The position numbers were made by a program, and so were the translations under genes. This document shows positions 1-64,000 of a stretch of 64,000 nt of DNA, one piece after another (within the stretch, counting starts at the first letter, position 1; every line of letters starts with the position of its first letter). The notes below the pieces were generated by a model. The model ran no database searches. It had not been told where the DNA came from and worked only from the letters and a program-made list of their open reading frames with translations. Source of the stretch: Atriophallophorus winterbourni (Eukaryota; Platyhelminthes; Trematoda; Plagiorchiida; Microphallidae); NCBI GenBank assembly GCA_013407085.1, contig JACCGJ010000230.1, positions 1 to 64,000 of the forward strand, given 5' to 3'.

Positions 1-1080
1 AAGTTTTTCAAGCCTTTCATGAACCAAGTTAGTCAATGTGCACATACAACCAGTAATATAGGGTACAACACTAATAATGACCTGACGTGCGGTTGGATAT
101 TTTTAGCTTCGATACTTTTGGATATAACTTTCAAACTTTTTATCGATCAGTGTGATTTTCGGAAATTTCGCTGAAAGATTGCTTCGAAGGATCTATTCAT
201 ACAAGAACTACCTATATACGACTTGCCGTTTGTTCATTTATTTCGCTTCTATGTTTCTGTTGTCAAATTTACCCATCGGTGTTTGCCACTGGCTGGAACC
301 ACTCGGAAGAATACACAAAGTGCAGTCAAATTCATAGCAAAATGCTCAAAGGGTGTCTGATAAATTATTGTCGAAGAGAACCAAAAGAAAGGATTGTCTG
401 CTTCAGCAAGTCTCCAGCTATGCAACCTGGATGATCGCATGTTGAGCTCAGCAGGCAAACATTAAATGCATCATTTGCGACTCTAGTTACTGCTCAGAAC
501 TCCTGGTTTAGTGGTACAACTACCAAAAAATTGGAAAATCTAGCCTGGTATGCCAATCAGACAATACATACATCTCCGCAGATCTTTCCAAGCGAACGCT
601 CGACTGTTATCATTATGCCGGAGTGTCTTGCATAGCGTTCTCCTCATCAAGTCTCCACCATTTTAAATCCACTGTCAACAACATGTCTGACCTATACTCC
701 TCTGATATTAAAAAGGTAACAAAGACCAAGCTTTCCGCTCATCTGAAACCATAGGATTCAAATACAAAGGTCACAGCTCAGAAGATCTCAAAAATTTCAA
801 TGTAATCTGTACCAACATACAGGAATCCAGCGAATCGGCAGAGGCACGACCTAGAACAATGGTCCAACGTCTGTGTGATTATCGGTTCGGAAATCATCAG
901 ACCTACTGCAGTTACACGTTTCGTTCGCCATGCAAGCTCTTCACATTTCAGGGAACAACGTCTACTGAAAATAGAGCTAAACAGTAAGAAGGATATGGAA
1001 ACTGCTTTTTTACATTCTTGTTTGCTACGTGAGTTTCCCGAGTGCATTACTCGAAAGAAAAGGATGTATCGATGTTTGTA
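1..1080. other. Unassigned AT-rich DNA, no gene recognised
   Basis: No open frame here resembles a known family and I see no exon-like stretch with plausible splice sites. It lies downstream of the last kinase exon found at 6371 (which reads leftward), so it may be intron of that gene or intergenic DNA. The missing 3' exons of the kinase were looked for on the minus strand and not recognised. Confidence 0.4.
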
Positions 1081-1083
1081 AGA

Positions 1084-1300
1084 AAAACAATGAGCGCAGT
1101 CTAATTCTTCTAGGCTTTCCAGAGGCTGCCAATGCGACGAGAGCTGTTAAACAACAACAGCACGACTACAAACAATGGCTTCAGATCGCAGAAACGATAA
1201 CAGCGCAGAAGCGTGTCGTTGCGAGTACCCTTTGGATAACCCGTTCATCCAGTTATAAAGATGATGCACCAAATCTTTTGAAACTCACTTTTCTAACAAC
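1084..1300 (+). pseudogene. Possible LINE ORF1 fragment
   Basis: The plus-strand frame through this stretch reads ERSLILLGFPEA, then about 30 residues later STLWITRSS and APNLLKLTF. This pattern resembles the central block of CR1-type LINE ORF1 proteins, where a self-association/RNA-binding region follows the zinc finger. It is short, has no start or partner ORF2, and stops where the Penelope-like tail begins at about 1304. The assignment rests on a weak pattern and could be chance. Confidence 0.3.
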
Positions 1301-1303
1301 ATT

Positions 1304-2050
1304 AATCCCTTGGGAGAACATGTATTAGATACAGATCACGGGGTTGATTTAGAAAATGCTGAAATGTTAAACGCAGTATTAAACTGTATAGCGAACGCTT
1401 ACATGCTGAGGCGGTCAAAATTACTAAGGTAGTTAATGAGGTGGATGAGGCAGAGATATCAAAAATATGGCCATCACAAACGATGCGGTAGTAATTAGGC
1501 AATATTCACCTTATACTAAATAGTTGATTCGATTTTTGCTTTTTCATAACCTTGTTTAACATTAACCCCGTTACACGTTTAGCAATGTGAGCCACACTAT
1601 CGACCGACCTTGGCCGTGTTCGCATGTGCATACACGACACAAACTGCCGGTCAAACGAGCCATGTGTGGTGAGGGCTTGATTGTATTGGTTGGCACGACG
1701 TCGACTGTCAAATCAGATCGAAGTGGCAACCGGGACAGACATGTTTGAGGATCAGTGTTGTGGTTATTTGTTTTGCCTATCGGCGTGTCTTGTGCATAAT
1801 AAACGCGTTTGCCCAATCAGCTTACTCTTGTGTTGTGTGTTTTGCGAGTGAACACGTTGGACAGGTTGACCTCTGGGATGCATCAAGACACAGTCGATGT
1901 GGGTGGGTACGGGGTTAATGTTTGACCAAAATGTGATAATTGGCCAGACGTTCGCCATCTGCAACTTGGTGACCTTAAATTACCTAACGCAATCATTTCC
2001 GGCTGACCCACGATACCCGCTACAATATATTGGATTGCAACTATATGATG
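1304..2050 (+). mobile_element. Penelope-like element, 3' end (copy 1)
   Basis: The first bases still encode LGEHVLDT and a following V-D-L, matching the end of the GIY-YIG endonuclease of the better copy at 17882-25760. After a decayed coding tail the non-coding part matches that copy over several hundred bases. Shared blocks include the region after the stop (GTTAATTAG-like), the stretch around TGATAATTGGCCAGAC, and the CGCTACAATAT end. The element is 5'-truncated and its coding end contains stops. Known biology: Penelope-like elements encode an RT fused to a GIY-YIG nuclease and often leave 5'-truncated copies. Confidence 0.65.
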
Positions 2051-2589
2051 CAGTGGTCAATACAAACAAATTGCTCTGAGGATGAGGAATTGCATGATGT
2101 GTATGCTCGCGCAGAAAATCACTCAAATTCAATTTATCTGACCGACTAAATAGCGTGCACATAGTCTGGAAATCCCTAGCCGCGTAATCGTAGTATTATT
2201 TGGCGCTTTCTCCAAGAATACAACGAAATGCAAACAAACATCGCGAACATGTGTTACTGGTATCAGAGATATGTTTATTGTTATTGCATTTCATATTCAT
2301 GTGCAGGACTGTTAGCCGAAAAGGAAGACTAATACCAGTTTTGTTCAGGTTGGAAATAAACGTGCGGCAGTCTAACACGCTTTTCAGTTAGTGAAATCTT
2401 ATTACCTCCACGGGAGATAGTCAGCCGTTCTGTTTTGCAGTTACGGGACAATATAAGAGGATGTATTAGGTTTATGACTACTCATCCGTGCCAAGCCCAT
2501 CGAACTATTCACAAAGTTGATCACGACGGTCCATAATGGAAGCACTGGGCTCGAGTTTCACTCTTATTTAGTTCAACAGCAGTGCATAT
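2051..2589. other. Unassigned DNA
   Basis: Nothing recognised: only short overlapping open frames without family resemblance. Confidence 0.3.
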
Positions 2590-2672
2590 CCTCCGCTTCG
2601 GGTGGGATTCGAACCCCCGACCATCACCATTGTAATCCCACGCCTTAACGACCTGGGCTACCGTCCACCGTT
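2590..2672 (-). repeat. tRNA-like sequence, probably SINE head or degenerate tRNA
   Basis: On the minus strand there is a box-A-like segment (TAGCCCAGGTCGTTAAGGCG) followed about 30 bases later by a good box B (GGTTCGAATCC). Spacing and motifs fit an RNA polymerase III internal promoter of a Ser/Leu-like tRNA. The anticodon stem pairs poorly and no clean acceptor stem closes, so a functional tRNA gene is unlikely. A tRNA-derived SINE head or a decayed tRNA copy is the better reading. No TSD was located. Confidence 0.5.
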
Positions 2673-3238
2673 TGATCGATCGCAATTAAGCGTGTATGAA
2701 TCTTTATTCAGACCGGTCCATTTGAGTAGCCATGTTTTGCCGACCAGTCCAGCCAGGATCATCTGTTGTGGTCGACCAACCGAACAGATCTCTGTGTCAG
2801 GTCTTCCCATCGGATACAGTGTAAGCTAACACCGATTAGATCTAATGGGCATTGTTGTTTAAGCTGTTTTTGGATGTATTAGGCTGTGATATTATGTGAA
2901 AGTTTAGTGGGCATGTTTCCGACGAAGAACACCATACAATTGACTTGTTAAGAATATAAGCAATGCAAAATAGCAGATAGATACTCAGGGCATCAATTTC
3001 ATGATGAAATGGTGTACCAAAAGCAAGATGATAATTTCGGCGAAATAAGTGGATCTAATACGCTCTTCAGAGTCTCCTGTTATAATTGAAACTAACTTTT
3101 TCTCTTTAGTTCATTCACTGCCATTATCATTCCGTTAGAAAGATTAGTGTGCCATGAATACAATACGTTCGTGTCAGAGAATGAATGTTTCGGCATTGCG
3201 GCAAACTTAAGCGTTTAAAGTTTGCGGGTGTAACTACT
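2673..3238. other. Unassigned DNA
   Basis: No coding or repeat signal that I can name. It may contain the body of the SINE-like unit beginning at 2672 on the minus strand, but no second copy in the window confirms this. Confidence 0.25.
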
Positions 3239-3412
3239 TTGTTTTACCGGACCCCAAAACTATTGACCTTGACATGTTTTCCGTTCACGGGTGATACGTG
3301 ACTGCTCTTCTCTACCGTTGTACACGTCTTGGCTATCGCGATACAATCTCCACTGTCCTGTGCGTTTTCTCTTACCTTCATGGGACGTTGTTGTAGTAGT
3401 CGATCTAATACA
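3239..3412 (+). mobile_element. Solo LTR related to the miniature LTR element at 44 kb
   Basis: The segment begins TGTAACTAC and ends CTAATACA, i.e. TG...CA. It follows the two LTRs at 44045-44222 and 44297-44465 in order. Shared blocks are TTGACCTTGA near the start, a TTCCGTT followed by a GTGATACGTGA-like stretch, GTACACGTCTTGGCTA, the TCTTACCTTCATGGGAC/TTCTTGGGGAC region, and a GTAGTAGTC end. No internal sequence or second LTR is adjacent and no clear target duplication was seen. This fits an old solo LTR left by recombination. Confidence 0.55.
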
Positions 3413-3829
3413 CGATCCGTGTGTGAGTGAAAAAATTATTTAATATAATTCTATTCGTGACCGTAAGTTTTACCGACTCATTTTTGCAGAATTACTGAAG
3501 AAGAACAAGTGGAATAGAAAATAACGGGAATTATTCCTTAGCTTGTGGGATAATATCGTCTGGACAGCGGTCTAATGTTGCTTGACAGTGACACAATACG
3601 AACACAGCATATTTTTTTATACCAATCGCCACCTTTTTAATGTATCCGAACAAAGCGAACGTGGGGAAACTAATTTCACCAATTGACCGCTTATGGGAAG
3701 ATCACGTTTTCCAAGTCATTTGTAGTGAACAATAATCTCTAGGTTAAACTAATGAAGGAACAATAACTCCTGGAAATTGTGGTCATCGAAGGCAATGCAA
3801 CAGATGTTGTAACCTAACTTACGTTGCTT
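3413..3829. other. Unassigned DNA
   Basis: No supported gene or repeat. AT-rich sequence between the solo LTR and the foldback element. Confidence 0.25.
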
Positions 3830-4456
3830 TACTGACACTTAATCGCCAGACTCTTGATCTCCGACACTTAATCTCCAGACAATTATTCACCAGATATTTA
3901 ACCTCCCAAGTCACTTCATCCCCAGTCACTTAATCTGCAGTCACTTAAATGATTTCAAGAACGTGAATCTTTCCGTAGTTGAGTATCGTTGAATTGCTTG
4001 AGGTGTCATGTCATATGTGAACTAGGGATGAAAGCAGATTATGGGGCAGACAATGATTTACGCCCATGACTCAAAGTGAGAGGTTGAATGAACTGTTATC
4101 TTATTTGGAATATACTTTTGTTCGAGGTCGACGAATTAGAGGTGGAAGAGAAAACTTTGCACCAGCTATATTTCCACCTGAAACCTGGAATAAGTTTGAA
4201 GATGAAAATAGTGGTGTTGCCCGAAGCAATTGCTAGGATTCATATCAAGCAGTAGAAGAAGTATGCTGTGATATGCGCCAGGACATCTCGAGCAACACAG
4301 CGATACTCAACATCGGAAAGATTGACGTTCTTGAAATCAATTGCATATCTTTCATAAATTCATTTAAACGTATTCTAAATTCTTCAGAATTTATCAAACT
4401 GGAGATTAAGTGTCTGACAATTAAGGGTCTGACGATTAAGTGACCGGACACCCTTT
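3830..4456. mobile_element. Foldback/MITE-like element with short repeats in inverted arms
   Basis: The left arm (about 3835-3955) is a run of degenerate 15-18 bp units around CACTTAATCNCCAG. The right arm (about 4395-4450) contains the same unit in reverse complement, e.g. CTGGAGATTAAGTGTC and CTGACGATTAAGTGACC. The arms flank about 440 bp of unique sequence without a transposase-like frame. Inverted arms built from short tandem units are the hallmark of foldback elements. The ends and target duplication are not certain. Confidence 0.5.
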
Positions 4457-6370
4457 CGTTCAGATATGATAAAAATTCAAACGTAAGCCAAATCCCGTGA
4501 AACATTTTGGTAAAAATAGATTACAACCAAATAACCAACATAATTTGCTTTCGCACGAAAAAATATATAAAAATATCAAGTTCGTTCTTCAATAGGAAAA
4601 TAATGTCGAAATGATAAGAAAGATCCAATGTAACATACAGCTGATTTTCAGTAGTAAAATCACAATTATTTCCAGTTTTCACGAGAGAAATACGAATGGA
4701 TCTGTTTGAAAGAAGGGCGCTGTTCCGCGCTGAGTTGCCAGCATCGTTTCATCAAATTGTAGACTTTCTCGCCATTGCGATTTGAAGGCGGCAACGGATT
4801 AGGCAATCGATAACCGCTCGATAAACGGGATAATAGTTGGGAGTTTGGGATTCCTATTGTAAAGCAAGCTTGGTTAGATATTCATATGCGTAGAACTACA
4901 CAGATTATTCTCATCCAATCAGCTTTGGGTTGCTCAAGGTTAAAATTGACTTAAAGTTTCGGATTATTTGAAATAATCGCGACAACAATACTAGTAGCTC
5001 AGATATTAGTTGTTTATTATTGCTTGTTTGCAATCAGACACAGAAATAGCGCATTGAAATACGTATCCATATCAATAGCAATTCAATTTTAATCCACTAG
5101 CCAATCAACTAGCAAATGTGTTTCATTGACTAGCAACGTGATACAACTCTTCCAAAGGGTTGATTGGGTAGGATTGTAGAGATATGACCAAATTTCAAAG
5201 CTACTGGTGGGTAGATTGTTGTACAACGTAAATTTTATCGGGAGATGATGATATACGTCTGGACTGCCATCGACAAAAGCAAGCTAATTGTATTACTTTG
5301 ATTTACGGATAAATCTCAATCTACTAGTTCATTGTTAACCCTAATAAACTTTGCACTAATTCTGCAATGAAGCCGAATTTTCAAATTCTACTGCGTATTA
5401 TTTATTTCAACGCTTCAGCGTCATCACGGGATGCCAGCATTATGAGCGCAACTTATCTGATTTTTGGGACTAAAAGCAGATTTTATTTGGGATAAATTCA
5501 CCAACGATTAAATGAATTTTGGTAAAGAAAATTAACACATAAAACACAACAGAATTGCTGTATGAATAAAAATGCAAACAATTAATAGTATATAGCGACT
5601 AGAGTTTTTAAAATGTACAGCTCACGAAAGATTTTCCTTCGCATATGTAAGTCCAAATTTGCTTTAAATATAGACAGGCCACGGAGAGTTCACCACTTAT
5701 AGCGGTAGGAAATACCCGAAAAATAAAAACATGCATGGCAAACATTGCTGCAAACAATCATTTGGGGAACTTGGGTTGTAGAGTCACAAGGTATGTCCCT
5801 GTGTCACCCTCTCTCACCCGACACTTTTAAAACAGGGGCCTTGTGAATGTAGATACAATTCTATAGATAAGAACAATATCGCGATGCATTCACAGTTGGG
5901 TAAAGTCACATAGATCCTGACGTTGCAATCTTTTTGTGTACGGAACATGACAAAGATCACACCGCTAAATTTGTCACAATGTGATCATGTACATAAAAGC
6001 GTATAACATCTGTTCGCAACAGTAGAGCCCAGAACTTTATCGCATATTTTATGGCTTCTTTGTTACGAACTTGGCTCTTGCTCTCAAATATATAATGAAC
6101 TCTATTCATTCACTATAATTCTTTGCCGTAAAGCAACATGAACAGAAACCAAAGGCATAGCGTTGCGTCAAGTGAATTAGATCTCTACACGTTCCCCATA
6201 CTATAGTATCGACGCTAATGAAACGCACGGGTTTGCTATTAACGGGATTGGTTGAAACGATTACTCAAGTTTAGTCGTTAACCGCTCATCTTTTGGTCGT
6301 TTTGATGCGTGCGGGTAAAGGATTACGAAAATGTTTCCAAGTGAAAAACACAACAGTGCATGCTACTGAC
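4457..6370. other. Probable intron of the kinase gene, no exon found
   Basis: AT-rich, stop-dense sequence downstream of the donor site at 6370-6369 on the minus strand. I looked for the remaining kinase subdomains (X-XI, the CW...RP motif and C-terminal tail) and could not recognise them, so the intron probably extends past the left edge of the window. Confidence 0.45.
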
Positions 6371-14380
<8,010 letters not shown>

Positions 14381-15230
14381 GGGAAACGATCTGGGAATTA
14401 AAAACGTTAGCACAACTCAATCAAAATCCAACTGCGCTGAATGATCGCTCTTACAGGTGATAACTTTTGTCACTTAAATATGACAACAGCCATCAGAATG
14501 ACAGAAATATTTATTGAAAATCAATTTCATATGTCACAGGTTTGTGGCAGGTATCCATGTGATCAAAAATCAAGCTAGATTGAAAACCTGCAATAAATAT
14601 AGTTTGCAATCATTCTTCAGTTTAATTCATTACACACTCGATGAGTTTTGATATCGATTTTCGTGTCAAAATCACGTGCAAAAGGAACCCGACAATGTCA
14701 AACAGAATGTTTCGTGTATGCACATTTGTTTCGAAGAAGCTCTCGACACGTAGAGAATGAGAGTTTGCTTAAAATCAAATAAATCTGCGATTACACGTGC
14801 ATCGCATGTAAAGATACGTATGAAGGAATTTAGCACAGAAAAATTTGTGAGCTGTTGGAAACTGCATGAATTAACTTGATTCGCTTGAAGCAGCTGTAAT
14901 TAACATCCAGCGAAGCGTGTAAAATCGCTTTTGAAACCGAAACTTTACCGTCGAAATCTTGAAAGCTTTCATCGAAGTAATATTTACAATCAAACGCGTT
15001 AAGCTTCGTCATATCTCAGGTTTCTGTACGAGCGGGGATCACGTTTTGATTGCATTTACCTGAGCAGACAGCGAAGATTAAGATCAACTAAAACACTTCC
15101 GTTTAATTGTTATTTTGTGTGCAGGTTCGATAGAAGTCCCATAGGTTTGAACTTTTAATCCATTTACCCACGGAGGAAAATAAACGATAGTTTATCCACT
15201 GCCGAATTTTGAAAATATCCACCCCAACCC
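14381..15230. other. 5' flank of the recognised kinase exons
   Basis: Could contain the promoter, 5' UTR or an intron leading to an upstream first exon. No core promoter element can be assigned with confidence and no myristoylation-type MG start was found. Confidence 0.35.
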
Positions 15231-15815
15231 GCCTTGAGTGCTTGTTCACAAATCACTTTGTGAATCTGTGTTTGAACATAGTGTTTCGTTGTACGAACCC
15301 TATGCAACAGTGGCGTTCAAGTACACACTCGTTTACCATTTATCCACTGTTTCAAGCCTCATTGAACGTAATCTTACTGTCTCCACCTGATGATCGCAAA
15401 CAGCCAGAAACCGTTAGTGGTGTGCAAGTGCGGGGATGTGAGCAACACATCACATTGGTCATCCATAAGCGCCTTGAATGCTTGACCACGATTCACTACG
15501 TGATTCTGTGTTTGAACAACGTGGTTCGTTGTACGAACCGTATGCAACAGTGGCATTCAAGTACACACTTGTTTACCATTTATCCACTGTTTCAAGGCTC
15601 ACTGAACCTAATCTTTCTGTCTCCACCTGATGACGGCAAATAGCCAGAAACAGGTAGTGGTGTGCAAGTGTGGAATATGTGAGCAACACATCACTTTGGT
15701 CATCCATAATCGCCTTGAATGCTTGACCATAAATCACTATGTGATTCTGTGTTTGAACATCGTGGTTCTTTGTACGAACCCTATGCAACACGTGTTTGTG
15801 ATTGATCCAGCCCTG
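15231..15815. repeat. 240-bp tandem repeat, about 2.4 copies, cluster 2
   Basis: Units start at 15231, 15471 and 15712 with GCCTTGA(G/A)TGCTTG, giving periods of 240 and 241 bp. The third copy is cut off near 15815. Each unit contains a short palindrome around GGTTCGTTGTACGAACC and a GATGTGAGCAACACATCAC block. Adjacent units differ at roughly one base in ten or fewer by eye. Open frames through it on both strands follow the repeat and have no family match. Confidence 0.9.
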
Positions 15816-16548
15816 TTTTTGTGACACGTTGTTACAACCGAGTAGTTGTCAGAGAACGCATTAGCACACTTTATTTGGTGTCTCTTGCCGACTAGGTGGA
15901 CCAGGATATCACTGTTCAACTTCATAGAATTCTCTTCGTTTAAACCACCTCAGTGACATCTAGAAATTTGCGTATAAAATTTTCGCGTTGTAAGAAAAAT
16001 TTATCCGGTTGTTAAGCTGCTGTCTGATTACCGGTTTTATTTTTCAACGTGACGCTCACTTTCTCATAAATGAGTGTTCTTTAGCTATTTGCCATAACTT
16101 ATGTTTTAGAGAGTTGCTAGAAGCATCGCCTAAAATTGAACTTAGTGATGTTAAGACGTCTTTTTACTGTTGGTGGTGATGGTCTATTAGGCATTGCGCG
16201 CAGTTCGATAAAGCATGATGGATAACCATATATTAAAATTTGTCCGAGTTGAATGGCATTCTTGTTGATGCTGAAGCGCTTACATTTGTGAACTAAACTC
16301 TCAGTTCACGAATCAGGTAAAAATCCATAGGGTAGAAATTGTTTTCAACCGGTTGGATGGCACATGTAAATCCATGGGGTAAAGATGTATAGTTTACTTT
16401 GATGCGTCGGTTCAAAGCTTTTATGGTGTAGAATATATAAGTTCGATGTTTTGAGTGGTGGACATGAAGTTGTTGAAGTTCGATTTGAATATATCCAAGT
16501 TGGGTGAATGTGTAACGTTACGGGGTAGGGATTAGGTATTAGTATTAG
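15816..16548. other. Unassigned DNA
   Basis: No gene or repeat family recognised. Confidence 0.3.
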
Positions 16549-17881
16549 GATTCAAGATTCAAGAATTTATGGTCACAAAAAAGCACATAGCTTCACAATG
16601 TTCATATCATAGTAAATATTCGTTCAATAAGAGGCATAAAAAACAATTATACGATGTCACTGGAGTCAAGTAATATGCTTACCCTGAGTCAATACACAGG
16701 CATCGTCAAATCGTTATGTAACAAATAAGTGTCCAAGTTTCGAGTGAATGTTTTGATACAGGGTGAGGTGATAATTGCTTCGGGAAGGGCATTCCACAGG
16801 AAACAGACACGTACCGAATAGAAATATCGGCGACAGTTAGTACGGGAATAGGGAATTTTTAGTGTCGCTGAGTGGCTACGTCTAATTCCTGACTCACGGT
16901 ATTTGAACAAATGTTTGAGTGGATGATCTGAAGTATTCAATATTTTGTATGTAATGATAACCTCGAAGTCTACGTTGAACGGGAGTGGGGAGCTTTAGCT
17001 TTCTCAACCTTTCCTCTTATGCAAGGTCTCGATTTTGGTTGCACGACGACATATCCTGTCAAGCAAGAATATATCTTTTTCATCCACGGAGTCCATGCTT
17101 GCGATGCAAGTTTCATTGTGGGATTTAAGTATGTCTTCGTGATACTTGGCAACGTTCCAGGCGTAAAGGTTCTGAAGATCAGTCGAATCATACCTAGAAT
17201 CTTTGAAGCACGCTTCTAAATGACCTCACAATGTACGCTGTTCTTTAGGCTGCCACATATTCAAACTCCAAGATACTTCTCCGATTCGATCCAGCTCAAA
17301 ATCGTCTGCCCAAAGTGATATTCGTACTGAAATGGCTTACCGATTTGCAGTAACTTGGATTTTTTGAAAATTGAACAGCAGTTTATTTCTAACTGACCAT
17401 TCGTGTAGTGCATCTAAATCACTTTGCAGTTTTACGCAGTCTGCAGTTAATTTTATTCGCATCCAAAGTTTAACATCATCCGCAAAAAGGCTACCTTGCA
17501 TGAGAGCGTCTCAGGTAAATCATTTATGTAAACTAAGAAAAGCACTGGTACGAAGACGGAACCTTGCGGTACACCACTGGAGGTATCAATGGCTCGTGAT
17601 TGTACGCCGTCAACTCGAACGGTTGCCTTGCGCCCATTGAGGTAGCTTTCGAACCATACGAGTAGCTGCCCGTCAATACCAATCTATTTCAGCTTTTGTA
17701 GCAACAGGAATTCATCAACTCTGTCGAAAGCTGTCGGCATATCCAGATAGCACGCGTGTATACTGTCTCCTGCGTCAACCGTTTCGGTCCAATCGTTTAA
17801 TACCGTCACCGATATCTCCAGTACTTGCGAACATGTATATGGAGCATTCCAAGAACGAAGCCCTAACAATGTAGGGCTCAA
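16549..17881 (-). mobile_element. LINE family E, 3' half (copy 2)
   Basis: Minus-strand RT remnants in correct order: ACYLDMPTAFDRVDEFLL (RT motif A, near 17760), SSGVPQGSVFVPVLFLVYI (motif B, near 17550), LFADDVKLW (catalytic FADD, near 17490), then the C-terminal part with YRESGIR, FLWNALPEA and LDTYLLHNDL (16940-16689). Frames change several times. The 3' end is at two GATTCAA units (16549-16562). The 5' end abuts the Penelope-like fragment at 17882. Confidence 0.8.
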
Positions 17882-18655
17882 GCCAAAATTATGGTGGCGC
17901 TATGTTGAGGACACATTTGTTATCATCAAGCGAGATCAGTTAGAGGCCTTCTTCAAATACTTAAATGAAATAGACCCATGTATTACTGTCACAAAGGAAG
18001 TAGACTCCTGCACAGGCACTCTTCCATTTTCGGACTGTTTAACACAAAATGTAGACGGGAAAATAAAAACTTCTGTCTATCGGAAACCTATCGATACACT
18101 TCCGCTCATCCAAGACAGGTCTTCAGGTTCAGTTTTAGTAAGATAGAACACATGTGCAGCGACGAAAGAGAACGGAAACAAGCGCACCGTGAAGCGAACA
18201 AAAGGATCATAGACCACGGTTATCCAAAAAGATTTTTGAAACGCTAATTGATGAAGGTAAAATACCCATCCGAAAAATCGACAAAAATTGGCGAGATACA
18301 GTTTGTATACCGTATGTAAAATGCATATCTGAAGCGATACGTAGTATCTTGAACCAGGCGTCCATACGCCTAACTTATTAGAAAGGTTAAAATATCGTTC
18401 GGTTCTGAGGCACTTCAAGGATAAGACACCTTTATCTAGCGTTACGAACAGCATCTACGGAATCAACTGTAAGTACTTTTCGGGTGTTTACATAGGGCAG
18501 ACTTCCAGGGAAATTCACACTAGATTTGAAGAACACCGAAAGCGTGTCTGGAGACAGCCCCGGGATGCGAGGGAATATCAATCCCTTATTCTTGATTCCG
18601 CCTTGGGGGAGCACGTTTTGGATACGGGCCACATCGTCGATCCAGACAATGTGGC
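17882..18655 (+). pseudogene. Penelope-like element (copy 2), RT C-terminus and GIY-YIG domain, left part
   Basis: Starts KLWWRYVEDTFVII, the RT catalytic block. Penelope-like RTs have a double Asp here; the first is Glu, so this copy is probably dead. TSVYRKPIDT, MCSDERERKQ and IIDHGYPKRFLKR follow, in the order usual for this class, with frameshifts near 18100 and 18245. The GIY-YIG nuclease comes next: NSIYGINC, FSGVYIGQTSREIHTRFEEH (18447-18530), LGEHVLDTGHIVDPDNVA. The reading frame is interrupted at 18655 by the BEL/Pao insertion and resumes in frame at 24888. 5'-truncated. Confidence 0.85.
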
Positions 18656-19023
18656 TGTTGATTCTTTTTACCTTCCCACCTACACTTCAATTTTTATGTG
18701 TATTTGTATTCCAAAATATCGTTGTTTTCGCTTCTTCCCTCTATTTTGTTTTACTCTTTCACCTTGAATAATTGACTCCATTTTGACCGCGCTAATTTTG
18801 GTTTGGACTCGTGTGCGTAACGTGATACGTGCTCGATACTGTTTTTGACATTGACCCGGATCTAACCCGGTTAACCCAATATTTGAGGTATGTTTTACAG
18901 TTATTTTGATTGCCTCAATATAGTACCGCTTTTGTTGACAAATCTTCGTTGGTTCTGAAATACCTGGGATTTTGCGCGTAACTCCATATTGGGGAATTCC
19001 TTGATTCTCAATTAGAATCAATA
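18656..19023 (+). repeat. 5' LTR of BEL/Pao element
   Basis: 368 bp, TG start, TA end with a terminal inverted repeat to its own start. It should carry the promoter and polyadenylation signals of the element. Differs from the 3' LTR at about five bases. Confidence 0.93.
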
Positions 19024-19120
19024 GTACTCAAATACTTTATTTCGTGGAGAATCCTTCGATCATCGCTGGATTTTGGCTCGACATTTGGTTCACACGACGG
19101 AGAATATCTCATTTTCAAAT

Positions 19121-22100
19121 ATGCCTAGAACCAGATCTGGCAAGTCGTCTAACTGTTTGAATGACGTTACCCTGAATCCCGTTCCCATTCCTGAACTCCC
19201 TAGTACTGAATTTTCTAACTCGCATTTTCATGATTCTATGTATTTTCCTATGCTCTCATCTCATTCCATTGAAAATTGCGATAATTTATCTGTCACTTCC
19301 GCTACCTTAATTTCTAACCAGCACCGTCCCCTTAGGTTAGATGACGCCGGTAGTGTAAGTTCTAATGCAGTCAAATCGCGAAAAGATCAGCGTCGGCAGT
19401 TAGCTAAGGAAGTACACGACGAAGAGTTAGCTATTGAAATGAAAGAGCTGGAGATCCGCAGGCGCAGTCTAGATGCTAAGCGTAAGATGATGCATGATTT
19501 CGATTCGTCCGACGAAGATGTTAAGTGTGATATCGGCCGAGACACTTTTGTGATGCGTGAAGAAAAAATCTGCCCCTTACGACAAACTATGGTTGAGAGT
19601 CCGGTTTCCGTTAGTTCGATGTTGCGTGAGGCTCCGATGAATGCAGCGGGCTCGAGGCGAAACTATGATACGCATGTTGACGGATTGCCTAAGATAGACA
19701 TTGAAAGGTTCGATGGCAATCCAACAGATTTCTGCAAATTTATCAAAGCCTTTGAACTGACTGTCGATGACCGCGTAACTAGCGAAAATCGCAAGTTGAT
19801 GTACTTGCTACATTATTGCGTTGGCGATGCGAAGAGCGCAATTGAACATTGTATTTACCTCCCGGATAGCGAAGGATATTGTCAAGCCCGACGCATCCTT
19901 AAGACGGAATTCGGTCGCCCACATGATATCGTCCAGTCATTTTTGAAAGAGATTCTCAATGGCGACATCATTAATCAAAATGACATCGGTTCGCTTCGAA
20001 ACCTGACACGCAGACTGCGCAATTGCGAGCTTGCTCTTGGACAGTTGAATCGCTTGAGCGAGCTAAACAATACGACAAATTTGAAGTTAATTGTCGAGCG
20101 CTTACCCAAACATTTGCGTTACAAGTGGGCTGAGTGCGTTGATGAAATCATTCGATTTGACGGAGAGCCCACCTTTGAGGACTTAGTTCGTTTCTTGGAG
20201 AGACAAGTCTCAATGGCTACTAGCTCTTTCGGTGCTTTAGCTAGTGGGCGTGAAGCGAAGGCTGGTCCACTGACACATGCGAATACTCGAAGATTTCGAT
20301 TGAATGTCACTTCAACAACTGAGACATCGCGATGTCCACAGTGCTCCATGACACATGCGTTACAAAATTGTACATCGTTCGGCAGTCTGTCTTATGCTGA
20401 AAGGACTAACAGACTTAAAATGTCTAAACTCTGCTTCAACTGCTTTCAAGCAAACCACATAGCAGCTGACTGCAAACAAGCTTCTGGATGTGGGAAAGAT
20501 GGTTGTAAGGGTAAAGATCACCTGCTCTTACATCGTACCGTTCAGCGTGAATACGCAATGAAGATTAATTCGACAAGCAATCAAAGATGTAGCATTTTCT
20601 TGTCCATCATTGCAGTGAGGGTAGTAGGTCCGAACGGAGTAGTTCTTACAAATGCACTTCTGGATAACGGGTCGGATGCGACATTGGTGACAGCTGACTT
20701 AGCCGAGGAATCAGGGCTGTCAGGTGCGCCAGCCTATGTTGACGTTACCTCAGTGCATGGTACACGCAAGCAAAAAACTGCCATCACGTCATTTGTCATT
20801 CAATCTCTGTATGATGGCACCAAAGTTGATGTTCATCAGGCGTACGTGATGGATTCTCTTCCCGTTGAAAAGGTGACAATTCCCGAAGAATCATTATTGA
20901 CGCAATTGAGTCACTTATCCGACGTCAAGTTAACTCGCATTCCGGATAAAACGGTTCGTATTTTATTGGCAGTTAATGTTCCAGAAGTACACTGGGTATT
21001 ACAGCAGCGGCTCGGTAAGCCAAAACAACCATTTGCACATTTGACACCATTGGGATGGACAATCATTGGTCCTACGTCGACAGTTGGGCATAGAGCGTCG
21101 ATAAATTGCCTCAACACCCAAAGAGACATAAACGAGGACATCTTGAAATTGTTTGAATGTGAATTTTCCGAGAATCGCGATCGCAGTACACTGTCCATGT
21201 CCATACAAGATAAACACATACTATCGATGGCCGAGGTTGGCACGCGTTTTCAAAGTGGACATTACGAAGTACCTATTCCTTGGAAATTCGATAAGCGTCA
21301 TGGCCCACGTAACCGTATACTGGCAGAAAAGAGGCTCAGCTATTTAAAGAGTCGATTGCTGAAAGACACGTCGTTGTTATCAAAATATGACGAAATATTT
21401 CGAGATTATCTAAGTAAGGGATACGTGGAAAAGCTTTTGCCTGCGGTTAATGAGGGCATTTGCTACATACCGCATCACCCAGTTTTGAATCCTCGAAAGC
21501 CGGATAAGGTGAGAATCGTGTTCGATTGTGCGGCGAAGTTTCATGGAACTTCTTTGAACGACTGCATACATCCTGGTCCTGATTTGACTAACAGCATCAC
21601 AGGAGTGCTTTTGAGATTTCGCTTGAAGGAGATCGCAATATCAGCTGATATCCAGGAGATGTTTCTTCAGGTCCGTCTTCCATTAGTTGATCGAGATTCA
21701 TTTTGTTTTCTCTGGCATACTGACGGAGATCTCAATCGTTCCCCAGAAACATACAAGTTGAATGTTCATCCATTCGGAGCAACTTCTTCGCCATTCTGTG
21801 CGAATTTTGCGTTGCGTAAAGCTGCTGACGATAATGCTGACAAGTTTAGCACGGACACTATATTAGTCGTAAAGAGGAATTTCTATGTTGACGACTGCTT
21901 GGTATCTGTCGATACTGCCGAAGATGCTATTAAACTGGCCGATGAACTCCGAAAGTTATTGCAACTTGGTGGGTTTCGTTTACATAAATGGGTTAGCAAT
22001 AATGTATCGGTACTGGAAAGTATACCCGCATCAGAAAGAGCAATACACCCAGGTGATTTAAATATTGCAGATTCAAGTTTACAACACACTTTGGGTCTAT

Positions 22101-23368
22101 GTTGGTCCGTTGGCAGAGATCTATTCAGATTTGTCGTCAATATTCCTCCTCGTCCTATATCCCGCCGTGGCATACTATCATGTATCGCATCATTGTATGA
22201 TCCCTTGGGGTTTGTTGCGCCTATTTTACTAAAGCCGAAAAGATTGTTACAAACATTATGCAAGAAAGGACACAGTTGGGACGAGGAGCTGATTGGTGTT
22301 GAAAGGAGAACTTGGGAAATCTGGAAAGAAGAGATACAACTCGTGAAGTCGTTGGAGATTCCGCGATGCATAAACCCGTCTGGGTTTAACTGTGAACATA
22401 TGTCTCTTCATATTTTCTCCGACGCATCGGAGGTTGGTTATGGATCAGTAGCGAACGTGCGATATTCATCTCCAGAAGTAAAACCGTATTGCAGTTTTGT
22501 GCTGGGGAAAGCGCGTGTTTGTCCTCTCAAACCTATTACTATTCCCAGGCTCGAATTACAGGCGGTGGTCCTTTCGGTAAAAATGTTGCGAAACATATAT
22601 GATGAACTTGGCTGGGATAATTTGAAGACTTACCTTTGGACTGATTCAACCATTGTTTTGTTCTATATTCACAATACTGAATCCCGATTTCAAACGTTTG
22701 TGGCTAATCGCATCGGTTTCATCCGTGAGCACACGGAGCCAACACAATGGAGACATATATCGTCGAACAATAACCCGGCAGATATTGGCTCTCGTGGTAT
22801 TGACGCTCGAGAATTTCATTTGCTTGATCGATGGCTGTACGGTCCAGGTTTTCTATTGACTGATGAACATGATTGGCCTGCATATCGCCCGAGTGGCTTA
22901 TCGCTTGATAACAAACATCTCGAGTTTAAAAGAAAAACCGTTACATTAGCGACTGTATCGACTCTACCCCCATTCGATAAGCTTCTCTGTTACTATTCAT
23001 CATGGAACAAGCTCATGTGTGCCGTTGCGTGGTTACGCCGATTTCAACTATACATCTTGCGTAGAATTGACACAACATTTACTATTAATTTAAAACTTGG
23101 CGCATTAACATTGGACGAACTTCAAGAAGCTGAATACTATATCTTGCGCTATGTCCAAGGTTTGTGCTTCGCAGAAGAGCTAAAGGCACTGCAAGGAATG
23201 TCCGAGAAGCTCATCACCAATATTTTGAAATCATCACAGTTGCGTAAACTAAACCCCATTTTGAAGAGAGATCTGTTGTGTGTTGGAGGCCGACTCGGAA
23301 GTGCTTCAATTGAACCCCAATGCATGCATCCCATCATACTACCCTCTAAACATCCCGTGACTAAATAA
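19121..23368 (+). CDS. BEL/Pao Gag-Pol polyprotein: Gag, protease, RT, RNase H
   Basis: Open for about 1415 codons from the first ATG (MPRTRSGKSS). The frame itself is open somewhat further upstream. Gag runs to about residue 400, with a coiled-coil-like charged segment and GNPTDFCKFIKAF typical of BEL/Pao Gag. Zinc-knuckle clusters follow (CPQCSMTHALQNC, CFNCFQANHIAADC). The aspartic protease (A17 family) shows ALLDNGSDATLV, with Asn in place of the usual Ser/Thr after the Asp. The RT shows ISADIQEMFLQV (motif A), HPFGATSSPFCAN and FYVDDCLVS (catalytic YVDD). RNase H has IFSDASEVGYG and LWTDSTIVL. The frame ends at a TAA in the HHCC region of integrase, apparently through a small indel near 23365. 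Confidence 0.92.
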   Translation: MPRTRSGKSSNCLNDVTLNPVPIPELPSTEFSNSHFHDSMYFPMLSSHSIENCDNLSVTSATLISNQHRPLRLDDAGSVSSNAVKSRKDQRRQLAKEVHDEELAIEMKELEIRRRSLDAKRKMMHDFDSSDEDVKCDIGRDTFVMREEKICPLRQTMVESPVSVSSMLREAPMNAAGSRRNYDTHVDGLPKIDIERFDGNPTDFCKFIKAFELTVDDRVTSENRKLMYLLHYCVGDAKSAIEHCIYLPDSEGYCQARRILKTEFGRPHDIVQSFLKEILNGDIINQNDIGSLRNLTRRLRNCELALGQLNRLSELNNTTNLKLIVERLPKHLRYKWAECVDEIIRFDGEPTFEDLVRFLERQVSMATSSFGALASGREAKAGPLTHANTRRFRLNVTSTTETSRCPQCSMTHALQNCTSFGSLSYAERTNRLKMSKLCFNCFQANHIAADCKQASGCGKDGCKGKDHLLLHRTVQREYAMKINSTSNQRCSIFLSIIAVRVVGPNGVVLTNALLDNGSDATLVTADLAEESGLSGAPAYVDVTSVHGTRKQKTAITSFVIQSLYDGTKVDVHQAYVMDSLPVEKVTIPEESLLTQLSHLSDVKLTRIPDKTVRILLAVNVPEVHWVLQQRLGKPKQPFAHLTPLGWTIIGPTSTVGHRASINCLNTQRDINEDILKLFECEFSENRDRSTLSMSIQDKHILSMAEVGTRFQSGHYEVPIPWKFDKRHGPRNRILAEKRLSYLKSRLLKDTSLLSKYDEIFRDYLSKGYVEKLLPAVNEGICYIPHHPVLNPRKPDKVRIVFDCAAKFHGTSLNDCIHPGPDLTNSITGVLLRFRLKEIAISADIQEMFLQVRLPLVDRDSFCFLWHTDGDLNRSPETYKLNVHPFGATSSPFCANFALRKAADDNADKFSTDTILVVKRNFYVDDCLVSVDTAEDAIKLADELRKLLQLGGFRLHKWVSNNVSVLESIPASERAIHPGDLNIADSSLQHTLGLCWSVGRDLFRFVVNIPPRPISRRGILSCIASLYDPLGFVAPILLKPKRLLQTLCKKGHSWDEELIGVERRTWEIWKEEIQLVKSLEIPRCINPSGFNCEHMSLHIFSDASEVGYGSVANVRYSSPEVKPYCSFVLGKARVCPLKPITIPRLELQAVVLSVKMLRNIYDELGWDNLKTYLWTDSTIVLFYIHNTESRFQTFVANRIGFIREHTEPTQWRHISSNNNPADIGSRGIDAREFHLLDRWLYGPGFLLTDEHDWPAYRPSGLSLDNKHLEFKRKTVTLATVSTLPPFDKLLCYYSSWNKLMCAVAWLRRFQLYILRRIDTTFTINLKLGALTLDELQEAEYYILRYVQGLCFAEELKALQGMSEKLITNILKSSQLRKLNPILKRDLLCVGGRLGSASIEPQCMHPIILPSKHPVTK

Positions 23369-23369
23369 A

Positions 23370-24468
23370 TACTATTCTTGTACGATACATCCATGAAGCG
23401 GAAGGTCATATGGGTGTTAATTGTGTTTTAGCCGCATCACGACGAAAATACTGGATACTGCGAGGTGCTTCTGTGGTGAAGGGTATCGTGCGTAAATGCA
23501 TCTCGTGCAGAATGCGATCCGCAAAACCGTCTGAACAAATTATGGCAGATTTACCGGAATGCCGATTGACACCTGGCTATGCCTTTGAGGCAACTGGAGT
23601 TGACATTTTCGGTCCGTTTTTGGTACGAGAAGGGCGTGTTAACAGAAAACGATATGGATGCATTTTTACCTGTCTGAAAACACGTGCAGTTCATTTAGAA
23701 GTTACGTATTCCTTATCAATTGATTCATTTCTGATGGCGTTATCCCGTTTTATTAATCGACGTGGCCCCCCTAATTATATGTTCAGTGACAGAGGCAGCA
23801 ATTTCGTTGGGGCAGAGCATGAACTGAGACGTTTTTCAAATGAACTTGACGATACCAAAGTTCACAAGAGTCTGTTGAACAAAGGGATCGAGTGGAAATT
23901 TAACCCTCCCTATAGTAGTCACCGCGGAGGAATTTGGGAGCGGCAGATCAGATCCGTACGCCGTATTTTGAGTGCAGTTTCACGGGAACAAGTCTTAACA
24001 GACGAATCCTTAATGACCTTTTTGAGCGAAGTGGAACGAATACTGAACAATCGGCCGATTGTACCGTTGTATGATGATCCGGACCAACCAATTGCGTTGA
24101 CCCCAAATCACCTGTTACTGGGCCGTGAACACGGCAGTGTGTTAGATGACTGCCTAAACCTCAGGGATCGGTATACGAAGCGCTGGCGACAAGCCCAAGT
24201 ACTTGCAAACGCGTTTTGGCGTCGTTGGTTGATAGAGTATTTACCATTGTTACAAGTGAGGCATAAATGGATGCGTCTGCGAAGAGAATTTGCTGTTGGC
24301 GACTATGTTCTTTACCAAAACGAAAGTGCGTCGCGCGGTTCGTGGAAGAAAGCGATCGTGTCTGAGACTCTACTCGGTGCTGACGGTCATGTACGGGAAG
24401 TTTTGTTACGCACCGCAGACGGGGAGCTTAAAAGAGATATACGCCGTGTGTGGTTAATTGGAAGGTGA
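23370..24468 (+). CDS. BEL/Pao integrase, separated from Gag-Pol by a frameshift
   Basis: The frame carries RYIHEAEGHMG (the His pair of the HHCC zinc finger) and CISC (the Cys pair). The DDE core follows: GVDIFGP (first Asp), FSDRGSNF (second Asp) and HRGGIWERQIRS (Glu), all present. The C-terminal part (HKWMRLRREFAVGDYVL ... IRRVWLIGR) is the domain that usually ends BEL/Pao polyproteins. The family normally has one uninterrupted polyprotein, so the shift at about 23365 is likely a disabling mutation or an assembly error. It is the only coding lesion I see in the element. Confidence 0.9.
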
Positions 24469-24498
24469 TGGAGAGTGATAGTTGTTAGAAAGCCGAGG

Positions 24499-24514
24499 TG
24501 GCTTTGGGGGGCGG
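24499..24514 (+). promoter_or_regulatory. Polypurine tract of BEL/Pao element
   Basis: GGCTTTGGGGGGCGG directly precedes the 3' LTR. In LTR elements this purine-rich run primes plus-strand DNA synthesis. Confidence 0.75.
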
Positions 24515-24882
24515 TGTTGATTCTTTTTACCTTCCCACCTACACTTCAATTTTTATGTGTATTTGTATTCCAAAATATCGTTGTTTTCGCTTGTTCCCTC
24601 TATTTTGTTTTACTCTTTCACCTTGAATAATTGACTCCATTTTGACCGCGCTATTTTTGGTTTGGACTCGTGTGCGTAACGTGATACGTGCTCGATACTG
24701 TTTTTGACATTGACCCGGATCTAACCCGGTTAACCCAATATTTGAGGTATGTTTTTCAGTTATTTTGATTGCCTCAATATAGTACCGCTTTTGTTGACAA
24801 ATCTCCGTTGGTTCTGAAATACCTGGGATTTTGCGCGTAACTCCATATTGGGGAATTCCTTGATTCTCAATAAGAATCAATA
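24515..24882 (+). repeat. 3' LTR of BEL/Pao element
   Basis: 368 bp, same ends as the 5' LTR and followed by the GTGGC target duplication. Confidence 0.93.
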
Positions 24883-24887
24883 GTGGC

Positions 24888-25760
24888 AATATTGGTACGC
24901 GGTATTAGACCATATAGCGAACGCCTACATGAGGTGGCGGTCGAAATTGCCAAGGCAGGTCGACTGGCGGTCATTAAGGTGGATGGGGCAGAAATCTCCA
25001 CAATCTGGCGCTGGGCACTGATGCGAAAGTAAATAGTTTTTATTCACCGTATACCTACTAGTTAATTAGATTTTTGTTTTGCTTCAAAAATAGACTTAGC
25101 CCTGTTAGTCATGTACTTTTACGTATGTGGGCCGCTGTGTCGACTGACCTTGACCGTGTACACTTATATCAGATTAATTTGAATACACACTGTGAGGAAA
25201 ATCCACCACTGAACCTGGTCAATCTCACGAGACGTGACACACGGTAGGCGTACTATAGGCTGTTTAGCGGTAAGGTCAAATAAGATTTGGGGGGTTGACT
25301 ACTATTTAATCATGTTCCTTGTCCTGACTATCACACTTGGTCTGATGAAGCTTCTGTGTCAGAAGTGAAACATTACCAAAAAACTGCTCTAACCGATTGC
25401 ACCCAAATTTCTTTGCATTATGAATACACGATCGGTCCCAAACATATTCCAATCGATTGCTGAGGATCAGTGTTCCATTGGTTTGATTTGCTAATATAAC
25501 ATGGGCGTGCGTTTTGTTATTATTCTTGTGTCTAATAAACACCATCAACCAATCGGCTTCCCTTGTATGGGTGGATTCGTGGGTGAACGCGATTTGCGCT
25601 GGACAGGTTGACTCCAGGGATGAATCGAGACACAACCGTTGTGCGTTTAATGTTTGACCGTTGAAACCGAAGTGTGATAATTGGCCAGACTTTCGACACC
25701 TCCTACTTGTTGACCTGAAATGACCTAGCGCAATCATCCAAGGCTTCTATCTACTCCCAT
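24888..25760 (+). mobile_element. Penelope-like element (copy 2), right part and 3' non-coding tail
   Basis: If the BEL/Pao element and one target duplication are removed, the GIY-YIG frame continues without a break into ILVRGIRPYSERLHEVAVEI and ends ...WRWALMRK with TAA at 25030-25032. The following 700 bp of non-coding sequence matches copy 1 (about 1480-2050), which sets the element's 3' end at about 25760. The minus-strand open frame at 25306-25737 overlaps this tail and has no support. Confidence 0.8.
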
Positions 25761-27632
25761 CCGCTACAATATGCATAATCTAGTGTTGCGGGTGAGCACT
25801 ATTCACGCCGTCTAACTGGAGACTTCCCTGTTAAATTGGGACACAATCGATAATTTGATGTGAACTACGGGTGTGAAGTGGTTGACTCTATACCAAGTGT
25901 CCTTGACAAAACTGGCGCAATTACGAGTGCACCATCTGTCTTAAGTCACATTTTACTAATTCACCATATTCAGAAGAGCATGTCCTTCAAATCTTGTTGC
26001 AAATCCGAATATTGGTTGCGTTTCGCTGCAAAGAATCACAGGTATAAGCCCCCGATATACCAAATTATTTCCCGATGAATAGAAAGACAGACAGCTCGAT
26101 AAACGATACATTCAAGTATAATAACCAAATAACAGCATTTACAAAATGCTGTTTTATTCGACTTTCTATTATTAAGTTGATCAATATGATTGCATCATGA
26201 TTCCATTTATGTTTATTCATTGCAACATTCGAGATGGCACATCTAAGCTCCGCTATCGATAACCGCTTCGTTTAAGCGTGTCCCAATTCAAGGACAATGA
26301 ATGAACACGTGTCCACGTGGCGTGAAATATCGATCGCATGTTTCCGTTGAGCAGGTTTGAATTTTGAAGAAAACGCGCTTCCCCGAATAAAAGTTCACTG
26401 CATATATAAACAAAACTCGTTTAGCTCTATAATGGAGGAAATTGTAAAGCCTATGAATGTGTTTTGTTACTAGAACCGATTTTTTGTGCCAACATGCTTG
26501 AAGTACGGATTCTAAAATAGTTTGCTCTAATATTCTAAATGCTTGTTTGAATGAGCAACGGTTTTCAAACAAAAATGTGAAATTGCACGTAATTTTGCAC
26601 TTTAGGCTTTAGCATCATTAGCGATGAACTACCTACTTTGTCGAAGCAACTTGCACGTGAACTTGAGTCAACCGTAATTGTTAAAAAGATCTCTCGTTGT
26701 TTATGAACTTCATTTTACGTTGTGAGAAGTATTCGCTCTCAAGATACGAACGTTTGAGCCACTGTTGGATAAAGCTAATATGCCAAACTGTTATATCTTA
26801 TGTGCCCATACGCATGCAGATTGGTATAACCCATGAGCTTAAACAAGGATCTTGATCTTAGTGTCCCTACCTGATGAGTGTAAACAGTTCGAACCCCGTC
26901 GTGGTGTGTGTGTGTGATGGAAAGGCAGCAAATACGTATTTTATTTATTAGCTTCGAACTTTTCATTCATATGAATGTGGAAATGTCGTAGAAGATTTTA
27001 ACACTTCTTGGTCAATCATGTTTGTTCTACTAGCAGCATTTGATGACAAAGATAATCTATGAGGGACTATATTCGGTAGTTTCTTCAAAATCGACCGTTG
27101 CTTCATTAATAAGAGGTTTTGATTTTCAGTACCAATCAGATTAATAAAATGACACATATTTATTAGTTGGAACTGGAGTATTAATTTGTAATACAAGTTG
27201 TTCCAAACAGAGTGTTATTTTCATATATGAAATTGATTTTTCGTGCTGAAAATTAAAAAATGTTCCACTTAGGGTGAACGCATTCTACCCTTCAGATGGA
27301 GGCGACTAGCAGTAGATGCTGACTAATTTTTCCGCTAAAAGATATTTGATGCTTGAATTTGAAATCGACGTTTAAAATCAAGCGATGCGGATAAGGCTTT
27401 CATTGTAATTTGAATCTGTGATCAATAAATTGATTAGGTTTGAGTCGTCAAAACGTGTGGACACCTACGGAGTCCATAGGCCCAGAATTCGCAGGGTTGA
27501 ACAATATTGCGTTTGCACTTTAAAAATCTGTACTCAACCCTGCTTTACCGTCGTAATCATGTTTGATGTAGGCCAACAGAATCGTCCAATAAACAAATCT
27601 TTTGGCATCCAGAATAAAATTGCAGTTGAATA
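25761..27632. other. Unassigned AT-rich DNA, about 1.9 kb
   Basis: The longest stretch in the second half without a recognised repeat. It has only short, overlapping open frames and a small TG repeat near 26905. No exon with convincing borders was found. Confidence 0.35.
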
Positions 27633-28605
27633 GATTCAAGATTCAAGAATTTATGGTCACAAAAGCACATGACTTCACAATTACTATATCATAGTAAATA
27701 TTCGTTCAGGAAATAGGCATAAAATAAACATGTATTGTCGAGTATAGTCAAGTTGTTTAGTTACCATGAGTCAAAACGCAGGTGTCGTCAAATCGTTATG
27801 CAACAAATAAGTATCCAAATTTCGAATAAACATTTCGATGCTGGGAGAGATGACAAGAGTTTCGGGGAGGGCATTCCAAAGGAAACAGACACGTACACAA
27901 CAAAAATATCGGCGACAGCTGATACGGGAGTGGGGAATTTGCGGTGTCGCTGAGTGGCTGCGTGTATGTCGTGACTTACGGTATTCGAATAAATGTTTTA
28001 AGGGATGGTGTGGGGTATTTAATATTTTGTATGTTAGTATCACATCGCTTCGAAGGCTTCTTTGAAGGGGAATGGGGAGCCTCAGTTTTTGCAATCGTTC
28101 CTCGCACGTTAGTTTCCGGAAACCTCTTACGAGTTTAGTTGCACGATGGTATATTTTTTAACCACGGAGTCCAAGCTTGTGATGCATGCTCCATGGTTGG
28201 AATTATATAGGCTTTCATGATGGTGGGCAACGTTCTAGGCGAGAAGGTTCTGAAAATCCGTCTCAGCATACCTAGAAGCTTGGAAGCACGCTTGTAGATA
28301 ACCTCAGAATGCAGGCTGTTCTCCAGGCTGCCGCATACCCAGACTCCAAGATCCCTTTCCGATTCGGTCCAGCTCAAAATCGTCTGCCCAAAGTGATATT
28401 GGTACTGGAATGGCTTACCAATTTGCAACACATTTCATTTATGGAAATTGAATTGCAAATTTTTTCCGTACCAACCATTCATATACAGCATCCAGATCAC
28501 GTCGCAGCTGTACACAATCCGCAGTTGTTTATATCCGCGTCCAAAGTGTAATGTCATCAGCAAAAAGAATCACCTTGCATGCGAGCGTCTCTGGTAGGTC
28601 GTCTT
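27633..28605 (-). mobile_element. LINE family E, 3' part (copy 3)
   Basis: Minus-strand frames 28431-28135 (SERDLGVWVCGSLENSLHSE, LPTIMKAYIIPTMEHASQAW) and 28094-27771 (HHPLKHLFEYRKSR, VCFLWNALPE, LDTYLLHNDLTTP) give the RT C-terminus. The stretch 28432-28605 is the end of the RT fingers/palm with stops. The 3' end has two GATTCAA units at 27633. It is closer to copy 2 than to copy 1. Confidence 0.8.
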
Positions 28606-31260
28606 TTTCAAGAATATTTTCACAATATTTTTGCCACTCTTGACAATAAATAAGAATGGATTCATTCTTATGGGTAATACTCCTGAAAGAGCACCTGCCA
28701 CCGTTCCCTCAGTCTCTTTTTTGAACGCATTTACTTTAGCTGCCGAGAATAGTTCTGCAAAGAGTGAGTTTCACGCGTTCACTGCACTGGTGCTACTGGA
28801 GTGCGTTCTGGATTGAAGCTCGATTTGCTGTTTACTTAGTTAAAGACTATGCTGTCGTGTACCAACCAAAGGAGAGAACCGAAAGAAGTTATCAAATTCA
28901 AAACAGCCTAAACCTTTGACAACTTTAAATGACTCTATAAGATCACCCATAAGCTGCCACCTACTGAGCGAGAACAGTCCTAATGCTTATAGACGATTTT
29001 TATAGTTGCCGTATGCTAACCCATCGATCATTCAAGTGGCCAGCTTCTGTACTTTTTCTAGCTGCACTATATGTTTATTGTTATAAGGTCTTCAAGCATG
29101 GAAACAGTATTTAAATGTGGCCTTACTTTTGCCTTGTAGAGAGGTAACAGCACCTAAGCTTTTCTGCATGTTAAGGCTGAACGTAGTCGAAACATTTCCC
29201 TCCTGGCGCTTTGAGCCGCAGTAACACTTTGGTCGGCCCAATTAAATTATGCAGAGTATATGATTCTTAAGTTCTTATTAGGTTTTACTCTACGGAACTC
29301 CGTGTGAGCTAAGGGCGTAGAGACAATAATACTGTCCGCCAGTGTAAAAAGCAAGTGACTATTCTCTAGGTTAGAAGGCAGGTCCCACGGAATCGCCCAT
29401 GTCGTCACAGCTCCTACGTCATTTATCAGATCGGATTTATCCGACCTACCGATAATATATACGTAGTCAGCGAAACATATATCAGGGTGAGCGCAGTTGA
29501 TTTGCTAGATCATCAATAAAGATGAGGAACAGCAACGGCCCCAAGACAGCCCTGAGGAACCTCACACGTTATATGCGCACATGCGGAGTATTTATCCTCT
29601 ACCCTGACAGTAAAGGAACGGTCTCTAAAAAATGCCCGAATCCAGTCCAGTAGGGCTCCTGTTACTCATATGGTTGAGACTTTGAAAAGCAAGAGCCTAT
29701 GATTGAGTGGATAAAAAGCCTTACTAAAGTCGTGATAGAAGACCTCTACCGCTATACCATCATCCAAAGCTTAGTGACTTTGTTTAAAAAGGACAACAAG
29801 ATATTCAGACATGACCTACAGTTTAGGAATCCGTGTTGTGCGGCATTCAGTGTTCGGTTATGTATCCACAAATTTTGTCACGGATCAACCTTTCCATAAC
29901 CTTACATAGTACACTAGTGAGGCTAACCGGGTGGTAAGTTTTGGTCGCAGAAGTAGCTCCTCCCCTATGAATAGGCACTACAGCGGCTGTTCTTCAGTCC
30001 AAAGGAAGGGTGCTTTTTCTAAAGGATGTTATAAAACTTTCTGTAATCGGCGTAGCTAATCTAGGAGCTTGCAGTCTGATCATTCGTTAATGAATGTTAC
30101 GGGCCCTGCCGACTTGTTGTATGCTACTCTGGTGTACCTCGAATATAATGTCAGTTCAGTGGGTGCACATTTAAGTAATGGCTCAGAGGCGTTCTAGTTA
30201 TCATCTCGACGTTGCACGCTTCGAAAATGCAAGGAAAACAAGTGAGCCTTTCCTATGCTTGCAATGGCGGCAGAGACATCTTTTTTAAGTTACATACTCC
30301 TCTTCGTGTTGAGCCTTCAGATTGAACGTAGCTTCACTATCATCTTGGATGAGTATTGATATATTGGGTGATTGTCATTTCGAAAAAAAACTTTGCTGCA
30401 CGTTTCTTGGGAAATAAGATATTTGGGACTTCCTTGTAACGGGCACAAGTCCCACATGATGAAGCAAGCTTGTAACGTATCCGTCTTGCGTCGCGATGAC
30501 GAACGCTACGGGGGACTGAGGCTGACTACCATTGAGGCTTACCAATTTGCGAACGGTTACGATAGGGGCTAATCGATCCACAAGTTGGAGGATATTTTTC
30601 CTGATCTGACACCACATCCTATCCACATGATCATTGTTTTGCCATTTGAGTCGCGCTGCTACCTGCAATATGGCAGCGGGGTCGATCTTATGAAAGCATC
30701 GAGACAGCTTAAGTAGGGGTTTACCAAATGACAAAAGAAACTCGCTGGCTAACACTGCATAGTCTCTCTTTTCTTTTCAGCAGTTGAAATAACTATATCG
30801 AGAGTAGACGAAGACAGATCCTCGCGAAATATAGCTGGTTCGTTTTTTTGTTGGCGAAATGCATGGGATTGTAGCCCGTCCAGAAATTCGTTCGCGTTCC
30901 TTGGAGCATTCCAGGTTTGATGCTCCCCGTTTATTTCGGGGTGATTAAAATAACCGAAGATTAAAACATTTGGTGGTATGGCCAAAAGACACGAAAGCTT
31001 AATTTGCAGAAGAGCCACTTCTACGAACAAGTGCTGGGACTATGGTAGACGCAGCTTACCACTATACGCATGCATCCATGCATGGGCTCAACCGCGATTC
31101 ATCTTGTAGAGTTAGCGCGACGGTTGCTCTTTTTAATGTTGAAGTACAATTTTCTTGAGATAGGGTCATCGTCACACTACTGTCCATAATTGAGTTTCTT
31201 CTCGGGAGCAAATACGGTGAGCTACGATTTACACCTAACTTCGACATTATAGCTCCAATT
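28606..31260 (-). pseudogene. Old CR1-type LINE ORF2, many stops and shifts
   Basis: Read on the minus strand from right to left: endonuclease pieces (31247-31062; 31030-30749 with LIFGYFNHPEING and STLDIVIS), the linker region (30755-30375), RT pieces around 29300-29600, and a C-terminal piece near 28900-29080 (GLFSLSRWQL, GDLIESFKVVKGLG). The order is that of APE endonuclease-RT-C terminus. The GDFN and SDH catalytic positions are eroded (GYFN). It is heavily decayed and one of the oldest LINE copies here. Confidence 0.65.
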
Positions 31261-31359
31261 GGGCTTTAAGTTATCTTGTTGGGCGGGATGTCAGATTGCA
31301 CCGCTCACTTACCCTCAGAAGGTAACGTTTCTTTGCTTTTGAAAGAAAGTAGTCGCGAT

Positions 31360-31452
31360 TCCACTGCTTCGCGAAATCAACTACAATGAACCATTCTAGT
31401 GTTCAGGACGTTTTTTTCATGGCAGGGCTAATTAACTATTAGGTGAAAAGTG
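31360..31452 (+). pseudogene. LINE family A ORF1 fragment
   Basis: Contains CATGGCAGGGCTAATTAACT and flanking bases that match the ORF1 of the better family A copy near 52800. It is cut off at 31452, where a minus-strand LINE 3' end begins. The rest of this A copy seems to resume at 32168 with about 0.9 kb of the element missing. Confidence 0.6.
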
Positions 31453-31915
31453 TCCACTTATTGGTGAGGAGAAACATTAATGCGTTTCAAAGACAACATG
31501 AGGATCATACCAACTATTCTCTTACGGAAATAATGAAGGCCACACAAAGTCAAGTCCATTCCTAAAACCCCTACCTAAGTGGAACAAACAACTTCTTTAG
31601 GAAGTCTATTCCAGTAATTTACTACCATTTCACTGAAGTAGAACTTACGAACATTGGACCTGACATATCGCTTGGCCAGTTTTAATGGGTAGCCTCGAGT
31701 ACCCACACTTGGCGCCAGAGCGTAAAATTCACTGGGATGAATAGTACTGAAACCTGGCATGATTTTGAAGCTTTCAATCAGGTCCCCACGTAGCCGCCGC
31801 CTTTTTAGTGAGAAGAGCGCTAGACTCAGCAATCGTTCCTCATACGAGCTACCCGATTGCCCTACAATCATTGAAACAAATGATCATTCATGGCATGACT
31901 TGGTGTATCCAAGAC
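31453..31915 (-). pseudogene. LINE (B-like) C-terminal fragment, minus strand
   Basis: The frame 31871-31575 encodes [44 protein letters not shown] and NYWNRLPKE, the usual end of CR1-type ORF2. Its 3' UTR includes the CTCACC...GGTGAG hairpin shared by family B (near 31456). Inserted into or recombined with the family A copy on the other strand. Confidence 0.7.
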
Positions 31916-31919
31916 TATA

Positions 31920-32167
<248 letters not shown>

Positions 32168-32169
<2 letters not shown>

Positions 32170-33185
32170 TGGAGACTTTAATCTCCCGGGCATTTATTGG
32201 TGTACCAAACGTTCTTAATCAGAGTCAGCGGAGTCGCAATATCTGGACTGGTTTCATGTCAGGGCATTTTATCTGTGTATCAGAGAAACTACAATGTTTA
32301 GATGACGTCACACACTCTATCCACTTTGTAATTAGTTCGATCGTCTCATAAAAAGACAGTCATAGGATTAAATTCCTTTCGCCAATAGGCAAGTGTGACA
32401 ACGCCGTAATTCTTCTTTACTTGACTTTAGTGCATTCTAGATGTCCCGCAACGTTGGTCGCACGGACATCGTCCAAATAAAAGTTTGGGCAATAGATCTT
32501 ATTCATGAACAAACGAATTCAAACTTAGTGTAGAAATCAGGTGGAATATTATAAGAGGACAACTTTTACAACTCCAGGAAACTTTTGCTCCACTAAAAGC
32601 ACTGGGAACGCGAGGAAACCAACCTGGTGGAGCGCGTATATTAGTAACGCTATCAGATAGCGTGACCTCAGCCTGAGGGTGTACAAATACTCAGGAACTC
32701 AGTAGTACATACACTCAAGAAATTCACCTGTTGCGTTGCAAAGTTAAGCTAAAATGGACTTCGAATCCAGACTTGCCATTAAAGGAAATAATACCTTGGA
32801 AGCTTCATATCGCTATATTCACTCTAAAAGTTATTTAAGAGAAAAATATGTACGTTAGTTCTGGATGATGGCAACAATGCTTTGAATGGGTCATGGCCAG
32901 GTGGGCAATTTTCAGCAACCGTGTTATCAACCACTGGAATAAGCTCCAAGTTGGCTCAATAAACAACCCTAACATGCCAAGCCTTAAAACGGCATTAGAC
33001 GCTGAGTTGCCTATCCTATTTCCAAACATTGTCTAATAATAACTAAAAAACACAAAATCATGTTTTTGTAATGTTCCATTTTCTTTCTCCTATCTATCTA
33101 AGCCTGAACAACCAGACATCTTAGCCCACGTGCAGTCTATGACTGTACTGCACTTTGCCCAAATCATGCTAGTGATTTCACAAAT
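32168..33185 (+). pseudogene. LINE family A, decayed endonuclease to 3' UTR
   Basis: Begins with the GDFNLPG endonuclease motif (32170-32192). It then follows the family A copies at 41310 and 53780 through the WWSA region to a C-terminal remnant (ALDAELPILFPNIV) near 33005 and the A-type 3' UTR (33085-33185). It has numerous stops, and most of the RT is missing between about 32830 and 32890. Confidence 0.7.
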
Positions 33186-33404
33186 CATACATTGTTCACG
33201 CATATTATTGCATTGTTTCCTGAATCGATGACCTCTACCTGTGCTGGTGAATAAGACTTCTACCATACTTTCCAGATATCCGGAAACAATAACGTGTCAA
33301 CCGTACGAACTATGTACTCAATTTAGAAGTGGCGTGTGCTCAACCGCTTACCGTCGCAGGAAATATGTGCACGTGATTTGATTATAACCAGATTCAGCGT
33401 AGTG
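33186..33404. other. Short unassigned spacer
   Basis: No resemblance found; lies between the family A 3' end and the truncated family B RT. Confidence 0.3.
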
Positions 33405-34800
33405 CAACTTGACTAACCTAACTAACCTTCTTAGTTTTCTCAATACTGCAACTAAAAGGTTGGATGAAGGTAAGCCTGTCGAAGCCCTCCACCTACACTT
33501 CAGCAAGGCTTTCGATTCCGTAAACCACCGCCTTCTAGAGATTAAGCTAGCAGCAAAAGGCATACGGGGTAGTCTACTTACTTGGATAAAGGCCTTACTT
33601 TCAGGCAGGACATTCCGACTTAGGGTCGGATCTACGCTATCGAATCGAACCGACGTGATCAGTGGTGTACTCCAAGGGTCAATACTCGGTCCTCTTCTAT
33701 TCCTGATTTTCATCGATGACTTATCCTCTGCATTAAGTGCCCATGCTTCTTTTTCGCGTATGATTTGAAATTCATCGGATCAACCGACGAAGATACCTTG
33801 ATGCACGAGCTTGAACGGGTCATAAACTGGTCACACCAGTGGGACCTCCCACTGAAATTTAATAAGAGCCAACTCTTGTCAGCACTGGTTGATAAGATTT
33901 CAGTTCAGGTGTCGGGCAATTCTCTCACTGTTAGCGCCACATAGCTTGTTAAGTATTTAGGAGTACTAGTTAGGACTGACTTCAAATAGGAGGACTAATG
34001 CGCCGCTGCAGCTCAACGTGGTCGCAAAGTGCTCTTTTGGCTGAGATCTGTGTTATCCAACAGAAGACCCGATGTATTCCTGCTTCTTTACAAGGCATTA
34101 GTTCGGCCGCATTTAGAATATTGCGTCCAGGCGTGGTGCCGGAAACAGATCTGAGATCATTCGACTTCGAAAGGGTTCAGCGTCTCGCAACTCGCATGAT
34201 TAAGGGTCAGCGAGGGAAACCTCACGCTGCACACCTGAATTACTTAGATCTTTTTTCACTTACGCGCCGTCGTTTGAGAGGGGACATAATTGAAACCTTC
34301 AAGATCTTGAAGGGGTTAAGTGGCGTTTCCATGACAGACTTCTTTGCTTTAAGTCCCGAGCTGAGCACCCGGGGCCATTCACTTAAACTCGCTAAGGAGC
34401 GATGTAGACTAGACTCCAGGAAAATCGTTTTCAGCCTCAGAGTGGTAAATATCTGGAACCGGCTTCCAGAACAACCTATATCCCTGTTTGTTCTGTTTCG
34501 GTAGGAAGTTTCAAGAATAGACTTGACTCTGTGTGGTCTTCATTATTTCATGAATTTTATCCGTAAGGGAATAGTTGGTATGATCCTTATATTGTCTTTT
34601 GAACGCTCTAATTTTTATCCTCACCTATTGGTGAGGGGAGTTTTTCTGTAGCTTTTCAGATTACTCTCATACCAGAAGATATTTGTGAAGATATTGTTTG
34701 AACTGGTAAACACTCTTCTGTGGCATACCATCGAAAGAAATCTGGACGCTCGATTGGCTCGTTAGCCACATACTGTCCTGTGCAAACTGAACTGAACTGG
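33405..34800 (+). pseudogene. LINE family B, RT to 3' end (5'-truncated)
   Basis: RT frame 33409-33768: KRLDEGKPVEALHLHFSKAFDSVNH (motif A), TDVISGVLQGSILGPLLFLIFIDD (motif B). Motif C is lost to a frameshift at about 33750 (expected FADDVKFIG; the shifted frame gives VKFIGST in another phase). The C-terminal region (33998-34504) holds [28 protein letters not shown] and WNRLPE. The 3' UTR has the CTCACCTATTGGTGAGG hairpin, CTGGACGCTCGATTGGCTCG and an ACTGA-repeat tail (34785-34799). Confidence 0.85.
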
Positions 34801-37015
34801 CGGAAATATACAGCCTTACCAACCTATAGAAATTCGTTGTGCTATAAGGCTTCGAGAAACAACACAGTAAAGCTTCAACGGAAGCTTAGGCGAAGCTACG
34901 AAACTTACCTGGCGAAATCTGCTAAAAAGAATCCTAAGAAGAATTATAGTTATGTTCAGTCTAAGGATAAGACAAGGGAGCATATAGCTACCCCAATATT
35001 AGATAATGGCGAGAAAGCCAATTCTGGCCCCGAAAAGGCAGCAGATTTTAGGACTATTTTCGAAGCTTACATAAAATCGATGTCGGCGATTCGATTTACT
35101 CAGTTCCAACTCTTAATACGGAATTAGGTGCCTCACTAAGCGAAGTAGTTTTTTGCACGGATGATGTCGCTCGTATCTTTAAGAATCTAGACGAAAATAA
35201 ATTCGCCGGACCTGACGATTTGCATCCTAAATTTGTAAAGGAAATATCTAAAGTACTAGCAGAGCCTCTATGTGAGTTATACAACGAAAAGCTCTGCAAA
35301 GGCATCCTACCAGATGAATGGAAGAAAGCCATTGTCGTACCCATTCCAAAGGGAGGTTGCGCAAACATAGTTAAGAATTTCCGACCGGTTAGCTTGACTA
35401 GTGTTTTATGTAAAACCTTGGAGACACTTATCAGGGATCGGTTGTGCAGCCACCCCGTGCAAAATTCCTGATTAAGCACGGTTCAACATGGCTTTCTTAA
35501 AGGAATGTCGTGTCCCTCGAATCTTTTATGCTTTTTGTTCGAGTTTCTAAGACACTGAATGAATGGGAACGGGTAGATGTCTTTTACTTAGACTTAAGTA
35601 GGGCGTTTGATTCGGTTAATCACAGGTTCCTAGGGATGAAACTTGCGGCTAATGGCATATATGGTAAGCTTCACGACTGGATAACCAGTTTTCTTCGTGA
35701 TAGATCCTTCCAGGTCCGTGTAGGCGATACTACCTCTGAATTCGCAACAGTTACCAGTGGGGTCCCCCAAGGTTCAGTATAAGGCTCAATACTCTTTCTG
35801 ATCCTCATCAATGATCTGGCATCGCAGTTGTCATGTCCATGCTACATGTTTGCTGATGATGTGAAATTCACCGGATCCAGTGATCACGGTGATTTATTGA
35901 GAGATATTGAAAAGGTCATTGAATGGTCGCAGGATTGGGATCTTCCTCTGAACTATAGTAAATTTCATCTGTTGTCTGCAGCAGTCGACAGAATTACAGT
36001 AACTGCGAATGACGGTAGGATCGACTTTCAATATATTCAGAGGGTTAAGGATTTAAGTATAATCGTAACAGCGACTTCAAATGGGCTGCGCAATGTGCCA
36101 CAGCTGCACAACGAGCTGGAGGAGAATTCTTTAGGCTTAAATCCGTTCTGACATGTAGAACGCCGAAAGTGTTTATCCCTTTATATACGGCGATTGTCGG
36201 GCCACATTAAGAATAATGCGTGCAAGCCTGGAGCCCTTTCTTTCAAAAGGACATATAACTACTAGAAATAGTCCAACGACTGGCTTCCAAAATTGTTGAA
36301 GGTATGTTTGGGAAACCCTACGAAGAACGTCTAATTTCTTTAGGTCTCTTCTCCCTTTGGCGTCGGCGTCTACGGGGTGACCTCATAGAAACTTTCAAAA
36401 TCCTGAAAGGCCTAAGCGACGAGGGCTGTTAAATCCTGTTCTATCGAGCTATCAACCCCTCAACTAGAGGACATACAATGAAGCTCGTCTGAATCTTAGG
36501 CAACACTTTTTCAGTGAAAGAGTGGTAAGCTTCTGGATTAAGCTGTCTGAGGAACTAAAAGCTTGCACATCAATAGGTGCATTCAAAAGTGGTTTAGATG
36601 ATCTGTGGCTTGGGCATTTCCCAGACTTTTTCCGTGAATATACAGGTTGTCTGTAGTCAGATTAGTTCATTTTTGTTCATATTGAATTTATATGGTCTTG
36701 AACATGATTTAAAAAAAATCCTGTTTTATAATACCTCGTTTTAAATGTCATGTTTTAAATGTACGCACCAATTTTCCACAGCTAACCTCTCACCAGCTTG
36801 GCGAAGAGAAACTCTTTCCGTTTTTCTCAGTTGCAGCTACAAATTATGGGACCGAAGGATGGTTTGAAAAACACCGGACGTACATTTGCATACGACTAGG
36901 ATACCAGAGAAAAATGAACCAACTTTGGCGGTGGTGGGCGCTCATTTAAAACTTTCCAGAGACAAAAATTCTGGACGCTCGATTGGCTTATCAGCCATTT
37001 ACAGTCATGTGCTAA
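34801..37015 (+). pseudogene. LINE family B2, linker to 3' end (5'-truncated)
   Basis: Starts directly after the ACTGA tail of the previous LINE. Frames: 34810-35127 (RKLRRSYETYLAKSAKK, NYSYVQSKDKTREH), 35220-35471 (GILPDEWKKAIVVPIPKGG, NFRPVSLTSVLCKTLE), 35510-35782 (VDVFYLDLSRAFDSVNH, TSGVPQGSV) and 35828-36151 (MFADDVKFTGSS, catalytic FADD; GDFKW-equivalent damaged). The C-terminal end is near 36620. It has a stop after VPQGSV and several shifts. The 3' UTR contains a weak hairpin near 36787 and a CTGGACGCTCGATTGGC block at 36971-36990. Confidence 0.8.
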
Positions 37016-37170
37016 CTGAAATGAATTAATCCCTTGGCGTCGCGATCGTCGAGGATATCTAAATCATAAAAAAACGCTTTGGCATTGGTGGTTGCTTCTC
37101 TGCAACTTTCCGCCGAAAGAAATACTGGACGCTCGATTGGCTCGTTAGCCACCTACTGTCCTGTGCGCCC
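37016..37170 (+). mobile_element. LINE B 3' UTR fragment
   Basis: About 150 bp matching only the last part of the family B 3' UTR (GCTTTGGCA...CTGGACGCTCGATTGGCTCG...CTGTCCTGTGC), repeated just downstream of the similar end of B2. Probably a very short 5'-truncated insertion or a tandem duplication of the UTR end. Confidence 0.7.
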
Positions 37171-37246
37171 GGTTTGAATTTTGTTTCCACACTGCTTAAT
37201 TTTTCGAAATTCATTAAATTTCTGATTCATCGATTACATTAGCAAA

Positions 37247-37684
37247 ATGATTCAAAATTCTTGTCTTCGCCTTCACTCTAGCTGCAAGAAGAAAGTTTCT
37301 GAAGGTATAGAGTGCGACGTGTGCCGGTGTTGGACTCATCCCGAATGCTCTGGACTGTCGTCAGCACAATTTAAGGTTTATGTGGCCCATCGATGGCTTA
37401 CATGGCTATGTGCTGACTGCATGAAGTCCGTGGAAACTTTGGTTGAGGAGTGTAAGCGTCTTGAGAAACGTAAGCGTTCTCCTCCACGTCCATCTCCGAA
37501 ACCCAAAACTTTTGCCGTAGTAGCTAGGTCAGTGGTCCCGTCGGCCTTCAGACAGCATACTAATCCTTTGAGATCACAGAAGGCAAAATCATCGCCAACC
37601 TCCTGTCCTCCAAAGGCTGAATGGAAGAAAGTTAAAGAACATCGGGGTGTGCACATTAGCCCGACAAGGATGTTCGCGCTCTAG
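37247..37684 (+). CDS. LINE B ORF1 protein, N-terminal part with zinc finger
   Basis: 145 codons from ATG. Residues 6-58 hold the pattern CLRLHSSCKKK, ECDVCRCWTHPECSG, WLCADC, a PHD-like Cys/His cluster that binds zinc. The same layout appears at 52221, 59930 and 62671. A basic, Pro-rich stretch follows (KRKRSPPRPSPKPK). The frame stops at 37684; the conserved C-terminal block (VGKWRVGPN, RPIVVEFTKQCDRDYFLS) continues in another frame at 37900-38060. ORF1 proteins of CR1-type LINEs bind element RNA. The role of the zinc finger is unproven. Confidence 0.75.
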   Translation: MIQNSCLRLHSSCKKKVSEGIECDVCRCWTHPECSGLSSAQFKVYVAHRWLTWLCADCMKSVETLVEECKRLEKRKRSPPRPSPKPKTFAVVARSVVPSAFRQHTNPLRSQKAKSSPTSCPPKAEWKKVKEHRGVHISPTRMFAL

Positions 37685-38206
37685 CTCGGGAAGTCCACCA
37701 TTTAGGAAAAGTGGTTGCTGTGCTGCAAGCCAGAAACCAAGTTAGCTCAACACGGGCTAAAAATGTCCTCATTTTAACGCAGGTTGAGCTTTATATCCGA
37801 GAATCAAAGGCTCGTGAGGAAAGCGATCGGAGAAAGGTTATCGACCTACTCCGTGCTTCAGGCATGAGACCGACTCTCCACTGAAGCCAGTTCACAAGGT
37901 CGGGAAATGGAGGGTTGGCCCAAATGACGCATCTATCAGATCGCCGCGGCCAATTGTAGTCGAATTCACGAAGCAATGTGATCGCGACTACTTCCTTTCA
38001 AGAGCAGAGAAACTTAACTGCGTCGAGGGAAAATGCATCGTGCAACCTGAAACCCCGGTACACCTGAAAACTTCTAGCCCAATTAGAGCTAGAAAGTCAA
38101 AGTTAGCTGTAAATCGTAGCTCACCAAATTCTCTCCCGAGGCGAAACTTAGAAAATGTCAACAGTGTGTCGATGACGCTAAAACAGGATAATTATACTCT
38201 AACATG
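37685..38206 (+). pseudogene. LINE B ORF1, C-terminal part in shifted frames
   Basis: After the stop at 37684 the ORF1 sequence goes on through two frame changes. The clearest segment (about 37890-38070) encodes PVHKVGKWRVGPNDASIRSP and VVEFTKQCDRDYF. It aligns with family A (VHRVGRWN, ILIEFMNQQDRDTLL) and family D (IHRLGKWKLD, ILVEFKYQADRDALL). Confidence 0.65.
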
Positions 38207-38269
38207 AGCTGTAGTGACTCAGACCATGAAGATTGAACTAGATGCCAGCAGTTGTCTGTTTCGAAAACG

Positions 38270-39452
38270 AATGCAGAAGGGGCGTTGCTCCTTATTGATA
38301 ACGCTATTCTCTTCGAGAAAAGTATTTATTTTTCTACAACGAATGTGCAGATAATATCTGCCTTGCTCATGTATGGATGCACGCGTATAGTTGTATGCTG
38401 CGTCTACCGTAGTCCGAGCACTAGTTTGGAAGAAGATATGGAATATGGTCTTTTTCCTTGAATATGGTCTGCACAATACGGGCCCAGGGTTATCACTCAC
38501 TATTGAAAATGTCAAAGTTGTTACTAATGTCCTGACTTGCTACAAGGCAGCACTGGCGATTGCTTGTGTTTACGTCACGCCCTGTGCAACCCTGCGAGAA
38601 ATTAGTCAACTGCTTGAGATGCTTGACAGGTTGTTTCAATCAGCCCCAAGCGTACTCATTCTAAGTGATTTCAATCTCCCATATATAGACTGGTCAGCTT
38701 CTTCAGGGGTACCCACTGAGCAATCCGCATCTTTTTTCGATTGGATCCACTATCATGGATTAAATCAGCACGTGATCGAACCCACTAGGTTCCGCGATGG
38801 ATGCACTCCATCCACTTTTGACTTGGTGCTGTCGTCTCAGCTAGAAGCTGTCAAGAATGTCAAGTTCCTAATTCCTCATGGCAAAAGCGACCACGTAATG
38901 TTAGGCTTCGAAGCGCTGTTGCGTTTTTACAAACCTCTTGCGCGCCCTAGACGTAATTTTAGGCGTGTTGACCGGGGCACACTTTTACAGTCATCAAAAT
39001 CTTACCTTCTGTTCTCGAGTGATTCTAGGGGAACTGAAAACTGGGACAGAATTTGCAAATTTCTTAACGGGCTACAAGACCTGCATGCTCCACTGCAATG
39101 CGTAAATAAGCACCAGCGGCCACCCTGGTGGTCTCCCAACGTTCTTCGTTCTATTCGTAAACGTGATCGCTTATGGAGGCAATATGGGCTATCGCTCACC
39201 TCTGCTTCGTGGGTCCGTTACAGAACCGCCCGAAACGCTAGTGTCAAAATGCAGCGTGTGCTAAAACAGAAGTTTGAGTTATCCTTAGCCAGGGATGCTA
39301 AATCCAGCCCGAAAAGGTGTTACAGTTACGCGCAATCCAATGAAAAAACTAGGGAAAACATCGGTGACTTAAAACTGGAGGATGGACTAGTAGTTAATAG
39401 TGACCTAGCTAAGGCGACAGCCTTCTCAATGTTTTTCAGTAGCGTTCAGTGA
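38270..39452 (+). pseudogene. LINE B ORF2, APE endonuclease part
   Basis: The frame 38391-39452 holds ALAIACVYVTPCATLRE, LILSDFNLPYIDW (GDFN position with Gly changed to Ser), TPSTFDLVLSS and HGKSDHVML (SDH catalytic pair present). PPWWSPNVL and CYSYAQSNEKTREN follow at the linker to the RT. Upstream (38270-38455) a second, similar endonuclease piece (ALLLIDNAILFEKSI, VVCCVYRSPSTSLEED) repeats the strand before GDFN. The locus is therefore a chimera or carries an internal duplication. The N-terminal TETW motif was not found. Confidence 0.75.
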
Positions 39453-39454
39453 AG

Positions 39455-40865
39455 GGATAATTCTTTACTCACACCGTCTGAGTTGCTTAAATTTCCATCG
39501 AGTGTGCCTGCACTAGATGATTTGTCCTTTAATGAGGCAGAGGTGTATGGAGCTCTTAATCATGTTCGTGCTAACAAGGCTGAGGGTTCGGATGACATCC
39601 ACTCAATTACTGACCAGCATCGTTTCGAAAGTATTGGAAAGACTTATACGCGACAAAATCTGCCAGCATCTCTGCCAGCATTCTCTACTTAGTGTAGCTC
39701 AACAGGGATTCCTGAAAGGGAGGTCTTGTCTGACTAAGCTCTTGAGATTCCTCAATATTGCTACGAAAAGGTTGGATGAAGGGAATCCGGTCGAAGCGCT
39801 CTACCTGGATTTTAGCAAGGCTTTCGATCCCGTCAGCCACAGATTTTTGGAAACTAAGCTGGCAGCAAAAGGCATACGGGGTAGTTTACTCGCTCAAATA
39901 AAATCATTGCTGACAGGTAGGACCTTTAGAGTAGGATCTACGTTGTCGATCCAAACGGAGGTGATAAGTGGGTTGCCTCAGGGATCTGTGCTAGGTCCGC
40001 TGCTCTTTCTGATTTTTATCGATGACGTGTCGCCTATCTTGGAGTGCCCGTGATTCATTTTCGCGGATGACGTGAAGTTTATTGGCTCAACGAATGAAGA
40101 TACTCTGATGCACGACCTCGAGCGGGTCATTGACTGGTCCATACGGTGGGACCTCCCCTGAACCTCAATAAGTGCCAACTCTTGTCTGCTCTGGTCGACA
40201 AGATTACAGTCCAGGTGTCAGGTATTCCTATTAGCGTTGATGCCACACAGCGGGTTAAGGACTCGGGTGTCCTAGTTAGAGCTGACTTCAAATAGGAGGA
40301 CCAATGCGCTGTTGCAGCGCAACGTGCACGCAATGTGCTCTTTCGGTTGAAGTCGGTGCTTCCAAGCAGAAGTCCCGACGTGTTGCTGCCACTTTAAAAG
40401 GCGTTAGTCAGGCCACATTTGGAATATTGTGTCCAGGCGTGGTGTCCTCACTACCAGAAGGATATCATTCGACTTGAAAGCGTCCAGCGACTAGCAACAC
40501 TCATGATTGAGGGTCAGCGTGGGAAAAGTTATGCTGATCGCATTTGGGCTCTGGGTCTTTTATCTATTAGGCGTCGTCGTTTGAGAGGTGATTTGATTGA
40601 AACCTTTAAGATCTTAAAGGGTTTAAGCGGCGTTCATCCAGATGACATCTTTACCTTAAGTCCTAAGCTGGGCACTCGCGGACACACTCTCAAGCTTGCT
40701 ATGGAACGATGTCGACTAGATTCTAGGAAAAACGTTTTCAGCTTCAGGGTGGTCAACTTCTGGAACAAGCTCCCTGAAGAACTTATCTCCTGTAGTTCCG
40801 TCTCAACTTTCAAGCAGGGTTTAGACCGTGACTGGGGTAAGTTATTCTCTGATCACATTCCATGA
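39455..40865 (+). pseudogene. LINE B ORF2, reverse transcriptase and C terminus
   Basis: RT pieces: 39483-39620 (N-terminal part), 39517-40053 (GFLKGRSCLTKLLRFL, EALYLDFSKAF for motif A, SGLPQGSVLGPLLFLIFIDD for motif B). A stop follows in SPILECP*FIF, just before the FADD motif at about 40063-40075. The C-terminal frame 40419-40865 ([47 protein letters not shown]) is open. About 100 bp of RT between 39590 and 39610 appear deleted. Confidence 0.8.
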
Positions 40866-41303
40866 TGACCATACTTAGTTTGTACTCCATTTTGTTCGCT
40901 ATTCACTGTAGCAATTTTAGAGCATCTTCTTATTCTTGATTCTGCATCAGCTGACCTCTCATCGTGCTGGTGAGGAGAAACTGCCTTTTCTTTTTTCCAG
41001 CATCGAATATTGCGCGTTTCTGTCCTACTACTATCCTACTACTACAACGCCTGGCACCGCGATCATCAGAGATTGCAAACAGAGAAGAAAGAAAATTACC
41101 TTTTGGCAGTCCATCGATTACAGCACGGTGCTCCCCCAACTACATTCTCCTAGTCCAACGACCATCAGAGGTTCCACGCGGAGAAAATGTTTTGACCATT
41201 TGGCAGTGGTGGGTGCTTCTCTACAGCTTTCCACCGAATGAAATCCTGGACGCTCGATTGTCTTGTCAGCCACATACTGCCCTGTGCCTAATAAACTGAA
41301 CTG
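40866..41303 (+). promoter_or_regulatory. LINE B 3' UTR with hairpin and ACTGA tail
   Basis: The stem-loop (CTCTCATCGTGCTGGTGAGGAG, 40955-40976) recurs in shortened or varied form at about 31456, 34620, 36787 and 57245. CTGGACGCTCGATTG and a terminal ACTGA pair follow. For LINEs the 3' UTR structure is what the RT recognises when it starts copying. I infer that role here. Confidence 0.6.
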
Positions 41304-41305
41304 CC

Positions 41306-43556
41306 CAAGTGAAAATGTCTCGCAACTTTGGTCGAATTGACACCGCCTAACTACAAACTAAAGCAATGAATCTGAGTTTGGAACCAGACGAATTAGAATC
41401 TCGTGTAGAAATCAGGTGGAATATTATAAAAGGGCACCTTTCACAGCCACAGGATAATTTTGCTCTTCTACAACCAGTGAGAAGGCGAGGAAAACCACCC
41501 TGGTGGAGCGCGTCTATTCGCAAGGCAATTAGATGTCGTGAACGTAGCTGGAGGGCTTACAAATTCTGTGGAACTCACAGATCTAGACTGCAGTACATAC
41601 TGATCAGAAATTCAGCTGTTGCGCTGCAAAGGAAAGCTAAAAGGGACTTCGAATCCCGACTTGCCAAAAAAGCAAAGATTAACTTGAAACCTTTTATGGC
41701 TATGTTCAGTCCAAGCGATCATTAAGAGAAGAAATAGGTACGTTAGTGCTGGACGATGGCAGTACGGCTTTGACTGCACCGGAAAAAGCCGATGCGTTGC
41801 ATTCATTCTTCTGCAGTGTTTATAGACGCGATTCAGGTAACTGTTTAGAAACTCACGAGTGCAGAGCATCTCTTTTTAGCTCGGTGGAGGTTAATCAGAA
41901 AATGGTCACCACAGTTCTGTCGCAGCTGGATAAAACTAATTCAGCTGGCCCCGACGGTATACATCCAGCTATTCTTCAACCGCTCGCGAATATAGTTAGC
42001 CTTGCAATCAGAAATCTTTTCGAAGCTACTTTACTCCAGGGTATACTACCGGATGATTGGAAACGAGCGGCGGTAATAGCCATATACAAAGAGGGTCCCA
42101 TTTCGGATGTACGCAACTACAGGCCAGTAAGCCTGACAAGCATTCTTTGCAAGTGCTTGGAAAAAATCATTAGGCACCAGGTATGGAAACATTTGGTAGC
42201 CAATTCCTTACTATTCGATGCCCAGCACGGATTCTGGAAAGGAAGGTCCTGCCTAACCAATTTTCTAAACTTTCTGGACGAAGTGACATTACGCCTCGAT
42301 GAAGGGATAGTAGTCGAAGTCTGCTATCTTGATTTTCAAAAGGCATTTGACTCGGTGAACCATAGGTACCTTCTGCACAAACTAAGTATGTGTGGCGTCA
42401 CAGGTGACCTACATCGATGGTTAGACAGCTTCTTAACTAATCACACTAACTATGTTAGAATTGCAGGGGAGTGCTCGCAGAAATCACTGATTCTCATTGG
42501 ATTGCCTCAAGGCTCGGTGCTTGGTCCATTACTTTTTCCTATTTTTGTAAACGACCCGGCAGCGTGCTTGAGTTCACGCTGCTTCCTGTTTGCTGATGAT
42601 GTTAAGATCCTAGGAACCGACTGTAGAGATACGCTTATCTTTGATTTAGAAAAAGTAATCGAGTGGACAAGGACCTGGGACTTGTCACTACACCTGGGGA
42701 AGAGCTGTCTTCTGACGACTGATGTAACGACAACCCAACTAGAAGTTGATGAAGGAACTATCAGAATAGCGGCTGCTCAGAAAGTAAAGGATCTTGGCAT
42801 TACTATAACAGGCGATTTTAAATGGGCTATTCAACGTGCTGAAGCGGCAAACTAGGCTCGCAGAGAATTATTCAGACTTCGCTCAGCGTTATCTTGCCGA
42901 AAACCTTCAATCTTCATTCGCTTATACAAAGTAGTCGGGCGGCCTCACTTAAAGTACTGCGCTCAATCCTGGGCATCGTACTTAAAAAATGATATAGCAT
43001 GTATCGAAATGGTCCAGCGTCTTGCGACTACGATGATTGATGGTTATGCAGGTAAAACTTATGAGGCTAGACTCAAGAACCTCGGTTTGTTCTCACTGAA
43101 GAGACGGCGGCTGCGAAGTGACCTAATAGAAGCTTCCAAGATTCTAAAGGGTTTTACGGGTGATAATATTACTGAAATCCTTCTTCTTGCCCCTAAAGCA
43201 GCTACAAGGGGTAATTCCATGAAACGTCTTAAGAGTAGGCCCAGGTTGCTGGCACGTGAGCACTTTTTCAGCAAATGTGTGGACAACTTCTGGAACAAGC
43301 TCCCAGATTGTATAGTAAGCCTCCTAAATGTGTTGAGCTTTAAAAGGGAATTAGACGTTAAATGGTCTATCATATTTGTGCATATTGTCTAATAAAAAAC
43401 TTTGAAAAAAAACAACAAAAAAACGTATTTTTTTTCATTTTTATCTTATCTGTCTAGGCCTGGACAACCTGAAAGCAAATTAGCCCACATGCAGTCTATG
43501 ACTGTGTTTCACTATACCTCAACTAGGCTAGTGATTTTATACACCACACACGCACC
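41306..43556 (+). pseudogene. LINE family A (copy 2), 5'-truncated
   Basis: Begins just after the ACTGA tail of the previous LINE. Frames: 41366-41725 (linker, PPWWSASIRKAIRCRERS), 41746-42855 (RT) and 43009-43392 (C terminus: RRRLRSDLIEASKILKGF, FWNKLPD). RT motifs are EVCYLDFQKAFDSVNH, GLPQGSVLGPLLFPIFVND and FLFADDVKILG (catalytic Asp pair intact). Lesions: a one-base shift near 41690, an amber codon at 42853-42855 (position normally Gln) and a few substitutions. The 3' UTR is at 43393-43556. The same two lesions occur in the copy at 52-56 kb. Confidence 0.85.
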
Positions 43557-43852
43557 ATACTAGGAAGTGAAATTTCAGTGTCTGCAACGGAAGATGATAA
43601 CCATGTCTCAGTCACAGCTATCACGTCGAAGTTTTGAGCAGCTTGTCGAACACGAAGTTCAGAAAGTTTACTGAGCAAGCCTTGGGCGTTCGCATAGAAC
43701 CACTTCAGGATTTCGCGCGATAGGGCGGAGTCTGCAGAGTTCTTTTGTACTTTCATTATGCCGATCCTGAAAATACCGGCTGCGATAAGTTTTTGATGCA
43801 CTAACACTTTTATCAGCAGAAGCACACTGAAGCTTGTCGATTCGCTTTAGAA
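43557..43852 (-). pseudogene. LINE family C, start of endonuclease (copy 1)
   Basis: Minus-strand frame with KWFYANAQGLLSKLSELRVR (the N-terminal Asn motif), IAVTETWLSSS (catalytic TETW) and TEISLPSM. It matches 49556-49846 almost base for base. It stops abruptly at the family A 3' end on the left and the Gypsy LTR on the right. Confidence 0.75.
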
Positions 43853-43854
43853 GG

Positions 43855-44573
43855 CAACTATTATTATTTTCCTCAAAAACTCATTATAACTTATACCTCA
43901 TTATAATTCATGATTCTCGACTCTGATTGGTCCATTTTGTCGGCCATAATGATTCAGTGTATAAATACACACGAGCGGCAGCATAATTGCTTCGTGCTCA
44001 GAGACGTTAACGCTTTTTGTCTAAACGACCTGCCTTTGTTCTTGTGTAACAACCTTTTTGACTCTACATAACATTTGACCTTGATAAATTAACTTCCGTT
44101 TCGTTCGTGCGTGCATCGTGAACGCACTGTACACCTTTTGGCTACCGCTATTTATCTTCCAGTCAACCTGCCTTTTCTCCAACGTTCTTGGGGACATTAT
44201 TGTAATAATCTGGTCTACTACAAATTGGTGAGCCCGACGTGATTGTCAATTCCTGATCAGAAGTCTCCTCTGATCAGACTTCTTGGAAGGGGGCTGTGTA
44301 ACAACATTGATTGACTCTACATAACATTTGATTTTGATAAATTAACTTCCGTTTCGTTCGTGCGTGCATCGTGAACGTACACGTTTTAGCTACCGCTATA
44401 TATCTTCCAGTCAAACTGCCTTTTCTCCAACGTTCTTGGGGACATTATTGTAGTAATCTACTACACTTGCTACGCGTAGTGTTGGGTTTATTTAGTCACT
44501 TGTGACTAAAGATTTTCAGTGTTAAACATTTTGGGTAATTAATACTCGGGTTCTACTCGGGTAATATATAACA
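43855..44573 (+). repeat. 5' LTR of Gypsy element, interrupted by a miniature LTR element
   Basis: 43855-44044 and 44470-44573 together equal the 3' LTR minus its first eight bases. The intervening 425 bp are the 421-bp insertion plus one 4-bp target duplicate. Confidence 0.88.
44045..44465 (+). mobile_element. TRIM-like miniature LTR element inside the Gypsy 5' LTR
   Basis: 421 bp. LTR 1 is 44045-44222 and LTR 2 is 44297-44465, both TGTAACAAC...CTACTACA. The 74-bp interior has a primer-binding-site-like TTGGTGAGCCCGACGTG just after LTR 1, a short inverted repeat (CTGATCAGAAGTCTCCTCTG and its partner) and a polypurine tract (GGAAGGGGGCT) just before LTR 2. It is flanked by the 4-bp direct repeat CTTG (44041-44044 and 44466-44469), which closes the host LTR precisely. 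No coding capacity. LTR-PBS-PPT-LTR without genes is the definition of TRIM elements. The PBS resembles the tRNA-Trp type known in trematode CsRn1-clade Gypsy elements (from memory). Confidence 0.85.
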
Positions 44574-44607
44574 TTATTGGCGACGGGGATTTGAATTTTT
44601 TTTTTAA

Positions 44608-45140
44608 ATGGATCAGAGTAAATTAGAAATTTTTCTCGAACAGCAAATAAAGTTGATGGAATTAATAATTCAAAGTAAAATTCCAGGTACTCTAGCGCTA
44701 ATGTCACGTTCGAGACGTGGTTCCGTAGGTATGATGATGTATTCCGCGTAGATTTTGCCGCACAGGACGATGCATGGAAAGTTAGACTCCTACTTCGCAA
44801 ACTTGTCCCCAGTGAACTCGATAAATATTGTAACTTTATCTTGCCACGAAACCCACGCGACCGTTCATTCATACAGACGGTCGAAACACTGAAACAACTA
44901 TTTGGAGTCAGGTCATCACACTTTAACACACGTTATCGTTGCCTAAAACTGGTTATGCAGGTATCCGACGATTTCTCAACACACATGGGCATTGTTAACA
45001 GAGAGTGTGAGCGGTTTAAGCTTCGTTCACTAACGGATGATCAATTTAAATCGCTCATATTTATATGCAGTCTCCAGTATTCCAGTTTCACAGATATCAT
45101 GACCCGGCTCCTTAATCGATTGGAACAGGGCCCTTAACTC
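44608..45140 (+). pseudogene. Gypsy Gag remnant
   Basis: ATG at 44608 (MDQSKLEIFLEQQIKLMELI) follows the leader by 34 bases. After a shift the Gag-like sequence continues at 44841-45137 with FIQTVETLKQLFGVRSSHFN and LTDDQFKSLIFICSL, as in Gypsy retrotransposon Gag of the RETROTRANS_gag type. No intact zinc knuckle is seen. Confidence 0.6.
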
Positions 45141-45589
45141 ACGCTCCAAGCCATTGGTGACGAATATCTTCGATTGGTAAATCTCCAACGGGATTCGGCT
45201 ATGGTCCAATATGGGGGCCATGGCAAAGCTGCAGTTAATCTCCAACGGGATTCCTCTATGGTCCACCCTGGGGATCATGACAAACATGCAGTACATTTAA
45301 TCCATAAGAAGATACGCATTCTTGGCCCGAATCAACCTGGTTCCCAGAAACCAACTTCATTTTGCCAGGATCCAAGAAGCCTCCTTTCGCGTGTTGACTA
45401 TGCGGCGCATGGCATTCCGTCAAATTCTGCCCGTTCAAGCAACACCGATGTCAACGATGTAACATCTTTGGTCACAAGGATGGTTTCTGTCAACAGAGTA
45501 TTGATCGCTCGAGGTCTGCACACAAGCCTTCGAAAAAGTCTCTCAGTCTTTCTTCTACATTCCAGGTCAACGCAGCCGATCGGAGAAAA

Positions 45590-45720
45590 TTCGCAATGGT
45601 TCAGATCAACGATCAATCTGTTCGATTGCAGTTGGACACTGCATCGGACATTACGATCATTTCCTGAAAACTCTGGCGGAAACTTGGTTCCCCACAACTC
45701 AAACCTACGACACAGACTGC
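45590..45720 (+). pseudogene. Gypsy aspartic protease remnant
   Basis: The frame starting MVQINDQSVRLQLDTASDIT carries the protease active-site region. The usual D-S/T-G triad reads D-T-A, which would be expected to impair catalysis. It is followed at once by a stop. Confidence 0.6.
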
Positions 45721-46053
45721 CACCAGTGCCTGTAGAGGTTCCGTACAGCTGACTGGACAGCTACAATGCCAAATCTCATTCGGAAGCTCAACGGTCGTAG
45801 GCACGTGTTACGTGTCTAATTCACAACTCAACCTGTTTGGCCTCGATTGGTGAGATCTTCTCGATTTGGCTCGCTTTCCGATCAGTGCAATCTGCAATCA
45901 AGTACAAGCAACCGAAACACTGCAGAAAAAGCGAGACGTGATAATGCTTGAACATGCAACCGTGTATACAAACGAACTTGGAACATGTAACATGACGCAA
46001 GCTAATCTCCATCTCAAAATGACGCAAAGCCTGTATTCCGCCCGAAACGACCT

Positions 46054-46688
46054 TTGCCGTACGCATCCCTACCACAAGTCGAAGCTGAACTTCAAAGGCT
46101 ACAGGATCAAGTTGTTCTGGTTCCAGTAACGTACTCTGCCTGGGCAGCACCCATCGTTGTCGTGAAAAAGCCGAATGGATCCATCCGAATCTGCGCCGAT
46201 TTTTCAACTGGTTTGAATGCCGCTTTAGAAAATCACCACTATCCATTACCGGTCGCGGATGATTTTTTCACAATGCTCAATGGTGGTAAGTACTTCGCGA
46301 AGCTCGACCTAGCTGACGCCTATCTGCAGATCGATGTGGCACCTGATTCACGAGAACCGCTAACGATCAATACCCACAAGGATTGTTCCAGTATCAGCGT
46401 CTTTCTTCTGGTGTGAAGACTGCTCCAATTGTTTTCCAACAACTGATGGACACCATTATGTCTGGCATCCAAGGTGTGGCCGCATACCTAGACGATCTAC
46501 TCATTGTCGGTTCCTCCGAAGACGAATTCGATGGCCGCATCAACCAGACGTTGAAACGGATCGCTGAAAGTGGTTTACGCCTTCGTCTAGAGAAATGCCA
46601 GTTCTATATGAAATCAATAAAATACCTTGGTTTCATTTTCTATCAGAGTGGACGCCACCCTGACCCTGGCAACATACAATCAATCTAG
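46054..46688 (+). pseudogene. Gypsy reverse transcriptase
   Basis: Two overlapping frames. 46054-46416 has APIVVVKKPNGSIRICADF (motif 1-2) and YFAKLDLADAYLQI (motif A Asp). 46383-46688 has FQYQRLSSGVKTAPIVFQ (motif B) and VAAYLDDLLIVGS (catalytic YLDD), then LRLEKCQF and IKYLGF. A one-base shift separates them near 46385, and an amber codon at 46686-46688 precedes RNase H. Confidence 0.85.
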
Positions 46689-47420
46689 CAGATGCCGGCC
46701 TCGAAAGATGTTACATCACTGCGATCATTCCTTGGTTTGATCAGTTATTACAGTGCATTCCTGCCATCACTCCATACTGTGCGTCCACCGCTCAATCGAC
46801 TTCTTCAAAAAGATGTCCCATGGAATTGGTCAAGAGAATGCGAAACAGCTTTTATGAAGCTAAAATCATTGTTAACATCTAACATGTTACTGACGAATTA
46901 CGATTTAAAACTGCCGATCGTCGTGGCAGCCAATGCATCTGGATATGGTGTTGGTGTTGTAATTTTTCACAAGTTTCCGGATGGAAACGAGAAAGTGATT
47001 ATGCATGCTTCACGATCATTGAATCCAGTTGAACGCAACTATGGTCAAATCGAAAAAGAAGCATTAGCTCTCATCTTCGCGGTCAAACGATTACACAAGT
47101 TGATCTATAATCATCGTTTTACGTTGCTAACCGACCACAAGCCTTTGATTTCGATATTCGGCTCGAAAAAAGTATACCAGCACATGCTGCAAACCGGTTA
47201 CAACGATGGTCTCTCATACTATTGGGATACAATTTCGATATACAATATCGCCATTCCGAAGATTTTGGTCAAGCGGACGCGCTGTCCCGCCTAATCCCGG
47301 TTCGAGATCAAGCAGACGAGGATACAGTCATTGCATGCGTCTCCATCGAGCAAGCTATGCAGCGACAATTTGATGACGCAGTGCGGGGATTGCCTGTCAA
47401 AGCTAAGGACATTAAATAAT
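46689..47420 (+). pseudogene. Gypsy RNase H and linker
   Basis: 46692-47180 contains FLGLISYYSAFLPSL, LPIVVAANASGYGVGVV (the first catalytic Asp is replaced by Asn), EKEALALIFAVKRLHKLIY and FTLLTDHKPL (second Asp). A shift near 47175 moves the linker (YRHSEDFGQADALSRL) into the frame 47222-47419, which then stops at TAA. Confidence 0.8.
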
Positions 47421-47440
47421 GTACGCAATCAGACGAAACT

Positions 47441-48247
47441 TTGTTGCAAGCAATCAACCATACTCACTGTGTTTGGCCGAAAGTTACGCCTGCTGGGGAA
47501 CTATTGCAATTCTACCAAAGACGTGAGTCGCTTTCAATTATTGACGAGTGCCTAATGTTCAGTGATTGCGTTGTTGGTCCAAAGTATCTACGCGATCGTG
47601 TCCTTCGACAATTCCACAATGGGTACCCAGGCATTCAACGCATGAAGGCGATCGCTCGAAGTTTCGCTTATTGGCCTGGTATGGACGCAGATATTGATCT
47701 ATTCGTCAAGTCATGCCGTCAATGTCAGCAGGCAGCCAAGATGCCAAACCGTGTACCAATTGCACCATGGCCTACGTCAGAAAAACCGTGGCAACGAATT
47801 CATGTCGATTTCGCAGGTCCAATAAACGGGGTCAAATACCTCGTCGTGGTCGATTCTTACTCGAAATGGCCCGAAATCATCGAGATGTCATATGCTACAT
47901 CCAGCAACACGATCAGCGCCATGCGTCGTTTGTTTAGTCAGCATGGATTACCAGAAACTCACGTGTCCGATAATGGCTCGCAATTCACCTCGGACGTTTT
48001 CGCCGAATTTTGCCGCCAGAACAATGTGACACATCTACGGTCGCCGCCTTACCATCCTAAGTCAAATAGCCAGGCCGAACGATTCGTCGACACATTCAAA
48101 TGTGCTCTTCTGAAATCACGTGGGGAGGGGACATCCGCCGATAGTCTTCAACGTTTTCTGCTGGTTTACAGAACTACGCCGAACGATACGTTGCCTAGCC
48201 ACAAAACCCCCACCGGAGCACTCATGGGCTGGAAGCTACGCACTTGA
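47441..48247 (+). pseudogene. Gypsy integrase
   Basis: The zinc finger is visible (QFHNGYPGIQRMKAIA, CRQCQQ). The DDE core is intact: IHVDFAGP, HVSDNGSQFTS, NSQAERFVDTF. The frame continues from the linker after a stop at 47417-47419. The C-terminal domain (48248-48649) is out of frame and partly damaged. Confidence 0.85.
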
Positions 48248-48679
48248 AACAATGCTATGCTGCCCAAGTCAAACAAACCGCCGCTCTATTAGAATCAACA
48301 GTCGTGTTTCGAACCAGGAACTGCCGTCCACGTACGAGACTACATAACATCAAGTCCACCATGGATCGATGGTAACATCATCCGTCGCAGAGGCAGTGTA
48401 TTGTTCGATGTCAAAGTTGGAAAGGGTGTCGTGACACGACACAAAAATCAGTTACGCCTGAGATCCGCAACCTCCGTCACGCTCGTCCAGATCCGGATAC
48501 CACAGGACATACTGCATGAAACATTCAACCTTCCAACACCAAGTGAATGTATCACGACTGAAATACCGACTGACCGAAGTCTGCAACCACGTCGCTGGAC
48601 AACCAGACAAAGAAAACACGTGAAACCATTGCAGGTCAATCCACGCTAGTCCCGGTATTAAGAATCTCAAAAGGGAAGG

Positions 48680-48987
48680 TGTTGAGGAACTATTATTATT
48701 TTCCTCAAAAACTCATTATAACTTATACCTCATTGTAATTTATGATTCTCGATTCTGATTGGTCCATTTCGTCGGCCATAATGATTCAGTGTATAAATAC
48801 ACACGAGCGGCAGCATAATGGCTTCATGGTCAGAGACGGTAACGCTCTTTGTCTAAACGACCTGCCTTTGTTCTTGCTACGCGTAGTGTTAAGTTTAGTA
48901 AGTCACTTGTGACTAATAGCATGAGGGTTTTCAGTGTTAAACATTTTGTTAATTAATACTTGGGTTCTACTCATGTAATATATAACA
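48680..48987 (+). repeat. 3' LTR of Gypsy element
   Basis: 308 bp, TG...CA ends, preceded by a purine run. Lacks the miniature element carried by the 5' LTR, so that insertion came after this element integrated. Confidence 0.88.
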
Positions 48988-48999
48988 GTAATGTAGGAT

Positions 49000-49900
49000 T
49001 TCAAACGTTTAGAGATATTAGGAGACAAAGGCCGTAGAATAGGCTTTAATCTTCTAGAACAACAGTATAGTAGCTGGAATAAAAAACAAGAATATGAATG
49101 TTATAGATAGCATGGAAACAAGCATACAAATAAAGGAAAAATTATAATCATGATAAAAGCTTAATCAAGAATAGCGTATCGTGTGATAAAATGGAGCTCA
49201 ATGCGGTCTTTGAAATGGGGCAGAAATAACCGAAAATGGTAGTGCGTTCCAAGAACGAGGAATCCAGATGCCAAAGGAGTGTCTGCTGCAGTCTAATCTA
49301 CTGTGATGATCCTGATTTCCTGAGTATGGGGCCATTTTCATCATATGTTGAAATCAGCAACAGCTTGAGCATTTTTGTGGGCGGTAGATCACAGCTAGTA
49401 GAGCAGAGACACTGTTTCTGAGCTTCAAGCGGCACACCTTGGAACCTATGGTTTGCAGACGAATGTGAGATAGTGGTTCACAGTGGAGTTTGGCGTTATA
49501 ATACAAGATAACACCACCCTTGGTTGGACGATCTTTCCGAAAGACAATCATACTAGGAAGTGAAATTTCAGTGTCTGTAACGGAAGATGATAACCATGTC
49601 TCAGTCACAGCTATCACGTCGAAGTGTTGAGAAGCTTGTCGAACACGAAGTTCAAGAAGTTTACTGAGCAGGCTTTGGGCGTTCGCATAAAATCACTTCA
49701 GGATTTCGCGCGATAGGGCGGAGTCTGCAGAGTTCTTTTGTACTTTCATTATGCCGATCCTGAAAATACCGGCTGCGATAAGTTTTTGATGCACTAACAC
49801 TTCCATCGGCAGAAGCACACTGAAACTTGTCGATTCGCTTCAGAAGGGCTCGGAACGGCGAATCTCGGAACGTGCAAAACTTTTGTATTGGTGTCAACAT
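49000..49900 (-). pseudogene. LINE family C (copy 2), endonuclease region with internal deletion
   Basis: Read leftward: the end of ORF1 and start of ORF2 (49900-49661), TETWLSSSVTDTEISLPSM and KGGVILYYNAKLHCEPLSH (49617-49430, catalytic TETW). After the strand AVIYRPP a jump occurs to a possible C-terminal remnant ending near 49150. The RT is missing. The part 49556-49846 is nearly identical to 43560-43850. Confidence 0.65.
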
Positions 49901-50390
49901 TGTGACGCATCATTCACCATGGATTCTGATTGAAAAGTTACTTTCAGTATGCGGGGCCAAGAGCCCTTGTATCTCAGAGAGAAGCAACAGGTTCACGCTG
50001 GTATTCCTCAATTACTAACAATTAATGGTCTGACAACGACTGTGAAAGATGCAGCAAATGTCTTGAGAGCGCATTCCATGCCAATCTTCCGAAATTCGTC
50101 ACAGGCGTTAACAATTTTTCCCTCGCCCCCTCTTCCTTTCGATATATCTTCTGTTACATTTGTGAACCCCTTGCCTTCTATTTATATGATACTGCCGAAG
50201 TGACAGGCGACTGAAGGGAAGGAATAATAACGCCAATATTCAAAGGTGAATTCACTAAAGTTCGTTGATGTGTGAGGAACCTCTTCGCGGCGCGGGAAGT
50301 TCGGGCCGCCGCATTGAGTGCTGAGACTCCAATAGATGTTAAATTAATTGATTTCAGCAAAGCATTTGATCTTATACCACGGATGTGCAA

Positions 50391-50604
50391 TCGTGCAGCA
50401 TTTCTGTGCTCTACGGCTAACACCGTGCTAAATTGATTGGCCAACGGTAGTGAGCTGCATGCTGAAACACGCGGGAGTCTCACCACCATTTCTATTTCCC
50501 CTCATATCTGTCTAGGCCTGGGCAACCTGACAAAATCTTAGCCCACGTGCAGTCTCTGACTGTGCGGAACTTTGCCTGGATCAGGCTTGTGCTTTCATAC
50601 ATAC
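50391..50604 (+). repeat. SINE with LINE-A-type 3' tail, copy 1
   Basis: About 214 bp. The 5' half (CAATCGTGCAGCATTTCTGTG..., with TTGGCCAACGGTAGTGAGC resembling a box A) is absent from the LINEs. The 3' half, from TGTCTAGGCCTGGGCAACCTG to CTTGTGCTTTCATAC, matches the family A 3' UTR at 33085 and 43455. It interrupts an RT frame right after FSKAFDLIP, and the frame resumes with KLEAVG after the unit. An imperfect ATACC repeat flanks it. Confidence 0.75.
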
Positions 50605-50991
50605 CCAAGCTTGAGGCCGTCGGTATCGCTGGATTTGTACTCAAGTGGATCAATGATTTCGTCAGCGGAAGATTCAGCCGAATAGAGATAAATTGAATGC
50701 TGTCTAAAGCTACCCTGGCCACATCTCGTGTTCCACAGGGTTCAGTTCTTGGACGATTTCCGTTCAAAGTGTTTGTCAATGATTTGCCTGTTTTATTGAA
50801 TGGAAACTGCTTGTTTTATTCTGACGACCTAAATATGTGAGGCGCGGTCGGTACAAATGCGGACGGAGTGGTCTTGCAAAGGAAATTAAATCAGTTACAA
50901 GTCTGGTCAGTCGGCTGGAAACTCCCAATAAATCCAGCGGTGTGTAGCTGTGTACGTAGAACCTGGATCGGTGACGATGACATACTCTCTT

Positions 50992-51201
50992 GATGGATGT
51001 CCAATCGTGCAGCATTTCTGTGCTGTGCGGCTAACATTGTGCTAAATTGATTGGCCAACGGTAGTGAGCTTCATGCTGAAACACGCTGGAGTCTCACCAC
51101 CATTTTTATTTCCTAATCATCTGTCTAGGCCCGGGCAATCTGTCGGTATCTTAGCCAACGTGCAGTCTCTGACTGTGCGGCTCTTTGCCTGGATCATACA
51201 T
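50992..51201 (+). repeat. SINE with LINE-A-type 3' tail, copy 2
   Basis: Same unit as 50391-50604, about 210 bp, bounded by a perfect 12-bp target duplication ACATACTCTCTT (50980-50991 and 51202-51213). A target duplication of this length is typical of target-primed reverse transcription. No coding capacity. Confidence 0.85.
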
Positions 51202-51479
51202 ACATACTCTCTTATCAAGTCTGTACAATGTGAGAGAGATCTGGGGTACTTGTGTCGGAATCCTCCCGAAAAGCACTCTCTGCTAATCGGACATTATGTG
51301 CAGTTCGGCTATCTTATTCAGTGATAACTCCTAATATATTCAAGATAATCTGTGGCTCGTATATCAGACCTATTTATGAATAATGTCTGTTAGCATGCTA
51401 TCCATTATCAAAAGGAGAGACAGCTATCTTCAAGGAGGTTTAGCGGAGAACAACAAAAATGGTGGAATGTCTACATTTT

Positions 51480-52104
51480 GCGAAGTTGCGTGTGTATCAA
51501 CTCGAGCACAGACGTAGACGCTGGGGCTCAGCGTGCACGCAAGGTACGTTTTCGGCTGAAATCAGTGCTATTGAGCAGAAGACGTGATGTTTTCCTGCCA
51601 CTGTACAAGGCATTAGTTCGGCCGCATCTTGAATACTGTGTTCAGGCGTGGTGTCCTCACTACAAAAAGGACATCCTTCAACTTGAAAGCGTACAGCGCC
51701 TCGCAACTCGCATGATTGGAGGTCAGCGAGGGAAACCGTACGCTGTGCGCCTAATGTCTCTCGATCTTTTCTCCCTTAGGCGCCGTCGTTTTAGAGGTGA
51801 CTAAGTAGAAACCTTAAGGATATTGAAGGGTTTGAGTGGCGTGCAATTGAACGACTTCTTTACCTTAAGCCCCGAGCTGGGCACCCGGGGCCACTCACTT
51901 AAACTTGCTAAGAAACGATGTCGGCTAGACTCCAGGAAACACTTTTTTAGCCTTAGGGTTGCTAACTCCTGGAAAAATTTTCCAGAAGAGCATATATCCT
52001 GCAGTACCATGTCTAGTTTTAAGCAGTACGTTCAACTTGGTTTTATTTCCCACGCTGTTCCACATAATCTATTTCCAAATAGCTGTTCTCCGGTTTTGCT
52101 GTAA
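51480..52104 (+). pseudogene. LINE family B, C-terminal fragment
   Basis: Frames 51478-51804 and 51823-52020 read KALVRPHLEYCVQAWCPHY, LATRMIGGQRGKPYA, RRRRFRGD, a stop, then LSPELGTRGHSLKLAK and SCSTMSSFKQ. One nonsense codon (51802-51804) splits it. It ends without the B 3' UTR, immediately before the family A 5' leader. Confidence 0.75.
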
Positions 52105-52220
52105 ATTGTTAATCAATTTATCGCATTATATACACACCGTAACTAGAATCAACACATTCTATTACGTTTTTGAAAATTTATATATATTTATTGTTATTCA
52201 AATTTTTAAAAAATCGAACT

Positions 52221-52622
52221 ATGCCTAAAGTTTCATATCCCTGTATTTCAATTGAATGTGGTAAGAAGGTTGTGAAACGCATAGCTTGTGATGTGTGCCA
52301 GAGATGGGCGCATCCAAAATGCTCTGGCATTCTTGCCAAGCATTATGAAACTTATTGTAAAAATAGTTTCATGGAATGGGTATACTGGGAGTGTAAGAGA
52401 AACGCAAGGGAGGTATTCCTGAGGACCTCTGCTAGTAGTTTAAACAATGTTGTAGCAAATAGTAAGAGTTCTCCGTTGTCCTACGCCGAGCTCGTAAGAA
52501 AAAGAACAACCCCGCCAACAAAACCCGACCCTGTCCGCAGTACCATCGGTAAGAATCAAAAAGCAACACAGGGGGAAAGTACCCTAAAAAGAAAACCGTC
52601 GATAGCGGTAAATGTCCGGTAA
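52221..52622 (+). CDS. LINE A ORF1, N-terminal zinc-finger part
   Basis: Start chosen at ATG 52221 (MPKVSYPC), because the upstream extension is low-complexity leader. The Cys/His cluster (CISIECGKK, ACDVCQRWAHPKCSG, WECK) matches the zinc finger in families B and D, with the last Cys pair imperfect. The C-terminal part is basic (RKRTTPPTKPDP). Stops at 52620-52622, and the rest of ORF1 continues after a shift at 52630-53335. Confidence 0.7.
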   Translation: MPKVSYPCISIECGKKVVKRIACDVCQRWAHPKCSGILAKHYETYCKNSFMEWVYWECKRNAREVFLRTSASSLNNVVANSKSSPLSYAELVRKRTTPPTKPDPVRSTIGKNQKATQGESTLKRKPSIAVNVR

Positions 52623-52629
52623 TAACACT

Positions 52630-53335
52630 GCAAGCTAACTACGTTGTTTTAGAAAGGCAAATAAATGCCTTAGATGAGCAAGTTAGTAAGCTTGCTGCAC
52701 CCCATAAAATGGCGGAAACGAGGCCATCTCGTACTCTCCTCATCTTAAATAAGGAAGAGCCGCTGATTCGCGAAACCAAATCCCGGCGCCAAATGGACCG
52801 TTCCAGGGTTCAAGACATTTTGCGCATGGCAGGGCTAATTAACTGCCAGGTAAAAAGGGTCCATCGTGTAGGCCGGTGGAACCCAACGGTAAGTAGCGCT
52901 CGTCCGATCTTGATAGAATTTATGAACCAGCAGGACAGGGATACGCTTCTTTTAAAAAGTGCTTACCTTGAGCGCTACACAAATGGGCGATTCAAAGTTG
53001 TCCAGGATAAGGGGCCTCAACCACATTTTCATGGAAAGCGTTCAAAAACGCCCATGACTGGCTTGAAAACTCCCATAAAAGGGATCAACCTTAGCCACCA
53101 TAAAATGTTTAAGTCATCTGCGGTAGTTGTCATTGAAGATGTACTCCAAAATGGGCCGCCAGTAGAATACGAGCGCATGAAAAACTCGCTTTTCAGTAAG
53201 CTTCTGAACGAGGAGAATCTATGTACAACTGCCATTAGGCCGGTGCAAGCTCGTTCGCAAGGGCAGTCTAGCCACTTATCAACTTCTCCGGTTTCAAAAA
53301 ACGGGGTGCTCCCACCCCGAGTAAAGTTAGTTTAA
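52630..53335 (+). CDS. LINE A ORF1, C-terminal part
   Basis: The frame carries ETRPSRTLLILNKEEP, RSRVQDILRMAGLI, KRVHRVGRWN, ARPILIEFMNQQDRDTLLLK and a Lys/Pro-rich tail. The 'VGRW...RPI.IEF...DRD' block is shared with B and D ORF1 and is the best conserved part of these proteins. It probably forms the RNA-binding core (inference). It overlaps the start of the ORF2 frame by a few codons. Confidence 0.65.
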
Positions 53336-53340
53336 AATGT

Positions 53341-54465
53341 GCGCAGAATAGAAATACCCGTGTACTGTACACAAATGCTTGCAGTATACGTAATAAATGG
53401 GGTGAGCTGCAGCTTGCTGCACTGGAAAACCAGGTCGACATAATTGCCATCTTCGAATCATGGTTGAAACCAAATGATCATGTTCCGTCATTTGTATCAA
53501 CTAAGTATGCCATCTATCGTCAGGATAGGGATACTGGTGCTACGGGAGAGGGAGTGGCAATTATGATACACGAAGATCTCCCCCACAGTGAGACATCGAT
53601 AAAGATCGCTTCTCACTCAATCCAACTAACATCGGTATTTCTTACTGTCGCTAGGAGAAGACTGGCGCTTGCATGTGCTTATAGAAGCCCGACTGCTTCA
53701 TCATTAGACGAACAATTACTGATGTACACATTGGAAGTACTGAAAGGGCAATGCAAATCATTACTAATTGTCGGAGACTTCAATCTCCCGGGCATTGATT
53801 GGCGTACTGAAATTTTTTCACCAGAGTCAGTTGAGTCGCAATATTTAGACTGGTTTCATGTTAGGGCCTTTTATCAACATGTCAGGGAACATACAAGGTT
53901 TAGGACAGGACATACTCCGTCAACTTTAGATTTGGTTCTATCGTCTCATGAAAGATATATTCATGGAATCAAATACCTTTTGCCACTAGGCAAGAGCGAC
54001 CACGCTGTAATTTTTCTTGACTGGACTTTAGTGCATCCTAGTCCCCAAGTAAACATGTCCCGCAACTTTGGTCGAATGGCCATCGTCCAACTACGAACTC
54101 AAGCAATGAATCTAAGTTGGGAACCAGACGAATTAGAACCTAGTGTAGAAATCAGGTGGAATATTATAAAAGGGCACCTTTCACAACCACAGGATAATTT
54201 TGCTCTTCTACAACCAGTGAGAAGGCGAGGAAAACCACCCTGGTGGAGCGCGTCTATTCGCAAGGCAATTAGATGTCGTGAACGTAGCTGGAGGGCTTAC
54301 AAATTCTGTGGAACTCACAGATCTAGACTGCAGTACATACTGATCAGAAATTCAGCTGTTGCGCTGCAAAGGAAAGCTAAAAGGGACTTCGAATCCCGAC
54401 TTGCCAAAAAAGCAAAGATTAACTTGAAACTTTTTATGGCTATGTTCAGTCCAAGCGATCATTAA
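53341..54465 (+). CDS. LINE A ORF2, APE endonuclease and linker
   Basis: The frame is open from just before 53341. Motifs: YTNACSIRNKWGEL (Asn), IAIFESWLK (TETW position, catalytic Glu kept), LLIVGDFNLPGIDW (Asp/Asn), STLDLVLSS and LGKSDHAVI (Asp-His pair). All catalytic positions of APE-type LINE endonucleases are present. The nuclease nicks target DNA to prime reverse transcription. The frame ends at TAA (54463-54465) through a one-base shift before the expected YVQSKRS. Confidence 0.85.
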   Translation, partial: AQNRNTRVLYTNACSIRNKWGELQLAALENQVDIIAIFESWLKPNDHVPSFVSTKYAIYRQDRDTGATGEGVAIMIHEDLPHSETSIKIASHSIQLTSVFLTVARRRLALACAYRSPTASSLDEQLLMYTLEVLKGQCKSLLIVGDFNLPGIDWRTEIFSPESVESQYLDWFHVRAFYQHVREHTRFRTGHTPSTLDLVLSSHERYIHGIKYLLPLGKSDHAVIFLDWTLVHPSPQVNMSRNFGRMAIVQLRTQAMNLSWEPDELEPSVEIRWNIIKGHLSQPQDNFALLQPVRRRGKPPWWSASIRKAIRCRERSWRAYKFCGTHRSRLQYILIRNSAVALQRKAKRDFESRLAKKAKINLKLFMAMFSPSDH

Positions 54466-55594
54466 GAGAAGAAATAGGTACGTTAGTGCTGGACGATGGC
54501 AATACGGCTTTGACTGCACCGGAAAAAGCCGATGCGTTGCATTCATTCTTCTGCAGTGTTTATCGGCGCGATTCAGGTAACTGTTTAGAAACTCACGAGT
54601 GCAGAGCACCTCCCTTTAGCTCGGTGGAGGTTAATCAGGAAATGGTCACCACAGTTCTGTCGCAGCTGGATAAAACTAATTCAGCTGGCCCCGACGGTAT
54701 ACATCCGGCTATTCTTCAACCGCTCGCGAATATAGTTAGCCTTGCAATCAGAAATCTTTTCGAAGCTACCTTACTCCAGGGTATACTACCGGATGATTGG
54801 AAACGAGCGGCGGTAATAGCCATATACAAAAAGGGTCCCATTTCGGATGTACGCAACTACAGGCCAGTAAGCCTGACAAGCATTCTTTGCAAGTGCTTGG
54901 AAAAAATCATTCGGCATCAGGTATGTAAACATTTGGTAGCCAATTCCCTACTATCCGATGCCCAGCACGGATTCTGGAAAGGAAGGTCCTGCCTAACCAA
55001 TCTTTCTAAGCTTTCTGGACGAAGTGACATTACGCCTCGATGAAGGGAGAGTAGTCGAAGTCTGCTATCTTGATTTTCAAAAGGCATTTGACTCGGTGAA
55101 CCATAGGTACCTTCTGCACAAACTAAGTATGTGTGGCGTCACAGGTGACCTACATCGATGGTTAGACAGCTTCTTAACTAATCGCACTAACTATGTTAGA
55201 ATTGCAGGGGAGTGCTAACAGGAATCACAGATTCTCAGTGGAGTACCTCAAGGCTAGGTGCTTGGTCCATTACGTTTTCTTATTTTTGTAAACGACCCGG
55301 CAGCGTGCTTGAGTTCACGCTGCTTCCTGTTTGCTGATGATGTTAAGATCCTAGGAACCGACTGTAAGGATACGCTTATCTTTGATTTAGAAAAAGTAAT
55401 CGAGTGGACAAAGACCTGGGACTTGTCACTACACCTGGGGAAGAGCTGTCTTCTGACGACTGATGTAACGACAACCCAACTAGAAGTTGATGAAGGAACT
55501 ATCAGAATAGCGGCTGCTCAGAAAGTAAAGGATCTTGGCATTACTATAACAGGCGATTTTAAATGGGCTATTCAACGTGCTGAAGCGGCAAACT
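54466..55594 (+). pseudogene. LINE A ORF2, reverse transcriptase
   Basis: 54486-55043 has SAGPDGIHPAIL, WKRAAVIAIYKKGP and NYRPVSLTSILCK. After a shift near 55000, 55024-55218 has VCYLDFQKAFDSVNH (motif A). Two TAG/TAA codons interrupt motif B (55216-55218 and 55255-55257). 55258-55596 has FLFADDVKILG (catalytic). The frame ends with the amber at 55594-55596. Confidence 0.8.
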
Positions 55595-55596
55595 AG

Positions 55597-55949
55597 GCTC
55601 GCAGAGAATTATTCAGACTTCGCTCAGCGTTATCTTGCCGAAAACCTTCAATCTTCATTCCCTTATACAAAGAAGTCGTTGGAGTACTGCGCTCAATCCT
55701 GGGCACCGTACTTAAAAAATGATATAGCATGTCTCGAAATGGTCCAGCGCCTTGCGACTACGATGATTGATGGTCAGGCAGGTAAAACTTATGAGGCTAG
55801 ACTCAAGGACCTCGGTTTGTTCTCACTAAGGAGACGGCGGCTGCGAGGTGAACTTGCACCTAAAGCAGCTACAAGGGGTAATTGCATGAAATTTCTTATG
55901 CGTAGGCCCAGGTTGCTGGCACGTGAGCACTTTTTCAGCAACCGTGTGG
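55597..55949 (+). pseudogene. LINE A ORF2 C-terminal region
   Basis: Contains MVQRLATTMIDGQAGKTYEA and LGLFSLRRRRLRGEL, with about 50 bases deleted relative to copy 2 (the IEASKILKGF part). It breaks off at the junction with family B. Confidence 0.75.
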
Positions 55950-57497
55950 CATTCTCTACTGAGTGTAACTCAGCATGGATTTCTTGAGGGTAGATCCTGC
56001 CTGACAAATCTTCTCAGTTTTCTCAATACTGTCACTAAAAGGATGGATGAAGGGAAGCCTGTCGAAGCCCTCTACCTAGACTTCATCAAGGCTTTTGATT
56101 CCGTAAACCACCGCCTTCTAGAGATTAAGCTAGCAGCAAAAGGAATTCAGGGTAGTCTTCTTGCTTGGATAAAGGACTTCCTAACTGATAGGACATTCCG
56201 AGTTAGGGTAGGATCTACGCTGTCGAATGAAACCGACGTGATCAGTGGTGTACCCCAAGGTTCGGTACTTGGTCCTCTTCTATTCCTGATTTTCATCGAT
56301 GACTTGCCCTCTGCATTGAAGTGCCCATACTTCATTTTTGCGGATGATGTGAAATTCATCGGATCAACGGACGAAGATACCTTGATGCACGATATGAACG
56401 GGTCATAAACTGGTCACACCAGTGGGACCTCCCACTTAACCTTAATAAGAGCCAACTCTTGTCAGCACTGGTTGATAAGACTTCAGTTCAGGTGTCGGGC
56501 AATTCTCTCACTGTAAGTGCCAAACAGCGTGTTAAGGATTTAGGAGTACTAGTTAGGACGGACTTCAAATGGGAGGACCAATGCGCCGCTGCAGCTCAAC
56601 GTGCTCGCAAAGTTCTCTTTCGGCTGAGATCCGTGTTATCCAGCAGAAGACCCGAGGTATTCCTGCCCCTTTACAAGGCATTAGTTAGGCCGCATTTAGA
56701 ATATTGTGTCCAGGCGTGGTGCCCTTACTACAAGAAGGATATCGTTCAACTCGAAAGCGTACAGCGTCTCGCAACTCGCATGATTGAGGGTCAGCGAGGG
56801 AAACCTTACGCTGCACGCCTAAAGTCCCTAGATCTTTTTTCACTTACGCGCCGTCGTTTGAGAGGTGACTTAATTGAAACCTTTAAGATCTTGAAGGGGT
56901 TAAGTGGCGTTAGCATGACCGACTTCTTTGCCTTAAGTCCTGAGCTGGGCACCCGGGGCCATTCACTCAAACTTGCTAAGGAGCGATGTAGACTAGACTC
57001 CAGGAAAAACTTTTTCAGCCTCAGGGTGGTAAATTTCTGGAACCGGCTTCCAGAAGAACTTATATCCTGCAGTTCTGTCGCAAGTTTTAAGCAGGGTTTG
57101 GACCGCATCTGGGGTAAGCTTTTTCCTGAATTCTCCCCATAATTTTTATGCAAGATTAGGTTGTTAACCATTTTTATCGTTGTTTGGTAAGTAAGTAAAT
57201 GCTAAAGTTCTGTTTGTTTAATACACACCTCTTCTTTTGCTGACCTCTCACCGTACTGGTGAGGAGAAATGTATTCTTATCTTTCCAGCATCATTCATTA
57301 CGTGGTGCTTCCTAAATACAACACGGATAATCCCTTGGCATCGCGATCGTCGAGTATATCCAAACCACAATAAGAATAAACGCTTTGGCAGTCATCGTTG
57401 CTTCTCTGCAGCTTTCCACCGAAAGAAATTTTGGACGCTCGATTGGCTCGTTCGCCACTTACTGTTCTGTGCAACTGAACTGAACTGAACTGAAAGA
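55950..57497 (+). mobile_element. LINE family B, RT to 3' tail (5'-truncated), best-preserved B RT
   Basis: 55960-56408: GFLEGRSCLTNLLSFL, EALYLDFIKAFDSVNH (motif A), SGVPQGSVLGPLLFLIFIDD (motif B), FIFADDVKFIGS (catalytic FADD). A one-base shift at about 56400 follows. 56459-57142 is one open frame to the end of ORF2 ([45 protein letters not shown]). The 3' UTR has the CTCACCGTACTGGTGAG hairpin (57246-57262), TGGACGCTCGATTGGCTCG and a four-unit ACTGA tail (57477-57494). Confidence 0.88.
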
Positions 57498-57689
57498 ATA
57501 AGAAGAACTGACCTTCTCATTACCCGCCAAATTCTTCTTGGATGTAACGGGTCGACCTTAAAAGATTTCCTCGCTTTGGCACAAGATTAATTGACTCGTC
57601 GTCATAGCCTAAAGTTAAAAAAGCGGATGACACTGCGACTCCCGTCGCCATTCACATTGTCCACGCTGATGACCAACTTGAACTTTGGC

Positions 57690-59880
57690 GGTATCTACTT
57701 GAACTTTGGCGGTACGTTCAACTTTGTTGCATTTGCCACGCTCAGTTACAAACTTTTACGAATTTTCACCGTATCACAGTTGTACTGTAAAATAGAAACT
57801 CTATTTTACTTATTATCGAAAGTTTAAACACACAATTCATTCTTGCACCTCTTGCTGATTAATTACTTTCGTGTCAGCGCAAACGGTCTCACTTCAACAG
57901 CCTCGGAAGCTGCAAACCTGTTGTCTGAACACTACGCCCCAATTTTCAACCCTACTTATTTTACAAACTCCCATTTTTCTTCTCCCTCACATGACGTACA
58001 GGAAATGCCGGAAATAATGTTTACCTCTGATGCGGTCCACAAGAAGATTTCATGTCTACGGCAATACTCTTCACCAGGACTCGACGGCATCCACCCTAGG
58101 ATCCTGAAAGTGGCCGCATTGCACATATCTACTCTACTTGCCACGTATTTCCAACGTTGTATGGACTCCGCCACTGTCCCCCAAGCTTGGAAAGAAGGTG
58201 TTATCACGCCTATCTTTAAAGGCGGTATCCGGTCGGAACCCGCAAATTATCGTCCCATTGTGCTGTTGTCAGTCATTTCTAAAGTCATGGAGAGCATAAT
58301 CTCTGACCACCTTGTTTCACATCTGGAAACAAATCGACTTTTAATCACACAACAACACGGCTTTCGCGCCAACCGTTCATGCACTTCCAACTTGCTTCTC
58401 GCACGGGATGCCTGGACGAAATCTGTGGACGAAGGCATTGGTGTCGATGCAGTATTTCTGGATTTCTCCAAGGCATTCGACCGCGTCGACCACGACATTC
58501 TTTTACTTAAACTCGCTGCCTGCGGCGTTGGGTCATCCTTATTATCCTGGATGAAGTACTTTCTTCGCGACCGCTCCCTCTGTGTTCGTGTGCGTGACTG
58601 CTATTCTGCCCGCTTCCCAATCAAGTGCGGTCTGCCACAAGGCTCCGTTCTTGGTCCCCGACTCTTCATCATTTTCATCAATGATATTGGCCAAAACATT
58701 GAATCGCCGTTCCTCCTATTTGCGGACGATGTCAAAATCTGGCGCTCACTCAAATCGCCAAGGGATTCACACGTCCTACAAGATGACTTAGATCGTTTAC
58801 ACAGTTGGTCTTTGAGGAATCATCTCCCATTTAACACCTCCAAGTGTAGCGTTCTCCCCATCCGACACTCAGATCCGGTCGCTTACAGTTTGGGCTCAAC
58901 AGTACTTCAGAGTGTTCGACAAGAAAAGGATCTCGGCATCATCATCCAGCACGATCTCGGTTGCACCACACAATGCGAACGAGCCGCAGCGGTAGCCAAT
59001 CGCAACACTGGCTTACTTCGCCGCGCTCTAGGCAGGTTTGACCGGTTTCTCTTCCCGACACTGCTGAATGTCTACATCCGTCCACACTTGGAATACTCAG
59101 TACAGGCTTGGCATCCTTGGCTATGCAAAGACGTGTCCCTTCTCGAAAAAGCCCAGAGACGTGCGACAAAGCTTGTCCGTGGTATGCATAACATGTCTTA
59201 CGAGGAAAGGTTACGCAGTTTAGATATATTCTCCGTTACCTACCGTCTTCACCGCGGTGACATGTTACTTACCCACCGGATCTTGACTGACCCCTCCCAT
59301 CCATGCAACGCCCTATTCGTTCCCTCTCCAAGCACTAACCTCCGAGGACATGAGCTCAAACTGTTACATCAACAGAGCAGGCTTGAATGTCGACACAGCT
59401 TTTTCTCTGTGAGAGTATGCAGTCAGTGGAACACTCTTCCAGGCACGCTTTTTGAGGTCGCTTCTCTCGGTTCATTCAAAGGTCTCCTCGATTCTCACCT
59501 CCATGAAATCTCCCACTCCCAAGACACAAGTACCCCGTAAACACTATTTTTTTACAAACCCTATTGCATTTTCACCTCCAAAACTCACTAGCTCGTGGCA
59601 ACGATCCCAGTATCGGAAGTCCGTATACACGCAGTTTCAACTGACCCTGTTCCGGAGGATTGGTGGGTAGCTGTGTCCCGGGTTGACGCCCTACCTGTCC
59701 AAATGCCACAAAAATCCATTGATGGTGCAGGCTAAACGCGAATGAGGCCCGCTATAAGGCCTTGGAAACTCAAACATTTCTATATTTGCTTTTTCGACCC
59801 ACCGCTCTATCTATCCTGCAGTTTGTACAAGCCCTCAGCTTTTTTATACCGTAATACACTATTGAACTATTGAATAAACT
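57690..59880 (+). mobile_element. LINE family D, internally deleted but with an intact RT
   Basis: The leader 57690-57862 matches the leader of the opposite-strand copy (reverse complement of about 62690-62860). It includes GCGGTACGTTCAA, CGAATTTTCAC and TAAAATAGAA...CTATTTTAC. It then joins directly to the RT, skipping ORF1 and the endonuclease. The 3' UTR runs from 59541 to about 59880. Confidence 0.8.
57862..59540 (+). CDS. LINE D reverse transcriptase, open frame
   Basis: About 560 codons without a stop. Motifs in order: SSPGLDGIHPRIL, WKEGVITPIFKGG, NYRPIVLLSVISKVME, QQHGFRANRSCTSNLL, VFLDFSKAFDRVDHDIL (motif A), CGLPQGSVLGPRLFIIFIND (motif B), FLLFADDVKIW (catalytic FADD), EKDLGIII, RPHLEYSVQAW and RSLDIFSVTYRLHRGDML. 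It is the best-preserved LINE RT in the window. The first residues come from the 5' leader by deletion, so no native start is present. With no endonuclease of its own it could act only in trans or at pre-existing breaks. Confidence 0.92.
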
Positions 59881-60221
59881 CAGTATTCTGTTTTAATCTT
59901 GTATCACCGTGTTTTAGCTATTTTCAACTATGAATAAAACTGTTTGTATTAGCGCGAAATGTGGCAAACAAGTAGCCAAAGGTATTGAGTGCAATGCTTG
60001 CAAGCGTTGGGCTCACCCTGGCTGCTCAGCTATACATAAATCCCACTATGGGCTTTATGCGAAATTCCGCTGGCTTCCGTGGTATTGCAGTGATTGTCAC
60101 AAGGCTGCCACTGAAGCCGCATTTGTGTACCACCAACGGCGATCTAGTTTGACGCTAGCTAGTGCGTCTGAATCCGTGTCCGACCGAACTTATGCATCAG
60201 TCGCGCGGTCTAATTTAGTCC
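59880..60221 (+). pseudogene. LINE D-like ORF1 start, cut off by inversion junction
   Basis: ATG at 59930: MNKTVCISAKCGKQVAKGIE, CNACKRWAHPGCSAIHKSH, WYCSDC, a complete Cys/His finger, then ASVARSN. It is about two-thirds identical by eye to the ORF1 at 62671, so it comes from a different subfamily. Near 60222 the sequence switches to the reverse complement of a D ORF2. Confidence 0.8.
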
Positions 60222-61332
60222 CTATGCAATCGCGAGTTTTGCCTTTGGATTGTGCATAGCTATAGAAACGCTTTGGGCACTGTCTTATATTACATGCCAG
60301 TCGTGCCTCAAAATCACGTTTTGCCTTACGTTGGCTTCCCACAGCCTTATTTCTAAGTAGTTTATATCTTGTCCAGGCCCATTGTGTCTGAGAAGCTTTG
60401 TAAGTTTTCCAGGCACGGTCCCGGATTTTAATACCACGGCGCATCGATGGTGTCCACCACTGTGGCTTATTGCGTCTTTTGACGTGCACCAACGGAGCAA
60501 ATCTGTCTTGCAGTGTGGACAGACAATGGTGAATAAGCTGCCAGTTTGCTGCCATATCATCACCAGAAGATTGTGACAAGATCTGATCTGCTTCTTCTGA
60601 GACAACACTCCAGTCTACCCTATTGAAGTTGCGCTTTAGTTTCGGAGGCGGTTTGTCATACCTGAGAAGTAGCTGGAAGCTAATCATGATGTGATCACTT
60701 TTCCCTAGTGGGGAAAGATATTGCACCTGTCGAACCATTTGCTCATTCGAAGATATAACAAGATCCAGGACCGAAGGTTCACAGCCATGTCGGAACCTTG
60801 TAGGCTCAGTTACATGTTGGCTCATAGCATGTCTGTGGGTCCATTCTATGAAGTCCTCAGACATCTTATCAGCTTGGCAGCTCTGGTTAGGCCAAGATAT
60901 GTGTGGTAGATTAAAGTCACCCACCATAAGAACCTGAGACCCAAGCGCACGTAGTGAACTCAAATTCTCAAGCAAGTTATACATATCCTGTACTCCTGAA
61001 TTGGGACTCAAATAAACGCACGCTATTACCGTAGATTGCTTATAGGAGTGAATGAGACAGGAGCTAAGTTGCACATTGTGCGTGCCAAGCCTAACGTTTA
61101 ACTCTGAGGTACGGAGGCCTGACCTGAGAAGAATAGCAACACCGCCACCTTGTACTGCACCCGGTCTATCACACCTGATCACGGAATAGCTGTTACCAAC
61201 TATATCAGGAATGTCATCAGATGCAGAGAGCCAGGTTTCTGTCAGTGCAATTACATGCGGTCTTAACTCATGTGCAAGGATGGAGAGTTCAGACCATTTG
61301 TTTCGGATGCTACATGCATTCCCGAGTAGCAC
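60222..61332 (-). CDS. LINE D ORF2 N-terminal part: APE endonuclease, intact
   Basis: Open from 61332. Motifs: LLGNACSIRNKWSEL (Asn), VIALTETWLSAS (catalytic Glu), GGVAILLRSGLR, VLMVGDFNLPHISW (Asp/Asn), SVLDLVISS and LGKSDHIMISFQ (Asp-His). The linker (PQWWTPSMRRGIKIRDRAWK, RFYSYAQSKGKTRDCIG) follows. All catalytic residues are present and there is no stop. The reading ends at the junction, where TKLDRATDA is foreign. The N terminus is open upstream into the ORF1 end, as usual in this group. Confidence 0.9.
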
Positions 61333-61364
61333 TGTGGCGGCAGTGTCACGTAATCTATTCCCAA

Positions 61365-62671
61365 TTAGTCTTGTGTGATTCTCGGGCGGAGTACCCGAGA
61401 AGTCAGCACGTTTTTTGGCGTACTGCTTGCGATAGCCGAGTCACCTGGTGCGGCCTGAACACCAGCTGTACACTGCAGGTTGCTAACCACGAGCTGTGGA
61501 ATTTCAGGGATAATAATACGACCACAGACCCCATCCTCGGACGCTTCCAAGAATTCTTCATCTGATGAAGCCCCATCCTTTTCGGATGAACGGCGCCCTT
61601 GATTGGACGTTACTTCGGAAAGAGAATCCATTAGCTTTGTACAACCTCGCTTGTCGTTATTAGAGGTCTTAACAATCTGATCCCTCCTATTTGAAGCGGA
61701 AGAGTATTGTCTTATCCAGGAGGGAGGGTTGTCCGGCTTAACCTGCAGTTTTTCTAAAGTTGCTTCGGCGATGTGGTCAGCCTTAGATAGTAAAGCGTCC
61801 CGATCCGCCTGGTATTTGAATTCTACCAGGATTGGCCTAGGGCGACTATCCAACTTCCATTTTCCAAGACGGTGAATTCGCATTGTAGGAGTGGAAGGCC
61901 TCAGACCTACCATGCGGATAAGATCGCTGATACATCTGCGATCTAAATCTTTTCTAGACCTCGATTCCTTAATGAATGGCTCTGCTCGATTAAAAACCAG
62001 TACATTTCGTGTTCTAGTTTTGGAGCAGGGGTGCCACGCAATGTATCGAATTTCTTGCGCAATTCATTTAATTCCTGGATAATGTGATCCAGTGCGGGTG
62101 ATCCGGCAACAATTTCATGTTGCTTCCGTTGGGTAGTAGCTTTATTCGCCTTCCTACGCCTCTTCGGAATCTCTGCTACAGTAACCACCCCGCTATTAGA
62201 AGCTCGCATTTGAGAACGAGATACCTGGCCATTTATGACTGCGTCCTGTGTGGAAGCAGTTTTTTCGGCGTTCTTGGTAGCACGCTTTTTAGATTTGACC
62301 ACCTTAGAAGAGGTAGCCTGCTTGATAGGACGTCGTAGCTGGCTAGATTTGTCCGCTACGTCAGTGCCAGCCATTTTATCAGAACTCACACTAGCCCTCA
62401 CAACAGATGCAAACGTTGGGGCAGGTATAGAATCTGACGAGTAAGGCAACGTCCGACTATTCCTTGGCTTTAAACAAGCGGCGTCTGTGGCAGCCTGATG
62501 ACAGCCGCTACAGTACCACTGTAACCAGCGGTACTTCGCATAAATCCCATGGTGAGATTTATGTATACCTGAACAACTAGGATGAGCCCAAAGCTTGCAT
62601 GCTGTGCACTCGATTCCTTTTGCTACTATTTTGCCACATTTGACATTGAGGCATGAATTTCTAGTACTCAT
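61365..62671 (-). CDS. LINE D ORF1 protein with zinc finger, one frameshift
   Basis: 62671-61943: MSTRNSCLNVKCGKIVAKGI, CTACKLWAHPSCSGIHKSHH, WYCSGCHQAA (PHD-like Cys/His finger, residues 7-55). A Lys/Arg-rich, nuclear-signal-like region follows (KSKKRATKNAEK, PKRRRKANKATTQRK). A one-base shift near 62015 moves the rest to the frame ending at 61365. That frame holds MVGLRPS, RIHRLGKWKLD, RPRPILVEFKYQADRDALLSK and an acidic C-terminal part (SSDEEFLEASED). Length and layout match family A and B ORF1. Confidence 0.82.
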
Positions 62672-62863
62672 ATCAAAAATACAAGCTGATTTTATCGCTA
62701 GCGTAATTAGTCAGCAAAAATATGGAGAATATAGTAAAATAGTGATTCTATTTTACTGCAAGTTCAAGGAATAGTGAAAATTCGTAATATTTTATCGGAG
62801 CGTGGAAAAAACTACCAAATTGAACGTACCGCGCTCAAGAATTTTGTTTTTGTACCGTTGGGA

Positions 62864-63120
62864 TCAGAGGTGAACTTCATGGCGTATTTGGATTCCTATC
62901 AGTTTGGTGGACAGTGGTAAGCCTTTCAGGTTGTCTCCCCGAGACTCCCTGTTTTGTCGAATCCATCGTTTCGGAGAAGTCGGTGATGAAGCTCACACGG
63001 AAATTCCTCCATCTGATTCTATCAAGAAGAAGAAGACGTTCACACAAAGTTCTCACGAGTGTTTCAATCAAAACTGCACACGGCATCATGGTGGAAAACG
63101 TTAACGAAAATTAACTTGAG
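62864..63120. other. Unassigned DNA before the 79-bp repeat
   Basis: Short open frames only; no family recognised. Confidence 0.3.
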
Positions 63121-63357
63121 TTCGGAATTATCAAGGGATTATTTCGTTGGAAAGTTCTTACATAACTCCCCTGTAGAGCGATGTCTGGGAAAGTCGTGGT
63201 TCGGAATTATCAAGGGATTATTTCGTTGGAAAGTTCTTACATAACTCCCCTATATAGCGATGTCTGGGAAAGTCGTGGTTCGGAATTATCAAGGGATTAT
63301 TTCGTTGGAAAGTTCTTACATAACTCCCCTATAGAGCGATGTCTGGGAAAGTCGTGC
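63121..63357. repeat. 79-bp tandem repeat, three copies
   Basis: Units 63121-63199, 63200-63278 and 63279-63357 each begin TTCGGAATTATCAAGGGATT and end TCTGGGAAAGTCGTG. They differ by only one or two bases each (e.g. CTGTAGAG/CTATATAG/CTATAGAG). 79 is not a multiple of three, so the open frame across it reads a different phase in each unit, which argues against coding use. Confidence 0.95.
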
Positions 63358-63901
63358 TTGCTACCATGTTACGGTACGCACCGCGGCGGCATCCGCGATC
63401 CTTGGTCTGGTGTTGGCAACCGAGGTTTTTGGAAGCCAAGAAAGACAACAAAACATTGAAGTGCATTGGCCTCAAGATAGCTGTAGATTTCGTGTGATTA
63501 TTATATTATATTTGCACAATCTGATACAGATATAGTGCCGTTCAAATTAAACAATGAGATGTACAAAGCGAGAAGGGGGTACAAAGCGTTGTCATCGGCA
63601 TCGTTGAACGTAGGCATGATACTACCCGGTTGCCTACACCGAAGTAGGGGAGATTTCGTTTAGGGGGTCCCACCCCGAGCCTCTACACACAAGGCAGTGG
63701 AGCGAGAGAGGTTCGCACCTATCGGTTGCCGGTGACCGACGAAGCGGTTCATACGCCCTTTTCTGTGAATTTCCAGTTCGTGTGAGCTCGAGCCGTGTTA
63801 TCTGACTCCAGGTCTGTGTATTGTAAATTGTCAAGTCTTTAGTTCGGTGCTCAGAATAGCTCCATCACCTTGACGTTGCGTTATTTGTGGTCTGGATATT
63901 A
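63358..63901. other. Unassigned DNA
   Basis: GC-richer than its surroundings in part (63370-63420, 63650-63800). No gene recognised. Confidence 0.3.
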
Positions 63902-64000
63902 ATTATTATTATTATTATGGTATGAAAGCACAAGCCTGATCCAGGCAAAGTGCCGCACAGTCAGAGAGTGCACGTGGGCTAAGATACTGTCAGGTTGCCC
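63902..64000 (-). mobile_element. LINE A-type 3' tail (LINE or SINE), runs off the window
   Basis: The reverse complement gives GGGCAACCTGACAGTATCTT...TTTGCCTGGATCAGGCTTGTGCTTTCATAC followed by an (ATA)n tail (63902-63918). This equals the 3' half of the SINEs at 50.4 and 51.0 kb and the family A 3' UTR. Which of the two it is cannot be told without the bases beyond 64000. Confidence 0.8.

What the first reader, a model, noticed from the sequence alone, without database searches (positions are those of the whole stretch)
44045..44465. A 421-bp TRIM-like element with tRNA-Trp-type primer site, nested in a Gypsy LTR
Seen: two LTRs of 178 and 169 bp with TG...CA ends, a 74-bp interior holding TTGGTGAGCCCGACGTG and GGAAGGGGGCT, and CTTG duplicated at both sides. 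Removing it restores the host LTR exactly. Known: TRIMs are gene-less LTR elements best studied in plants; the primer site resembles that of CsRn1-clade Gypsy elements of trematodes. Inferred: a non-autonomous partner of a CsRn1-like element. Such miniature elements are little described in flatworms.
Basis: partly seen in the sequence, partly recalled or inferred. Interest (0 to 1): 0.75.

Follow-up and report, generated by a model that had tools for sequence, protein, structure and literature searches.

The report
Miniature deletion product of a retrotransposon
A 421-base, gene-less jumping element that looks like a single stripped-down copy of a larger retrotransposon family in what appears to be a flatworm genome, perhaps made in one misstep of DNA copying at the end of its tRNA primer; it hints at how such miniatures are born, but it is not shown to be a family of its own.

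Summary
At 44045-44465 lie two TG..CA LTRs (178 and 169 bp), a 74-bp interior and a CTTG duplication; the host LTR's empty site is exact. The primer site matches 19 nt of this genome's own tRNA-Trp. The LTR belongs to a CsRn1-type family; one 5.1-kb member has an intact Gag-Pol frame, 48% identical to a Clonorchis Gag-Pol. No second copy with this junction was found (the DNA searches score only 40 candidates). The interior is the PBS joined directly to the last 55 bp of a family-B 3' end (98-100% identical). It is thus a TRIM-like deletion derivative, not a shown TRIM family. The LTR is a two-subfamily mosaic. The join lies at the 18-19 nt tRNA-copied end of the PBS. Two elements with inverted interiors break there too, with 6- and 9-nt homology, which suggests mis-transfer of plus-strand strong-stop DNA. 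But two other shortened elements break elsewhere, so ordinary deletion stays a strong rival. Flatworm TRIMs are already published (PMC4558846).

The parts
44041..44044 (.). target site duplication CTTG, left copy
   Evidence: present once in the host 3' LTR
44045..44222 (+). 5' LTR, 178 bp, mosaic: family-B bases up to position 41, family-A bases from position 44
44226..44244 (+). primer binding site, 19 nt complementary to the 3' end (with CCA) of the genome's tRNA-Trp
44242..44245 (+). junction zone: ATT (ATTG if the parent leader read GATTG) shared by the PBS end and the 3' donor
44242..44296 (+). 55-bp 3'-end segment, 98-100% identical to the 3' interior of family B (29 of 29 loci L026-L054, which were fetched by this match)
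44253..44277 (+). hairpin upstream of the purine tract (9-bp stem), similar sequence in families A and B; function unknown
44285..44296 (+). polypurine tract GGAAGGGGG plus CTG next to the 3' LTR
44297..44465 (+). 3' LTR, 169 bp, same mosaic as the 5' LTR
44466..44469 (.). target site duplication CTTG, right copy
43856..44579 (+). host 5' LTR of a Gypsy element, split by the insertion
48688..48993 (+). host 3' LTR (empty-site reference)

Best explanation
It is a single, gene-less miniature derivative of a CsRn1-type Ty3/gypsy family, formed during reverse transcription and then integrated with the family's usual 4-bp target duplication. Shown: LTR, PBS, 3' end and TSD size are those of the family; the interior is the PBS joined to the last 55 bp before the 3' LTR; the LTR is an A/B mosaic. 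Inferred: the join was made when plus-strand strong-stop DNA (LTR plus the 18-19 nt copied from the tRNA-Trp primer up to the m1A58 stop) annealed to the 3'-end sequence through ATT instead of to the proper minus-strand PBS; extension through PPT and LTR then gave LTR-PBS-PPT-LTR in one step. Also inferred: the enzymes came in trans from a full-length family member. I saw no sign that this copy multiplied afterwards.
For: Family: of 15 element stretches compared, 13 have matching 4-bp TSDs; L066 and the tandem unit of L068 do not. The L015 ORF (1346 codons) holds gag (DUF7041), RT, RNase H and integrase domains and a sub-threshold protease match, and is 48% identical over 1309 aligned positions to a Clonorchis Gag-Pol. 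3' donor: 98-100% over 55 bp. Junction: L014 and L069 also change sequence right after GTGATT, into inverted gag (9-nt homology GACGTGATT) and inverted pol (6-nt homology GTGATT); no assembly gap lies there, and a plain deletion cannot make an inversion. In loci held, 40 PBS starts were classed, 31 with ordinary leaders and 9 without; five of the 9 follow this family's LTR end (window, L014, L069, duplicates L011/L013) and all five change after GTGATT. Passages of PMC13191261: plus-strand strong-stop DNA normally ends before m1A58 after 18 nt, and m1A58 occurs in tRNA-Trp primers. Nesting order fits: 9/168 LTR differences here, 21/298 in the host.
Against: Homology at the window's own junction is only 3 nt (4 if the parent leader was the GATTG type of L023, L063, L064). 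Two other shortened family-B elements with sense interiors, L032/L047 (1080 bp) and L040/L051 (1120 and 1237 bp), break elsewhere; L040's break lies in a stretch much alike in the leader and the interior donor (ATCCTTCGTGTA), as an ordinary deletion would. L036/L038, a chimera, breaks after only part of the PBS and lies outside the pattern. The word TTGGTGAGCCCGACGTGATT occurs 63 times in the genome; I have read 6 of these (3 rearranged, 3 ordinary leaders). The loci were not a random sample: ranks long LTR+PBS matches first. What follows GTGATT in L011/L013 is unplaced.
Confidence: 0.42

Rival explanations
1. Copy-choice deletion during reverse transcription: RT jumped between short direct repeats (ATT/ATTG) in the 3' end and behind the PBS of a full-length RNA. 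The product is the same, with no special role for the tRNA-copied end.
For: Leaders reading GTGATTG exist (L023, L063, L064) and would share 4 nt with the donor AATTGTC. L040/L051 looks like a deletion between similar stretches. A/B mosaics and chimeras (L036/L038; LTR mosaic) point to template switching in this family.
Against: It does not explain why two elements with inverted interiors also break exactly after GTGATT.
Confidence: 0.32
2. Post-integration deletion: a longer element inserted at CTTG and later lost its interior by microhomology-mediated repair, leaving LTRs and TSD untouched.
For: TSD and LTRs cannot tell this apart; a 3-nt microhomology is compatible with such repair.
Against: The break falls exactly at the tRNA-copied end on one side and leaves PBS and PPT complete; the same 5' breakpoint recurs in L014 and L069.
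Confidence: 0.15
3. A true TRIM family: the unit was amplified in trans, and further copies are diverged, missing from the assembly or below the searches' reach.
For: It has LTRs, PBS, PPT and TSD; whole-genome DNA searches scored only 40 of 2648, 1851 and 450 candidates, and the patterns allowed no mismatch.
Against: A junction-spanning query and two anchored patterns return the window copy alone, and a third for longer interiors returns nothing. The second-best hit (C4694) is a complete element nested in another one, with TSD AGTC.
Confidence: 0.08

Closest known systems
CsRn1 / PwRn1 (CsRn1 clade of Ty3/gypsy, trematodes and insects)
   Same: tRNA-Trp PBS, CHCC Gag motif, 4-bp TSD, Gag-Pol (PMC2582038: passages and section 5 read; own data)
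   Different: the parent family here has ~180-bp LTRs (PwRn1: 381 bp); the window unit has no coding region at all
ta-TRIM of taeniid cestodes (PMC4558846; abstract and sections 17 and 24 read)
   Same: flatworm, ~200-bp TG..CA LTRs, PBS and PPT, no genes, 4-5 bp TSD
   Different: ta-TRIM has a ~590-bp interior, a tRNA-Leu PBS and at least 142 full-length copies in E. multilocularis; here one copy found, 74-bp interior, tRNA-Trp PBS, and direct sequence kinship to an autonomous family
SMART (292-bp LTR elements; passage of PMC10886601; that they are plant elements is recalled)
   Same: extremely short LTR-PBS-PPT-LTR layout
   Different: thought to be moved by Copia elements; here Gypsy (CsRn1-type)
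Internally deleted defective copies of retroviruses and LTR elements (general knowledge, recalled)
   Same: LTRs, PBS and PPT kept, genes lost, made by template switching
   Different: here the 5' breakpoint sits at the tRNA-copied end, as in two relatives with inverted interiors

Membership tests
TRIM (structural definition) | two LTRs with TG..CA, total under 1000 bp | tested here: met
   421 bp; length limit from a passage of PMC10886601
TRIM (structural definition) | PBS complementary to a host tRNA just inside the 5' LTR | tested here: met
   19 nt match to the genome's tRNA-Trp, beginning after 3 spacer bases
TRIM (structural definition) | polypurine tract at the 3' LTR | tested here: met
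   GGAAGGGGGCTG; similar tracts in families A and B
TRIM (structural definition) | no protein-coding capacity | tested here: met
   74-bp interior
TRIM (structural definition) | flanking target site duplication | tested here: met
   CTTG on both sides, once in the empty site
TRIM (as an amplified family) | several copies with the same interior at different sites | tested here: not met
   window copy only; none; the searches are incomplete (40 candidates scored per DNA search, exact patterns)
TRIM (as an amplified family) | mobilised in trans by an autonomous element | not testable with these tools
   the LTR/PBS/PPT/TSD match to family A is only circumstantial
CsRn1 clade (parent family A) | tRNA-Trp primer site | tested here: met
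   many A copies match about 13 nt, family-B copies and the window 18-19 nt
CsRn1 clade (parent family A) | CHCC Gag motif | tested here: met
   CWIHRKYRDNARRCIKPC in the L015 ORF, aligned with CWYHQTFGPQARKCQPPC of P0013; one copy examined
CsRn1 clade (parent family A) | phylogenetic placement of Pol in the clade | not tested
   only pairwise: 48% identity to Q9BM81_CLOSI; that this entry is CsRn1 itself is recalled. No tree was built
CsRn1 clade (parent family A) | 4-bp TSD | tested here: met
   11 of 11 family-A elements cut out

The most novel reading that the evidence does not exclude
The tRNA-copied 3' end of plus-strand strong-stop DNA acts as a roaming primer inside the particle. In sense orientation it yields a TRIM in one step (LTR-PBS-PPT-LTR); in antisense it yields elements with inverted interiors. 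Some TRIMs would then be born in a single copying error rather than by gradual reduction, and the host tRNA's m1A58 stop would set the breakpoint.
Probability: 0.3. Interest if true: 0.6.

Novelty: new member of a known kind. Interest (0 to 1): 0.4.

Why it matters
How TRIMs arise is rarely seen, because their parents are usually unknown: PMC4558846 (section 24) says that no mobilising partner of a TRIM had been identified before its own candidate. Here parent subfamilies, the tRNA primer and the exact junction can all be read, and two rearranged relatives share the 5' breakpoint. That makes a concrete prediction about birth by strong-stop mis-transfer, testable on 57 further genomic sites already located. 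The element itself is a single and probably inert copy.

Tried and rejected
Rejected: C4694 as a second TRIM (76% over 1-415); the locus is a complete 3.4-kb element with TSD AGTC inserted just behind the PBS of another copy. Rejected: L043 as a 902-bp miniature (TSD CTAT); its interior holds a 20-N assembly gap, the only N run in the loci held. Rejected: that the window's two LTRs came from different subfamilies; both carry the same mosaic, share three bases seen in none of 60 A/B LTRs nor in L069 (positions 16, 20, 30), and one shared only with L069 (position 78). Rejected as evidence: the 9-nt word GATCAGAAG shared by the 3' hairpin and the tRNA-Trp anticodon arm (same sense, so no pairing; probably chance). 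The fold of the interior is only mildly better than shuffles (z -2.16, 5 of 200 as good). The bacterial promoter/terminator scan and Rfam (0 matches in 43000-49500) added nothing of use. The species was not identified: a cox1-family search did not complete. Well-covered Dicrocoelium matches are 57% for the family-A protein and 52-53% for a window LINE protein (whose top-scoring row is a bird record at 43%), so a digenean-like flatworm is an inference. No viral, metagenome, phage or plasmid collection was searched. No tree and no structure prediction was made.

They speak against a general rule of breakpoints at the PBS end, so I lowered the favoured mechanism from 0.55 to 0.42 and the novel case from 0.4 to 0.3, and raised copy-choice deletion from 0.22 to 0.32.

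Not answered, machine busy. Answered on an identical repeat: 17, 34, 53, 84, 85. Never answered: the cox1 search and the exact counts of GTGATTGCAC and GTGATGCAC.

Full report
OBSERVATION. The unit is real and at the stated place: LTRs 44045-44222 and 44297-44465, interior 44223-44296, CTTG on both sides. The PBS word is unique in the window; allowing 3 mismatches, shuffles give 0.07 on average. The host LTR, rejoined with one CTTG, aligns across the insertion point without a gap to its partner at 48688-48993. Pairwise, the two LTRs of the small unit differ at 9 of 168 aligned positions plus 3 gaps; the host LTRs differ at 21 of 298 plus 2 gaps. The order is as nesting requires, though the two values are close.

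PRIMER. The genome holds tRNA-Trp genes that ARAGORN recognises (L055, L057). Their 3' end plus CCA is complementary to TGGTGAGCCCGACGTGATT, that is 19 nt, at 44226-44244. The G in TGAGCCC, which differs from the mammalian sequence as I recall it, is therefore this animal's own tRNA sequence.

PARENT FAMILY. A whole-genome DNA search in G000 (537 Mb, 15,840 contigs) gives 2648 first-look candidates, of which 40 were scored. From loci L009-L024 and L065-L068 (20 loci) fifteen element stretches were cut and compared. Family A: three of 5.0-5.2 kb (L015, L016, L022); seven of 3.2-3.6 kb (L009, L010, L014, L017, L018, L020, L023); and L024, 4.9 kb, which by its BLAST pieces is a short form with about 1.55 kb of extra sequence. 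All eleven have matching 4-bp TSDs. Family B: two of 2.0 and 2.15 kb with TSDs (L065, L067), one with a damaged 5' start (L066), and one unit of a tandem array (L068). L015 alone of the fifteen has an open frame of 1346 codons, with DUF7041 gag, RT, RNase H and integrase domains and a sub-threshold protease match. It is 48% identical over 1309 aligned positions to a Clonorchis sinensis Gag-Pol and keeps the CHCC motif that PMC2582038 gives as a mark of CsRn1-like Gag (passage; motif). L009, a short form, keeps gag and the end of pol; L065 and L067 keep only a fragment of pol.

WHAT THE INTERIOR IS. Positions 44242-44296 match the 3' interior of family B at 98-100% over 55 bp in 29 of 29 loci L026-L054, which were fetched by that very match. 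Family-A copies match at 81-87% over 47-53 bp. The 19-nt PBS precedes this segment directly. The ordinary leaders are different: GTGAT(T)GCACGAAT.. in family B and some A copies, GACATACACGC.. in other A copies. A junction-spanning 66-bp query returns only the window copy end to end (450 candidates, 40 scored), and so does a 131-bp query (1851 candidates, 40 scored). Anchored exact patterns for interiors of this size return one match, the window; for gaps of 62-92 bases there is none. The apparent second copy in C4694 is a nested full element. No amplified TRIM family is shown.

OTHER SHORT MEMBERS. L032/L047 (1080 bp; two contigs 99.9% alike over 3084 bp, so probably one locus; no matching TSD seen) and L040/L051 (1120 and 1237 bp, likewise probably one locus, 5' LTR start damaged) are shortened family-B elements. 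Their leaders continue beyond the PBS and their deletions start elsewhere, in L040 within a stretch much alike in leader and donor. L043 looks 902 bp long but holds a 20-N gap.

MOSAIC LTR. Of 26 LTR sites where 26 A and 34 B LTRs differ consistently, the window LTRs carry B bases up to position 41 and A bases from position 44, with one breakpoint (a few sites carry neither base). L069 (C1701) changes between positions 41 and 46, returns to a B base at position 109, and shares an A at position 78 that none of the 60 A/B LTRs has. The mosaic is thus probably older than the window insertion and marks a small third lineage. A search with the first 99 bp of the 3' LTR found, after the window's own two LTRs, C1701 at 85% over the full length; C12770 matches positions 43-99 at 96% and was not read (720 candidates, 40 scored).

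MECHANISM. L069 reads LTR end-PBS-(300 bp of pol, inverted)-LTR; the start of its 5' LTR was not fetched. L014 (C2689, TSD AAAG) reads LTR-PBS-(inverted gag, leader and LTR)-rest of element. In both, and in the window, the sequence changes right after GACGTGATT. The donor strand in L014's relatives carries GACGTGATT (9 nt; some copies read GACGTAATT) and in L069's relatives GTGATT (6 nt) at the join; the window donor carries ATT. Inside L014 the inverted copy of its own leader reads GACGTACACGC, so the terminal GTGATT did not come from that leader; it could come from the donor as well as from the tRNA. Passages of PMC13191261 say that plus-strand strong-stop DNA normally ends before m1A58 after copying 18 nt of the primer, and that tRNA-Trp primers carry m1A58. 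Mis-annealing of that end would explain all three. In the loci held, 40 PBS starts were classed (duplicate places counted apart): 31 ordinary, 9 not. Of the 9, five follow this family's LTR end (window, L014, L069, duplicates L011/L013) and all five change after GTGATT; the other four (L030/L037, L056/L058) do not follow this LTR end.

AGAINST IT. The sample is small and was not drawn at random. The window has only 3-4 nt of homology; GATTG leaders exist, so copy-choice deletion between ATTG repeats would give the same bases. L032/L047 and L040/L051 show that other interior losses in this family have ordinary breakpoints; of the three distinct shortened sense elements read without gaps, one (the window) breaks at the PBS end. 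L036/L038 breaks inside the PBS. L011/L013 continue into sequence that I could not place. Genome-wide the 20-nt word ending in GTGATT occurs 63 times; 6 have been read, 3 rearranged (window, L014, L069) and 3 ordinary (L023, L063, L064).

LITERATURE. TRIMs are known from plants, fungi, ants and taeniid cestodes (PMC4558846 sections 24 and 17), and PMC10886601 adds bivalves and other animals (passages). Two searches for TRIMs with flatworm or Schistosoma (10 of 11 papers listed each) showed, by titles and abstract starts, only taeniid TRIMs. Searches for plus-strand strong-stop DNA with non-autonomous or aberrant elements listed, by title, no paper on TRIM birth. That holds for this open-access library only.

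VERDICT. A correct and careful observation: a new member of a known kind (a TRIM-like, CsRn1-family deletion derivative), single-copy as far as the searches reach. Its value lies in the junction, which with two rearranged relatives points to a testable, though not established, route for the birth of TRIMs.

Noticed in passing
L056 and L058 (C1138, C10997; 96.8% alike, probably related copies): A PBS-like stretch behind CCACAAATT continues through the complement of tRNA-Trp past position 58 into the anticodon arm, with a base change at position 58, as if the stop at m1A58 had been read through.
   Followed up: partly
L036 and L038 (C9311, C5391): Chimera of inverted family-A pol joined to the 3' third of family B, ending in an LTR followed closely by an inverted LTR; it suggests that A and B templates mix.
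   Followed up: partly
L068 (C2962:7800-12700): Tandem array with a 2161-bp period in which each unit starts with a family-B LTR and about 285 bp of following sequence, then sequence without a match to A or B.
   Followed up: partly
L011 and L013 (C15459, C6271): A family-A LTR preceded by a family-A 3' end is followed by a PBS ending in GTGATT and then by sequence unlike A or B that holds a 259-bp direct repeat.
   Followed up: partly
L009, L010, L017, L020, L023: 3.2-3.4 kb family-A forms with LTRs nearly identical (0-2 differences, some gaps); L009 keeps gag and only the end of pol: a recent gag-bearing non-autonomous form, reminiscent of TR-GAG elements of plants (name recalled).
   Followed up: partly
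window 18656-24884: BEL/Pao element with LTRs 98.6% alike over 370 bp and long frames 19025-23368 and 23365-24468; best relative found is 40% identical.
   Followed up: partly
window 3319-3412: A 71-73% match to the second half of the same LTR family, probably an old relic.
   Followed up: no
window 44176-44194 and 44424-44442: Possible hairpin TCTCCAACGTTCTTGGGGA in both LTRs; the stretch is well kept in the A and B LTRs shown.
   Followed up: no
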